Of a DNA stretch of 53,613 nt, positions 1-53,613 are shown in pieces; position 1 is the first letter of the stretch; each line of letters starts with the position of its first letter. This DNA is from Chitinophagales bacterium (lineage in GTDB: Bacteria > Bacteroidota > Bacteroidia > Chitinophagales > S012-47): contig JALSIH010000155.1 in NCBI GenBank assembly GCA_026981615.1, forward strand, positions 1 through 53,613, in the 5' to 3' direction. The notes below the pieces were generated by a model. It worked only from the letters and a program-made list of their open reading frames with translations, made no database searches and was not told the origin of the DNA. Both the position numbers and the translations under genes were made by a program.

Positions 1-121
1 GAAGGGCTTTTTCCTGTGCGCTGAGCTGCAGTTTTTTTTCGAGTTCACCGGCCGCTTCTTCGATATGCCATATCCCTAGTTTAGTTTTGCCCGGAAGAGT
101 AAGAAGTGTGACGATAGACAA
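1..121 (-). CDS. N-terminus of a probable 4'-phosphopantetheinyl transferase (partial)
   Basis: An open frame of about 40 codons runs off the left edge of the window on the minus strand. Its product contains GIWHIEEAAGELEKKL, which resembles the start of Bacteroidota 4'-phosphopantetheinyl transferases (an IWKIEE-like segment followed by a helix). These enzymes move phosphopantetheine from CoA onto carrier proteins. An in-frame TAA lies five codons upstream of a TTG at 121, and I see no in-frame ATG, so TTG is the best start. The gene diverges from the WD40 gene at 148. The catalytic part lies outside the window, so the family call rests on the N-terminus alone. Confidence 0.5.
   Translation of the reverse strand, partial: MSIVTLLTLPGKTKLGIWHIEEAAGELEKKLQLSAQEKAL
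82..89 (+). promoter_or_regulatory. Candidate -7 box (TAGTTTTG) for the WD40 gene
   Basis: The box matches the Bacteroidota consensus TAnnTTTG and lies 58 bases before the ATG at 148, inside the first codons of the divergent gene. No clear TTTG -33 element is seen. Confidence 0.35.
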
Positions 122-147
122 GGGCCGTTTGCTTTAAAGCGTGAATA

Positions 148-1059
148 ATGAAACTGAAAGTAAAAAAAGTAAGTCACTTTAGCGGACACGAGGCAGCCAT
201 TTATGCACTGACGGCCGGACGCAAGCCGGGAACGGTGATCGCAGCCGGTGCAGACGGGCATATCGTAGAGTGGGAGGCAGCGCGAGGCGATGAAGGACTG
301 CGGGTGGCCGAAGCGGGCTCGCAGCTCTTTTCGGCCCTGATGATGCATGACGGCCATCGCCTGCTGGCCGGGCGGATGAAGGGAGACGTATTGCTACTCG
401 ATTGGGCAGGCGGGCGCCCTGCCCTGACGCTGGCCACCGGGGGGCGCAGCGTCTTCAGCCTGGCCGAAGGCGGGCCCCGGATTCTGGCAGGCACAGCCGG
501 TGGCTTCCTTTATGCCTGGGACAAAGTGACGGGCAAACTGCACGGGAAAAGAGCCCTGGCCGGGCAATCCATCAGAGAAATACTGCCCGTGCCCGAACGT
601 TCGGAAATCTTTCTTGCTTCCAGCGACCGGCATATCTATGTGCTGGATGCCGAAACCCTCGCGCTGAAGCATCGCTGGAAAGCCCACGAGCATTCGGTTT
701 TTTGTCTTTTATGGCTTCCGGGCCGTCAGTGGCTGGTCAGCGGTGGACGTGATGCGGTACTTCGTTTCTGGGATGCAGGCGCTGCCTTTGAGCCCTTGCA
801 TGCCATTCCGGCCCACCGCCTTACCATCAACGATCTGGCCGCGGGACCCGGTGAAGAGCTGCTGGCATCGGCCGGCCGCGACAAGGAAGTGAGGATATGG
901 TCGCTCGATAATTTTCAATTGCTCAAAGTGATTCAAGCGGAGCGCGAGGGCGGGCACCGGCACTCGGTCAATGCCCTGCACTACGAGTCGCACAGCGGGC
1001 TGCTCTACAGCGCGGGAGACGACCGCCAGGTCATTGCATGGCAAATTGACAGCTTCTGA
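148..1059 (+). CDS. WD40 repeat protein
   Basis: This 303-residue protein is made almost wholly of WD40-type repeats. Visible repeat signatures include GADGHIVEW near the N-terminus, LVSGGRDAVLRFWD around residues 195-208, LASAGRDKEVRIWSLD around 239-254, and LYSAGDDRQVIAWQID at the C-terminus. Spacing suggests about seven blades, enough for one beta propeller. There is no signal peptide or membrane segment, so it is probably cytoplasmic, and propellers of this kind usually act as protein-binding scaffolds. The start is ATG. It lies 55 bases upstream of dcd on the same strand, but dcd has its own promoter box. The partner is unknown and no specific function can be assigned. Confidence 0.85.
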   Translation: MKLKVKKVSHFSGHEAAIYALTAGRKPGTVIAAGADGHIVEWEAARGDEGLRVAEAGSQLFSALMMHDGHRLLAGRMKGDVLLLDWAGGRPALTLATGGRSVFSLAEGGPRILAGTAGGFLYAWDKVTGKLHGKRALAGQSIREILPVPERSEIFLASSDRHIYVLDAETLALKHRWKAHEHSVFCLLWLPGRQWLVSGGRDAVLRFWDAGAAFEPLHAIPAHRLTINDLAAGPGEELLASAGRDKEVRIWSLDNFQLLKVIQAEREGGHRHSVNALHYESHSGLLYSAGDDRQVIAWQIDSF

Positions 1060-1085
1060 GCGCAGCCACACTGGCGCAGATATTT

Positions 1086-1093
1086 TACCTTTG
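1086..1093 (+). promoter_or_regulatory. Candidate -7 box (TACCTTTG) for dcd
   Basis: Exact TAnnTTTG match 21 bases before the dcd ATG, which would give a leader of about 15 bases. No convincing TTTG lies at the usual spacing upstream. Confidence 0.5.
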
Positions 1094-1114
1094 TTTCCTT
1101 CAAATAAAAATTCC

Positions 1115-1651
1115 ATGATTCTTTCCGACAAGCGCATCCTCGAAGAAATCGAAAAAGGCAATATCCTGATTGAGCCTTTTGACAGGCAATTTCTCGGTAC
1201 CAACAGCTATGACGTACACCTCAGCCGCTGGCTGAAAGTGTATAAAAACAGGGTTTTGGATGCCCGCATGCACAACGAAACGGAGGACATCATCATCCCG
1301 CCCGAAGGGCTTGTGATCGAACCCAACACCCTCTATCTCGGAGTGACGGAAGAATACACCGAAACGCACCGGCATGTTCCTTTCCTCGAAGGAAAATCCT
1401 CCGTTGGGCGCCTCGGTATCGACATACACGCTACAGCCGGCAAGGGCGATGTGGGATACTGCAACACCTGGACACTCGAGATATCCTGCTCTCAGCCGGT
1501 GCGCATCTATGCCGGCATGCCCATCGGGCAGCTGATCTACTTCGTGGTGGAAGGAGAAATTGAGCAGATGTACAATGCCAAGCACAACGCCAAATACACA
1601 AAGCGGACCGTCAAGCCGGTAGAAAGCATGATGTGGAAAAACAGTTTCTGA
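1115..1651 (+). CDS. dcd: dCTP deaminase
   Basis: The protein deaminates dCTP to dUTP, feeding dTMP synthesis. It has 178 residues, a normal length for the trimeric Dcd/dUTPase fold. The conserved GKSSVGRLG segment is at residues 93-101 and the TWTLEIS segment holding the likely catalytic glutamate (E122) follows. The frame stays open upstream into the WD40 gene, but the ATG at 1115 sits just after a TACCTTTG promoter box and gives the expected N-terminus MILSDKRILEEIEKG. The gene ends directly against the convergent porT stop codon. A bifunctional dCTP deaminase/dUTPase cannot be excluded from sequence alone. Confidence 0.93.
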   Translation: MILSDKRILEEIEKGNILIEPFDRQFLGTNSYDVHLSRWLKVYKNRVLDARMHNETEDIIIPPEGLVIEPNTLYLGVTEEYTETHRHVPFLEGKSSVGRLGIDIHATAGKGDVGYCNTWTLEISCSQPVRIYAGMPIGQLIYFVVEGEIEQMYNAKHNAKYTKRTVKPVESMMWKNSF

Positions 1652-2359
1652 TCAACCCTCAATATTGAGGGTGATGGAGATCACACGCGTGAGCAGAAAA
1701 TTCAGCACATTTGAAAATTGCAAGTTGGGATCGCGGGCGTGCACGTTGATCAGGCCCTGGGAGATTTTGATCTCGGGAGCCAGAATGACATAGGGCGTAT
1801 AAAATTCAATCCCGAATCCATATTCGGCCAGCAAATCATGGCGCCCGATTTTTACAAGGTCTTCGGCATTTCGCGCATCTACGTTGGACGCGAGGTCGTA
1901 GGTGTATTTCATCCCCATCAAAACATAAACCCGCATGTCTTTATACGGATCGGACTTGAATTTCAGGAGAAAGGGCAGCTCCAGGTTGACCGATTCGATG
2001 TATTTCGTGAAAGTCGTATCGTAGAAGGTTTCATATTCGAGGGTTTTGCCTGAAAACGAAAGCCCCGGAATAAAACGAAAATCCAGATTCTTGCTCAGGT
2101 GGGCATTGGTGATGATGCCGACATGAAAGCCCGGGCTGGGCCGCGAAATGACCGAGCGGATCGAATCGTTGTAGATGAATTTCTTATTCAGTTTGATGCG
2201 GAAATTATTGGAACTGTAGCCCATGGGAATGCCGAAGTGCAACCATCGTGTCGCATATTTCTGGTCGAAGGAATAGGCATTATACTGCCCCCGGGCCAGG
2301 TAACCCGTGCAGATCAGAAGCAGGAGCAGTACTACTTTTGACCGCTGTATCGCATGCAT
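1652..2359 (-). CDS. porT: PorT-family outer membrane protein of type IX secretion
   Basis: The product is about 235 residues with an N-terminal signal sequence (hydrophobic VVLLLLLICTGYLARGQ) and an eight-stranded barrel look: alternating strands such as LHFGIPMGYSSNNFRIKL and a final strand ending in aromatic and hydrophobic residues. In Bacteroidota, PorT/SprT is needed for T9SS assembly, and its gene commonly sits beside ubiE, as here. The ATG at 2359 is preferred because it places the signal peptide at the N-terminus; an ATG at 2383 would overlap ubiE further. The reading frame overlaps the ubiE 3' end by 28 bases, so the two are probably co-transcribed. A generic outer membrane beta-barrel call is the fallback. 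Confidence 0.8.
   Translation of the reverse strand: MHAIQRSKVVLLLLLICTGYLARGQYNAYSFDQKYATRWLHFGIPMGYSSNNFRIKLNKKFIYNDSIRSVISRPSPGFHVGIITNAHLSKNLDFRFIPGLSFSGKTLEYETFYDTTFTKYIESVNLELPFLLKFKSDPYKDMRVYVLMGMKYTYDLASNVDARNAEDLVKIGRHDLLAEYGFGIEFYTPYVILAPEIKISQGLINVHARDPNLQFSNVLNFLLTRVISITLNIEG
1655..1672. repeat. 18-base perfect palindrome at the dcd/porT convergence
   Basis: ACCCTCAATATTGAGGGT is a perfect palindrome lying in the last codons of porT and just after the dcd stop. It could form a hairpin in both transcripts but has no following T-run. Confidence 0.5.
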
Positions 2360-3081
2360 ATTCCAAAGCTTAATGACTTCCATTGCGTATGATTAAAGCC
2401 CGCCTCTTTCATCATCCCGATGAAGGCTTCCCTTTCGGGAAAAGCTTCTACCGAGCGATTGAGATAGCGGTAGGCTTCGCTGTCTTTTGAGATCAGGGAG
2501 CCGCACCACGGGACAAATTTTCCGAAATATAAATTGTAGAATGTTGATATGAGCGAATTTTTTGGTTTGGAAAGTTCCAGAATGACTACGCGGCCATCGT
2601 TTTTCAATACCCGGTGAATCTCCCGCAGGCCTTGTGCGAGAGAGGCGAAATTTCTTACTCCAAAGCCAACGGTGACGGCATCAAAGCTATTGTCGGAGAA
2701 GGGAAGATTTTCGACCGCTCCGTTGATAAATTCGACTTTCCCCTCCAGTTTCCGTTTTTTGGCCTTTTCGCATGCCAGGGCCATCATACCTTCCGAAATA
2801 TCGATGCCGGTCACCTTCACGGTGGCCGGCTCTGCTGCGGCTTCGAGGGCGAAATCGCCCGTTCCCGTTGCCACATCCAGTATCAGGCGGGGTTTCTGCC
2901 TGCGAAGGCTGCGGATAGCCGTCTTGCGCCAGCTTTTGTCAATTTGAAAAGAGAAAAGATGATTGGCCCGGTCATAGACCGGAGCAATGCGGTCAAACAT
3001 CTCGCGAAGCTGTTCCTGCTTTCCGCTGGATTCTTCCGCATAAGGAAGCACCTGCTCTACTTTTCTCTTTTCCGCTTTCAT
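2332..3081 (-). CDS. ubiE: Demethylmenaquinone methyltransferase (UbiE/MenG)
   Basis: This 249-residue class I methyltransferase uses SAM to convert demethylmenaquinone to menaquinone, the last step of respiratory quinone synthesis. The family motif MFDRIAPVYDRANH is at residues 28-41, the SAM-binding LDVATGTGDFA at 68-78, and the GFGVRNF segment follows. The frame extends upstream to 3150, but the ATG at 3081 is chosen because a TATCTTTG promoter box lies at 3108-3101. It leads a two-gene unit with porT and diverges from engB. Confidence 0.93.
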   Translation of the reverse strand: MKAEKRKVEQVLPYAEESSGKQEQLREMFDRIAPVYDRANHLFSFQIDKSWRKTAIRSLRRQKPRLILDVATGTGDFALEAAAEPATVKVTGIDISEGMMALACEKAKKRKLEGKVEFINGAVENLPFSDNSFDAVTVGFGVRNFASLAQGLREIHRVLKNDGRVVILELSKPKNSLISTFYNLYFGKFVPWCGSLISKDSEAYRYLNRSVEAFPEREAFIGMMKEAGFNHTQWKSLSFGICMRYSGQK

Positions 3082-3100
3082 TTTCCGGGTCGAATTGCCG

Positions 3101-3108
3101 CAAAGATA
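3101..3108 (-). promoter_or_regulatory. -7 box (TATCTTTG) for ubiE-porT
   Basis: Exact TAnnTTTG match on the minus strand, 19 bases before the ubiE ATG. It decides against the longer open frame starting at 3150. Confidence 0.6.
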
Positions 3109-3167
3109 GGCCTTTCCCCGGCTTTTCATGGCGCCCTTTGCACGCTGCAATCTCCTCCGGGCCTTTG

Positions 3168-3175
3168 TATCTTTG
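3168..3175 (+). promoter_or_regulatory. -7 box (TATCTTTG) for engB
   Basis: Exact TAnnTTTG match ending only five bases before the engB ATG, so the transcript would have almost no leader. It is the same octamer used by the divergent ubiE promoter. Confidence 0.55.
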
Positions 3176-3180
3176 CCGGG

Positions 3181-3816
3181 ATGAAAATATTAAAAGCAGC
3201 ATACATAGGCAGTTATCATAAATTGGAAGACACCCCCAAGGAGCTGCTCCCCGACTTCGCGTTTATCGGTCGCTCCAATGTGGGCAAATCATCGCTGATC
3301 AATATGCTGACAGGCCGGAAGAAGCTGGCCAAGACCAGTGCAGCACCGGGAAAGACACAGTCGATCAATTTTTTTGAGATCGAAAGCGAAAAAGACGGCC
3401 ACTCTTATTACTGGCATATCATCGACCTGCCGGGTTACGGCTATGCAAAGCGCTCCAAATCCGACCGGAAAACATACAAGAGAATGATCGATGATGTGTT
3501 GCGCAAGCGGAGAACCCTGGTGGTGGTCTTTCAGCTGATCGACATCAATGTACCTCCGCAGGCCAATGATATCGAAAACATCAACTACATGGGAGGGCTG
3601 GGCATTCCCTTTGTCATCGTATTTACCAAGGTCGACCGGCAAAAGACGAAAAAAAATGCGGAGCGATATTTTGAATGGAAGAAGGAGTTGCTCAAGACCT
3701 GGGAAGAAATGCCGCCTCATTTTATGTCTTCGGCCATTGCCGGTGAAGGCCGCGAAGAATTGTTGCAATTCATTGCCGGCACCATAGATGAGCTGCGCTC
3801 TTTAAAAAAGATATAA
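3181..3816 (+). CDS. engB: Ribosome biogenesis GTPase EngB (YsxC/YihA)
   Basis: EngB is a small TRAFAC-class GTPase needed for assembly of the large ribosomal subunit. The 211-residue protein shows G1 GRSNVGKSS at 30-38, the switch I threonine in PGKTQ near 59, G3 DLPGYG at 82-87, G4 TKVD at 149-152, and the G5-like SSAIAGEG near 183-190. The frame is open far upstream (across ubiE), but the ATG at 3181 gives the normal EngB N-terminus and follows a promoter box. Its 3' end overlaps the convergent barrel-protein gene by 15 bases. Confidence 0.95.
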   Translation: MKILKAAYIGSYHKLEDTPKELLPDFAFIGRSNVGKSSLINMLTGRKKLAKTSAAPGKTQSINFFEIESEKDGHSYYWHIIDLPGYGYAKRSKSDRKTYKRMIDDVLRKRRTLVVVFQLIDINVPPQANDIENINYMGGLGIPFVIVFTKVDRQKTKKNAERYFEWKKELLKTWEEMPPHFMSSAIAGEGREELLQFIAGTIDELRSLKKI

Positions 3817-4395
3817 AAATCGAAAAGTCAGCAGATTGTTTGAAACCCGGCCGTTTCGGAATTCGGAATATTCATAGCTGCCAATCGGCAGGAGGCTGTA
3901 TGAGTAGCGTATATTGATGCCGTAATGATCATTGATGAGATAGAGGAGGTCTGCAATCCAGGTAATATCCCAGGGTTTGAACTCCACAGGTTCGTTCAGC
4001 GGATTGTTGGGCCCGTAGGTAAATCCGGCCGTGTCGAGCAGGGCATTGTAGGAAAATCCGGTCCCGAAAGCCATGCCGTTTCGATCCATGTAATGTATCA
4101 GCAGCGGAATTTCCACATAAGTTAATTTGACTTCGAAGTCTTCGCCCTGAAAGTATATTCTGCGGTTTCTGCGGCTCCCTTTTTCGCTGTAAAGCATTTC
4201 AAAGCCCAGCGAAAAGTTTTTATTTAGGCGTGCAAATACCTTCGCACCTCCGTGAAAGCCCATCTTATGATAGCCTGCCAGGTTGTCTCCGTCCAGTTGG
4301 GCCATGTTGAATCCGACAATGGGGGCCGCACGAAAGGTCTGAGCCCCTGCGAAGAAACTGACGAAAAGGAAAAAAAGGGTGAGGATGCTTTTCAC
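3802..4395 (-). CDS. Small outer membrane beta-barrel protein (porin-like family)
   Basis: The product is about 197 residues with a signal peptide (VKSILTLFFLFVSFFAGAQTF) and an alternating-strand pattern ending in LLTFRFLYLF, typical of eight-stranded Bacteroidota outer membrane barrels. The start is taken as GTG at 4395 because this puts the signal sequence at the N-terminus; the upstream open frame has no secretory look. A TAAATTCG near-match to the -7 consensus (4408-4401) ends five bases before the GTG, so this may be another nearly leaderless gene. No specific substrate or partner can be named. Confidence 0.75.
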   Translation of the reverse strand: MKSILTLFFLFVSFFAGAQTFRAAPIVGFNMAQLDGDNLAGYHKMGFHGGAKVFARLNKNFSLGFEMLYSEKGSRRNRRIYFQGEDFEVKLTYVEIPLLIHYMDRNGMAFGTGFSYNALLDTAGFTYGPNNPLNEPVEFKPWDITWIADLLYLINDHYGINIRYSYSLLPIGSYEYSEFRNGRVSNNLLTFRFLYLF

Positions 4396-4473
4396 GGATG
4401 CGAATTTAAGGCAAGGAATGCATTTCCCGGTGAAATGTGGAATATCCCCGCGGGCTGTTGTCCGACTTTGACT

Positions 4474-4481
4474 TAATTTTG
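4474..4481 (+). promoter_or_regulatory. Candidate -7 box (TAATTTTG) for the small gene at 4510
   Basis: Exact TAnnTTTG match 28 bases upstream of the ATG at 4510. No clear -33 element at standard spacing. Confidence 0.45.
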
Positions 4482-4509
4482 ATACTTCAAGCGATAAACG
4501 GAGCCGCAA

Positions 4510-4788
4510 ATGTTTAAGTATACCCGACACACATTAAAAAAGCTGGAAAGCTTGTTTGAAGCCATCGGTTATCTCATCCGCTTTGAAAAAGGACACTTCA
4601 ACAGCGGCTATTGCATACTCGAGAGCAAGAAAGTGGTGGTGATCAACCGTTACTTCGATCTCGAAGCAAAAATCAATACCATGGTGGAGATTCTCAGCAG
4701 CATAGACCCCGACCCGGCCCTCCTCGATCCGCAAAATGCCCGGCTGCTCAAGGAGTTCACCTGGAAGAATAGCGTAAGCGCATCCTGA
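4510..4788 (+). CDS. Conserved small protein of unknown function
   Basis: This 92-residue soluble protein has no signal peptide. It is mixed helix and strand, with a basic N-terminal helix (FKYTRHTLKKLESLFEAIGY) followed by strands such as CILESKKVVVINRYF and an acidic C-terminal helix. The appearance fits short cytoplasmic proteins often found in Bacteroidota, but I do not recognise a named domain. It has its own promoter box and stands alone between divergent and downstream genes. Regular composition and a clean ATG support a real gene. Confidence 0.75.
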   Translation: MFKYTRHTLKKLESLFEAIGYLIRFEKGHFNSGYCILESKKVVVINRYFDLEAKINTMVEILSSIDPDPALLDPQNARLLKEFTWKNSVSAS

Positions 4789-5009
4789 TTTCGGTTTTTT
4801 GCGGAAAAAAACCGAGAAATCCGATGATATGTATCTATGGGAATGTCGAAATTTATAGTTCAGGCTTTCCGCCAATAAGGTGACAATGAGCGGAAACGGT
4901 CTTGATTTTGTCATTTATCAGTGCTATATCAGCTAATTAATACTTTTCCCGATGGTTAAGCTATTTGCTTTTCTTATTTTGTGCACTCAAACCAAAAAAA
5001 TAACGATTC

Positions 5010-7943
5010 ATGCAAAAAGTTCTTTTTCTTATTCTAACACTCTTCCTTTTGTCGTCAGGTGTTTTCGCTCAGCTACCGGCACCTGCTTCTTTCCGGCAAA
5101 TAACCTTTGTAAACGATGAGCAGATAAGGCCGAAGGCGCCCGTGCAGGAGGCCTTGCGCAGGCAGGCGGCCTGGCAGGTCTTTACACAAAAATACGGCAG
5201 CTGGTGGGTGCAGTTTGATGAGCGCAGTTCCTGGCCGCTGATGGCTGCCGGTGCGCCCATTGCCTTGGAGCCGGCAGACCCTGTCGCAGCCGTGAAAAAC
5301 TTTATTTCGCGTGAGCTGGCCGGCTTTAAGTTGCCGCTCGCTGAGCTGGTATTTAAAAACATGCACGACAACGGCAAGTACAAAGTCCTTCGCTTCGAGC
5401 AATGGCACAAAGGCCTCAAAGTGCTTTGGAGCGAAGCCAAGTTTCAGCTCGATGAGCAGGGGCGCCTTGTGTTCTTTAAATTGCGTATTTATCCGATAGA
5501 AAAAACAACGGAAGCAAGCGATCTCCCCGAGTCGGCACTGGAAACTTTTGCGGTGGCCGGGCTGGAAGGCTTTGAAATTCAACGCGTGGAAACGGACCCC
5601 GGTAAGTACATCCTGCCGGTCGTTGCTGCTTCGGGCGAGTATGAATATCGATTGGTAAAAGAAGCCAAAGTTTTTGCCGAGGACGAGAGCGGCATGCCCT
5701 CTCTTTTTCAAACCCTGGTTGACCTTAAGAGTGGCGAGGTGCTTTATCGGGCCGACAAAATACACGCCTGGGCACCGCAGGCAGCCAATCTGAATATCAG
5801 CGACAGCATGGTCATTAACCCGCTCTCGGGGGGTGAAATTGTCAATATACCGAATCTGATGGTACTCATCAACGGGGATACCTTATACACCGATGAAAAC
5901 GGTAACATCACCCTGCCGGATATTGTCCAGCCCACGGAAGTCAGGATTTTCCTCGGGGGCAAATATGCATGGGTGGTAAATGCAGAGTTCGACTCGACCA
6001 CGGTGCTGATCGATACCATTTATCCGGGCAGCAACAACCTCGATCTTTCGGGTGCAAAAGTGACGGAGATCAACGGTTATTTTCATACGGACAAGGTACA
6101 TGAACACATGAAAAGGTTTCTGCCGGCCGATTTTACTACGCTGGATATCCCTCTTACGGTAAACATTGATATCCCAACAGGTAGTTGTAATGCTTTTTTC
6201 AACGGCTCGTCCATCAACTTCTTTGTGGCTGGAAACGGATGCCCGCAAACATCCCTGTTCAGTGATGTGATATATCACGAATATGGTCACGGTATCAATT
6301 TCTTTTATTATGATTATCTCGGAGGCACATTCTCCAACGGTGCCCTCGGAGAAGCATACTCAGACGTTTGGGGCTTTTCGATATCGAAAGACCCGGTTTT
6401 GGGCAGAGGGTTTTCGGGAGATTCTTCCACCTTTGTCAGGCGATATGATATCAACCGGAAGGTTTATCCGCGCGACCTCGTGGGGCAGGTGCATGCAGAC
6501 GGAGAGATTATTGCCGGTGCATTCTGGGACCTGTACCTGAACCTCGGGGATATTGATCAGATGACAACGCTCTTTGTGGGAGGCCACACCGGTACCCCCA
6601 ATGCACCGGACGGAATGGAAGGCCAACTTTACAGCGAAATTCTTCTGCAGGTATTGCTGTTCGATGATGACGATGCGAATATCAGCAACGGTACACCCAA
6701 TGATTCGGCCATTCTGGATGCCTTTGGTAAGCATGGCATTTCTCTGCTCACCGGGGTGGAGATTTTACACGAAGCGCCTTTGCAGTCAGAAGACAGCACG
6801 GGTATTGTATTGGTCGCAAATGTCAATACCACGCTGACCACTTATATTGGAGAGTTGACGCTTTACTACCGAAATCTGGGTGAAGCTTCGTGGAACAGCC
6901 TCCCGATGCAAAGCAAAGGAGCCACCCTGTATACAGCCGATCTGCCCGACCTCAGGCGGGGCGATATTCTGGAATATTACTTCGGAATCAATGATATCTT
7001 CGCTTTTCCTGCCGCATTTGAGCCCTACGACTCGGAACTGGCCGGTGATGCCAATCTTCCCTATTTTCTTATGATCGGCTATCAGGAAATGGAGCGTCAG
7101 GATTTTGACAACGAATTTGGCCCCTGGTTCTTCAATCCGGACGGTGATGACGATGCATCGACCGGCCAGTGGACCATCGAATCGCCCAACCCTTCTTTCT
7201 CGGGGTCTTTTATGGTACAGACCAATAAAGACAAAACCGAAATCGGAAATGACCTGAATCTATGTGCCTTTACGGGCAACGCTTCGGTTTCGGCCAGCTT
7301 TGGTACCAACGATGTGGACGATGGAAAAACCACCCTGCAAACGCCTCCTTTTGATGTCAGCGATATCGAAAATCCGGCCATCTCGTATTGGAGATGGTTT
7401 GTAAACGATCCTCCCGGAGGAGCCAACCCCGGCAACGATGCCTGGCAGGTCTTTATCTCGGATGACGGGGTCAACTGGGTTCGTGTGGAGCGTACCTTCG
7501 TTTCGGATGTGTCGTGGCGGCAAAATGTGGTTCGCGTAGAAGACTATGTCACACCGAGTCAAACGGTTTCCTTGCGATTCATAGCGCAGGACAGCCTCAT
7601 CACGGGATTGCCCTTTGACGGGGGAAGCATCGTGGAAGCAGCCGTGGACGAGGTGCAGGTCTTCGGACTGTCAAGGATCAACACGGGGATTGAGAATCCT
7701 TCGCTGCTGAAGGTGCGTATATTCCCGAGCCCTGCCAATGATCAGTTGATGATCGCCAGTGGTGAAAAGCAGATGGAAACGCTGGAGCTTTTTGATTTAT
7801 CAGGTAGAATGATCAAAAGAGTTGCAGTCGGTGGCTTGCAAAACTTCAGCATGGATGTATCGGATCTTCAGAATGGCTTTTATCTGCTTAAAATATTTGC
7901 AGGGAAAGGAAGCGTGAGCAAAAAGATTCTGATCCAACACTAA
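5010..7943 (+). CDS. Secreted M36-like metallopeptidase with T9SS sorting domain
   Basis: A 977-residue secreted zinc protease related to fungalysin (M36). The layout is a signal peptide (1-20, cut near VFAQ), a fungalysin/thermolysin-type propeptide (about 35-230), the catalytic domain with HEYGH at 423-427 and the third ligand in GALGEAYSD (E448), then a C-terminal region of beta-rich modules and a T9SS type A domain (about 901-977, starting VRIFPSPANDQ and ending KKILIQH). Spacing between HExxH and the glutamate is normal for gluzincins. It probably crosses the outer membrane through the T9SS, to which PorT in this window contributes, and degrades extracellular protein. No exact promoter box was found; a strong terminator follows. 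Substrate is unknown. Confidence 0.9.
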   Translation: MQKVLFLILTLFLLSSGVFAQLPAPASFRQITFVNDEQIRPKAPVQEALRRQAAWQVFTQKYGSWWVQFDERSSWPLMAAGAPIALEPADPVAAVKNFISRELAGFKLPLAELVFKNMHDNGKYKVLRFEQWHKGLKVLWSEAKFQLDEQGRLVFFKLRIYPIEKTTEASDLPESALETFAVAGLEGFEIQRVETDPGKYILPVVAASGEYEYRLVKEAKVFAEDESGMPSLFQTLVDLKSGEVLYRADKIHAWAPQAANLNISDSMVINPLSGGEIVNIPNLMVLINGDTLYTDENGNITLPDIVQPTEVRIFLGGKYAWVVNAEFDSTTVLIDTIYPGSNNLDLSGAKVTEINGYFHTDKVHEHMKRFLPADFTTLDIPLTVNIDIPTGSCNAFFNGSSINFFVAGNGCPQTSLFSDVIYHEYGHGINFFYYDYLGGTFSNGALGEAYSDVWGFSISKDPVLGRGFSGDSSTFVRRYDINRKVYPRDLVGQVHADGEIIAGAFWDLYLNLGDIDQMTTLFVGGHTGTPNAPDGMEGQLYSEILLQVLLFDDDDANISNGTPNDSAILDAFGKHGISLLTGVEILHEAPLQSEDSTGIVLVANVNTTLTTYIGELTLYYRNLGEASWNSLPMQSKGATLYTADLPDLRRGDILEYYFGINDIFAFPAAFEPYDSELAGDANLPYFLMIGYQEMERQDFDNEFGPWFFNPDGDDDASTGQWTIESPNPSFSGSFMVQTNKDKTEIGNDLNLCAFTGNASVSASFGTNDVDDGKTTLQTPPFDVSDIENPAISYWRWFVNDPPGGANPGNDAWQVFISDDGVNWVRVERTFVSDVSWRQNVVRVEDYVTPSQTVSLRFIAQDSLITGLPFDGGSIVEAAVDEVQVFGLSRINTGIENPSLLKVRIFPSPANDQLMIASGEKQMETLELFDLSGRMIKRVAVGGLQNFSMDVSDLQNGFYLLKIFAGKGSVSKKILIQH

Positions 7944-7976
7944 GCACAATCAATTAAACTGCAGTGATTTTATATT

Positions 7977-8012
7977 TTTAGGCCTTCGAATTTCGAAGGC
8001 CTAAATTTTTTT
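7977..8012 (+). terminator. Rho-independent terminator after the M36 peptidase gene
   Basis: A 12-bp stem (TTTAGGCCTTCG with CGAAGGCCTAAA, 7977-8005) with a five-base loop is followed by seven T (8006-8012). It ends three bases before the symporter ATG. Confidence 0.85.
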
Positions 8013-8015
8013 CAT

Positions 8016-9869
8016 ATGATTCTAAGGATAACGACCCTCTTTTTGATGCTTCAGCTTTCGCTGCAAAGCCACGCAGCCGATGTTCGACTGATAAAAAGCG
8101 GGAGCAATGAAGAGGCCTCAGTTGATGAACGCATCAATAAAAAGGTAGAGCCTGTATCCAAGCTGGTCTCCGATATCATCTTTTACTCATTCTCGCTGAA
8201 AAAGCAACTCGAGTTTGACGAAATCATCTCGGAAGGCGAGTCAAGATATCGCAGCGAAGCACCTTTCGACATTGAGTACTCCGCCAATTTCCCGACCGAT
8301 GAGGAGTTCCTCATCGAGCCATATGATGAAGAGAGCTTTGTGCTGATCTACCGTTTTGAAAAGGAGGGGAATCTCTATGAGTTCAGCAAACGCAGCCGCT
8401 TCGGAGAGCCGCTGGATGTGGAAACGGGCGATGGAGAATCCTTCTTGCTGACGCTTCGGAAGAAAGAGGGCAATGCTCCGGTAAAATCTGCATACAAGTT
8501 TAAGTTGAAAGCCGTAAAGGTTCCCTTTGTCCTTATCTGGCTGATATTGGGAGCCATCGTTTTTACCATCTATTTTAAGTTTATCAACATCAGAGGATTT
8601 AAGCTGGCCATTGACGTGGTGAGCGGCCGCTACACCGATCCGAAAGAAAAAGGGGAGGTTTCTCACTTTCAGGCCCTGACGGCAGCGCTCTCGGGCACCG
8701 TAGGGCTGGGCAATATTGCGGGGGTGGCCATTGCCATCGGCATAGGCGGCCCCGGAGCCACTTTCTGGATGATTGTGGCCGGGCTGCTCGGTATGTCTTC
8801 GAAGTTTACGGAATGCACCCTCGGGGTGAAATACCGCGACATCGACTACAACGGCACGGTGTACGGGGGGCCGATGTATTATCTCTCCAAGGGGCTGAAG
8901 GAAAAAGGGTGGGGCCGCCTGGGCAAGGTGCTGGCCGCATTCTTTGCCATCATGACGGTGGGCGGCTCTTTTGGCGGTGGCAATATGTTTCAGGTAAATC
9001 AGGCATTCAAGCAGTTTAGTACCACGCTGCCCGTGGGCGGTGCCTTGCAGCAGGGTTGGGTCTTCGGCATCTTACTTGCGATTTTGGTCGCACTTGTAAT
9101 AATTGGAGGAATCAAAAGCATTGCCCGTGTCACGGAAAAGATTGTTCCGTTGATGGTGGTCATCTACGTTTTGGGTGCCTTCGTGATCCTGTTTACACAT
9201 TACAGTGCGGTGCCGCATGCCTTCGGACTGATCTTCAGCGAGGCCTGGGGACCCAAAGCAGTAGCCGGAGGATTTGTGGGAGTGCTGATACAGGGGTTCC
9301 GAAGAGCAGCGTTTTCAAATGAGGCGGGCATAGGCTCGGCTTCGATTGCCCATGCAGCGGTAAAAACGGAAAACCCGGCCAGTGAAGGAATTGTGGCCCT
9401 GCTCGAGCCCTTTATAGACACCATCGTGGTTTGTACCATCACCGCGCTGGTCATCATCGTGACGGGCACCTACCTGAATGCCGACATTGCCGCTACCGAG
9501 GGAATACAACTTACCTCTACGGCTTTCAAAAGCGTGATTTCGTGGTTTGATATCGTTCTCGCCATTTCGGTGATCTTTTTTGCCTTCTCTACGATGATTT
9601 CGTGGTCGTATTACGGCTTGCAGTCATGGAAATATCTCTTTGGCCGCAGCCGTACAGCCGACCTTTCCTACAAGTTTATGTTTCTGGTCTTTATTGTAGT
9701 GGGGGCTGCCATGAATCTGGGACCTGTGGTCGATTTCTCCGATGCCATGATCTTTGCCATGGCATTCCCCAATATTCTGGGCCTGTATATCCTCATGCCT
9801 GAAGTGCGAAAATCGCTGGCCGACTATCTGAACAAAATCAAAACGGGAGAAATTATCAAGCGCTGGTAG
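8016..9869 (+). CDS. Alanine/glycine:cation symporter (AGCS) with inserted extracytoplasmic domain
   Basis: The core is a sodium- or proton-coupled small amino acid importer of the AGCS (AlsT/AgcS) family. Family segments are clear: [30 protein letters not shown] near 210-240 (quoted in parts: [23 protein letters not shown]), [23 protein letters not shown] and [13 protein letters not shown]. At 617 residues it is longer than usual. It has a cleavable-looking signal peptide (1-20), the normal pre-TM1 segment [16 protein letters not shown] (44-59), then about 105 extra residues rich in acidic and aromatic residues (60-167) before TM1 (169-187). The ATG follows a terminator by three bases, so its own promoter is unclear. 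Confidence 0.9.
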
Positions 9870-9918
9870 CCCGTCTGCTTCTATTCTTCACGCGACTGTA
9901 TTATATTTATAGGTCGCC

Positions 9919-11016
9919 ATGAAGCATTTTTTGCGGGAATATTTCACTCTCAGCTATTCGGAACGAAACGGACTCGTACTCCTCTTGCTTATACTGACCC
10001 TTGTATTGTTGACTCCGGCTGTTTATCGATATTTCTTTCCGGCCCGCATCAGTGAAGTGGAAGTGATAGCTCTTGAGGGAGATGAATTTGACACTCTTCT
10101 GACCGGAGAGTCGGAGCCTGCCCGTCTTTTTCCTTTTGATCCAAACCGGATCGGGCCGGCCGGCTTGAAAGAGCTCGGCCTCGACAGCCTGCTGGCAGCC
10201 CAGTGGCTCCAATACCGCGAAGCAGGCGGCCGCTTTTATGAGAAAGATGATTTGCTGAAGCTCTACCGGATGAGCAAAGAGCTTTATTTGCGCCTGGAAC
10301 CCTACATCCGGATCGGAGCGCAGCATAAGCAAAGAAGCGGTTATCCCCGGCAGCCGCGGCAGGCCCGTATCATTGATATCAACAATGCAGATTCGCTCGA
10401 CTGGCTGGCACTGCCGGGCATAGGGCCTGTATATACCCATCGCATTCTGGCTTATCGCAGGCAAAGCGGAATATTTTCTTCCATTGACGAGCTGAAAAAG
10501 GTGTATGGCATGGACTCTCAAAGGATGGAGCAGTTGAGGCCCTACCTGAGTCTCCACGACAGCTTAAAAGAGAAAGCAAGCCGGATCAAAGTGCAGAAGG
10601 AAGTCAAAGAAAGCGAACCGGAATTTATTGAATTGAACACCGTGGACTCGGCCACGCTTACTCGATTTAAAGGCATCGGGCCTTATTTTGCCCGGCAGAT
10701 CATCCGCTACCGCGAGGCTCTGGGCGGCTTTTACAAAAAAGAACAGCTTTATGAGATCACTCGCCTGGACACTGCGGTGGCCGGGCGCCTCCTGTCGCAG
10801 GCCCTGCTCGATACTACCATGATAAGAAAGCTGAATATTAACCGGGCCAGCGCAAAGGAGCTGGCCGCTCACCCCTACATCAGCAGGGCCGTAGCAGATG
10901 CAATCATTCGCCTTCGGCTGGACTATGTGAAAATCAGGGATAAAAAAATACTCCTCAGGAGCTACTTGGTAGATGAGGAATTACTGCGTAAAATTGCACC
11001 GTATATAGAATTGTGA
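9919..11016 (+). CDS. Helix-hairpin-helix (ComEA-like) protein
   Basis: A 365-residue protein with one N-terminal membrane segment (about residues 16-36, LVLLLLILTLVLLTPAVYRYF) and several helix-hairpin-helix units. INNADSLDWLALPGIGPVY near 154-172, LNTVDSATLTRFKGIGPYFA near 239-258 and LNINRASAKELAAHPYIS near 303-320 are ComEA-like; a fourth, degenerate unit lies near 80-130. HhH units bind DNA backbone, and ComEA binds DNA during uptake, but many Bacteroidota carry multi-HhH proteins with no proven role in competence. A near-match box TATATTTA (9903-9910) lies just before the ATG. DNA binding is likely; competence is inference. Confidence 0.82.
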   Translation: MKHFLREYFTLSYSERNGLVLLLLILTLVLLTPAVYRYFFPARISEVEVIALEGDEFDTLLTGESEPARLFPFDPNRIGPAGLKELGLDSLLAAQWLQYREAGGRFYEKDDLLKLYRMSKELYLRLEPYIRIGAQHKQRSGYPRQPRQARIIDINNADSLDWLALPGIGPVYTHRILAYRRQSGIFSSIDELKKVYGMDSQRMEQLRPYLSLHDSLKEKASRIKVQKEVKESEPEFIELNTVDSATLTRFKGIGPYFARQIIRYREALGGFYKKEQLYEITRLDTAVAGRLLSQALLDTTMIRKLNINRASAKELAAHPYISRAVADAIIRLRLDYVKIRDKKILLRSYLVDEELLRKIAPYIEL

Positions 11017-11023
11017 GGCCATG

Positions 11024-11059
11024 CGTGCTTATCGGGCTGCTCAATGCGGCCCGGGCACG
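11024..11059 (+). terminator. Weak hairpin after the HhH gene
   Basis: CGTGC and CGGGC pair with GCCCG and GCACG to form a ten-pair stem with an internal loop. No T-run follows, so termination activity is uncertain. Confidence 0.3.
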
Positions 11060-11202
11060 GAGAAAGAATAATTAAAAAATCTCTGATTAATTGGCCATCC
11101 GGGTTGAGCACAATGAATCGGAAGAAGAGCGCAAAAAGGAATCCATACCAATCACCATAGGGACGAGGGCCGTGCATTTGTCCAAAATCAATATCAAGAG
11201 CC

Positions 11203-12345
11203 ATGAACTTTGAAAGAACGGAAACACAAAAGATGATAGCGGAGACCATCCGCAAATTCGGAGAAAGGGAAATTGCTCCGAACTCAAGAAAATGGGACGA
11301 AACTCAATATTTTCCGGTGGAAGTATTTCGTAGCCTGGGCGAATTGGGGATGATGGGCGTGCTCGTGCCGGAGGAATATGGCGGAAGCGGCCTGGGCTAT
11401 TTCGAGTACATTACGGTCATTGACGAGCTCTCGCAGATTGACCCTTCCATCGGCCTTTCGCTGGCTGCGCATAATTCATTGTGTACCGGGCATATTCTGC
11501 AGCATGGCAGCGAGGAGCAAAAGAAAAAATACCTTCCCAAACTGGCATCGGGCGAGTGGATCGGAGCATGGGGGCTCACCGAACCCAATACCGGTTCGGA
11601 TGCCGGGAATATGAAAACCATTGCCGCCAGAGATGGTGACTACTATGTGTTGGACGGCACAAAAAATTTCATCACCCATGGCATTTCGGGCAATGTGGCC
11701 GTGGTCATTGCCCGCACCGGAGAGAAAGGAGCGGCTGACGGAACATCGGCATTTATCGTGGAGCGGGGCACCCCCGGATTTTCGGGTGGCCGCAAGGAGG
11801 ACAAATTGGGCATGCGTGCTTCCGAAACAGCCGAGATGGTGTTTGACAATTGCCGCATACACAAAAGCCAACTCATCGGCCGGGAAGGCGAGGGCTTCAA
11901 ACAGGCGCTGAAAGTGCTCGATGGCGGGCGAATATCGATTGCAGCCCTTTCGATCGGTATTGCCAAAGGTGCTTATTATGCGGCCCGGAAATATGCCAAA
12001 GAGCGTGAGCAATTTGGAAAAGCCATTGCAGAGTTTCAGGGAATAGCTTTCAAACTGGCCGACATGCACACGAAAATTGAAGCAGCCGAATTGCTCACTT
12101 TTCATGCAGCCGACCTGAAAACGAGAGGGGAAAAACATACGACCATGGCAGCCATGGCCAAATATTATGCATCCGAAATAGCGGTGGAGGTCAGTACCGA
12201 TGCAGTTCAGATTTTTGGCGGATATGGCTACACAAAGGACTTCCCGGCTGAGCGCTATTATCGCGATTCGAAGCTCTGTACGATTGGTGAGGGAACTTCC
12301 GAAATTCAAAAACTGGTTATCGCAAGAAATATATTAAAAGATTAA
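11203..12345 (+). CDS. Acyl-CoA dehydrogenase
   Basis: A 380-residue FAD-dependent acyl-CoA dehydrogenase that makes trans-2-enoyl-CoA, passing electrons to ETF. Family marks include [15 protein letters not shown], the C-terminal [20 protein letters not shown] and IGEGTSEIQ, where E363 matches the catalytic base of short-chain and butyryl-CoA dehydrogenases. Length is normal. It stands alone, with 186 bases upstream in which I see no confident gene or promoter box. The sequence most resembles the short/branched-chain group; the exact chain length preference cannot be read. Confidence 0.92.
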
Positions 12346-12356
12346 CCAGCAGTAAA

Positions 12357-12389
12357 TTGCAAATAATTAAAAGGAAATTTTTAAATTTG
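12357..12389 (+). promoter_or_regulatory. Promoter of rpsU
   Basis: A TTGC element (12357-12360) is 21 bases from TAAATTTG (12382-12389), an exact -7 box. The spacing fits the Bacteroidota sigma factor. The leader would be about 20 bases. Confidence 0.65.
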
Positions 12390-12405
12390 CACCCTCAAAA
12401 TAAAA

Positions 12406-12414
12406 GAAGGAAAG
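12406..12414 (+). promoter_or_regulatory. Shine-Dalgarno-like site of rpsU
   Basis: GAAGGAAAG ends three bases before the ATG at 12418; its AAGGA core is six bases from the start. Most other genes in the window lack such a site. Confidence 0.6.
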
Positions 12415-12417
12415 CAG

Positions 12418-12609
12418 ATGCTAATTGTTGAAGTAAAAGACAGCGAGTCCATAGATAAGGCGCTGAAGAAGTACAAGAAAAAATTTGAAAAGGCCGGTAT
12501 TTTGCGTGAGATCCGTGATCGTCAGGCCTTTACAAAGCCTTCGGTGAAGCGCAGGGCCCAGATACTGAAAGCGGCTTATCGCGAGACCATGAGAAGAAAA
12601 ATGGGATAA
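12418..12609 (+). CDS. rpsU: 30S ribosomal protein bS21
   Basis: The 63-residue, very basic protein matches bS21 (start MLIVEVKDSESIDKALKKYK, in-line with Bacteroidota forms; C-terminus rich in Arg and Lys). bS21 sits on the 30S platform near the 3' end of 16S rRNA. In Flavobacterium, bS21 with bS18 and bS6 is known to hide the anti-Shine-Dalgarno sequence, which explains why most genes in this phylum lack SD sites. Here rpsU itself carries an SD-like site and its own promoter, consistent with feedback control. It heads the conserved group leading to tuf. Confidence 0.95.
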   Translation: MLIVEVKDSESIDKALKKYKKKFEKAGILREIRDRQAFTKPSVKRRAQILKAAYRETMRRKMG

Positions 12610-12675
12610 AGGAAAGAAGGCAAATGCGCCAGTTTTGCATTAAATTGCCTGCTAAGTTGCAAATTCCTTTTTTCC

Positions 12676-13575
12676 ATGAATTCCTTCCAATCCTTTCTTG
12701 ATTATCTCCGCCTGGAAAAAAGATTCTCCGATCATACACTTCAGGCCTATCGCACGGACCTCCGTCAGTTCCTGAACTTTCTCGAATCGAACTGCCAAAT
12801 TAAGAATCCCGCCCGCGTGGGAGCCGATGAGGTGCGAAGCTGGCTCTATCGGCTGAAAAACCCCGAATCGGGACGTGCGCTGAGCAGCCGCAGCATCAAC
12901 CGGAAAATCTCAAGCCTGAGGAGCTACTATAAATACTTAAAGCGCAACGGGCTGATTGAAAAGGACCCCATGCTCAAAATTGCCGGTCCGAAATCCGAAA
13001 AGCGCCTTCCTGTTTTTATTGAGCAAAAGGAAATGCAGGGCCTGCTCGACTATCTCGAAGGTGCCACCGGCTTTAAAGCATTGCGCGAGCGCCTCATCAT
13101 TGAGCTTTTTTATGCCACCGGCATGCGCAGAGCCGAACTTATCGGACTGAAAACCCGGGATATCGATTTTGGAGATGCCTCATTGAAGGTGCTGGGGAAG
13201 GGAAAGAAAGAGCGCATCATTCCCATAAGTGAGAAGATGCTGACTTTAATCGGGGATTACCTGCAGGCACGCGAGGAAGAGATAGAGACAGACGCAGAGG
13301 AGCTGTTGGTATCGGATAACGGCCGGCCGCTTCAGCCCGGGTTTGTATACAATACGGTCAATCGCCTGATCGGTAGGGTCTCGGCTGTGCAGAAGAAGAG
13401 CCCCCACGTGCTGAGGCATTCATTTGCCACCCATCTGCTGAACAACGGCTCGCCCCTGAATGCCATCAAGGAATTGCTCGGACACAGCAACCTGGCGGCT
13501 ACACAAATATATACACATGGAAAAATTGAAGAATTAAAGGAAATATACCGGCAGTCACATCCCAAATCGGAATAA
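12676..13575 (+). CDS. xerC: Xer-type tyrosine recombinase
   Basis: A 299-residue tyrosine recombinase with the SAM-like N-terminal domain (about 1-85) and a catalytic domain with all six residues visible: R151 (TGMRRAEL), K175 (LGKGKKERIIP), H244 and R247 (HVLRHSFATHLL), H270 (LLGHSNLAATQ) and nucleophile Y279. Length and architecture fit chromosome dimer resolution by XerC/XerD rather than a phage integrase. In Bacteroidota a Xer gene commonly follows rpsU, 66 bases away here. Whether it is the XerC or the XerD partner cannot be decided without the other copy. Confidence 0.9.
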   Translation: MNSFQSFLDYLRLEKRFSDHTLQAYRTDLRQFLNFLESNCQIKNPARVGADEVRSWLYRLKNPESGRALSSRSINRKISSLRSYYKYLKRNGLIEKDPMLKIAGPKSEKRLPVFIEQKEMQGLLDYLEGATGFKALRERLIIELFYATGMRRAELIGLKTRDIDFGDASLKVLGKGKKERIIPISEKMLTLIGDYLQAREEEIETDAEELLVSDNGRPLQPGFVYNTVNRLIGRVSAVQKKSPHVLRHSFATHLLNNGSPLNAIKELLGHSNLAATQIYTHGKIEELKEIYRQSHPKSE

Positions 13576-13623
13576 GAAGGTTTTTCGGGCCGAAGGAAAG
13601 AGCCGGATTTCAATTGGAAACGC

Positions 13624-14619
13624 ATGAAAAAAAGATGGAAAGTGGGCGTTTTGGGTGCCGGGCACCTGGGCAAGATTCACCTGAAGCTTCTTGCTGAAAG
13701 CGAGCGCTATGAACTGGTGGGATTTTATGATCCCAACGACAGGAATGCAGCGCGGGCCGTGGAGAAGCTCGGAGTCAGAAGATTTGATCGCATGGAAGAG
13801 TTGATGGAAGCCGTAGAGGTGGTGGACATCGTCACACCGACCTTGTCGCACTTTGATTGTGCCATGGAGGCCCTGGCCCGCTCGAAGCATCTCTTCATCG
13901 AAAAGCCGATGACCGGCAGTGTGGACGAGGCCCGCAAGCTTCTGGATGCTTCGAAACAATCGGAGATGAAGATACAGGTGGGGCATGTAGAGCGCTATAA
14001 TCCGGCCTACCTTGCCATCCGGGAGATGCCCCTTGACCCGCGTTTTATCGAAGCCCACCGTCTGGCAGTTTTCAACCCGAGAGGCACGGATGTGTCGGTC
14101 GTACATGATTTGATGATTCATGATCTGGATATCATTCTCAGCATGGTGCCTTCGGCCGTTGCCGATGTCAAAGCCAGCGGTGTGGGTGTGCTGAGCGGAA
14201 CACCGGACATTGCCAACGCAAGGATTGAATTCGAGAACGGATGCATCGCCAATGTGACGGCCAGTCGCATCTCTATGAAAAATATGCGAAAGACAAGGCT
14301 TTTTCAACGGGATGCTTATATCACGATGGATTTTCTGGAGAAGAAAACGGAGATTTTCCGTTTGTCGGAGGAGCAGGGCGATAACGAAAATGCCATTGAG
14401 TTGATTCTGGATCAGGAAGGGAATAAAAAATTCATTCATCTGGAGCTGCCGGAGACCCCCGCGGTAAATGCCATAAAGATGGAATTGGAACAATTTGCGA
14501 CAAGTATTTCGGAGAATCGGGAGCCCGAAGTGAACGTAAAAGACGGATATCGTGCTTTGCACCTGGCCGCACGCATTTTAGAAGAGATCGATAAAAATCT
14601 GAACTTGCAAAAAAAATAG
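13624..14619 (+). CDS. Gfo/Idh/MocA-family NAD(P)-dependent oxidoreductase
   Basis: The 331-residue protein has the N-terminal Rossmann motif GVLGAGHLG (8-16), the family EKP motif (93-95, FIEKPMTG) and GHVERYNPAYL near 120-130 at the start of the C-terminal alpha/beta domain. Family members oxidise or reduce sugars and cyclitols, often nucleotide sugars. The likely catalytic segment DLMIHDLDI is present. No sugar-pathway neighbours are seen, so the substrate is unknown. It lies 48 bases after xerC on the same strand, at a place where a ribosome hibernation factor gene is usual in relatives. Confidence 0.88.
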   Translation: MKKRWKVGVLGAGHLGKIHLKLLAESERYELVGFYDPNDRNAARAVEKLGVRRFDRMEELMEAVEVVDIVTPTLSHFDCAMEALARSKHLFIEKPMTGSVDEARKLLDASKQSEMKIQVGHVERYNPAYLAIREMPLDPRFIEAHRLAVFNPRGTDVSVVHDLMIHDLDIILSMVPSAVADVKASGVGVLSGTPDIANARIEFENGCIANVTASRISMKNMRKTRLFQRDAYITMDFLEKKTEIFRLSEEQGDNENAIELILDQEGNKKFIHLELPETPAVNAIKMELEQFATSISENREPEVNVKDGYRALHLAARILEEIDKNLNLQKK

Positions 14620-14798
14620 GAGAAAGCGGATTGCGCGAGCGGGAATGGAGGGGGCCGAAGGAGAGAAAAAAAGGAAAAAGAGAGGAGAGAATGCAGCCGA
14701 TGATGCCCGGAACGGACGAAAAGAGGCCATATTTGAGGAAAAGGAAAGAAAATTTAATAATAAACGCAATAATAGTTTTTACTAAAAGCGAAAATTTT
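14620..14798. other. Purine-rich spacer before the tRNA cluster
   Basis: No gene is seen here. The plus strand is strongly purine-biased, with an unbroken purine run of 35 bases at 14657-14691, followed by an A+T-rich promoter region. No degenerate hibernation factor frame could be recognised. Confidence 0.6.
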
Positions 14799-14806
14799 TA
14801 AATTTG
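14799..14806 (+). promoter_or_regulatory. -7 box (TAAATTTG) of the tRNA-tuf unit
   Basis: Exact TAnnTTTG match about 50 bases before the first tRNA. A TTTT stretch (from 14776) sits near the -33 position. Confidence 0.6.
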
Positions 14807-14856
14807 CAAGCCAATTTTAGGCAGGGAGCAGTTCTTTAACAATATTTGGTGAGTTT

Positions 14857-14930
14857 GCCAGCATAGCTCAGTTGGCCAGAGCAGCTGATTTGTAATCAGC
14901 GGGTCGGGGGTTCGAATCCCTCTGCTGGCT
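14857..14930 (+). tRNA. tRNA-Thr (TGT)
   Basis: Full cloverleaf: acceptor GCCAGCA pairs with TGCTGGC, the anticodon arm GCTGA-loop-TCAGC shows TGT, and the T arm has GGTTCGAATCC. CCA is not encoded. Confidence 0.95.
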
Positions 14931-14937
14931 CGATAAT

Positions 14938-15019
14938 GGGGAGATACCGAAGCGGTCAAACGGGGCAGACTGTAAATCTGTTGGCTTAGCCTTCGTAGGT
15001 TCGAATCCTGCTCTCCCCA
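14938..15019 (+). tRNA. tRNA-Tyr (GTA)
   Basis: 82-base class II tRNA with a long variable arm. Acceptor GGGGAGA pairs with TCTCCCC; the anticodon arm CAGAC-loop-GTCTG type shows GTA. Discriminator A, no encoded CCA. Confidence 0.95.
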
Positions 15020-15066
15020 CTTGATTTTTCAGTGTGGAGCGGATGCATGGCAAACTTGATAAATAA

Positions 15067-15139
15067 GCGGGAGTAGCTCAGTTGGTAGAGCGACAGCCTT
15101 CCAAGCTGTAGGTCGCGGGTTCGAGCCTCGTCTCCCGCT
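15067..15139 (+). tRNA. tRNA-Gly (TCC)
   Basis: Acceptor GCGGGAG pairs with CTCCCGC; anticodon stem ACAGC/GCTGT encloses a loop with TCC. No encoded CCA. Confidence 0.95.
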
Positions 15140-15313
15140 CTGATGATGGGATGGAAGCAATCAAAAGAAATTGCGATTGCTTGCAGGGAATGGAAGAGAA
15201 GAAATTGGATTGAAAAAGCCGGTGAGACCCGGAAGAATGATTGCAGAAGAGAGGAGAGAAATATGCAGCGGCAATGATTCTGAAGAGCTCCTTGAAACAA
15301 AGGTTTTGGGAAA
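15140..15313. other. Spacer inside the tRNA cluster
   Basis: 174 bases with no recognised gene, purine-rich on the plus strand. GCAATC and GATTGC (15154 region) can form a small six-pair stem. No tRNA-like fold or terminator is evident. Confidence 0.4.
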
Positions 15314-15385
15314 GCCGATGTAGCTCAGGGGTAGAGCGCTTCCTTGGTAAGGAAGAGGTCACGGGTTCAATTCCCGTCATTGGCT
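15314..15385 (+). tRNA. tRNA-Thr (GGT)
   Basis: 72-base tRNA. Acceptor GCCGATG pairs with CATTGGC (one G-T pair); anticodon stem CTTCC/GGAAG encloses a loop with GGT. It lies 68 bases before tuf. Confidence 0.95.
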
Positions 15386-15453
15386 CAAGTTATTTTTTTG
15401 GCAAAAATTTTTACCGATAAAAATTAATAATAACGATTTAAACGACAAGTGCT

Positions 15454-16641
15454 ATGGCAAAAGAAAAATTCGAACGTACGAAACCGCACGTGAATATTGG
15501 TACCATCGGTCACGTTGACCACGGGAAAACCACACTCACCGCTGCAATTACAAAAGTGCTCTCAAAGCAAGGACTTGCTGAACAGAAAGACTATGATTCT
15601 ATTGATGCGGCTCCGGAAGAGAAAGAGCGCGGTATCACTATAAATACAGCACACGTGGAGTATGAAACGGAAAACCGTCACTATGCACACGTTGACTGTC
15701 CGGGTCACGCTGACTATGTGAAAAACATGGTTACAGGTGCGGCTCAGATGGATGGTGCCATATTGGTAGTGGCTGCCACTGACGGACCCATGCCGCAAAC
15801 GCGTGAGCACATCCTGCTTGCCCGTCAGGTAGGTGTGCCGGCTGTTGTGGCTTTCCTCAACAAAACCGACCTCGTGGATGACCCCGAGCTGATCGAACTG
15901 GTGGAAATGGAAGTGCGCGAGCTGCTTTCTTTCTATGAATTTGATGGCGACAATGTGCCTATCACACAGGGTTCTGCACTGAAAGCGCTCGAAGGAGATG
16001 CCGAAGCAGAGCAAGCCATCATTGATCTGATGAAGACGGTGGATGAGTACATCCCGACTCCTGCCAGAGATATTGACAAGCCTTTCCTCATGCCGGTGGA
16101 AGATGTATTTTCCATTACCGGACGGGGCACGGTGGCCACAGGCCGTATCGAGCGGGGAGTGATCAATACGGGCGATCCGGTTGAGATCATCGGATTGATG
16201 GAAAAAGCAATGAAATCGACCATCACGGGTGTTGAAATGTTTCGTAAAATCCTTGACCGCGGTGAAGCCGGTGACAATGTGGGGCTGCTCCTCCGCGGAA
16301 TCGACAAGAAAGAAATCAAGAGGGGTATGGTTGTTTGTGCTCCGGGCTCCATTACTCCGCACACGGAATTCAAATGTGAGGTGTACGTATTGAGCAAAGA
16401 TGAAGGCGGACGTCACACTCCGTTCTTCAACAACTATCGTCCGCAGTTCTACTTCCGTACGACAGATGTAACGGGAGAAGTGCAATTGCCCGAAGGTACG
16501 GAAATGGTTATGCCGGGTGACAATGTGACGCTGACGGTAAAACTGATCTACCCGATAGCCATGGAAAAAGGACTTCGTTTCGCTATTCGCGAAGGAGGAC
16601 GTACCGTGGGTGCCGGACAGGTTACCGAGATTATTAAATAA
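15454..16641 (+). CDS. tuf: Elongation factor Tu
   Basis: EF-Tu delivers aminoacyl-tRNA to the ribosome with GTP. The 395-residue protein has G1 GHVDHGKT at 19-26, the RGITI switch, DCPGHADY and NKTD (the family more often has NKCD or NKVD), then domains II and III ending in [10 protein letters not shown]. It is embedded in a tRNA-tuf-tRNA unit with tRNA-Thr upstream and tRNA-Trp 11 bases downstream, so the message is probably cut out of a mixed transcript. No SD site precedes the ATG, as usual in this phylum. Confidence 0.98.
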
Positions 16642-16652
16642 ATGCTCAACGT

Positions 16653-16725
<73 letters not shown>

Positions 16726-16742
16726 CAATTTGCTTCTGAATT

Positions 16743-16931
16743 ATGAATGCACTTAAAAATTATATAGTAGAGTCGTACATCGAATTGTCCAAGAAGGTCA
16801 CCTGGCCCACTTTTGCCGAATTGCAAAAAAGTGCCATTGTGGTATTGATCGCTTCCATGATCATTGCCCTTGTGCTGCTGGCCATGGACCTCTTTTCGAA
16901 CAAGGTGCTTGACTTTTACTATGCGATGTAA
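16743..16931 (+). CDS. secE: Preprotein translocase subunit SecE
   Basis: The 62-residue protein is the short bacterial form of SecE, which clamps SecY in the inner membrane. It has the amphipathic N-terminal helix with the conserved KKVTWPTFAEL (around residues 17-27) and a single membrane span (about 30-50). It starts 17 bases after tRNA-Trp and is followed by nusG 19 bases later, the standard order. Confidence 0.95.
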   Translation: MNALKNYIVESYIELSKKVTWPTFAELQKSAIVVLIASMIIALVLLAMDLFSNKVLDFYYAM

Positions 16932-16950
16932 TCCGCACAAATAGAATTCG

Positions 16951-17499
16951 ATGTCTGAAGATACGAAGTGGTATGTATTGCGTGTATTTAGTGGTAAAGA
17001 GCGCAAGATCAAGGATTACCTTGATATGGAAATAGAGCGCGAAGACTGGGGCAATGCAATCAGACAGGTGCTGGTGCCAACCGAAAAGGTGTACAAAATC
17101 AGAAAGGGCAAAAAAGTGATTCAGGAAAGGAACTTCTTTCCGGGATATATTTTGATTGAAGCCAGTCCGCAGGGACTGTCGGGCGATATGATTGCCAACA
17201 TTCGAAGTGCCCCCGGTGTGATGAATTTTCTGGGTGGCGACCATCCGAGCGCACTCAGAAAAACGGAAGTAAACCGTATCCTGGGCAAAGTCGATGAAAT
17301 GTCGGAGTCTACGGCCAGCATGAACGAACCGTTCATTGTGGGCGAGACGGTAAAGATAGTAGACGGGCCCTTTAATGACTTTTTCGGTACCATCGAGGAA
17401 GTGTATGATGAGAAGAAGAAGTTGAAAGTGATCGTGAAGATATTTGGAAGAAGAACTCCCGTGGAGTTGAATTTTATGCAAGTTGAAAAACAGTCTTAA
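16951..17499 (+). CDS. nusG: Transcription termination/antitermination factor NusG
   Basis: NusG binds RNA polymerase beta' and links it to Rho or to the ribosome. The 182-residue protein has the NGN domain at the N-terminus ([19 protein letters not shown], then [10 protein letters not shown]) and a C-terminal KOW domain with [21 protein letters not shown]. Length is normal for the phylum. It is followed two bases later by rplK, so the two are surely co-transcribed. Confidence 0.96.
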
Positions 17500-17501
17500 C
17501 A

Positions 17502-17954
17502 ATGGCTAAAGAAATAAGTGGCTACATCAAACTGCAGATCAGAGGAGGCCAGGCCAACCCGGCTCCGCCTGTAGGGCCGGCACTGGGTGCCAAAGGGGTG
17601 AACATTATGGAGTTCACCAAACAATTTAATGCACGCACACAAGATAAAATGGGCAAGATGTTGCCGGTGGTTATTACGGTGTATGCAGATAAATCCTTTG
17701 ATTTTATCATCAAAACCACTCCGGCAGCCAACCTCTTGCTGGAAGCGGCCAAGCTCAAAAAAGGATCTCCCGAGCCCAACCGTGTGAAAGTGGGAACGGT
17801 CACCTGGGATCAGGTGCGTGCCATCGCGGAAGAAAAAATGGCCGACCTGAATGCTTTCAAAGTGGAAAGTGCCATGAAAATGATTGCCGGTACGGCACGT
17901 TCGATGGGGCTGGTGGTCAAAGGGACGGCCCCGTGGGAAGAGGCAGAAGCCTGA
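17502..17954 (+). CDS. rplK: 50S ribosomal protein uL11
   Basis: uL11 forms the base of the stalk with 23S rRNA and is near the GTPase centre. The 150-residue protein has the proline-rich N-terminal segment [20 protein letters not shown] and the C-terminal rRNA-binding domain ending in [10 protein letters not shown]. It lies between nusG and rplA in the conserved order. The ATG is not preceded by an SD site. Confidence 0.97.
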
Positions 17955-17991
17955 TTGTACATTGAATTAATCACACTGAAATAAGAGAACA

Positions 17992-18681
17992 GTGAAAAAG
18001 CTGACAAAGAAAAGAAAACAGGCTGCGGAAAAACTGGAAGAGGGGAAATTGTACCCGCTCGAGGAAGCCGTGAAGCTGGTGAAGGAAGTCAATACGGCCA
18101 ATTTCGATGCCTCCGTGGATACCCACGTGCGCCTCGGAGTGGATCCCCGGAAAGCCGACCAGGCCATCCGCGGAACGGTATCCCTGCCGCATGGCACGGG
18201 TAAGACAAAACGTGTATTGGTTTTCTGTGAACCGGATAAAGAGGAAGAAGCCAAAGCAGCCGGTGCCGATTATGTGGGACTGGATGAATACATTCAGAAA
18301 ATACAGGAGGGATGGCTCGATATCGATGTAGTAATCGCCACTCCGGCTGTCATGCCGAAAATCGCCCGACTCGGTCGTGTTTTGGGGCCGCGAAACCTCA
18401 TGCCGAACCCCAAGGTGGGAACCGTAACGGATAAAATTTCGGAAGCAGTAGCGGACGTGAAGAAAGGAAAGGTTGCATTCAAGGTGGACAAATTCGGAAT
18501 TATCCATTCTACCATCGGGCGGGTATCTTTCACACCAGAGCAGCTTTACGAGAATGCAGAAGCCCTCTATTCCACATTGAAAAGAATGAAACCGGCCTCA
18601 GCCAAAGGGAATTATATGAGATCGGTATATCTGGCCTCTACCATGAGCCCGGGCATACCGGTAGATCCGAAGACGGTTTAA
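17992..18681 (+). CDS. rplA: 50S ribosomal protein uL1
   Basis: uL1 forms the L1 stalk, and in many bacteria it also represses its own operon. The 229-residue protein has the usual [15 protein letters not shown]-type start, the [16 protein letters not shown] region and the C-terminal [16 protein letters not shown]. The start codon is GTG at 17992, and the encoded N-terminus fits relatives well. It lies 37 bases after rplK. I did not find a convincing L1-binding RNA mimic in the leader. Confidence 0.97.
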
Positions 18682-18706
18682 TATCAAGCTTTAAGACAAA
18701 GGACAA

Positions 18707-19240
18707 ATGACAAGAGAAGAAAAAAATAAGGTAATCGATTACCTTCAGAGCAAGTTTGAAGAGAACAGCATCTTTTACGTAACGGACTCTTCGGCCCTGA
18801 CGGTGGCAGAAGTCAATGAGTTGCGGGGCTTGTGTTATGAGAACGGAATCACCATGAAGGTGGCTAAAAACACCCTCGTCAAAAAGGCCCTGAAACGCCT
18901 GGACGAAGAGGGTGATATATACAAGGAAGTGTACGATCTCTTGGTCGGACCGACTTCTATCATGTTTGCCGAAGTCAACAATGCACCCGCAAAGGTCATT
19001 AAAGAATTCAGGAAAAAGCATGAAAAGCCGGTACTCAAGGGTGCTTTCATCGACAAGGCCTTGTACATCGGAGACGACAAAGTGGAAATGCTCTCCAAGC
19101 TGAAATCCAAAGAAGAACTTATTGGCGACATTATTTTCTTACTGCAGTCACCTGCTAAGAATGTGATTTCAGCACTTCAGTCAGGCGGGAAAAACCTGGC
19201 GGGAATTTTGAAAACGCTCTCAGAGCGCGAAGAAAATTAA
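18707..19240 (+). CDS. rplJ: 50S ribosomal protein uL10
   Basis: uL10 anchors bL12 dimers on the ribosome stalk. The 177-residue protein starts MTREEKNKVIDYLQSKF, has the conserved VAKNTLVKKAL segment and ends in a helix that binds bL12. AAAGGA lies close before the ATG, but with only three bases of spacing it is not a strong SD site. It is followed by rplL 34 bases later. Confidence 0.96.
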   Translation: MTREEKNKVIDYLQSKFEENSIFYVTDSSALTVAEVNELRGLCYENGITMKVAKNTLVKKALKRLDEEGDIYKEVYDLLVGPTSIMFAEVNNAPAKVIKEFRKKHEKPVLKGAFIDKALYIGDDKVEMLSKLKSKEELIGDIIFLLQSPAKNVISALQSGGKNLAGILKTLSEREEN

Positions 19241-19274
19241 TCATTGTAACATCACTTAAAAAATCAATAGAAAA

Positions 19275-19655
19275 ATGGCGGATTTAAAAGAATTTGCAGA
19301 ACAGTTGGTGAATCTTTCGGTAAAGGAAGTTAACGAATTGGCTGAGATACTGAAAGAAGAATACGGAATTGAGCCTGCAGCTGCAGCCGGTCCGGTAATG
19401 ATTGCAGGTGGCGATGGCGGTGGAGCCGGAGCAGCCGAAGAGCAAACCGAGTTTGATGTGGTACTCAAAAGCCCCGGTGGTCAGAAACTGGCCGTTGTAA
19501 AACTGGTTAAAGAACTCACCGGACTGGGCCTCAAAGAAGCCAAGGAATTGGTAGACAATGCTCCCAAAGCGGTAAAAGAAGGAGTCTCGAAAGAAGAAGC
19601 TGAAGAAGTAAAATCGAGATTGGAAGAAGCCGGTGCTGAAGTGGAATTGAAATAA
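19275..19655 (+). CDS. rplL: 50S ribosomal protein bL12
   Basis: bL12 recruits translational GTPases. The 126-residue acidic protein has the N-terminal dimer domain (1-33), a flexible Ala/Gly hinge (about 36-56) and the globular C-terminal domain with [19 protein letters not shown] and [16 protein letters not shown]. It is 99 bases from rpoB; no hairpin or clear promoter is seen in that gap, so rpoBC is probably read from the same transcript. Confidence 0.97.
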
Positions 19656-19754
19656 TTCCGCTTCGGCTCTTTTCTGTTCTTTTTGCAGTCCTGTAGTGCC
19701 TCCGTGGCCCTATGGGCTTGTTCATTTATTTACTAACAAAAGAATTTTCGCTAT

Positions 19755-22700
19755 ATGGCAGAAATCAAACCCGGCCACAACGGCAGGATTAACTTTGGCG
19801 CTATCAAACAGACCATCGATTATCCCGACCTTCTTGGCATTCAATTGCAGTCTTTTAAAGATTTCTTTCAGCTCGAAACTACACCCGACAACCGAAAAAA
19901 CGAAGGATTATTTAAAGTTTTTTCCGAGAACTTCCCCATCTCTGATGCGCGGAATATTTTTGTGTTGGAGTTTCTGGATTATTTCGTTGACCCGCCCCGC
20001 TATACCATGGAAGAGTGTATAGACAGGGGCTTGACGTATAACGTGCCGCTGAAGGCAAAACTTAAGCTCTCTTGCAACGACCCCGAGCACATTGACTTTG
20101 AAACCATCGTACAGGATGTTTATTTGGGGAATATCCCCTATATGACACCCAAAGGTACCTTCATTATTAATGGTGCCGAGCGGGTGGTGGTCAGCCAGTT
20201 GCATCGTTCTCCGGGGGTATTCTTTGGTCAAAGCGTCCATCCCAACGGTACCAAAATTTATTCTGCACGGGTCATTCCTTTCAAAGGCGCCTGGATGGAA
20301 TTTGCTACCGACATCAACAACGTGATGTATGCCTATATCGACCGGAAGAAGAAGTTTCCGGTGACCACTCTGCTTCGTGCCATTGATTACGAAACGGATA
20401 AAGATATTCTCGATCTCTTCGGCCTGGCCGAAGAAATCAAAGTGAATAAAAGGAACCTGAAAAAAGCCATCGGTCGCAAACTGGCTGCACGTGTGCTGCG
20501 CAGCTGGATTGAAGATTTTGTGGACGAGGATACCGGTGAAGTGGTTTCTATCGAGCGGAATGAGGTGATCCTGGATCGCAATACCGTATTGGATGAAGAC
20601 AATATCGAGCTGATTCTCGATACGGATGTAAAAGCCATCGAACTGCAAAAAGAAGGAGAATCGGAAGATTACTCCATCATTTACAATACCCTGCAAAAAG
20701 ATACTTCCAACTCCGAACTGGAAGCGGTTCAGCATATCTATCGCCAGCTGAGAGGTTCCGATCCGCCCGATGACGATACGGCCCGGGGCATTATTGACAA
20801 GCTTTTCTTTTCTGATAAGCGCTATGACCTCGGAGAAGTGGGACGATACAAAATCAATAAAAAGCTGGGTCTTGATATTGACATCGAAACACGGGTGCTG
20901 ACCAAGCGGGATATGATTTCCATCATCAAATACCTGGTGGAACTGATCAACCAAAAAGCGGAAATTGATGATATCGACCACTTGAGCAACAGACGCGTGC
21001 GAACGGTGGGAGAACAACTTTATGCGCAGTTTGGCGTGGGCCTGGCCCGCATGGCCCGCACCATTCGCGAGCGAATGAATGTGCGTGACAATGAAGTGTT
21101 TACACCCGTTGACCTGATCAACGCCCGAACGCTTTCCTCGGTTATTAACTCCTTCTTCGGTACCAGCCAGTTGTCGCAGTTTCTGGATCAGACCAATCCC
21201 CTGTCGGAAATCACGCACAAACGCAGGATTTCGGCACTGGGGCCGGGCGGCCTCTCGCGTGAGCGTGCCGGATTCGAGGTGCGCGATGTGCACTATTCCC
21301 ACTATGGACGCCTGTGCACCATCGAAACCCCGGAAGGGCCCAATATCGGTCTGATTTCCACGCTTTGCGTACATGCCAAAATCAATAAAATGGGCTTCAT
21401 CGAGACGCCCTACCTGAAAGTGGAAGACGGTACGGTGAAGTGGGAGAAGTCTGCCCGCTATCTTTCGGCCGAGGAAGAAGATCAAATGAAGATCGCCCAG
21501 GCCAATGCCCTGGTTGATGAGAAAGGCAAATTCAAGAGCGACCGGATTAAATGCCACTATCATGGTGACTTCCCGATCCTGGCTCCGGATGAAATCGACT
21601 ATATCGATGTAGCGCCCAACCAGATTGTAGGGGTCTCCGCTTCGCTGATTCCTTTCCTTGAGCATGATGATGCCAACCGGGCACTCATGGGATCGAACAT
21701 GCAGCGCCAGTCGGTGCCGCTGATGAAGCCCGAATCACCCATCGTGGGTACGGGCCTCGAAGCAAGAGCCGCACGCGACTCACGCATGCTGATCAATGCC
21801 GAAGGCAGAGGTGTGGTAGAATATGTGGACTCCAAAGAGATACATGTTCGCTACGAGCGCAGCGAATCGGATCGCCTCGTAAGCTTTGAGGATGATAAGA
21901 AAGTGTATAAACTGACCAAGTTTCAGCGTACGAACCAGGGATCGAGCATCAACCTGAAACCTATTGTGAAAAAAGGCGACAAGGTGGAAGCCGGACAAAT
22001 CCTTTGCGAGGGATATGCCACGCAAAACGGTGAGTTGGCACTCGGGCAGAATATGAAGGTAGCCTTCATGCCCTGGAAAGGGTACAACTTTGAGGATGCC
22101 ATCGTGATATCCGAAAGGGTGGTGCGCGAGGATGTTTATACCTCTATCCATATTGAGGAGTTTGATATGGAAGTGCGCGATACGAAGCTGGGGGAAGAGG
22201 AACTGACCCCGGATATCCCGAATGTCAGCGAAGAAGCCACCAAGGATCTGGACGAGAACGGAATTATTCGTTTGGGAGCCAGAATCAAAGAAGGCGATAT
22301 CATCATCGGCAAGATCACCCCGAAAGGAGAATCGGACCCGACACCCGAAGAAAAACTTCTGCGTGCCATCTTTGGCGACAAAGCCGGAGACGTGAAAGAT
22401 GCTTCTCTGAAAGCTCCGCCCTCTTCGCATGGCGTGGTCATTCGCAAGCAACTTTATGCCCGCAAGAAGAAAGACAAGTTCAGCAAGCAGAAAGAAAAGA
22501 TTGCGCTTGAGAAGCTGGAAACACAGCACCAGAAGAAGCTGGCCGAACTGAAAGAAAAACTGATCAAAAAGCTGGTGGCCATCACACGCAACCGCGTGAC
22601 AGAAGGCATCTCGAATGTGTATAAAGAAGAGCTGATTCCGAAAGGAACCAAGCTGAATGAGAAAAATCTCGCAAGCCTCGAATTCGACAAAATCGATACC

Positions 22701-23567
22701 AATAACTGGATGCGGGATCAGGAAGCCAATGACCTGATCAAAAGGCTGATACACAATTATACCATCAAAGTCAACGAAGAAAACGGCTGGTACAAGCGGG
22801 AGAAATTCAACATCACGATAGGCGATGAGCTGCCGACAGGCGTACTCAAGCTGGCCAAAGTCTACGTAGCCAAAAAGCGCAAGCTGAAAGTAGGGGACAA
22901 GCTGGCCGGTCGTCACGGAAACAAAGGGATTGTGGCCCGTATTGTACGGGACGAAGACATGCCGTTTCTGGATGACGGAACTCCGGTGGACATCGTATTG
23001 AACCCCCTGGGTGTGCCTTCGAGGATGAACCTCGGACAGATTTACGAGACGGTGCTCGGCTGGGCCGGTGAAAAACTGGGCCTCAAGTTCAGTACGCCCA
23101 TATTTGACGGTGCGAAGATTGAGGATATTGAAAAATACATTAACAAGGCAGGTCTGCCGAAGCTGGGTACCACCTATCTCTATGACGGGGAAACGGGCGA
23201 CCGCTTCCATCAGCCGGCCACGGTAGGTGTAATCTATATGCTCAAGCTCTCGCACATGGTCGATGACAAGATGCACGCCCGGTCGATCGGTCCGTACTCA
23301 CTCATCACACAACAACCCCTCGGTGGTAAAGCACAATTTGGTGGTCAGCGACTGGGTGAGATGGAAGTGTGGGCCCTCGAAGCCTACGGTGCAGCCAATA
23401 TTCTGCAGGAACTGCTGACGGTCAAGTCGGATGATATCCTCGGAAGGGCAAAGACCTATGAGGCCATCGTGAAAGGCGACAACCTGCCCACACCGAGTAT
23501 GCCCGAGTCATTCAATGTGCTCCTGCATGAATTGCGCGGGCTGGCCCTTGATCTGAAATTTGATTAA
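19755..23567 (+). CDS. rpoB: RNA polymerase subunit beta
   Basis: The 1270-residue beta subunit has all the usual landmarks: [13 protein letters not shown], the rifampicin region with [15 protein letters not shown] (471-485) then [25 protein letters not shown], the flap and the C-terminal [20 protein letters not shown]. At the main resistance positions the residues are the sensitive types (Q, D, H, S), so sensitivity is expected as far as this gene shows. A lysine-rich insertion at about 895-945 is typical of this phylum. rpoC follows after 21 bases. Confidence 0.98.
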
Positions 23568-23588
23568 TAACTTAAATGAGGTTTTTCT

Positions 23589-26500
23589 ATGCCTTTTAAG
23601 AAAGATAACAGAGTCAACACAGACTTTAAAAAAGTAACCATTACACTTTCGTCTCCGGATGCCATTCTGGAGAGATCCTACGGAGAGGTCAAAAAACCCG
23701 AGACGATCAACTACCGGACCTACAAGCCCGAGATGGATGGTTTGTTCTGCGAGCGGATTTTCGGCCCTACCAAGGATTATGAATGTTATTGCGGGAAGTA
23801 CAAGCGGATTCGTTACAAAGGCATTGTCTGCGACCGCTGCGGTGTAGAGGTGACAGAGAAGAAAGTGAGGCGCGAGCGCATGGGACACATCAAGCTGGTT
23901 GTCCCGATCGTACACATCTGGTATTTCAAGTCACTGCCCAATAAGATCGGATACCTGCTGGGCCTTTCTTCCAAAAAACTCGAATCGGTCATTTATTATG
24001 AACGATATCTGGTCATCAATGCCGGCATCAAAGAGGATGAAGGTGTGGCACGCATGGACCTCATTACGGAGGAAGAGTACCTCGAGATTCTCGAATCGCT
24101 GCCACCGGAGAATCAGCAATTGCCGGACGAAGACCCGCAGAAATTTGTAGCCAAGATGGGAGCCGATGCGGTAGAGGACATTCTCGGGCGCATCGACCTG
24201 GATGAATTGTCGTATAAACTGAGACACCAGGCAGCCACCGAAACTTCGCAGCAGCGAAAAGCCGAGGCATTGAAGCGCCTCAGTGTGGTAGAAGCCTTTC
24301 GTGAAGGAAACAAGCGCATCGAAAACAATCCGCAATGGATGGTGGTGCGTTACCTGCCTGTCATCCCGCCCGAATTGCGCCCCTTGGTTCCCCTGGACGG
24401 GGGCCGCTTTGCCAGTTCGGACCTCAACGACTTGTACCGAAGGGTGATCATCCGCAACAACAGGCTCAAAAGACTGATTGAAATCAAAGCCCCCGAGGTG
24501 ATCCTGCGGAATGAAAAACGCATGCTCCAGGAAGCGGTGGACTCGCTCTTCGACAATTCGAGGAAATCGAGTGCCGTGAAAGCCGAAGGAGGCCGTGCCC
24601 TGAAATCGCTCAGCGATGTACTCAAAGGCAAGCAGGGGCGATTTCGTCAAAACCTGCTCGGTAAAAGGGTCGACTACTCCGGCCGTTCGGTCATCGTGGT
24701 GGGTCCTGAGCTGAAGCTGCACGAGTGCGGTATCCCGAAAGATATGGCAGCGGAACTCTTCAAACCTTTTATCATTCGCAAGCTCATCGAGCGGGGCATT
24801 GTGAAAACCGTGAAGTCAGCCAAAAAACTGGTTGATCGAAAGGACAACGTGATCTGGGATATCCTGGAAAACATCATGAAAGGACACCCGGTGATGCTCA
24901 ACCGGGCGCCAACGCTTCACCGTCTTTCGATTCAGGCCTTCCAGCCAAAACTCATTGAAGGCAAAGCCATTCAGTTGCACCCCCTCGTTTGTACGGCATT
25001 CAATGCCGACTTTGACGGTGACCAGATGGCCGTGCATCTTCCGCTGGGCAGTGCAGCCATACTCGAAGCACAAATGCTGCTGCTTTCGGCACACAACATT
25101 CTGAATCCTCAAAACGGAACCCCCATCACCCTTCCTTCGCAGGATATGGTATTGGGACTCTATTATATCACCAAGGAAAAACGCTCGACCCGCTCGGTGA
25201 AAGTGCGTGGCGAGGGCATGACCTTTTATGGTCCCGAAGAAGTGGAAATCGCCTACAGCGAAGGAAAAATTGACCTTCATGCGGTGATCAAGCTGAAAAC
25301 CACCATTGAAGACGAGGAGGCGGGGGAATTGGTTAGCCGCGTGATCGAGACCACAGTCGGAAGGGTCATCTTCAATGCCGTGGTACCCGAAAAAGTAGGG
25401 TTTATCAATGAACTGCTGACGAAAAAGAATCTGAGAAAGATCATCAGCCGGGTGATTGATCGTACCGACAATGTGACAACCACGAAGTTTCTGGATGATA
25501 TTAAAAAACTCGGTTTTTACTGGGCCTTCAAGGGCGGGCTTTCCTTTAATCTGAGTGACCTGATCATCCCGAAGGAGAAGTATGAATTCCTGGCCGAAGC
25601 TCAAAAAGAAGTGGATGAGGTCTGGGAAAATTATAACATGGGCTTTATCACCAACAACGAGCGCTACAATCAGATTATCGATATCTGGACGCGGGTCAAC
25701 TCACGCATTACGGGCATTCTGCTCGACAGTCTGAGCAAAGACAAGCAGGGCTTCAATTCGGTGTATATGATGCTCGACTCGGGTGCACGGGGTTCGAAAG
25801 AACAAATCCGGCAGCTCGGAGGCATCCGGGGGCTGATGGCCAAACCGCGAAAATCCGGAGCCACCGGAGGCGGGGAAATTATCGAAAACCCGATTCTTTC
25901 AAACCTGAAAGAAGGCCTCTCGGTGCTGGAATATTTTATCTCTACGCACGGTGCGCGCAAAGGTCTGGCTGATACGGCTCTGAAGACAGCCGATGCCGGT
26001 TATCTGACAAGGCGTTTGGTCGATGTGGCACAGGATGTGGTCATCACCGATGAGGATTGTGGCACATTGCGCGGAATTGAAATTGAACCGCTCAAAGACA
26101 ACGAAGATGTGGTGGAACCCCTGGCCGAGCGCATTGCGGGTCGGGTAAACCTCCATGACGTATATCATCCGGTGACGGATGAATTATTGGTTGAAGCCGG
26201 AGAGGAAATTGATGAAAAATTGGCACATCGCATTGAGGATGCAGGTATAGAAAAAATTGAAATCCGCTCGGTACTCACCTGTGAATCGAGAAGGGGCGTT
26301 TGTGTGAAATGCTACGGAAGAAATCTGACCAATAATCAAACTGCACAAAAAGGAGATGTGGTCGGTATCATTGCAGCCCAGTCGATTGGTGAACCGGGTA
26401 CACAGCTGACACTGCGTACTTTCCACGTTGGTGGTACGGCTTCGCACGCAGCTACCGAGTCGAAACTGGTCTCGAAGTTTGACGGAGTGATTGAGTTTGA

Positions 26501-27923
26501 CGGCATAAAAACCGTTGAATTTATTGATGAAGAAGGTGAAAAACACCTTCGGGTGCTGGGACGTACCGGTGAGGTGCGCATTCTGGAAGCGAAAACCAAA
26601 AAGCAACTGTCGGCCAATCACATTCCTTACGGTTCCGAGCTTTTGGTGAAGAACGGGAAGAAAGTGAAAAAAGGCGATGTGATTGCCACTTGGGACCCAT
26701 ACAATGCCGTCATTCTTTCCGAATTCGAAGGGGAAATCAGCTTTGAGAATATCATCGAAGGGGTTACCGTTCGGGAGGAAGTGGATGAGCAGACGGGTCA
26801 CCGCGAGAAAGTACTGATCGAGTCAAGGGACAAGAAAATGATCCCGGGCATACAGATCATCGACAAGAAAGGAAATGTGCTGAGAAACTACAATATTCCG
26901 GTAGGTGCACACATATCCGTGGATGAGGGTGAAAAAGTAAGAGCCGGGCAGGTGATTGTAAAGATCCCCCGAATCCTTGGTAAGATCCGTGATATTACGG
27001 GTGGTTTGCCACGGGTAACAGAGCTCTTTGAAGCACGCAACCCGTCCAACCCGGCTGTGGTGTCGGAAATTGACGGGGTGGTAAGTTTCGGTGGTATCAA
27101 GCGGGGTAACCGCGAGATTATCATAGAGTCGAAAGACGGAGTGAAGAAAAAATATCTCGTACCGCTGACCAAGCACATCCTCGTACAGGACAATGACTTT
27201 GTGACGGCAGGTTATCCGCTTTCGGACGGAGCCATCACACCGGCCGATATTCTGTCGATTAAAGGGCCTTTTGCCGTGCAGAAGTACATTGTTAATGAGA
27301 TCCAGGAGGTATATCGCCTGCAGGGTGTGAAAATCAATGACAAGCACATTGAGGTGATTGTGCGCCAAATGATGCGCAAAGTGAAGATAGAAGATGCCGG
27401 AGATACCCGTTTCCTTGAAGGGGAAGCCGTGGATAAATTCGAATTCATCGAGGAGAATGACAAGCTCTATGACAAAAAAGTGGTGATGGAGCCGGGTGAT
27501 TCCAATAAGCTGAAAGCCGGGCAAATCGTCTCGCTTCGACAATTGAGAGAGGAAAATTCTTACCTCAAACGAAACGACCTGAAGCCCGTGGAATTCCGGG
27601 ATGTCAAGCTGGCAACGTCTTCTCCGCTTTTGCAGGGTATTACCAAATCCTCACTCGGAACGCAAAGCTGGATTTCGGCTGCATCCTTCCAGGAAACGAC
27701 CAAAGTGCTCAGCACGGCCTCTATTGCTGCCAAGGAGGATTACCTCATGGGACTGAAGGAGAATGTGATCGTGGGTCACAAAATTCCGGCAGGAACCGGC
27801 CTGCGCGAGTTTGAAGGTATCATCGTGGGGTCAAAAGAAGAGTATGACCGGTTGATGGCCAAAAAGCAAATGAGAAATGAAGAAGAGGTGATAGAGGAGG
27901 AGAGCGAAGCTCAGGAAGGATAG
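23589..27923 (+). CDS. rpoC: RNA polymerase subunit beta'
   Basis: The 1444-residue beta' subunit contains the N-terminal zinc site ([13 protein letters not shown] then CDRCGVEV), the active-site loop NADFDGDQ at 472-479 with metal-binding D474, D476 and D478, the trigger loop region, the second zinc site ([15 protein letters not shown]) and the C-terminal [17 protein letters not shown]. An expanded region between about 940 and 1250 includes barrel-like modules as in other Bacteroidota. A terminator follows at 27952-28000. Confidence 0.98.
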
Positions 27924-27951
27924 ATTTTCATTTCTTTGCCAAATAAGGAAG

Positions 27952-28000
27952 AAGCCGGAAGGCATGACTATATTTGTAGTCTTGCTTACCGGCTTTTTTT
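27952..28000 (+). terminator. Terminator after rpoC
   Basis: AAGCCGG (27952-27958) pairs with CCGGCTT (27989-27995), with an inner GACTA/TAGTC stem, followed by a run of seven T (27994-28000). It closes the long secE-rpoC transcript. Its loop contains a -7 box. Confidence 0.8.
27969..27976 (+). promoter_or_regulatory. -7 box (TATATTTG) inside the rpoC terminator
   Basis: Exact TAnnTTTG match in the loop region of the hairpin, 45 bases before the ATG of the DUF3467 gene. It is the only box in the gap, so it may drive that gene. Confidence 0.4.
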
Positions 28001-28021
28001 ATTAAAACAATCGAAAAGATT

Positions 28022-28360
28022 ATGGCAGACGACAAAAAAAATCCCAATGCACCCCAGGAAGGCGCATTGAACATAGAGCTATCGGAAGATGTGGCGGAAG
28101 GGATCTACTCCAATCTGGCAATCATTACCCACAGCAACAGTGAGTTTATCATTGACTTTATCAAGGTCTTGCCGGGTGTGCCCAAGGCCAAAGTAAAATC
28201 AAGAATTTTGCTGACACCTCAGCATGCCAAAAGGCTGGTCAATGCGCTGCAGGACAATATCTCGAAGTACGAGCAGCACCATGGCAAGATAGCGGATACA
28301 GGCTCGGGCCCCGGCCCCAATATGCCGATGAATTTCGGAGGACCTACCGCCCAGGCATAA
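28022..28360 (+). CDS. DUF3467 family protein
   Basis: This 112-residue soluble protein has the DUF3467 pattern: LNIELSEDVAEGIYSNLAII, then HSNSEFIIDFIKVLPG and a SRILLTPQHAKRLVNALQDN segment, with a flexible Gly/Pro/Asn C-terminus. The family is common right after rpoC in Bacteroidota, and its role is not known. The position suggests a link with transcription, but this is only inference. It is followed 10 bases later by purK. Confidence 0.88.
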   Translation: MADDKKNPNAPQEGALNIELSEDVAEGIYSNLAIITHSNSEFIIDFIKVLPGVPKAKVKSRILLTPQHAKRLVNALQDNISKYEQHHGKIADTGSGPGPNMPMNFGGPTAQA

Positions 28361-28370
28361 TCAAACCGGC

Positions 28371-29528
28371 ATGCAACAAGCCTATTCACCATCCCGCTAC
28401 CGCATAGGAATCCTCGGAGGAGGGCAATTGGGCAAAATGTTGCTCGAAGCGGCTTCACGCTGGGACCTTAATATCCATGTGCTGGACCCCGACCCCGCCT
28501 GTCCGGCCTCCGGATTAACCCGCAATCTTTGCGTAGGATCATTTCGCGATTATGACGAGGTGCTTCGTTTTGGTGAAAAAATGGATTACCTCACAATAGA
28601 AATCGAAGATGTAAATACGGATGCCCTGAAAGTACTTGAGAAAAAAGGCGTATTGATCCACCCCTCTCCGGCAGCCATCGAAAGAATTCGCGACAAGGGC
28701 CTTCAGAAGCAGTTTCTCCGCTCCCACGAGATCCCGACCGCTGATTTCCGGCTCTTCGATGACCGGAATGCCATTGAAGCTGCTCTTGCTTCAGGAGAAC
28801 TTCACTTTCCCTTTGTACAGAAGCTGCGAACAGGCGGCTATGACGGAAGAGGGGTACAGCTCATTCGCTCGAGGGCGGAAATGCAGAAATGCATGGATGG
28901 TCCTTCGCTCCTCGAAGATCTTGTAGAAGTGAAAAAGGAACTGGCAGTCATCTGCGCCCGCAATGCACGGGGCGAGTTGAGCTGCTATCCGGCCGTAGAG
29001 ATGGTTTTTGATCCGCGTGCCAACCTGCTGGAGTATCTTCTGGCACCGGCCCGCATCGAAGAGGATAAATTGCGCGAGGCCGAAGTGCTGGCCCGCAAAT
29101 GTATAAAAGCATTTGACATATCGGGGCTCCTGGCCGTAGAGTTGTTTTTGGATGACCGGGACCGGCTATGGGTCAATGAGGTGGCCCCCAGGCCGCACAA
29201 CAGCGGCCATCATACCATCGAAAGTGCATGGACTTCCCAGTTTGAACAGCACCTGAGGGCCATCCTCAACTTGCCGCTCGGGCCGGCAGGCCTGCACCAT
29301 TCCGCTGCGATGATCAATCTTCTCGGAAGCGAGGGGGCCGAGGGAGAAGCTCAGGTAGAGGGCTTTGAAGAGGCCTTGGGCATGGAAAGGGTTTTTGTAC
29401 ATCTCTATGGTAAAAAGAAAACAAGACCATTCCGGAAAATGGGGCATGTAACCCTCATTGATGACAGCGGGCAGCGGGCCGTTGAGAAAGTGAAATACAT
29501 TCGAAACCTGTTAAAAATACGATCATGA
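28371..29528 (+). CDS. purK: N5-carboxyaminoimidazole ribonucleotide synthase
   Basis: PurK makes N5-CAIR from AIR, ATP and bicarbonate in purine synthesis. The 385-residue ATP-grasp protein starts with [16 protein letters not shown] (Rossmann-like N-domain), has [15 protein letters not shown] in the ATP-binding part and [17 protein letters not shown] in the catalytic part. The last bases overlap the purE ATG by four (ATGA), so translation is probably coupled. Confidence 0.95.
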
Positions 29529-30043
29529 ACATTCTTGCAGGCATTGTAATGGGGTCTGACTCCGACCTCCCGGTCATGGAAAAAGCATCGGCTGTGCTCA
29601 GCGAACTGGGCATCCCCTTTGAACTCACGGTGGTCTCCGCACATCGGACACCCGCCCGCATGATGGAGTATGCAGCCGCAGCCCACAAGCGGGGGCTGAA
29701 AGTGCTCATTGCCGGTGCCGGTGGAGCCGCCCACCTGCCGGGAATGCTGGCGGCTGTTACGCCCCTGCCCGTAATCGGAGTGCCCGTCAAGTCTTCCAAC
29801 AGCATTGACGGATGGGACAGCATCTTGTCTATTCTGCAAATGCCATCGGGTGTGCCGGTGGCCACCGTAGCCCTGAACGGGGCCCGGAATGCGGGTATTC
29901 TGGCCGCCCAAATTCTGGCAGTGGCCGATGATGCCCTGCAGGAGAAACTGATCCTTTTTAAGAAAAGATTGAACGAGGAAGTAGAAGCAAAGGTAAAAAC
30001 GGTAAAGGAGAAAGGCTTTCCCAATGCCTTTGATGGCTTCTGA
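29525..30043 (+). CDS. purE: N5-carboxyaminoimidazole ribonucleotide mutase
   Basis: PurE class I converts N5-CAIR, the PurK product, to CAIR. The 172-residue protein has [12 protein letters not shown] near the N-terminus, the SAHRTPARM motif with the catalytic histidine and the [11 protein letters not shown] loop. Together with purC at 38-39 kb, three steps of purine synthesis lie in this window. No clear terminator follows on the plus strand. Confidence 0.96.
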
Positions 30044-30130
30044 AGAAGCAGTTCCTGACGGATTAACTTATTTCCTTTTTTAGAGTTTTGGCATCAGATT
30101 ACTTTCGTGATCTGCGAGATGGGGGGACAT

Positions 30131-30256
30131 CATCCAAAGCCCCGTCCGCTTTCTTCGCAAGCGTCCGTCTTTTTCCTTCCTCCGGCCCGTGAAAGCAAGC
30201 TTTCGGGCCTATGGAATGAAAAAGCCCCGGTCAATTTTTGACCGGGGCTTTGGATG
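30131..30256. repeat. 14-base inverted repeat overlapping the tRNA-Pro terminator
   Basis: CATCCAAAGCCCCG (30131-30144) is the exact reverse complement of CGGGGCTTTGGATG (30243-30256). The second arm is also one arm of the terminator at 30221-30251. Confidence 0.6.
30221..30251 (-). terminator. Terminator of the tRNA-Pro unit
   Basis: A perfect 14-bp stem (30221-30234 with 30238-30251) and three-base loop. On the minus strand the stem ends in a T-run (GGGGCTTTTTC), right after the tRNA. Confidence 0.85.
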
Positions 30257-30258
30257 AG

Positions 30259-30333
30259 TCGGGGTAGGCAGATTCGAACTGCCGGCCTCACGCCCCCCAG
30301 ACGTGCGCTCTAACCGGACTGAGCTATACCCCG
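30259..30333 (-). tRNA. tRNA-Pro (GGG)
   Basis: 75-base tRNA on the minus strand. Acceptor CGGGGTA pairs with TACCCCG, discriminator A; the anticodon loop CTGGGGG shows GGG. It has its own promoter box and terminator. Confidence 0.95.
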
Positions 30334-30344
30334 AATGCGGGCTG

Positions 30345-30352
30345 CAAATTTA
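30345..30352 (-). promoter_or_regulatory. -7 box (TAAATTTG) of tRNA-Pro
   Basis: Exact TAnnTTTG match ending 11 bases before the tRNA 5' end on the minus strand, so the unit is complete: box, tRNA, terminator. Confidence 0.65.
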
Positions 30353-30378
30353 CGAAGTGACGGCTTCTTTTTGAATTC

Positions 30379-31236
30379 TTACCCGATTTTCTTCTTTGCT
30401 TTCCACCTTCGATGGCTCCAAAGCCATAGAGGCGGATCATCACGAATTTCCTCTTCCAGTTTTTTTACGTAATCGGCTATAGGGTCTTTTTCGTCCAGCA
30501 GCTCAAAACGCAGGCGGTAATGCCCCCGTTTTACTTTGCTGAAGCGACCGAAGATGACGGCACTTTCGGTGCGGGCACTTAGTTTGTTCACGATGGAGTA
30601 AAAGGCCGTCTCCTGGCCGAGAAAGGAATACCAATTGCATTGAGCAGGATTGGAAGGTGACTGGTCATAAAGAATCAGAGTCAGGGTTTGTTTTTTCTTT
30701 TCGGCAAGCAAGCTGCGCCCCATTTCATTCTGCGGAATAAGCCGGCCCTTGTAACGTTTCCTTGAGGTTCTGAGCAGGCGATCGAATAAAGCTGACTTCA
30801 GCGGCCGGTACACAGCTTGATTAAAAAAAGGCGAGTGCTTGTAAAGCCCGATCTTGATGTATTCCCAGTTGGCATAATGACCGATCAGCAGGATAACGGA
30901 GCGTCCCTCGGCATAAATTTCGGCAAGCAATTCCTCTCCTTCAACTTGCAGGCGGTTTGCAAGTTTTTCGGGCGGTTGGGATATGCTTTTTATGTTTTCG
31001 AAAATAAGATCGGAGAAATGCCGGTAAAAACGCCTCCGGAATGTCTTCAACTCGTCATCCGGCTTTTCCGGGAAAGCACGGCTTAGGTTGGCTGATATTA
31101 CATGATATCGGTAGCGTAAGAGGTGTTCCAGAACAAATGCCAAAAGATCGCTCAAAAGATATAGGATCCGTATGGGCAGCAAGGAGAAAGCATAAATAAG
31201 GGAATACAGAAAATAGAAGCGGAAATTTTTCCACAT
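30379..31236 (-). CDS. LpxL/LpxM-type lipid A acyltransferase
   Basis: The 285-residue membrane-anchored protein has an N-terminal hydrophobic segment (about 8-35) and the acyltransferase motif H120-YANW-E125 (HX4E), then a region with LYDQSPSNP corresponding to the second substrate-binding motif. Family members move acyl chains onto lipid A precursors at the inner membrane. It follows the GWxTD gene by 11 bases on the minus strand, and both are likely one transcript. Specific chain or position is not readable; an ornithine-lipid or other lysophospholipid role is possible. Confidence 0.87.
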   Translation of the reverse strand: MWKNFRFYFLYSLIYAFSLLPIRILYLLSDLLAFVLEHLLRYRYHVISANLSRAFPEKPDDELKTFRRRFYRHFSDLIFENIKSISQPPEKLANRLQVEGEELLAEIYAEGRSVILLIGHYANWEYIKIGLYKHSPFFNQAVYRPLKSALFDRLLRTSRKRYKGRLIPQNEMGRSLLAEKKKQTLTLILYDQSPSNPAQCNWYSFLGQETAFYSIVNKLSARTESAVIFGRFSKVKRGHYRLRFELLDEKDPIADYVKKLEEEIRDDPPLWLWSHRRWKAKKKIG

Positions 31237-31247
31237 GCAATGATCTT

Positions 31248-32732
31248 TTATTGATCTCTGAAAAGTTCGTCATTGGAATTCCCGAATGTACCGGGTCGCT
31301 CCTGTTTGTCGAGGCCGGGTGTTATATTGAACGCATTTCGAACAACGAGTTCCCAGTTTTGATTTTTTAGCTCTCCCGTAGCATTAGAGTGGATTAATTC
31401 AAAATTATTGCTGATCAGATCGGTTGCTTTAAATACAAAGAAGACATTGGTTTCTCCGAAGGGGGTGCGGTTGTATCGCCAGATTTCATACGGATTTGCA
31501 TCTGTCTCATATTTTGATTCGAATCGTTCGTCCGGTTCGCCATACTCCAGATACACCCGCCCGCGGTCGGTTTCATAGCTTCTGCGATTCATTATTGCGA
31601 ATTCATTCTTCACAAAAGCAAGTCTTTTTTTGTACTGATTCCAGGCTTTTTCCGGTGCTTCAAGGTTGCGGTTTGACCAGAAATGAAAGAAGAACTGGCG
31701 TATGAGTTCCGTGTCGCCTTTTGCAAGGACTGTGTTAATTGCCTGGGCTTCGAGGTTGCTGGCAACCGGCTTCAGTGAGTTGAGATACCAGTCTAACTCA
31801 TCAGAGGGCAGAAGGCCGGCAAAAGTGGAGTCAATATTTATATTCCTGCTGGCTGCTTCATGGCCGGGTTCCTCCTCTATCTCCGAATTGCGGTAAAAAA
31901 CCATCTCATTGCCGGTAATCAGATGGTTCTCCCGGTTTCGTGCTTCGAGCAGAAGGCGATAAGTGCCTCGGGGGAGGTCCTTGATTTGCAGGCTTCCGAG
32001 TATCGGATTCACGGCCGCACCTTTAATTTTTGTAAATGCGAATAGCCCGACTACCGGTTGCTTACTTGCCAGCGGATAGATGCCATAGGTGATCAGGATA
32101 TCTTCATCCAGGTAGTCCTCGTCAAGATTATATATCTCCGTATAAAACTGAAGGTCCTTTGCTGCGGCCGGATAATAGTTTACAAAGTGCGGATAGAGAA
32201 TAAGCCCGTTCTTTTTGAAGGTATGTTCTTTCGTACTTGTAGTTACACTGTCCAGCAAGCGAAAATCCGAGAGTGCTACAGCTCCCGGCTCAAAGTTCAT
32301 GTTGAGTGAATCAGGAGGATAACGGGTGATACGATCGGGGTTGTGGAGGTCTTTCAGTTTTATTTCCACATTGTAGCGCCCGTTTGGCAGTACGATCCTC
32401 CGCATGGCAATCAGGTGGAAGTTCTCAGGATTGTCGGGAAATAGCGGAGGAGAAGTCAGGTCTACCTTGTCATAGGTGATTACTTTGTCATTTTGAAGAA
32501 AAAGGATGGTGAATTCGATACCGGCACTTTTCATGCCTCCTTGCTCTTTGAAAGTCAGCGTAGAAGCATCTGCCGAGATCAGTACTTCTACAAAGGGGGT
32601 TTCCGAAGGGGTGTTGTAGCGGTTGATTTCAAACCAGCACTTAATTTCTCCGTTTTTAAGTTCCTGACCTCTTAATGGCGGCACAAGGGCAAAGGTCAAT
32701 AACAGTAAAGTGAAAATTCTCGAAATACTCAT
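31248..32732 (-). CDS. GWxTD domain protein, secreted
   Basis: The 494-residue protein has a signal peptide (1-22, FTLLLLTFALVPPLRGQ), a beta-rich N-terminal half and a C-terminal GWxTD-type domain: ETDRGRVYLEYGEPDER followed by PYEIWRYNR and VFFVFKATD. The defining GWxTD is changed to SYETD here, but the surrounding pattern is clear. The family is known from Bacteroidota and related phyla and is of unknown role. It heads a two-gene unit with the acyltransferase and diverges from wbqC with abutting promoter boxes. Confidence 0.85.
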   Translation of the reverse strand: MSISRIFTLLLLTFALVPPLRGQELKNGEIKCWFEINRYNTPSETPFVEVLISADASTLTFKEQGGMKSAGIEFTILFLQNDKVITYDKVDLTSPPLFPDNPENFHLIAMRRIVLPNGRYNVEIKLKDLHNPDRITRYPPDSLNMNFEPGAVALSDFRLLDSVTTSTKEHTFKKNGLILYPHFVNYYPAAAKDLQFYTEIYNLDEDYLDEDILITYGIYPLASKQPVVGLFAFTKIKGAAVNPILGSLQIKDLPRGTYRLLLEARNRENHLITGNEMVFYRNSEIEEEPGHEAASRNINIDSTFAGLLPSDELDWYLNSLKPVASNLEAQAINTVLAKGDTELIRQFFFHFWSNRNLEAPEKAWNQYKKRLAFVKNEFAIMNRRSYETDRGRVYLEYGEPDERFESKYETDANPYEIWRYNRTPFGETNVFFVFKATDLISNNFELIHSNATGELKNQNWELVVRNAFNITPGLDKQERPGTFGNSNDELFRDQ

Positions 32733-32785
32733 GAATTGGTATAGCTTGTCAGTAAACTAAGGTAATTAAGATCGTTCAATTAAAA

Positions 32786-32801
32786 TAAGTTTGCAAAAGT
32801 A
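32786..32801. promoter_or_regulatory. Back-to-back divergent -7 boxes
   Basis: TAAGTTTG on the plus strand (32786-32793) directly abuts TACTTTTG on the minus strand (32801-32794). The first would serve the WbqC gene (ATG 32811), the second the GWxTD gene (ATG 32732). Confidence 0.55.
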
Positions 32802-32810
32802 AATTTCAAA

Positions 32811-33467
32811 ATGAAAAGCAATACGGAAACCGGGCGGGGAGGCATACTGATTGAGACAATGTATCTCCCTCCGGTGCAGGTAATGGCTGCCATCATAAGA
32901 GCAGGCGTGCTTTTTCTGGAAGCAAATGAACATTATCAAAAGCGCTCCTATCGCAACCGCTGCCATATTGCCGGGCCGCAGGGGATTCAGCGTTTGAGCA
33001 TACCTCTCAAGGGTGGCAGGAATACGCACATGCCCATCAGAGAGCTGCGCATCAGCGATGCTTTTGACTGGCGACACCGGCATTTGCAGGCACTGAGAAC
33101 ATCCTACGGCAGGGCTCCGTTTTTTGACCATTACATGCCTGAATTGGAAGCCCTGATGCAAAAAAAATATTTCTTTTTGTTCGATTTGAACCGTGCATTG
33201 CTGGAATGGCTCTGCCGTTCTTTTGACTGTGAAATAAGAATTTATGAGACAGAAGCCTTTGGTCGGGCTCCGGATGCACTGGACTTGCGGGGGAAATTTC
33301 ATCCGGGCTATGCCCCCGCATTGGCATCCATGCCCACCTATTATCAGGTCTTTGCCGAGCGAAACGGCTTTATCCCGGGCCTTAGTGCCCTTGACCTGCT
33401 TTTTCACCTGGGCCCCGAGTCCCTGCTTTATTTAAAGCAGTTGCGGCTATCGGATTTTAACCTGTAG
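32811..33467 (+). CDS. WbqC-like family protein
   Basis: The 218-residue cytoplasmic protein matches the WbqC family by MYLPPVQVMAAI, then EANEHYQKRSYRNRCHIAG and LSIPLKGGRN. WbqC proteins occur in O-antigen clusters of some bacteria and, in Bacteroidota, as single core genes; the reaction is not settled. No polysaccharide genes are near, so no pathway can be assigned. The ATG lies 17 bases after a promoter box. Confidence 0.83.
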   Translation: MKSNTETGRGGILIETMYLPPVQVMAAIIRAGVLFLEANEHYQKRSYRNRCHIAGPQGIQRLSIPLKGGRNTHMPIRELRISDAFDWRHRHLQALRTSYGRAPFFDHYMPELEALMQKKYFFLFDLNRALLEWLCRSFDCEIRIYETEAFGRAPDALDLRGKFHPGYAPALASMPTYYQVFAERNGFIPGLSALDLLFHLGPESLLYLKQLRLSDFNL

Positions 33468-33509
33468 AAGACAAAGCCTTCCCAACTTTTACCGTAATTT
33501 CGTGCTCAC

Positions 33510-35603
33510 ATGAAAAGGATGCTGATTTTTGTTTTTGCTCTTATACCGGCCCTCATGCAGGGTCGGGCACAGTCGTCTTTTGATCGCGGATTTATCGATA
33601 TAGGACAGATCGGATTCTCGTTGACCAATGCAGGCACGGTAGGCTGGCCCGATGTGCGCAACAATCCCCAAGGTCCGCCATCCATGGAATATCCGCTTAA
33701 CTCCGGAATTGAGCACCTCTTCGAAGGCGGCCTGTGGATCGGTGCCAAAGTGAACGGGCAGACAGCCGTCTCTACCGCCTCTGTGGACTTCCCGACCGGA
33801 TATACCACCGGTGCATCGGGCTTTGAATTTACGGCTGAAATCGGGCAGCGCATCCGCCAGCGATCGACATTGACCAACAGCGATTATTTTGCTTTCGATG
33901 CCGTGTCGCACCAAGATATGGTGATGGACTTTTCGGACCGAAATGCCATTGTTCCGGGTACCTCGATACCGATCGACAATCATGATCTGCCGCTGGGGGC
34001 TCAGGTACACCTTGAGGCATATGCATGGAATTTTTCCTTTGCCGACTTCTTCGTTATTCTGGATATTACCATCACAAATACTTCTACCTCTACCTGGGAT
34101 TCGGTGTATTTCGGATACTGGACGGACATGGTGGTGCGAAATATCAATGTGGCCACCGATGGCGGTGCCGCTTTCTTTAACAAAGGTGCCGGAGGATACA
34201 TAGACTCGCTCTTTGCCATCTATGCCTTTGACGTAACGGGGGATCCGGGTTATACCAATTCCTATGGGGCTTCACAGTTTCTGGGTCTTGAATGGCGCGA
34301 TCGCTTTGTACATCCCAACACGGCAGCCGACCTGGTCAATGAAGGTTTTCCGCGACCGAAAGTCAATGCCAATTTCTGGGTCTTTCGTCAGTTTGACGGC
34401 AGCCAGTTCGGGGCTCCGGCCAATGATATTGAGCGCTATGAAAAGATGTCGAAGGGGCTCAATTTCAAAGATGCTGCATTGGTTGAGTTTCTTCAGGAGC
34501 CCAACAACCGGACACAACTGCTTTCCTTCGGCCCCCTCCAGTCGGTGGAGCCGGGCGAGACCGTAAAGCTGGCATGGGGCTTTGTATGTGCCCGCCAGCT
34601 TGAAACCGGGGCGGCCACAGGCCCTGAAATGGATACGCGCTATGCCCAGACTGAGCTTCGTGAGCATCTGGGCTGGTCGCAAAGAACCTATTTCGGAGAA
34701 GACCTCAACGGAAACGGAGCACTTGACCCCGGTGAGGATATTGACGGTGACGGAGTGCTGGATCGCTATATCCTGCCCGAGCCGCCTGCCGACCCGAAAG
34801 TGCATATCGTAAGTGATGACGGGAAAATTAAAATATACTGGGATGCAGCCTCCGAAGAGTCCATCGACCCTGTGAGCAAAGTAAAAGATTTTGAAGGGTA
34901 TCGTATCTATCGCACCAACCCCGGTGATGACCGGCAGGCCAACCTTGACAAGGAATTAAACCTCATTGCCCAGTTTGACAGGGAAGCGAATGAGATCGGC
35001 TTTAACAATGGATTTGATGCCATACGCCTGAATGAGCCGCTTACTTTTGAAGGCGATAGCACCGTATATACGTATCTCTTCGAGCTGGACAATGTGCTCA
35101 ACGGATGGCAATATGAAATTGTAGTGACGGCCTTCGACCGGGGCAACCGGGAGCTCAATATCCCTTCTCTGGAATCCAGTTTTGTAGCGAATTCTTTCAG
35201 GGTATGGAGCGGCACTCCGGTAAATGAAAGCCCTACCGCCCAGGAAATCGGGGTCTATCCCAATCCCTATATTATCAATGCCGCCTGGGACGGAAGTACA
35301 CCCCAAACTCGAAAACTCTATTTCTACAACCTGCCTGCCCGTTGTGAAATCACGGTGTATACCGTTTCGGGGGATGTAGTAGCCGTAATCGACCACGATG
35401 CGGCAAGCTACCGGGGCGAAGATATTCAGTGGTTTGCTAATTTTGGAGGAGCAGCCGAAAAACGGATTACACCCGGAGGAGAACATGCCTGGGATATTCT
35501 GACCAACAGCAAACAAACCATCACACAGGGTCTTTATCTTTTCACGGTCAAAGACCTCAGTACAGGCGTTTCCTATCCGGGGAGATTTGCTGTACTGAAA
35601 TAA
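33510..35603 (+). CDS. Large secreted protein with EF-hand-like loop and T9SS-like C-terminus
   Basis: A 697-residue protein with a signal peptide (1-20, cut after GRAQ). The body is beta-rich and acidic. A repeated Asp/Asn-rich segment at about 398-420 (DLNGNGALDPG, then DIDGDGVLDRY) looks like two calcium-binding loops of the EF-hand/dockerin kind. A fibronectin III-like part follows (KIYWDAASEESIDPV, then GYRIYRTN). The C-terminal part starts at IGVYPNPYIINA and ends GRFAVLK, like a divergent T9SS type A sorting domain. It probably is exported to the surface. The specific role is unknown. It is followed by another secreted protein 34 bases later. Confidence 0.82.
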   Translation: MKRMLIFVFALIPALMQGRAQSSFDRGFIDIGQIGFSLTNAGTVGWPDVRNNPQGPPSMEYPLNSGIEHLFEGGLWIGAKVNGQTAVSTASVDFPTGYTTGASGFEFTAEIGQRIRQRSTLTNSDYFAFDAVSHQDMVMDFSDRNAIVPGTSIPIDNHDLPLGAQVHLEAYAWNFSFADFFVILDITITNTSTSTWDSVYFGYWTDMVVRNINVATDGGAAFFNKGAGGYIDSLFAIYAFDVTGDPGYTNSYGASQFLGLEWRDRFVHPNTAADLVNEGFPRPKVNANFWVFRQFDGSQFGAPANDIERYEKMSKGLNFKDAALVEFLQEPNNRTQLLSFGPLQSVEPGETVKLAWGFVCARQLETGAATGPEMDTRYAQTELREHLGWSQRTYFGEDLNGNGALDPGEDIDGDGVLDRYILPEPPADPKVHIVSDDGKIKIYWDAASEESIDPVSKVKDFEGYRIYRTNPGDDRQANLDKELNLIAQFDREANEIGFNNGFDAIRLNEPLTFEGDSTVYTYLFELDNVLNGWQYEIVVTAFDRGNRELNIPSLESSFVANSFRVWSGTPVNESPTAQEIGVYPNPYIINAAWDGSTPQTRKLYFYNLPARCEITVYTVSGDVVAVIDHDAASYRGEDIQWFANFGGAAEKRITPGGEHAWDILTNSKQTITQGLYLFTVKDLSTGVSYPGRFAVLK

Positions 35604-35637
35604 TTTAATTCGTATCAACTAAAAAAGGAACAACGAC

Positions 35638-38046
35638 ATGAGGAAGAACTTACTTTTATTGATTGCAATGACGCTCGTTTTGAGCCTCGGAGCTCAAAAC
35701 TATCCCCTGGTAAAAATTTCCGATATTCAGAAAGTATCGGACCAGGATCTGGCCAATGGCAACGATGCCTCTCCGAAAATAGGTGATACCGTAGAGGTGG
35801 AAGGCATTGTCACCTTCGATCCCTGTGTCTACGGCCTGAGTGCCACGAGCCGAAAGGGAACCTGGCTGCAGGACCCGGATACCGGTGCATGGAATGGCAT
35901 TCACGTACTTATTGATCCGGGTGCTATTGGCGGAGGAATGACCATGGCCGATCTGGACCTGGCTACCAAGTTTTTCGATAATTTCAAAAAAGGCAATAAG
36001 GTGCATTGCACCGGTATTGTTTCGGCCTTCTCAAACAACACACAGATTGTTCTTCTGCCGGTTGAAACCCAAATTGTAGGGCTCTCTTCGGTACCCGCCC
36101 CTCATCTGACGACCGTAGATACCTTTATGAAAAGCGATGGGGGCGGGGGACAGATCCCCCAGCTCACCACGGGCGAGCAGTACGAAGGTGTGCTGGTTGA
36201 ATTTCGCAATGTCACCATTGTGGATGTAGCCACTTTTGCCGGAGGTACGCGTATCAACTGGACCCTCCAGGATGAAAAAGGCAACGAAATCCGTGTGCGG
36301 GATGTATCCGGATGGTTTAGAAATGACGAAAACGACAACTATTGCAAAGACACCACGGAGACTCCGTGGGTGTTTCCGCTGCCCAACGAAGGCAGTCAGC
36401 TCTCATGGTTCAGAGGAATCATCCTGGACTATGCTCTGGGCGGAGAAAGGCAGTATTGGATTGCTCCGCGAGACACCAATGACATTGGCCCGCTCGTGGC
36501 CGCTGCCCCGGTTGTGCGAAAAGTGACCCGCATGCCCGTACAGGCCACTTCTTCGAATTCGGTTACCATCACGGCTACCATTGTTGATCCGGACGGTAGC
36601 GTTGCCAAAGCCGACCTTTTCTTCTCCAAGGGGCAGGGCAATACCAATTTCACACGGCTGCCAATGATTAATGTGCAAAACAATGACTGGAGTTCAAGCA
36701 TTCCTCCGAGCGGCCAGGACGGAGCCATTATGAATTTCTGGATACGTGCCATCGACAATTCGGGCGATACCACGGATTATCCGTTTACCGGGGCTACCAA
36801 TATGAATTATATCACATTGGATGACGGAATCAATGAAATCAAAGATTTGCAATATACCATTGCCAACGGACCTTCCATTTGGGCAGGCGATTCACTGACG
36901 GATATGAGCATTCATGCGGTGGTCACATCAACCCAGGAGCCCTATGACCTCGGACTCATTGCCGTTCAGGATTCGCGCGACCCTTTCTCCGGTATCATTT
37001 TGCAGCGTGTAACGGGTGATCAGCTGGGCGATCTGAGGCGCGGAGACTCCATTCTTCTCAAAACAGGCCTGGTAAGTGAGGTGTTTGGTGTCACCAATCT
37101 GAGTTATGTGCAATATGAGCTGCTGGGCAAAACAAATGTGCCCGAAGCGGTTACCGGTCTCAGTCCCGACAGCATTGCCGCAGGCGTTTTCGACCAGGCC
37201 GAAGCATATGAAGCCATGTTTGTGAAGTTTAACGATGCCTTTGTGGTAGATACCAACGCAGACGGCCCGAACAGCAACTTCGGGGAATGGGCCATCAATA
37301 CAAGTCTGACCCCGGGCAGCGGACTGCGTGTGGATGACCTCTCAAATGACATACCTTTCGGCTTTAATGTCGACAGCATGAGCATGGGCCAGCAGCTCGA
37401 CTATATTCAGGGCATTCTCTGGTACAGTTTCGGAAACTACAAATTGGAGCCCCGCAACCAGTCGGATATTGCAGGATATAATACGGAATATCCGAAACGC
37501 ATCACTTTGTTCAGCTTTCTCGGCCTCGGGCCGGGCGGAACGGATGTGATACTCAACATCGACAACGACAACAATCTCATTTATACCACGGACCCCCTGC
37601 CTGCCGGCACGGATATCAGCAATCTGGCGCCCTACATCGAATATGAAGGCGAGAGCCTGACCCCAGGCAGCGGAGTGGCTCAGGACTTCAGCGATACGGT
37701 GTACTATACCGTAACGGCACCGGTGGATGCTTCGAGCCGTACCTATGCCGTCATTGTGGATCTGGCCGTGGGTATCGGACTGCCGGAGGGGCTGAAGGCC
37801 CTTTCCATTCTGCCCAACCCCGGCAACGGCATTTTTAATCTGAATCTGGAGGTCAATGAAGCGGCTGCATACAGGGTATATGTTTATTCGATGACCGGAC
37901 GCGAATTGCTTGGCCGTAACTGGAGTGTGAACCCCGGCAGCAACCGTCTGAGCCTTGACCTCAGTGAGCTGGGGGCAGGCATGTATCTGATCCGGCTGGA
38001 AGGGGCCGGTGGCAGCATCAGCCGCAAGCTGCAGATTGTGAGATAG
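35638..38046 (+). CDS. Secreted multidomain protein with T9SS type A sorting domain
   Basis: An 802-residue protein with a signal peptide (1-19, cut near LGAQ). It begins with an OB-fold-like module (GDTVEVEGIVTFDP, then GNKVHCTGIVSAF), repeated later around residues 420-620 (GDSILLKTGLVSEVFG, FNDAFVVDTNADGPN), with Ig-like parts between. The C-terminal domain (about 725-802; LSILPNPGNGIFN, then GAGMYLIRLEG and SRKLQIVR) is a clear T9SS type A signal. Such OB-fold modules occur in secreted nuclease-associated proteins, but no nuclease domain is present here, so function is open. AAGGA lies about nine bases before the ATG. A terminator follows. Confidence 0.87.
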   Translation: MRKNLLLLIAMTLVLSLGAQNYPLVKISDIQKVSDQDLANGNDASPKIGDTVEVEGIVTFDPCVYGLSATSRKGTWLQDPDTGAWNGIHVLIDPGAIGGGMTMADLDLATKFFDNFKKGNKVHCTGIVSAFSNNTQIVLLPVETQIVGLSSVPAPHLTTVDTFMKSDGGGGQIPQLTTGEQYEGVLVEFRNVTIVDVATFAGGTRINWTLQDEKGNEIRVRDVSGWFRNDENDNYCKDTTETPWVFPLPNEGSQLSWFRGIILDYALGGERQYWIAPRDTNDIGPLVAAAPVVRKVTRMPVQATSSNSVTITATIVDPDGSVAKADLFFSKGQGNTNFTRLPMINVQNNDWSSSIPPSGQDGAIMNFWIRAIDNSGDTTDYPFTGATNMNYITLDDGINEIKDLQYTIANGPSIWAGDSLTDMSIHAVVTSTQEPYDLGLIAVQDSRDPFSGIILQRVTGDQLGDLRRGDSILLKTGLVSEVFGVTNLSYVQYELLGKTNVPEAVTGLSPDSIAAGVFDQAEAYEAMFVKFNDAFVVDTNADGPNSNFGEWAINTSLTPGSGLRVDDLSNDIPFGFNVDSMSMGQQLDYIQGILWYSFGNYKLEPRNQSDIAGYNTEYPKRITLFSFLGLGPGGTDVILNIDNDNNLIYTTDPLPAGTDISNLAPYIEYEGESLTPGSGVAQDFSDTVYYTVTAPVDASSRTYAVIVDLAVGIGLPEGLKALSILPNPGNGIFNLNLEVNEAAAYRVYVYSMTGRELLGRNWSVNPGSNRLSLDLSELGAGMYLIRLEGAGGSISRKLQIVR

Positions 38047-38068
38047 AGAAAAATCACTAAAAGTAAAG

Positions 38069-38100
38069 GCCCGGACCCGGTATGGGATCCGGGCTTTTTT
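38069..38100 (+). terminator. Terminator after the T9SS protein
   Basis: GCCCGGA (38069-38075) pairs with TCCGGGC (38088-38094), followed by six T (38095-38100). The T-run overlaps the purC stop codon on the other strand. Confidence 0.8.
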
Positions 38101-39040
38101 ATTGATATTCTTTGATGCTTTGGCGGATAGCCGCCTCGCTTCTTTTCAGATCGGGCTCGACCGCTTGAAATTTTTTGCCTGTGATTTTTTCATACAATTC
38201 GATGTAGCGCTGGCTGACCTGCTTGACAAAGGCATCGGGCAGCTCCGGCATTTGCTGCCCTTCGAGGCCCTGAAACCCGTGCTCCATCAGCCACTCCCGC
38301 ACAAATTCTTTGGAAAGTTGCTTTTGCCGCTCTCCTCTTTTCTGTCTTTCTTCATAGCCCTCCTTGAGGTAATAGCGGGACGAATCCGGAGTGTGGATTT
38401 CATCAATGAGGTAGATTTTTCCGTCTTTTTTCCCGAATTCATATTTGGTATCCACCAGGATGAGCCCTCTTTGCCGGGCCATTTCGCTGCCTCGCTGAAA
38501 AAGGGCCCTTGTATATTTTTCGAGCCGGGCATACTCTTCGGGTGCGACCAGGCCCTGCGAGATAATCTCTTCGCGGGAGATGTCTTCGTCATGTCCTTCT
38601 TCGGCCTTGGTGGCAGGCGTGATAATAGCTTTCGGGAAGGGATCGCCTTCATTCATCCCATCGGGCATAGGCACCCCGCTGATCACACGCTTTCCATCGC
38701 GATATTCGCGCCATGCATGTCCTGCCAGGTAGCCTCTGATGACCATCTCTATTTTGTAAGGCGTGCAGAGATGTCCCAGGGCTGTTCTCTCATCCGGATA
38801 GGCAAGCACCCAGTTGGGCACGATGTCGCGTGTGGCTTCGAGGAAGTGCCGGGCCACCTGGTTGAGCACCTGCCCTTTGTAGGGGATAGGGCGCGGCAGG
38901 ATGCGGTCAAAAGCCGAAATGCGGTCGCTGGCAACCATGACGATAAGGTCATTTTGCAGATAGTACAGGTCGCGCACTTTTCCCCTGTAAAATGATTTTT
39001 GTCCCGGAAGTTGAAATCGGGTCTCTTGGACTGCCTGCAT
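38099..39040 (-). CDS. purC: Phosphoribosylaminoimidazole-succinocarboxamide synthase
   Basis: PurC joins CAIR and aspartate with ATP to give SAICAR. The 313-residue form has FPGQ-type start ([20 protein letters not shown]), [20 protein letters not shown], and the [12 protein letters not shown] region. The frame extends to a TTG at 39058, but that codon lies inside the -7 box TAAATTTG, so the ATG at 39040 is chosen. The gene lies after phoH on the same strand, which it touches through the promoter. Confidence 0.95.
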
Positions 39041-39055
39041 GTCTTGTCTTTTTGC

Positions 39056-39063
39056 CAAATTTA
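39056..39063 (-). promoter_or_regulatory. -7 box (TAAATTTG) of purC
   Basis: Exact match on the minus strand, 15 bases before the purC ATG. Its first three bases are the TAA stop codon of phoH. Confidence 0.6.
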
Positions 39064-40050
39064 AGCGTCTTCTTTCTGCTCTCCTGCCGGGGTTTCTTTT
39101 TTATTTTTCGATTCGGCCTTCTCAAAAGCCCGGATGATTTTGCGCACCAGCCGGTGGCGGATTACATCGCGTTCGTCCAGTCGTACCACGGATATGCCTT
39201 CCACATCTTTGAGTATGTTGATGGCTTTGATAAGACCCGAACGCTGACTGCGGGGCAGGTCTACCTGTGTGAGGTCTCCGGTGATGATGGCTTTGGCCGA
39301 AGGGCCCAGGCGCGTAAGAAACATCTTGATCTGCGACTCGGTGGTGTTTTGGGCTTCATCCAAAATGATAAAAGCGTTGTCGAGGGTGCGGCCGCGCATA
39401 AATGCCAGGGGGGCCACTTCGATGACCCGGTTTTGCATGTAATAGTTGAGCCGGTCGATGGGAAACATATCGTCCAGGGCATCATAGAGCGGACGCAGGT
39501 AGGGGTCCACTTTTTCCTTCAGATCACCGGGCAGAAAACCGAGGCTTTCCCCGGCTTCAACTGCCGGGCGGGTCAGAACGATCTTTTTGACAAGGCGGTT
39601 TTTCAGCGCCCTGACTGCCAGCGCTACGGCCGTATAGGTTTTTCCCGTACCGGCCGGCCCGATGGCAAAAAGAATGTCATTGTCAAGCGCCTGGCGCAGC
39701 ATCTCGTGTTGATTGGGTGTCTTGGCCTTGATTATATTGCCCCGGGCACCAAAAACAATGACATCATCCGCATTGAGCGACTGCTCGGGCGAGGGAGCAA
39801 TGCCCAGGAGGATGTTCTCGAGGTTTTTATTGGAGATGCGCCCGTATTTTTCGAGCAGATGCAGCATGGCATTGATGGTTTCGTTGAGCTGTTCGATATC
39901 GCGCTCACTGCCCGATATCTTCAGTTTGTTGCCTCTCGAAGCGATCTTCAGACGGGGGAATGCCTTGCGCAGCTGGTCAATATTCGCATTGTTTACACCA
40001 AAAAAATCGACCGGATTGATATGATTGAGGTCTATGGATATTTCAGTCAA
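39061..40050 (-). CDS. phoH: PhoH family ATPase
   Basis: The 329-residue cytoplasmic protein has a small N-terminal KH-like region (about 1-75) and a P-loop domain with Walker A GPAGTGKT at 131-138 and Walker B FIILDEAQ at 227-234. PhoH proteins are ATPases, some linked with RNA handling; the precise role in Bacteroidota is not fixed. The start codon is TTG at 40050: an in-frame TAA lies two codons upstream, and the N-terminus matches relatives (NPVDFFGVN region). A TAACTTTG box lies 20 bases upstream. Confidence 0.93.
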
Positions 40051-40058
40051 GCTTTACT

Positions 40059-40066
40059 TATTTTTG
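40059..40066 (+). promoter_or_regulatory. -7 box (TATTTTTG) for the SAM hydroxide adenosyltransferase gene
   Basis: Exact TAnnTTTG match 30 bases before the ATG at 40097. Confidence 0.5.
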
Positions 40067-40069
40067 TTT

Positions 40070-40077
40070 CAAAGTTA
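40070..40077 (-). promoter_or_regulatory. -7 box (TAACTTTG) for phoH
   Basis: Exact TAnnTTTG match on the minus strand, 19 bases before the phoH TTG start and only three bases from the divergent box at 40059-40066. Confidence 0.5.
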
Positions 40078-40096
40078 ACAAAGGGCCTAAGAAAAA

Positions 40097-40867
40097 ATGC
40101 CATTCATCACATTGACGAGCGACCTTGGTGAGCGTGATCATTATGTTGCTGCGGTAAAAGGGGCCCTTTACTCGGCTTGTCCGGATATCCGCATCGTGGA
40201 TATTTCGCACCAGATCAGCCATTTCGATATTGCGCATGCGGCTTTTGTGCTCAAAAATGCCTATCATCATTTTCCCGATGGCAGCATACATCTGGTCAGT
40301 GTGGAGAGCACCGACAAAGCCGATGCACGCATCCTCCTTGTAAGGAAAAACAGGCACTTCTTTGTGGCGTATGACAATGGCATCGTTTCGCTTCTTTTTG
40401 ATGACGGCCCCGATGATATCTTTCATATCCTGCGAGAGGAAGGGCAGGCCGGCACCTTCCCTTTTCGCGAGATAATGGTAGAAATTGCCTGCAAGCTGGT
40501 CAACGGATCAACGGCTGAGGCGCTGGGTGTGCGGGTCAGCGAATACGAGGAGCGGCAAAAGCCGCAACCTGTGCTCAACGGAAACAGCCTCCGGGGTTCC
40601 ATTCTCTATTTCGATCATTACGGAAATGCCATGACGAATATCAGCCGTACGCTTTTTGAAGAGATTATCGGAGATAAGCGATTCAGCATTGCTTTCAAAA
40701 ACAATGAAACGGTACGCAATATTTCGCGGAGCTACAACGAAGTGCCGGAGGGTGAGAAACTCTGTATTTTTAACTCTGAAGGATATCTTGAGATTGCCAT
40801 CAACAAAGGCCAGGCAAGGCAATTGTTCGGGCTGAAGATCGGGGATCTCATACAAATTGAATTCTAA
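40097..40867 (+). CDS. SAM hydroxide adenosyltransferase family protein (DUF62)
   Basis: The 256-residue protein belongs to the family that also includes fluorinase and chlorinase; most members hydrolyse SAM to adenosine and methionine using water or hydroxide. TSDLGERDHYVAAVKG near the N-terminus and DHYGNAMTNI (about 173-183) in the C-terminal domain are typical, and the adjacent ALGVRVSEYEE region follows. The halogen-specific loop of fluorinases is not seen, so hydroxide transfer is more likely. It diverges from phoH and is followed after two bases by a small ABM-domain gene, so the two are co-transcribed. Confidence 0.88.
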   Translation: MPFITLTSDLGERDHYVAAVKGALYSACPDIRIVDISHQISHFDIAHAAFVLKNAYHHFPDGSIHLVSVESTDKADARILLVRKNRHFFVAYDNGIVSLLFDDGPDDIFHILREEGQAGTFPFREIMVEIACKLVNGSTAEALGVRVSEYEERQKPQPVLNGNSLRGSILYFDHYGNAMTNISRTLFEEIIGDKRFSIAFKNNETVRNISRSYNEVPEGEKLCIFNSEGYLEIAINKGQARQLFGLKIGDLIQIEF

Positions 40868-40869
40868 CT

Positions 40870-41157
40870 ATGATCAGATTGGTAAAAATGAGATTCCGCA
40901 AGGAAGAAGTGGAGAATTTTAAATCCATATTTCGCGAGCGCAGGATGCAGATTGAAAGTTTCCCGGGCTGCTATTCCGTTCGTCTTTTGCAGGACCGCGA
41001 TGATCCGCAGTTGTTTTTTACATACAGTGTCTGGCGTTCACCCGAAGACCTCGGGAAGTACAGGGATTCGGAGCTTTTCAAAGAAACCTGGGAGCTGACG
41101 CGGGCCCTGTTTGCAGACAAGGCGGAGGCCTGGTCGCTCGAAGACACCATGATCTAA
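40870..41157 (+). CDS. ABM-domain (antibiotic biosynthesis monooxygenase-like) small protein
   Basis: The 95-residue protein matches the dimeric ferredoxin-like ABM fold: IRLVKMRFRKEEVENFKSIF, then FPGCYSVRLLQD and FFTYSVWRSPEDLGKYRDSE. ABM proteins range from quinol or haem oxygenases to proteins with no known reaction, so function is not inferred. It starts two bases after the SAM hydroxide adenosyltransferase gene. Its stop overlaps the convergent OstA-like gene stop by four bases. Confidence 0.85.
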   Translation: MIRLVKMRFRKEEVENFKSIFRERRMQIESFPGCYSVRLLQDRDDPQLFFTYSVWRSPEDLGKYRDSELFKETWELTRALFADKAEAWSLEDTMI

Positions 41158-42731
41158 TTCCGGGGTAAAACCGGGGGAAGCGGAGTTTCTTCCTCCCGGC
41201 TCCACAAGGGCCTTTCGATCTTTTCAAAAGAGAAAGGCAGGATTTGGAAATCCTCTTCAAAACTCACCTTCTCAGCGCCTTTCCATTCAAAACCTTCCAA
41301 AATCATTTCGGAGGCATTCACTTTTTGTATGGGAATAAAACGCCCGTCAGGAAGGGTAAGAAAGCGGATGTATTGCAGGGCTCCTTTTGCAAAGCGGAGA
41401 TGGATGGACGAGCAAGTGAGGCGATTGACTCCTATGAAGCGGCCGCTGTCATCCTCTGCATAGTAAATCGTCTCGGCATTGCCTGCAAAGTGCATGCTTC
41501 GCAGCGTATCGTGCCTGAAGTAGCCTTCCATGCTGCGGCCTTTTGTCTGATTGTAGATTCCCTCATTTTCGCGGCTTGCCAGCAGGGCATGGGGGCTCAC
41601 ACGCAGCCGGTAGGGTTTGTTTTGGCGAAAAGAAAGCACAATGCTGTCGCCAGTGAGTTGAAAACTGTCGATCCATGCCACGGGGTTGCCGGTCAGGCGC
41701 AGCATCGAGTCGCGGCCCGAATAGTGCATGTCGGCAGAAACGGCACTGAAGTTATCGCGCAGCAGGCGCACATTGGGAAAGGCGTAGAGCTCGCGGCCGT
41801 TGCTGTCGCCTTCCGAGAGGAGGGTATCGGCCCGTACGTAGAAAGTGTCCTTGTCGATGTGGATGAGAATAAGCGGATCATCACTCGCGAACACCCTGCT
41901 TTGGCTGTTGTTGTATTCGGCCCGTCCGCTGAAGAGTGTAATTCCTTCAGCCGTATCGCTGAAGAATACGTGTCCGGTGGCGTTCCCTTTGCCCTCTTCC
42001 TGCCGATAGCTGAGGGTATCGGCCCGGATCATCCGGCCGCGGTCGATCATGCGGGCATTCTGATAGAACCTGCCGCTCTTTTCCTTCAGGTCGTAGTAGC
42101 CCCGTTCGCAATAGATGCGGCTTTCTTTGCTCTCAATGACGGTAGGGCCGTAAAAGTGTACCCGGTTCTTGCCCAGATCATAATCGAGGGTATCGGCCCA
42201 GAGCCGGAAGTCGCTTCCCTCTATAAATACCCGGTCTTTGAAGCGGGCCCGGTGTCCTGTTTCCTGATAATAGCCGAATACACTTTGCAGGCGGATATCC
42301 TCCTGTTCGAGTGTGCCTCCGTCCGTATAAAAACCCCGTTTTTTGTCCGGATAATAGGTCAGGAAAGGGGTTCGAAGGGTCATTTCCTGCCGCTGCAAAG
42401 TGACGTGGCCCTGCAGCTGTGCAAGGTCGTCATCGGGGCTGTAATAAAGCGAGTCGCCCGTAATATGAATAGAATCCCCCTGCCGGATATCCACATGGCC
42501 AAAGGCTTTTACCTTGTTTGCCTGTTTGAAATTGTAGGCGCTGTCGCAGTGCAGGGTGACATGTTCATAGATGATTTCCACCTGCCCGCGGAGGATGTCT
42601 GCCTTCATACTGTCAATAATCGCCCCTTCGGCTTCGTTTGCCCTTATCCTGACGGGCTTCTGATCCTTCTGCTGGGCATGAATACCCATCGTAAAGAGCA
42701 GGAACAGGATGGAAAAAAATAGATACTTCAT
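41154..42731 (-). CDS. OstA/LptA-like periplasmic protein
   Basis: The 525-residue protein has a signal peptide (1-19, cut near GIHAQ) and many OstA/LptA beta-jellyroll repeats of the type VHFYGPTVIESKESRIYCERG, LRGQVEIIYEHVTLHCDSA and KVKAFGHVDIRQGDSIHITG. LptA-like domains carry LPS across the periplasm toward LptD. The long form with many repeats is typical of Bacteroidota. It ends the minus-strand group amidase - MCE - OstA, 12 bases after the MCE gene. Confidence 0.88.
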   Translation of the reverse strand: MKYLFFSILFLLFTMGIHAQQKDQKPVRIRANEAEGAIIDSMKADILRGQVEIIYEHVTLHCDSAYNFKQANKVKAFGHVDIRQGDSIHITGDSLYYSPDDDLAQLQGHVTLQRQEMTLRTPFLTYYPDKKRGFYTDGGTLEQEDIRLQSVFGYYQETGHRARFKDRVFIEGSDFRLWADTLDYDLGKNRVHFYGPTVIESKESRIYCERGYYDLKEKSGRFYQNARMIDRGRMIRADTLSYRQEEGKGNATGHVFFSDTAEGITLFSGRAEYNNSQSRVFASDDPLILIHIDKDTFYVRADTLLSEGDSNGRELYAFPNVRLLRDNFSAVSADMHYSGRDSMLRLTGNPVAWIDSFQLTGDSIVLSFRQNKPYRLRVSPHALLASRENEGIYNQTKGRSMEGYFRHDTLRSMHFAGNAETIYYAEDDSGRFIGVNRLTCSSIHLRFAKGALQYIRFLTLPDGRFIPIQKVNASEMILEGFEWKGAEKVSFEEDFQILPFSFEKIERPLWSREEETPLPPVLPRN

Positions 42732-42743
42732 AAAAGGGATACC

Positions 42744-43709
42744 TTACTTGGTACCGATTCTAAGCAAAGAAGGAGAGTAGCGGCCCGGATTCTCCTGAAT
42801 GTCTTTTACGAGTTGGTTGAGACTGACCGTTACCTTCTTCAGGTTATCATATAATTCATCATCCTGAATCAGCTCTCCCAGGGTGCCTTCTCCCGCTTCC
42901 ACTTTGGCAATGATGGCATCGAGGCGCTCCGTAACATTGGCCAGGCCGCCAAATATTTTGCCAAACTCGATCTGGCTCAGCGAATCGCTGATATCTGCAA
43001 AGTTTTTGATGCTGCGGTCCAGTTCTTCCTTGTTGTTTTTGATGGTCGTGGTGATGGCCTGCACATCGCCTACGATGGTATCGATGTGGTATTTTTCCAT
43101 AGCGATGATCTCCTCCACATTTTGGGTAATGTTCCGGATGTTTACCAAAGCACCTTCGATGGAAACCAGGTTTTCATTGATTTTGCCCTGAAAGTCCACA
43201 TTGAATATTCCCTGAATACGGCTGATGACGCTGTCGATGTTGGAGACCAGCACCTCAATTTTATTCTTGACCGGCAGCAATTCCTCTTCTATTTGCTGCG
43301 AGAGGGTCTGTTCAACCGTTCCTTTTAACACGGCTCCGTCAGGCAGCGGATTGCCCTCCTGCTTTTGAATAATGGAAATGGCCTTTTCGCCCAGCAGGTC
43401 GGAGTTTACAATGCGTGCTTCGGCATTGTCGAATATGGGCATATTCTCCACTATATTGAGCGTCACCTTAATAGCGATCAGTTGCGAGTCGGTACTGTTC
43501 AGGTTAATATCATGTACCGTTCCGATTTCGAAGCCGTGGTAGAGTACTTTGTCATTGACGCCCAGACCGTTTACATTGGTATAATACACGTAAAACGTTC
43601 GTCCTTTCTGAAAAAACTGCCCGGTTCTCAGATACTGATATCCGAAAATCAATATCAGAATGGATACAACGGTCAATACACCGACTTTAAATTCGTTTGA
43701 TATCTTCAA
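42744..43709 (-). CDS. MCE (MlaD) family lipid transport protein
   Basis: The 321-residue protein has an N-terminal membrane anchor (about 9-28, VGVLTVVSILILIFGYQYL) followed by one MCE domain (YVYYTNVNGLGVNDKVLYHG, then GTVHDINL) and a long helical C-terminus rich in Asn and Gln. MCE proteins form hexameric tunnels for lipid movement between membranes, usually with MlaE/MlaF, which are not seen nearby. The start is TTG at 43709; a TGA lies two codons upstream, so no earlier start is possible. A TATTTTTG box precedes it. Confidence 0.88.
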   Translation of the reverse strand: MKISNEFKVGVLTVVSILILIFGYQYLRTGQFFQKGRTFYVYYTNVNGLGVNDKVLYHGFEIGTVHDINLNSTDSQLIAIKVTLNIVENMPIFDNAEARIVNSDLLGEKAISIIQKQEGNPLPDGAVLKGTVEQTLSQQIEEELLPVKNKIEVLVSNIDSVISRIQGIFNVDFQGKINENLVSIEGALVNIRNITQNVEEIIAMEKYHIDTIVGDVQAITTTIKNNKEELDRSIKNFADISDSLSQIEFGKIFGGLANVTERLDAIIAKVEAGEGTLGELIQDDELYDNLKKVTVSLNQLVKDIQENPGRYSPSLLRIGTK

Positions 43710-43733
43710 TGTTCAGGGCTTTTATTATTCCTT

Positions 43734-43741
43734 CAAAAATA
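43734..43741 (-). promoter_or_regulatory. -7 box (TATTTTTG) of the MCE gene
   Basis: Exact match on the minus strand, 24 bases before the TTG start of the MCE gene, in the 86-base gap after the amidase gene. Confidence 0.5.
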
Positions 43742-43795
43742 GTCAATCTCTTAAGAAACGTGTAGAGTGTGGCGGGCGTACTTTGCGCTCCGGCA

Positions 43796-45070
43796 TTATT
43801 GCGAAGTGGCATAGCTCCTGGGCATGTCCACACGAAGCCCGTTTTTGTAGGCCGCCAGAAACGCATCTGAAAATCCGGCTTCGCGTGCTTCTTTCAGCGC
43901 CTTCCGGGCTTCGCTGAGTGTATAGAAGCTGCCATAGAAATAGCGAAAGATACCGCCCCGGGTCTGATCGGTATAGACCTTTTTCAAGCGGCTGAAGGGC
44001 GGGGCATTGAGGTCGGAGAGCCGGACAGAGGCAAATATTTGCACGCGGTATTCGATGTTCTCCGCATTTCCGCGGGGCGGGGCTTCCTCTTTCTTATCGT
44101 TTTTTGCTATTTCTTTGCTGCTTTGGGATAGAGACTGCTGCACTTGCTCCTCTCCTTCGGGGCTGTTTTTCGCCTGCTGTGCCCGCACTTCTTTCTCTCC
44201 TTCTTTCTGCTTTTTTTTCTCTATGTCGCTCAGGTTCTTGGGATTGATGCGTTCGCGGGCGATGGCTTCATAATCCTTTTCCAGGGCCGCCTTGTAGTCG
44301 CGGATTCCCCGGAAGATGGCCGAGGCAATGATTTCCTGTCCGTACTTTGAGCGCAGAAATTTCTCTTCATCTTTGTTGCTGAGAAAACCTGTTTCTACCA
44401 AAACCGAGGGCATGGCCGTTTTGTAAAGTACCACCAGTCCGGCTTGTTTCACGCCCCGGTCTTTGCGCCCGGCCCTTGTGCGAAACTGCTCCTGTATGGT
44501 ATGGGCCAGGTCGATGCTCTGATCCTGAAAAGCGTATTGCTGAATGGAGAAAATGATATGGGCCACCGGAGATGTGGGATCGTAGTCGTATTTGTCTTCA
44601 TAATTCTCTTCCAGCATGATTACGGCATTCTCGCGTTTGGCCACTTCGAGGTTGGCCTCCGAGCGATGCATTCCCATCACCCAGGTTTCCGTACCGAAGG
44701 CTGCACGGTTGGAAGCCGAGTTGCAGTGGATGGAAATAAAAAGATCGGCTTTTTTTTCGTTGGCAATGTGTGCCCGCTGGTCGAGCGGGATAAACACATC
44801 GCTGCTCCGGGTATAGATGACTTTCACATCCGGAAGATATTCCCTGATATAGGCGCCCAGTTGCAGCGTAATGCCGAGGGCGATGTCTTTTTCGTGGCTT
44901 GAGGCGCCCAGGCAGCCCACGTCCTTCCCTCCGTGTCCGGCATCCAGTACGATGGTCCGGATCTTGTAGCCCTCATCCTGAGCGGCCAGGCCGAATTGAA
45001 AAAACAGAAACAGCCATGCAACCATGATCAGTCCCCGCGGTTCTATTTTATAGCACGATCTGGCGCCCAT
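43796..45070 (-). CDS. N-acetylmuramoyl-L-alanine amidase
   Basis: The 424-residue exported protein has a signal region (hydrophobic MVAWLFLFFQFGLAAQ), an Amidase_3 domain with TIVLDAGHGGKDVG (first zinc-binding His), SIHCNSA and VLVETGFLSN with the catalytic Glu, and a C-terminal part with SPOR-like pattern (EYRVQIFASVRLSDL, then YRYFYGSFYTLSEARKAL in shorter form). Amidases of this class cut peptides from peptidoglycan during division. The first ATG (45070) is kept; a second ATG at 45025 would remove a short basic leader. The middle is a charged, Lys/Glu/Gln-rich linker. Confidence 0.9.
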   Translation of the reverse strand: MGARSCYKIEPRGLIMVAWLFLFFQFGLAAQDEGYKIRTIVLDAGHGGKDVGCLGASSHEKDIALGITLQLGAYIREYLPDVKVIYTRSSDVFIPLDQRAHIANEKKADLFISIHCNSASNRAAFGTETWVMGMHRSEANLEVAKRENAVIMLEENYEDKYDYDPTSPVAHIIFSIQQYAFQDQSIDLAHTIQEQFRTRAGRKDRGVKQAGLVVLYKTAMPSVLVETGFLSNKDEEKFLRSKYGQEIIASAIFRGIRDYKAALEKDYEAIARERINPKNLSDIEKKKQKEGEKEVRAQQAKNSPEGEEQVQQSLSQSSKEIAKNDKKEEAPPRGNAENIEYRVQIFASVRLSDLNAPPFSRLKKVYTDQTRGGIFRYFYGSFYTLSEARKALKEAREAGFSDAFLAAYKNGLRVDMPRSYATSQ

Positions 45071-45095
45071 TTTCTTCTTAATTTTGACAATATTT

Positions 45096-45103
45096 TACTT
45101 TTG
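45096..45103 (+). promoter_or_regulatory. -7 box (TACTTTTG) of the LptD-like gene
   Basis: Exact TAnnTTTG match in the 71-base gap between the divergent amidase and LptD-like genes, 38 bases before the TTG start. Confidence 0.5.
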
Positions 45104-45141
45104 CCGGTCTTTCTACTCTAACAAATCTAATCAGCAGCCAC

Positions 45142-47718
45142 TTGCAGCACAGGCTCCGGACATACTTAACGGCACTTTTTATGCTCTTCGCACATCAAAA
45201 TGTGCTTTTTGCGGGCAAATCTGTATTGATTATAGAGCAGCCGGCCGCCCAAAATGTGAATTCGGGGATATCTATTCCCGATTCGCTCGTATCTGACACG
45301 CTTGCGGGAAACGGGAAAAAGGACAGCTTGAAGGTGTTGAATATCCCTTTTTCACCCGATACCCTGGATGCGGAAGTCCTTTATAAATCAACGGATTCTG
45401 CCGTGATTGACCTGGAAGCCCGGCAATTCCGCCTTTACGGGGATGTGGAGATTCATTATGATCAAATTCAGCTTTCGGCAGCCCGGGTCACCTTCGATTG
45501 GAAGAAGAATATCATCTATGCCGAAGGAATCACAGACAGCAGCGGAAAGCGCATCGGGCGGCCGAAATTCAATGATGGAAATGAATCTTTCGAAGCCGGA
45601 CGCATTGCCTACAACTTTAAAAGCGGCAAAGGCAAGATATACGACCTGATGACCCGGGAAGGGGAGGGCTTTCTGCACACAGAGGAGGCAAAAAAACTGG
45701 ACAACAATGTGATCTATGCCCGGAAAGTGAGGTATACCACCTGCGACCTTGACCATCCGCATTTTTACGTGGAAGCCAACCCCTCGAAGGTAGTGCCCGA
45801 CAAGATACTGGTGGCCGGGCCGGCCAATCTGGTGATTGAGGGAGTGCGCACACCCTTTGTCTTGCCCTTTGCCTTGTTTCCGTTGAAGAAAGAGGAAAGA
45901 CAGAGCGGATTGATCCTTCCTTCTGTAGTAAATACCGGAAATTTCGGATACGGACTGACCAATGGCGGATATTATTTCTCGCTGAGCGATTACTATGATC
46001 TTTCCCTTACGGGCGATATTTATTCAAGCGGGAGCTACGGGATACGTATAAATACCGGCTTTAAAAAACGCTACAAATATTCCGGAAACTTATCATTCTC
46101 TTATAATCGCTTTAAGACCGGATCTGCTCTTTTCGAATCGCTGAATATTACCAAAACCACGAAAGTGACCGGCAGCTTCCGAATCGACCCGAAAGCCTGG
46201 CCCAACAATGACTTCAGCATTAATCTCAACTTCGGGTCAAGCAATTACAACCTTTTCAACGAGCTGAGTCTCGACAATCGCCTGAATAATACCTATTCTT
46301 CTTCGATGAGTTATTCGCATCGTTTTCCGGAGCGTTGGCGTCTGCGTTTCGAGGCCAAAGCCCGTTATTTTCAAAGCATTCAGAAGCGCGAAATTACCCT
46401 TACACTGCCGGAATTATTTATCGGTACGCAGACGATATTTCCGTTCGAACGAAAAAATGCCATTGGAGGCAAGAAATGGTATGAGAAAATTAACTTTTCC
46501 TGGAGACTGAATTCGCAGAACTCGGTTCGTCTGCCCGATTCCACATTTTTCAGCCGCAATACCCTGGAGCAGATGCAATTCGGTGTAAGCCAGAAAGTCC
46601 CGGTAACTGCCAACTTCAAAGTGCTGAAATACTTCAACCTGGCTCCCAGCATTCGATACAACGAAGATTGGTATATGCGAAGTTACAACTACAGATATGA
46701 TCCTGTGGTGCTTGAGGATTCCAGCATAAGGTATGTGCAGGTAGATACTTCCAGAGGGTTTAAGGCGGTACGGTATTACAGCACAGCCCTGTCTGTTCAG
46801 ACCAATCTTTACGGTTTCTTGCGTTTCCCGGGGCGAAAAATACGCGCCATACGACATAAACTGACTCCCTCCATCTCGCTTAGCTACAATCCCAACTTTG
46901 CCGAGCCGCGCTTTGGATATTATGATATGATCCCCGTCAACCCCGAAGGCGATGAACAGACCTTTAAAACCTATCCATCCTTGTACGGCAGCCCTCCCAC
47001 ACGCGAATTCGGAGGGGTCAACTTTTCATTGCTCAACAACGTGGAGATGAAACTGGCCGATCCCACGGATACCCTCTCGGGAACCAAAAAGGTAACTTTG
47101 ATTGACAATTTGAATATCACGGGCAATTACAATTTTGTAGCCGATACCCTTCAATGGGGCCTGATCAGCATGAGCGGTTATACCAACCTCTTCAAGCGCA
47201 AGCTACGGATCAACTACAATGCCCGTTTGGACCCTTATGCGCTGAATGAGCTGGGACTGCGGGTGAATCGCTTTTATTTCAATGAAAAGGGCCTGCCGTT
47301 GCGATTTGAAAGTGCCAACCTGACGATAAATACAAGCTGGACGCAAAAAGACATGGAGGCACTGGGTTTTCCTTTCAATGTTAACCTGAGCTACAACCTG
47401 AATCTGGACAAAGGCATGCCCGGCAATGCTGACACACTCCTTGTCACACAGGGGGCAGGCATACGGCTTTCAATGGACCCCACGTCCAGTTGGCAGATGC
47501 GTCTTGATCTGCGATACGACATTGCCAGGCGAGATATTGCCGGCCTTACCATTGATATTTCACGGGATTTGCACTGCTGGTTTATGTCCTTCAACTGGAT
47601 ACCCACCGGTTTTGCCAAACGCTATACTTTCACCATACAGGCACGCAGCAGTCTCCTTAAAGACCTGAGGCTGAGGAAGCAGAGTGACCCTTATGCCAAT
47701 TTCCCGCAGTTTCAATAA
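45142..47718 (+). CDS. lptD: LptD-like LPS assembly outer membrane protein
   Basis: An 858-residue outer membrane protein. The N-terminal part has OstA-like repeats (RQFRLYGDVEIHYDQIQLSA, then IIYAEGITDSSGKR) and the rest is a large barrel with many strands such as GLTNGGYYFSLSDYYDLSL. LptD inserts LPS into the outer leaflet. The likely start is TTG at 45142, because it gives a full signal sequence (MQHRLRTYLTALFMLFAHQ); an ATG at 45181 would give a shorter one. It diverges from the amidase gene and lies near OstA-like and MCE genes, an envelope cluster. Confidence 0.88.
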   Translation: MQHRLRTYLTALFMLFAHQNVLFAGKSVLIIEQPAAQNVNSGISIPDSLVSDTLAGNGKKDSLKVLNIPFSPDTLDAEVLYKSTDSAVIDLEARQFRLYGDVEIHYDQIQLSAARVTFDWKKNIIYAEGITDSSGKRIGRPKFNDGNESFEAGRIAYNFKSGKGKIYDLMTREGEGFLHTEEAKKLDNNVIYARKVRYTTCDLDHPHFYVEANPSKVVPDKILVAGPANLVIEGVRTPFVLPFALFPLKKEERQSGLILPSVVNTGNFGYGLTNGGYYFSLSDYYDLSLTGDIYSSGSYGIRINTGFKKRYKYSGNLSFSYNRFKTGSALFESLNITKTTKVTGSFRIDPKAWPNNDFSINLNFGSSNYNLFNELSLDNRLNNTYSSSMSYSHRFPERWRLRFEAKARYFQSIQKREITLTLPELFIGTQTIFPFERKNAIGGKKWYEKINFSWRLNSQNSVRLPDSTFFSRNTLEQMQFGVSQKVPVTANFKVLKYFNLAPSIRYNEDWYMRSYNYRYDPVVLEDSSIRYVQVDTSRGFKAVRYYSTALSVQTNLYGFLRFPGRKIRAIRHKLTPSISLSYNPNFAEPRFGYYDMIPVNPEGDEQTFKTYPSLYGSPPTREFGGVNFSLLNNVEMKLADPTDTLSGTKKVTLIDNLNITGNYNFVADTLQWGLISMSGYTNLFKRKLRINYNARLDPYALNELGLRVNRFYFNEKGLPLRFESANLTINTSWTQKDMEALGFPFNVNLSYNLNLDKGMPGNADTLLVTQGAGIRLSMDPTSSWQMRLDLRYDIARRDIAGLTIDISRDLHCWFMSFNWIPTGFAKRYTFTIQARSSLLKDLRLRKQSDPYANFPQFQ

Positions 47719-47727
47719 GCAAATCCC

Positions 47728-48132
47728 TCAGCGTCTCAGCCGGATATGTGCGTCCAGGCTGTATTTGCCGGCTCCGGTCAGGGCCAGGCCTGCGGCCACA
47801 CTCAACATTTCCAAGGCATGCCAATAGGATTGACCTTGTGCCGTATGCATGAGAATGGCCACCACCATGGTGCAGGCTATCAACAGCGCTGCGGGCCGTG
47901 TCAGTAAGCCGAGCGCAATAAGAAGCCCACCGCCAAATTCGGCAAAAGCCGCCATAAAACCCCAGAAAACATAGGCGAAGTCCAGGCCGGCATAGGCAAT
48001 ATTGGCACCCAGTTTCTCCCAGGTCTCGGGGCCTCCGCTGATTTTTGAATAGCCGTGGTTGAAAGCAAATGACAATCCGATGCCCACACGGATAGTCAAA
48101 AGTCCCAAGTTTAATAAAATGCTTTTTTTCAT
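47728..48132 (-). CDS. DoxX family membrane protein
   Basis: The 134-residue protein has four membrane segments and the family pattern: GLLTIRVGIGLSFAFNHGYSK (TM1), AYVFWGFMAAFAEFGGGLLIALGLLTRPAALL (TM2-3, quoted only as AFAEFGGGLLIALGLLTRPA) and a final span. DoxX-like proteins may be linked with quinone or redox chemistry, but the reaction is uncertain. It ends tail to tail with the LptD gene, nine bases apart, and has no operon partner that is clear. Confidence 0.85.
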   Translation of the reverse strand: MKKSILLNLGLLTIRVGIGLSFAFNHGYSKISGGPETWEKLGANIAYAGLDFAYVFWGFMAAFAEFGGGLLIALGLLTRPAALLIACTMVVAILMHTAQGQSYWHALEMLSVAAGLALTGAGKYSLDAHIRLRR

Positions 48133-48201
48133 TCTGAGTATCGGGGTTTATGTTCGGGAAACTTGTTAAACCGCTCGATTGAGAAAAAGCGGGATTTCTT
48201 T

Positions 48202-48921
48202 CTATTTGTTCCGGTCGTAATAGTCAAATACTTTTTTCATGAGGGCCGTAGTGCGTTCCAGGGGATTTTCACGTATGGATTTTTCTTCATCGGCCACCAT
48301 TTTGAAGACACCGTCAAGGGCGCGTCTGTTGACATAGTCCACCAAGTCGGGGTTCACGTCCTTTACCAGCGGTATCTTGTTGTATTCCGATATCATCTCG
48401 TTCCAGTACCGCGTGGCATCCACCTTTTCCAGCGACTTGCTGATGACGGGCTTGAACTCATTGTAAAGTTTGTCATACGTTTTGCTCCGGAGATAATGGG
48501 TGGCAGCAGTGTCTTCACCGAAGAGGATTTTCATGGCATCACCGAAACTCATCTCCCTGATGGCCTGGAGGAATATCGGTTTGGCTTTTGATGCTGCATC
48601 TTCGGCTGCGCGATTGATGCTCAGCTCCGCCCGGTCAACAAGGCTGCCCAGCCCTACGGAGCGTAAGGTGGAAGTTACCTTGTCAAGTTCGGAAGGCAGC
48701 GGAATGCGCACCTTAGGATTGCCATAAAATCCATCGCTTTTCGAGAGCATCTCGCTCCCTTTCGATATGCCTTTTATAAGTGCATCTTTGAGGCCCGAAG
48801 CGGCCTCCTGCTGCGATATTCCCGTGCCGGTCGTTCCGCTGATAAGCTCCTCTAACTCGCAGGACGAGACGAGAAAAAGAAAAAGAATGAGTGTCAGTGT
48901 GTGAATGCTTCGCTTTGTCAT
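48202..48921 (-). CDS. DUF4197 lipoprotein
   Basis: The 239-residue protein has a lipoprotein signal (LFLFLVSSCELEE, Cys at about 20) and the DUF4197 pattern: a helical domain with ISQQEAASGLKDALIKGISKG and NPKVRIPLPSELDKV, then ATHYLRSKTYDKLYNEFKP. The family is widespread in Proteobacteria and Bacteroidota and has no known role. The export signal and Cys suggest an outer membrane lipoprotein facing the periplasm. It stands alone and diverges from cinA. Confidence 0.87.
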   Translation of the reverse strand: MTKRSIHTLTLILFLFLVSSCELEELISGTTGTGISQQEAASGLKDALIKGISKGSEMLSKSDGFYGNPKVRIPLPSELDKVTSTLRSVGLGSLVDRAELSINRAAEDAASKAKPIFLQAIREMSFGDAMKILFGEDTAATHYLRSKTYDKLYNEFKPVISKSLEKVDATRYWNEMISEYNKIPLVKDVNPDLVDYVNRRALDGVFKMVADEEKSIRENPLERTTALMKKVFDYYDRNK

Positions 48922-49001
48922 TTGTATGGTGTTTTTTTAACGGAGGAGAAAAATTAATAAGAGATTCGTTCTAGCTTTACAAATAAGAGTCCAAAATAGC
49001 C

Positions 49002-50264
49002 ATGAAAGCAGAAATAATTACCATCGGAGACGAAATATTGTATGGGCAAACAGTGGATACCAACAGTGCCTGGCTTGGAACACATCTGAATGCGATGGGG
49101 ATTGAGGTAACTGAAATACTGACGGTACCCGATCGCAGGGAAGCCATTCTGGACGCCTTGAAAAGAGCTTCTTCGGGGCATGAGCTTATTCTCATGACGG
49201 GAGGACTGGGTCCTACCAATGACGACATTACCAAAAAGACCCTGGCCGAATACTTTGGCGCAGACCTGAAGCGAAACAAGGAAATAGAAGAACAGGTAAA
49301 AGCGCTTTTCAGGCGATGGAATCGGGAAGCGGCAGCCGTTAACCTTGCCCAGGCCGATTTGCCGGAGAATTGCGAAGCCCTGCCCAATCCTCTCGGTACG
49401 GCTCCCGGAATGTTCTTTCATGAAAACGGGAAGGTATTTGCTTCACTGCCGGGAGTTCCGCATGAGATGCAGGCGATCTTCCGGGATGAACTTGCTCCCC
49501 GGTTGCAAAAATTGTGGAAACTCCCGACCATCCGGCACTATTTTGTAATGACGGCCGGCATGGGCGAGTCGGATATTGCATCGCGGCTTCGGGATTTTGA
49601 AGAGTGCTTGCCCGAAAACGTAAATCTGGCCTACTTGCCATCGCTCGGGATGGTCAAATTGCGGCTGACCGCCCGTGGCAGGAATGGCGAGAAACTGGAC
49701 CCAATGCTGGAAAAGCTCGGCAGGGAATTGATGCCCCTTTTGCCCGATATCGTTTATTACAGCGGGACGGACGAGAAAATGAGCATCAGCAAGGCGGTCG
49801 GGCAAATGTTGCTGGAAAATAAGGCACGCCTTTCCACTGCCGAAAGTTGCACCGGTGGAAAGATTGCCGCAGACATCACGGCCATACCGGGTGCGTCACA
49901 TTATTTCGAGGGAAGCGTGGTGGCCTATTCCAACCGGGTAAAAGAGAAGATGCTCGGAGTGCGGTCCGAAACGCTCGAAGCATACGGGGCCGTGAGCGAG
50001 CAAACCGTAAAAGAGATGGCCGAAGGAGTACGCAAACGGATGGCAACGGAATATGCCCTTGCCGTGTCGGGCATAGCAGGCCCCGAAGGCGGAAGCCCCG
50101 AAAAACCAGTGGGAACCGTCTGGACGGCCATCGCTTCGCCTGACGGAGTGCAGACAAAACTTTTGCACCTCGGAGGAGGCAGGCGTGAGATCATTCAGTT
50201 GACATCCAACCTGACCCTGCATCTGCTCCGCAGAAGCATCCAACGCAATGAGGAGGGGCGGTGA
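49002..50264 (+). CDS. cinA: CinA family protein (nicotinamide-nucleotide amidase)
   Basis: The 420-residue protein has both CinA domains: an N-terminal MoCF-like domain (IITIGDEILYGQTVDTNSAW, then TGGLGPTNDDITKK), which in relatives is an ADP-ribose pyrophosphatase, and a C-terminal amidase domain (STAESCTGGKIAADITAIPG and VSGIAGPEGGS) that opens NMN to nicotinic acid mononucleotide in pyridine nucleotide recycling. A near-match box TAGCTTTA lies about 25 bases upstream. Despite the name, a competence role is not shown here. Confidence 0.93.
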   Translation: MKAEIITIGDEILYGQTVDTNSAWLGTHLNAMGIEVTEILTVPDRREAILDALKRASSGHELILMTGGLGPTNDDITKKTLAEYFGADLKRNKEIEEQVKALFRRWNREAAAVNLAQADLPENCEALPNPLGTAPGMFFHENGKVFASLPGVPHEMQAIFRDELAPRLQKLWKLPTIRHYFVMTAGMGESDIASRLRDFEECLPENVNLAYLPSLGMVKLRLTARGRNGEKLDPMLEKLGRELMPLLPDIVYYSGTDEKMSISKAVGQMLLENKARLSTAESCTGGKIAADITAIPGASHYFEGSVVAYSNRVKEKMLGVRSETLEAYGAVSEQTVKEMAEGVRKRMATEYALAVSGIAGPEGGSPEKPVGTVWTAIASPDGVQTKLLHLGGGRREIIQLTSNLTLHLLRRSIQRNEEGR

Positions 50265-50299
50265 TTTCCCTTTTTGGACGGAAAAGTCTTCTCCGCATC

Positions 50300-50331
50300 T
50301 TTGCCCGCGATAGGCAAAAGGGTTAAATTTG
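50300..50331 (+). promoter_or_regulatory. Promoter of the E2 gene
   Basis: TTTG (50300-50303), 20 bases, TAAATTTG (50324-50331): the best full match to the Bacteroidota promoter in the window. A possible TTG start at 50329 lies inside the box, which supports the ATG at 50356. Confidence 0.7.
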
Positions 50332-50355
50332 GGGCATCAACAGAAATCTTACACC

Positions 50356-51696
50356 ATGGCAGAAAAGGATCTGATCATGCCCAAAATGGGCGAAAGCATA
50401 ATGGAAGCCACCATTCTCAACTGGCTCAAGAAAGAAGGTGATCCGGTAGAGGAAGATGAACCCGTATTGGAGATCGCCACCGACAAAGTCGACTCTGAGG
50501 TACCCTCGCCCTACACGGGCACGCTGAAAAAAATACTCTATGAGGTAAACGATGTGGTGGAAGTGGGCAAGCCGATCGCCCGCATTGAGGTTGCCGGTGA
50601 AGAGGGTGCGGAAGCTGTGGAAACAGCTCCGGCTCCTCCGGTGGAAGAGCTAAGGCAAAACGAAGTTCAAAGCGAAGCCCGGCCGGTGATGGCCGGAGTG
50701 GATGAGCCGGGACTGCAGACGGGCAAGGGAAGCAACGGCCGGCATCAGAAAGAACGTTTTTATTCTCCCCTTGTAATGAATATTGCGCGGCAGGAAGGCA
50801 TCAGCATGCAGGAGCTTGAGAAAGTGCCCGGCAGCGGAAGAGCGGGAAGAGTGACGAAAAAAGACATTCTGAGTTACCTGAAAGCTCGCCAGGCTCCGCA
50901 GGCAGCTCCGGCAGCTAGCCCGGTGACACAAGCCCCGGCAGCTCCGGCACCTGAAAAAACGGCAGCTCCGGCTGCAAGCAGCAGCGGGGAAGTGGAAATC
51001 ATAGAAATGGACCGCATGCGCAGGATGATTGCCGACCACATGCTGCAATCAAAGCATACTTCGGCTCATGTCACTTCTTTTGTCGAAGCCGATGTGACCA
51101 ACCTCGTGCACTGGCGCAACAAGGTGAAAAACGATTTTCTGAAAAGGGAAGGAGAAAAACTCACTTTTACGCCCATTTTTATCGAGCTGCTTGCCAAAGT
51201 ACTCAAAGAGTTTCCCTATGTCAATGCCTCTATTGACGGATATAAAATCATCGTAAAGAAATATATCAATATCGGAATGGCGGCCGCTCTTCCGAGCGGA
51301 AACCTTATCGTCCCGGTCATCAAGCAGGCCGACCGCTTCAATCTTCTGGGTCTGGCCAAGCAGGTAAACGACCTGGCCCGCAGAGCACGTGAAAACAAAC
51401 TGAAACCCGATGAAATCCGGGACGGCACATTTACGCTCACCAATGTGGGCACCTTCGGCAACCTGGCCGGGACCCCCATCATCAATCAGCCGCAGGTGGC
51501 CATCCTGGCTACGGGTGCTATCAAAAAGAAGCCGGGCATTGTCGAAACCCGGGAAGGCGATATGATAGCCGTAAGGCACTATATGATGATCAGCATGAGC
51601 TATGATCACCGTCTGGTGGACGGAGCCATGGGCGGCAGCTTTATCAGAAGATTTGCCGACCTGCTGGAGGCATGGGATCCCGACCGGGCCATTTAA
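50356..51696 (+). CDS. 2-oxo acid dehydrogenase E2 (dihydrolipoamide acyltransferase)
   Basis: The 446-residue protein has a lipoyl domain (1-77; lipoyl-lysine K44 in ATDKVDSEVP), a peripheral subunit-binding domain (about 127-170, YSPLVMNIARQEGISMQEL, then GSGRAGRVTKKDIL), a Pro/Ala linker, and the catalytic domain with HRLVDG near the C-terminus (H418, D422). It is the core of a pyruvate, 2-oxoglutarate or branched-chain complex. No E1 or E3 gene is in the window, so which complex is uncertain; the linker and lipoyl sequence resemble branched-chain-type E2s. The ATG at 50356 follows a strong promoter. Confidence 0.92.
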   Translation: MAEKDLIMPKMGESIMEATILNWLKKEGDPVEEDEPVLEIATDKVDSEVPSPYTGTLKKILYEVNDVVEVGKPIARIEVAGEEGAEAVETAPAPPVEELRQNEVQSEARPVMAGVDEPGLQTGKGSNGRHQKERFYSPLVMNIARQEGISMQELEKVPGSGRAGRVTKKDILSYLKARQAPQAAPAASPVTQAPAAPAPEKTAAPAASSSGEVEIIEMDRMRRMIADHMLQSKHTSAHVTSFVEADVTNLVHWRNKVKNDFLKREGEKLTFTPIFIELLAKVLKEFPYVNASIDGYKIIVKKYINIGMAAALPSGNLIVPVIKQADRFNLLGLAKQVNDLARRARENKLKPDEIRDGTFTLTNVGTFGNLAGTPIINQPQVAILATGAIKKKPGIVETREGDMIAVRHYMMISMSYDHRLVDGAMGGSFIRRFADLLEAWDPDRAI

Positions 51697-51741
51697 AGCC
51701 GGGCCTTGCGCAATCATGCGGATATCATTTAAAACGAAGAA

Positions 51742-52392
51742 ATGCCTGACACACGATCCCGATGGTTGGCATCGGCTGCACTGATTCTTTCCTGCGCCCT
51801 TGGGTTTGCGGGCCTTGCCTACGAAAAAAGCAGCGAGCTTTTTATTGCCATGAGTCCCTTTCACCTGCTTTTCAGCGCCATCATTCTCTTTTGGTTTCAA
51901 CACAAGTTCAAAAGACCTTTCCGGATTTTCTTCGTCAGCACTTATTTCATTCTCCTGTCCCTTTTGATTCTCAACCGTTTTACGGCTTTCCCGATGGGAG
52001 CGACCGACTACAGCGCATCGCTTGGCCTTTCCTTCTTCAATGTGCCGTTGATTCTGCCTTTGCTCTGGCTGATGATCTTTTACAGTGCGGGCATCATTTC
52101 GGCACGCCTTCCGCTTCCAAAAATTCTTAAAGCCGTGGCGGCTGCAATCTTAATCCTCTTGATGGATATGGTACTTGAGCCGGCTGCCGAAACCCTGAAT
52201 TGGTGGAAATGGGAGCAAAATCAAAATTTGCTGCCGGTCTATTTGACCTGCTTTCTTCTTGCATTCTTCACCATGCTCTTTTTTTACCTTTCACATTTCA
52301 GAAAAACAAATAAGGTCGCTCCTCTGCTTTTCATTATTTACCTTAGCTTTTTTACACTTATCAACCTCTACGGAACGGGTTTTATCTCCTGA
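51742..52392 (+). CDS. CruF-like carotenoid biosynthesis membrane protein (DUF422)
   Basis: The 216-residue protein has about seven membrane segments. FPMGATDYSASLG, then FNVPLILPLLWLMIFYSAGI and DMVLEPAAETLNWWKWE match the pattern of CruF (carotenoid 1,2-hydratase) proteins, where a short acidic and aromatic patch follows the DxxxEP motif. CruF adds water to the psi end of carotenoids. No other carotenoid gene is in the window, so function is by family only. It starts 45 bases after the E2 gene stop on the same strand. Confidence 0.68.
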   Translation: MPDTRSRWLASAALILSCALGFAGLAYEKSSELFIAMSPFHLLFSAIILFWFQHKFKRPFRIFFVSTYFILLSLLILNRFTAFPMGATDYSASLGLSFFNVPLILPLLWLMIFYSAGIISARLPLPKILKAVAAAILILLMDMVLEPAAETLNWWKWEQNQNLLPVYLTCFLLAFFTMLFFYLSHFRKTNKVAPLLFIIYLSFFTLINLYGTGFIS

Positions 52393-52481
52393 ATGATCTG
52401 CTCAGCGCAAGGCTGAACAGGTGCTCCGAGTTTGAAATTTGAGTTAAATTCGAAACGGACCCGCTTTTATAAACCGGCCAT

Positions 52482-52976
52482 ATGCAGGAAATCCGTAAAA
52501 AGTCTGATTGTCCTTTTTGCCAGAAAAACAAAAAGGACTATGTGCTTGAGTCCTTGAATTTTGCCGTGATTTATAATATTTCACCCATTTTGCCCGGCCA
52601 TTGTCTGATCATTCCCAAGTCGCATTGCGAAAGCCTCTTTGAACTGAATGAGGCCGGGCTGGCGGAGTTTATGATTCTGAGCCGCAAGCTGGCGGAACTG
52701 TTAATGCGGGTATTCGATACAAAAGCATTTGACTGGGCCATCCAGGAAGGAGAGGAGGCCGGTCAGTCGCAGGCGCATTTGCACATGCATGTCGTACCTC
52801 GAAAAATCGGTGACTTAAGCGATCCGGGCGCCTGGTACCGGGCCATTCAGCAGAGGGAAAATGACCTGGATACTTTTGAGCGCTTCAGGCTCAGCGAAAA
52901 AGAGCTTGCGGAGCAGACACAACTGCTCAGGAAAGAAGCCGATGCCTACTTCGCCAGTGACTCATTCCTGCTCTGA
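52482..52976 (+). CDS. HIT family protein
   Basis: The 164-residue protein has a CPFC motif near the N-terminus (10-13), LPGHCLIIPKSHCES, and the histidine triad H99-L-H101-M-H103 (QSQAHLHMHVVP), the active site of HIT nucleotide hydrolases and transferases. Members split dinucleoside polyphosphates or AMP-lysine-type substrates. It resembles the FHIT/Ap4A hydrolase branch by the QSxxHxHxH pattern. Its 3' end overlaps the next, convergent gene by 15 bases. Confidence 0.92.
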   Translation: MQEIRKKSDCPFCQKNKKDYVLESLNFAVIYNISPILPGHCLIIPKSHCESLFELNEAGLAEFMILSRKLAELLMRVFDTKAFDWAIQEGEEAGQSQAHLHMHVVPRKIGDLSDPGAWYRAIQQRENDLDTFERFRLSEKELAEQTQLLRKEADAYFASDSFLL

Positions 52977-53480
52977 TCCCTTGCGGAGCAGCATAGACGG
53001 ATCGTATTCATACATAAATTCTTTTTCCTGGGAATAACCGAAGCAGGCAAGGGGAAAATAAATGCGCAATTCTTCCATCAGTTGCGTTGCTTCGCGGCTC
53101 CGGCAGTAGAGTTGCAGGTTCTTCCCGTTGAGCAGGTGAAAATAAAGGCGGGTGCTGTCAAATAGCTTGATGCCGAAAGGCATGGTCTCCATGATGTAGG
53201 GATAAATCCACACGACCGGCTCACGGCCGGGTGTGAGCAATTCGCCAATGCCCGGCTGGCGAAAAGGAAAAAATCGAAATGCATACAAGGCAAGCAGCAA
53301 AGCCGTGAGCATAAATACAAAACCGCTCCACAACCAGAAGACTGGCGCTTCAATGCGATGGAGCAGGGGATATCCCGAAAGGATAAGCCCGGTGAGAAAG
53401 AGAAGAATGGCCCAAAATATACGATAGTTCCTGTTGCGTTTTTCTATGTGCTCAATCACAAGCCTGATGTCGCGGTACAT
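52962..53480 (-). CDS. Hypothetical membrane protein
   Basis: The 172-residue protein has two membrane segments near the N-terminus (about 20-38, FWAILLFLTGLILSGYPLL, and 49-70), then a soluble part with no recognised domain. The soluble part has alternating strand and helix (PVVWIYPYIMETMPFG, then FHLLNGKNLQLYC). It is convergent with the HIT gene. I recognise no family. The rest of the window, 53481-53613, holds no gene I can support. Confidence 0.6.
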   Translation of the reverse strand: MYRDIRLVIEHIEKRNRNYRIFWAILLFLTGLILSGYPLLHRIEAPVFWLWSGFVFMLTALLLALYAFRFFPFRQPGIGELLTPGREPVVWIYPYIMETMPFGIKLFDSTRLYFHLLNGKNLQLYCRSREATQLMEELRIYFPLACFGYSQEKEFMYEYDPSMLLRKGSEQE

Positions 53481-53613
53481 GCCTTAAAATTACACATTGC
53501 AATGAGAGGAAAGAATGAACGTTTTTACCATGGGTCACGCTTGTATACACCGTGCCGGAAAGATGTGTAAAATTAAATCGCAGGAGATTGCCCCGCACCT
53601 TATTTTTATCCTT

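Follow-up and report, generated by a model that had tools for sequence, protein, structure and literature searches.

Opposed TAnnTTTG boxes in the wbqC/GWxTD gap

The gap between a wbqC-family gene and a gene for a GWxTD-domain protein raises the question of whether one short palindrome could start transcription of two genes in opposite directions. When positions 32786-32801 of the window (the whole 53,613-nt stretch of DNA analysed here) were inspected, the sequence TAAGTTTGCAAAAGTA was found to be a plus-strand TAnnTTTG directly abutting a minus-strand TAnnTTTG (TAAGTTTG followed by CAAAAGTA). TAnnTTTG is a known -7 element of Bacteroidota (PMC7366714, PMC9723704, PMC6847099). The head-to-head arrangement described in an earlier, sequence-only reading of this DNA was confirmed in the sequence, and the two 8-bp boxes have no base in common. 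That reading had also called the site a palindrome, which holds for the 12 specified positions of the 16-mer (TAnnTTTGCAAAnnTA) and not for the nn positions. In what follows, G000 is the window genome, G001 is a sister species of the same genus and the only one compared, and G002 and G003 belong to the same family. The features considered are listed below.

32786..32793, plus strand: plus box TAAGTTTG, candidate -7 box for wbqC, atypical in having G at -9
32794..32801, minus strand: minus box TACTTTTG, -7 box of the consensus class, directed towards GWxTD and 61 nt away from the ATG of that gene
32757..32764, minus strand: alternative box TACCTTAG, a second candidate -7 box for GWxTD, with 24 nt between it and the ATG
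32753..32799, no strand assigned: 47-bp block, 46/47 identical with the sister species G001 (alignment)
32811..33467, plus strand: wbqC-family gene, 218 aa (ORF and Pfam)
31248..32732, minus strand: GWxTD-domain protein gene, 494 aa (ORF and Pfam)
30379..31236, minus strand: lipid A biosynthesis-type acyltransferase gene, 285 aa, on the same strand as GWxTD and downstream of it
G000:C65:14630-14645: second TAnnTTTGCAAAnnTA site of the genome, flanked by a thiolase gene and a DUF4293 gene

The palindrome sits in a 78-bp gap between the divergent GWxTD (minus strand) and wbqC (plus strand) genes. Pfam matches were obtained for WbqC (1.8e-35), for Lip_A_acyltrans in the gene next to GWxTD (6.3e-34), and for GWxTD (5e-06) at 26.8 bits, just under the cut-off of 26.9. 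Among 30 fetched wbqC loci, including that of the window genome, a GWxTD gene lay within the stretch in 17, divergent every time, and outside the stretch in 13. The gene pair is old. The GWxTD protein of G001 is 82% identical to that of the window. Nothing relevant to WbqC or GWxTD was found among the literature matches listed. The region that follows wbqC (33510-38046) encodes two proteins. The first, of 697 aa, has no Pfam match; the second, of 802 aa, carries a Por_Secre_tail sorting domain and below-cut-off matches to DUF6242 and DUF5689.

With the box-to-start spacing of 4-5 nt reported for F. johnsoniae (PMC6847099), the predicted starts fall at 32788-32789 on the minus strand and 32798-32799 on the plus strand, 9-11 bp apart, and the predicted leaders are 56-57 nt for GWxTD and 12-13 nt for wbqC.

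Chance expectation

Single TAnnTTTG boxes occurred 34 times in the window compared to 27.7 expected, and 10 of 100 shuffles reached 34; the single box is neither rarer nor clearly commoner than chance in the window. The abutted pair was present once in the window; none of 100 shuffles of the window contained it, and it turned up in 2 of 40,000 simulated 78-bp gaps. Genome-wide, two abutted sites were found, both of them between divergent genes, compared to none for the pattern read backwards. These counts show that the abutted palindrome is no accident of composition.

Box classes at gene starts and the plus box

Boxes 8-45 nt from the start were counted in 314 upstream regions of G000 and G001. 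TAHHTTTG occurred 40 times, compared to 1.5 expected from coding sequence. TAHHTTTA was nearly as frequent at 33, and TAHHTTCG was enriched at starts (10), like TAHHTTAG (10). With these three further classes at starts, the -7 consensus of the genus is broader than TAnnTTTG. TGHHTTTG was found 4 times compared to 4.4 expected; G at -10 does occur at starts in this genus (7). The class counts, which were first run on loci selected for TAnnTTTG pairs, were redone without those loci; they left out the two genes of the present locus, and filters were set with the aim of removing the G001 orthologs as well.

With G at -9, the plus box does not match TAHHTTTG, the form of the -7 element in F. johnsoniae, where G at -9 is virtually absent (PMC6847099). 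At 430 sampled starts (the 314 of G000 and G001 and further loci of the order, none selected for boxes), TAHHTTTG was found 48 times and TAHGTTTG 0 times (0.4 expected), and within the 314 regions alone the latter was likewise found 0 times (0.2 expected). The plus box therefore belongs to a class not seen at starts. Among loci that were partly selected, G at -9 occurred in 2 of 67 boxes near starts compared to 78 of 475 in coding sequence. No TTG for a -33 TTTG/TTG was found by eye 15-25 nt upstream of the plus box, and a scan of the 400 nt upstream of wbqC in G000 yielded no box belonging to a used class. The plus box may work despite its G at -9, since G001 has the same box and the gap contains no other TAnnTTTG on the plus strand. 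Its distance to the wbqC ATG is 17 nt, inside the favoured range.

The motif learned from G000 and G001 is soft, with A at -11 in only 65%. It gave the minus box 11.7 bits, the best score on its strand, and the plus box 1.6 bits. The sequence TAAATTTC, 3 nt from the wbqC ATG, outranks the plus box by the learned motif; it was discarded, since transcription from it would begin within wbqC. A generic sigma-70 scan returned one weak hit on the minus strand, not above shuffles, and was not used.

The minus box and an alternative box for GWxTD

In the window species the minus box belongs to the used class TAHHTTTG. A TTG is located 17 nt upstream of it, inside wbqC; in F. johnsoniae the -33 motif is a weak one (PMC6847099). 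The minus box was not found conserved in relatives: in G001 it reads TGCTTTTG, of a class without enrichment at starts, and the wbqC/GWxTD gaps of G002 and G003 lack the palindrome. The 47-bp block, which contains the plus box and TACCTTAG, ends one base short of the base that alters the minus box. The identity of the whole gap between G000 and G001 was 0.833, rank 19 of the 28 window gaps that were mapped (one further gap could not be mapped). Since this value is ordinary, conservation is an argument for the 47-bp block only and not for the gap as a whole. The window's most conserved gaps with respect to G001 were two of those called around tRNA genes, at 15381-15453 (0.986) and 16642-16950 (0.981); five tRNA genes are located at 14857-16725.

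The alternative box TACCTTAG is present in G001, 21 nt from the GWxTD ATG compared to 24 nt in the window species, and its class, TAHHTTAG, is enriched (10 at 314 starts compared to 0.2 expected). By the learned motif it scored 3.2 bits, and 4.5 bits in G001, where TGCTTTTG ranks first on the GWxTD side with 8.8 bits. This ranking suggests that the altered box of the sister species may still work and that TACCTTAG may not. A start or box on the GWxTD side could be placed in 12 of 17 scanned relatives, and in 8 of these 12 the box was 5-19 nt from the start.

A different element was seen in the wbqC/GWxTD gaps of three genomes (G055, G017 and G011), a single self-palindromic TAAATTTA lying 5-19 nt from both starts. 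Being self-palindromic and at this distance from both genes, one 8-bp TAAATTTA could serve both strands. In the local sample, TAAATTTA was found 6 times in 97 divergent gaps and 4 times in 204 co-directional gaps, and 3 of the 6 were wbqC/GWxTD gaps fetched for that gene.

The site between the thiolase and DUF4293 genes

At the second site of the genome, the sequence was TAACTTTGCAAAATTA in G000 and G001, TAGCTTTGCAAAAGTA in G003 and TACTTTTGCAAAAGTA in G002. All 12 box positions were invariant in the four genomes of the family, so that TAnnTTTGCAAAnnTA was kept, while three of the four inner positions varied and the flanks differed much between genera. The DUF4293 partner was recognisable in all four genomes, in G003 as a weak and partial match at a contig end. 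Because the boxes are invariant while the inner bases change, the pattern is that expected of two working boxes. The thiolase/DUF4293 gap is a cleaner candidate for a bidirectional promoter than the wbqC/GWxTD site.

Face-to-face boxes in the order and beyond

In 149 genomes of Chitinophagales, the abutted pattern was found at 217 sites and the reversed pattern at 84. Among 158 genomes drawn from the phylum were 29 other genomes of the class, with 69 sites compared to 41 reversed (p=0.0097), and 119 outside the class, with 81 compared to 82. The excess therefore falls off with kinship. Back-to-back pairs (CAAAnnTATAnnTTTG) occurred at 140 sites compared to 121 for their own reversed pattern.

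The context of 70 abutted sites, taken from 75 listed of the 217, was assigned by a simple ORF heuristic, which was inconsistent at the C65 site, calling it divergent in the shorter of two stretches and co-directional in the other. Thirty sites were divergent, 17 co-directional, 20 in genes and 3 at contig edges; thus 30 of the 67 classifiable sites were located between divergent genes, and none between convergent genes. Of the sites with the reversed pattern, 3 of 30 had divergent genes on either side (p=0.0009 against the abutted 30/67). The corresponding figures were 73 of 2,396 for random positions in the fetched loci and 2 of the 26 placed single TAnnTTTGC boxes of G000, where 4 of 30 were unplaceable. 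Back-to-back pairs were between divergent genes in 10 of 29, and face-to-face pairs whose boxes are separated by a single base in 19 of 69 (p=0.049 against the abutted 30/67). The loci dropped at contig edges were 3 abutted, 1 spaced and 1 back-to-back. The 23 loci from beyond the order divided into 7 divergent, 9 co-directional and 7 coding, a weaker tendency than in the order. The p-values overstate independence, because genomes of one order are related.

A sharp dependence on spacing was suggested by the first 30 loci of each kind (15/27 abutted compared to 4/29 with one base between, p=0.0016) and was dropped, because 70 loci of each kind gave only the 30/67 and 19/69 reported above. Opposed boxes in general thus show a preference for gaps between divergent genes, and any advantage of abutment is mild at most. 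The face-to-face layout itself looks real in the order Chitinophagales.

Interpretation of the wbqC/GWxTD palindrome

The best explanation of these results, which we hold with somewhat less than even confidence, is that the palindrome is a lopsided, mostly minus-strand promoter within an order-wide bidirectional layout, with a weak start for wbqC. The 16-mer would consist of two -7 elements for the primary sigma factor of Bacteroidota, abutting face to face, and genomes of the order appear to use such abutted boxes as a bidirectional core promoter. Polymerase bound at the minus box TACTTTTG may start the GWxTD-acyltransferase transcript, presumably one operon, with a leader of approximately 56 nt. 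The second box TACCTTAG perhaps also starts GWxTD, with a leader of about 19-20 nt. The plus box TAAGTTTG, presumably the weaker of the pair, would give weak wbqC transcription at most.

The sequence-only reading had proposed that the two boxes serve the genes on either side. As a general idea the bidirectional promoter gained ground, because the order shows an enrichment of the layout between divergent genes and the layout is conserved at thiolase/DUF4293. At the present locus, service of both genes was called into question by the G at -9 (0/430), by the altered minus box of the sister species, and by the gaps of G002 and G003 without a palindrome, with a conserved alternative box for GWxTD at 24 nt. 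The same reading had held that the two transcripts would be mutually exclusive at any moment. The steric part of this claim is a fair inference on general grounds, since polymerases on any two of these sites would probably overlap; steric exclusion alone would not be expected to give competition in output.

A balanced promoter, with both boxes as main starts and one polymerase bound at a time, appears unlikely. The boxes abut perfectly, the plus box is within the favoured distance of its ATG, the layout is found across the order and conserved at thiolase/DUF4293, and the altered minus box of G001 is still the top score on its strand. Against such balance are the G at -9 in the plus box, the change of the minus box in the sister and its distance of 61 nt to the ATG, and the palindrome-free gaps of G002 and G003.

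We consider it rather unlikely that the pair arose by chance at this locus, with TACCTTAG driving GWxTD, a weak or undescribed element driving wbqC, and the minus half accidental in the window species. Such an origin would fit the presence of TACCTTAG near the ATG in G001 as well, the absence of the full palindrome from the sister and the wider family, and the GWxTD-side boxes 5-19 nt from the start in 8 of 12 relatives of the order. It is opposed by the 0/100 shuffles and 2/40,000 simulated gaps, by the 46 of 47 bases up to the minus box that are common to G001, and by the low learned-motif score of TACCTTAG.

That TTTGCAAA is an operator binding a dimeric regulator rather than a pair of promoter boxes is very improbable. 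In its favour, palindromes between divergent genes are often operators, and each of the genome's two sites is close to the starts of both its genes. However, of 27 occurrences of TTTGCAAA without the flanking TA on either side, in the window and sampled stretches, 22 were in genes. At thiolase/DUF4293 it is the columns of the -7 boxes that are conserved, with inner bases mostly free, and Pfam identified no regulator among the four flanking genes.

Comparison with known systems

In E. coli and Salmonella, bidirectional promoters have near-symmetric -10 elements (PMC12825309, PMC10268837), and their divergent starts are 7-25 bp apart, usually 18 bp (Warman et al. 2021, 2026; Middlemiss et al. 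2023). In E. coli, 24% of them lie between divergent genes; when one -35 was mutated in five of them, the other direction was little affected at basal activity, while a strongly activated direction can repress its opposite (PMC12825309). A bidirectional promoter made of TAnnTTTG boxes in Bacteroidota was not found described in the literature searched, which is no proof of absence.

The wbqC/GWxTD palindrome resembles the E. coli promoters in placing opposed core elements in one short sequence. It differs from the sigma-70 type, in which a near-symmetric -10 is shared, in that two separate sigma-A(Bfr) boxes abut, with predicted starts 9-11 bp apart. By hand reasoning, the letters of TAnnTTTG make an 18-bp overlap of the E. 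coli type impossible. Because the geometry differs and two-way activity is here a prediction, the palindrome was not filed as a member of the E. coli type. With sigma-A(Bfr) promoters it has in common the -7 element and predicted leaders within the published range, and G at -9 is rare at starts here as in F. johnsoniae. Those promoters are treated as directional in the literature found. The genus also departs from plain TAnnTTTG in its use of TAHHTTTA (33 compared to 40 for TAHHTTTG) and of G at -10 (7).

Bidirectional promoters have been argued to follow from the symmetry of the core element, and Bacteroidota, whose core element has different letters, should therefore have a different geometry. 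The present counts suggest one that is specific and testable, and thiolase/DUF4293 as a conserved locus. We give even weight to the view that Bacteroidia have a bidirectional core promoter class of their own, in which TAnnTTTG abutting CAAAnnTA, with starts approximately 9-11 bp apart, and the self-palindromic TAAATTTA serving both strands would replace the 18-bp shared sigma-70 -10; thiolase/DUF4293 would be a conserved example of this class and wbqC/GWxTD a lopsided one.
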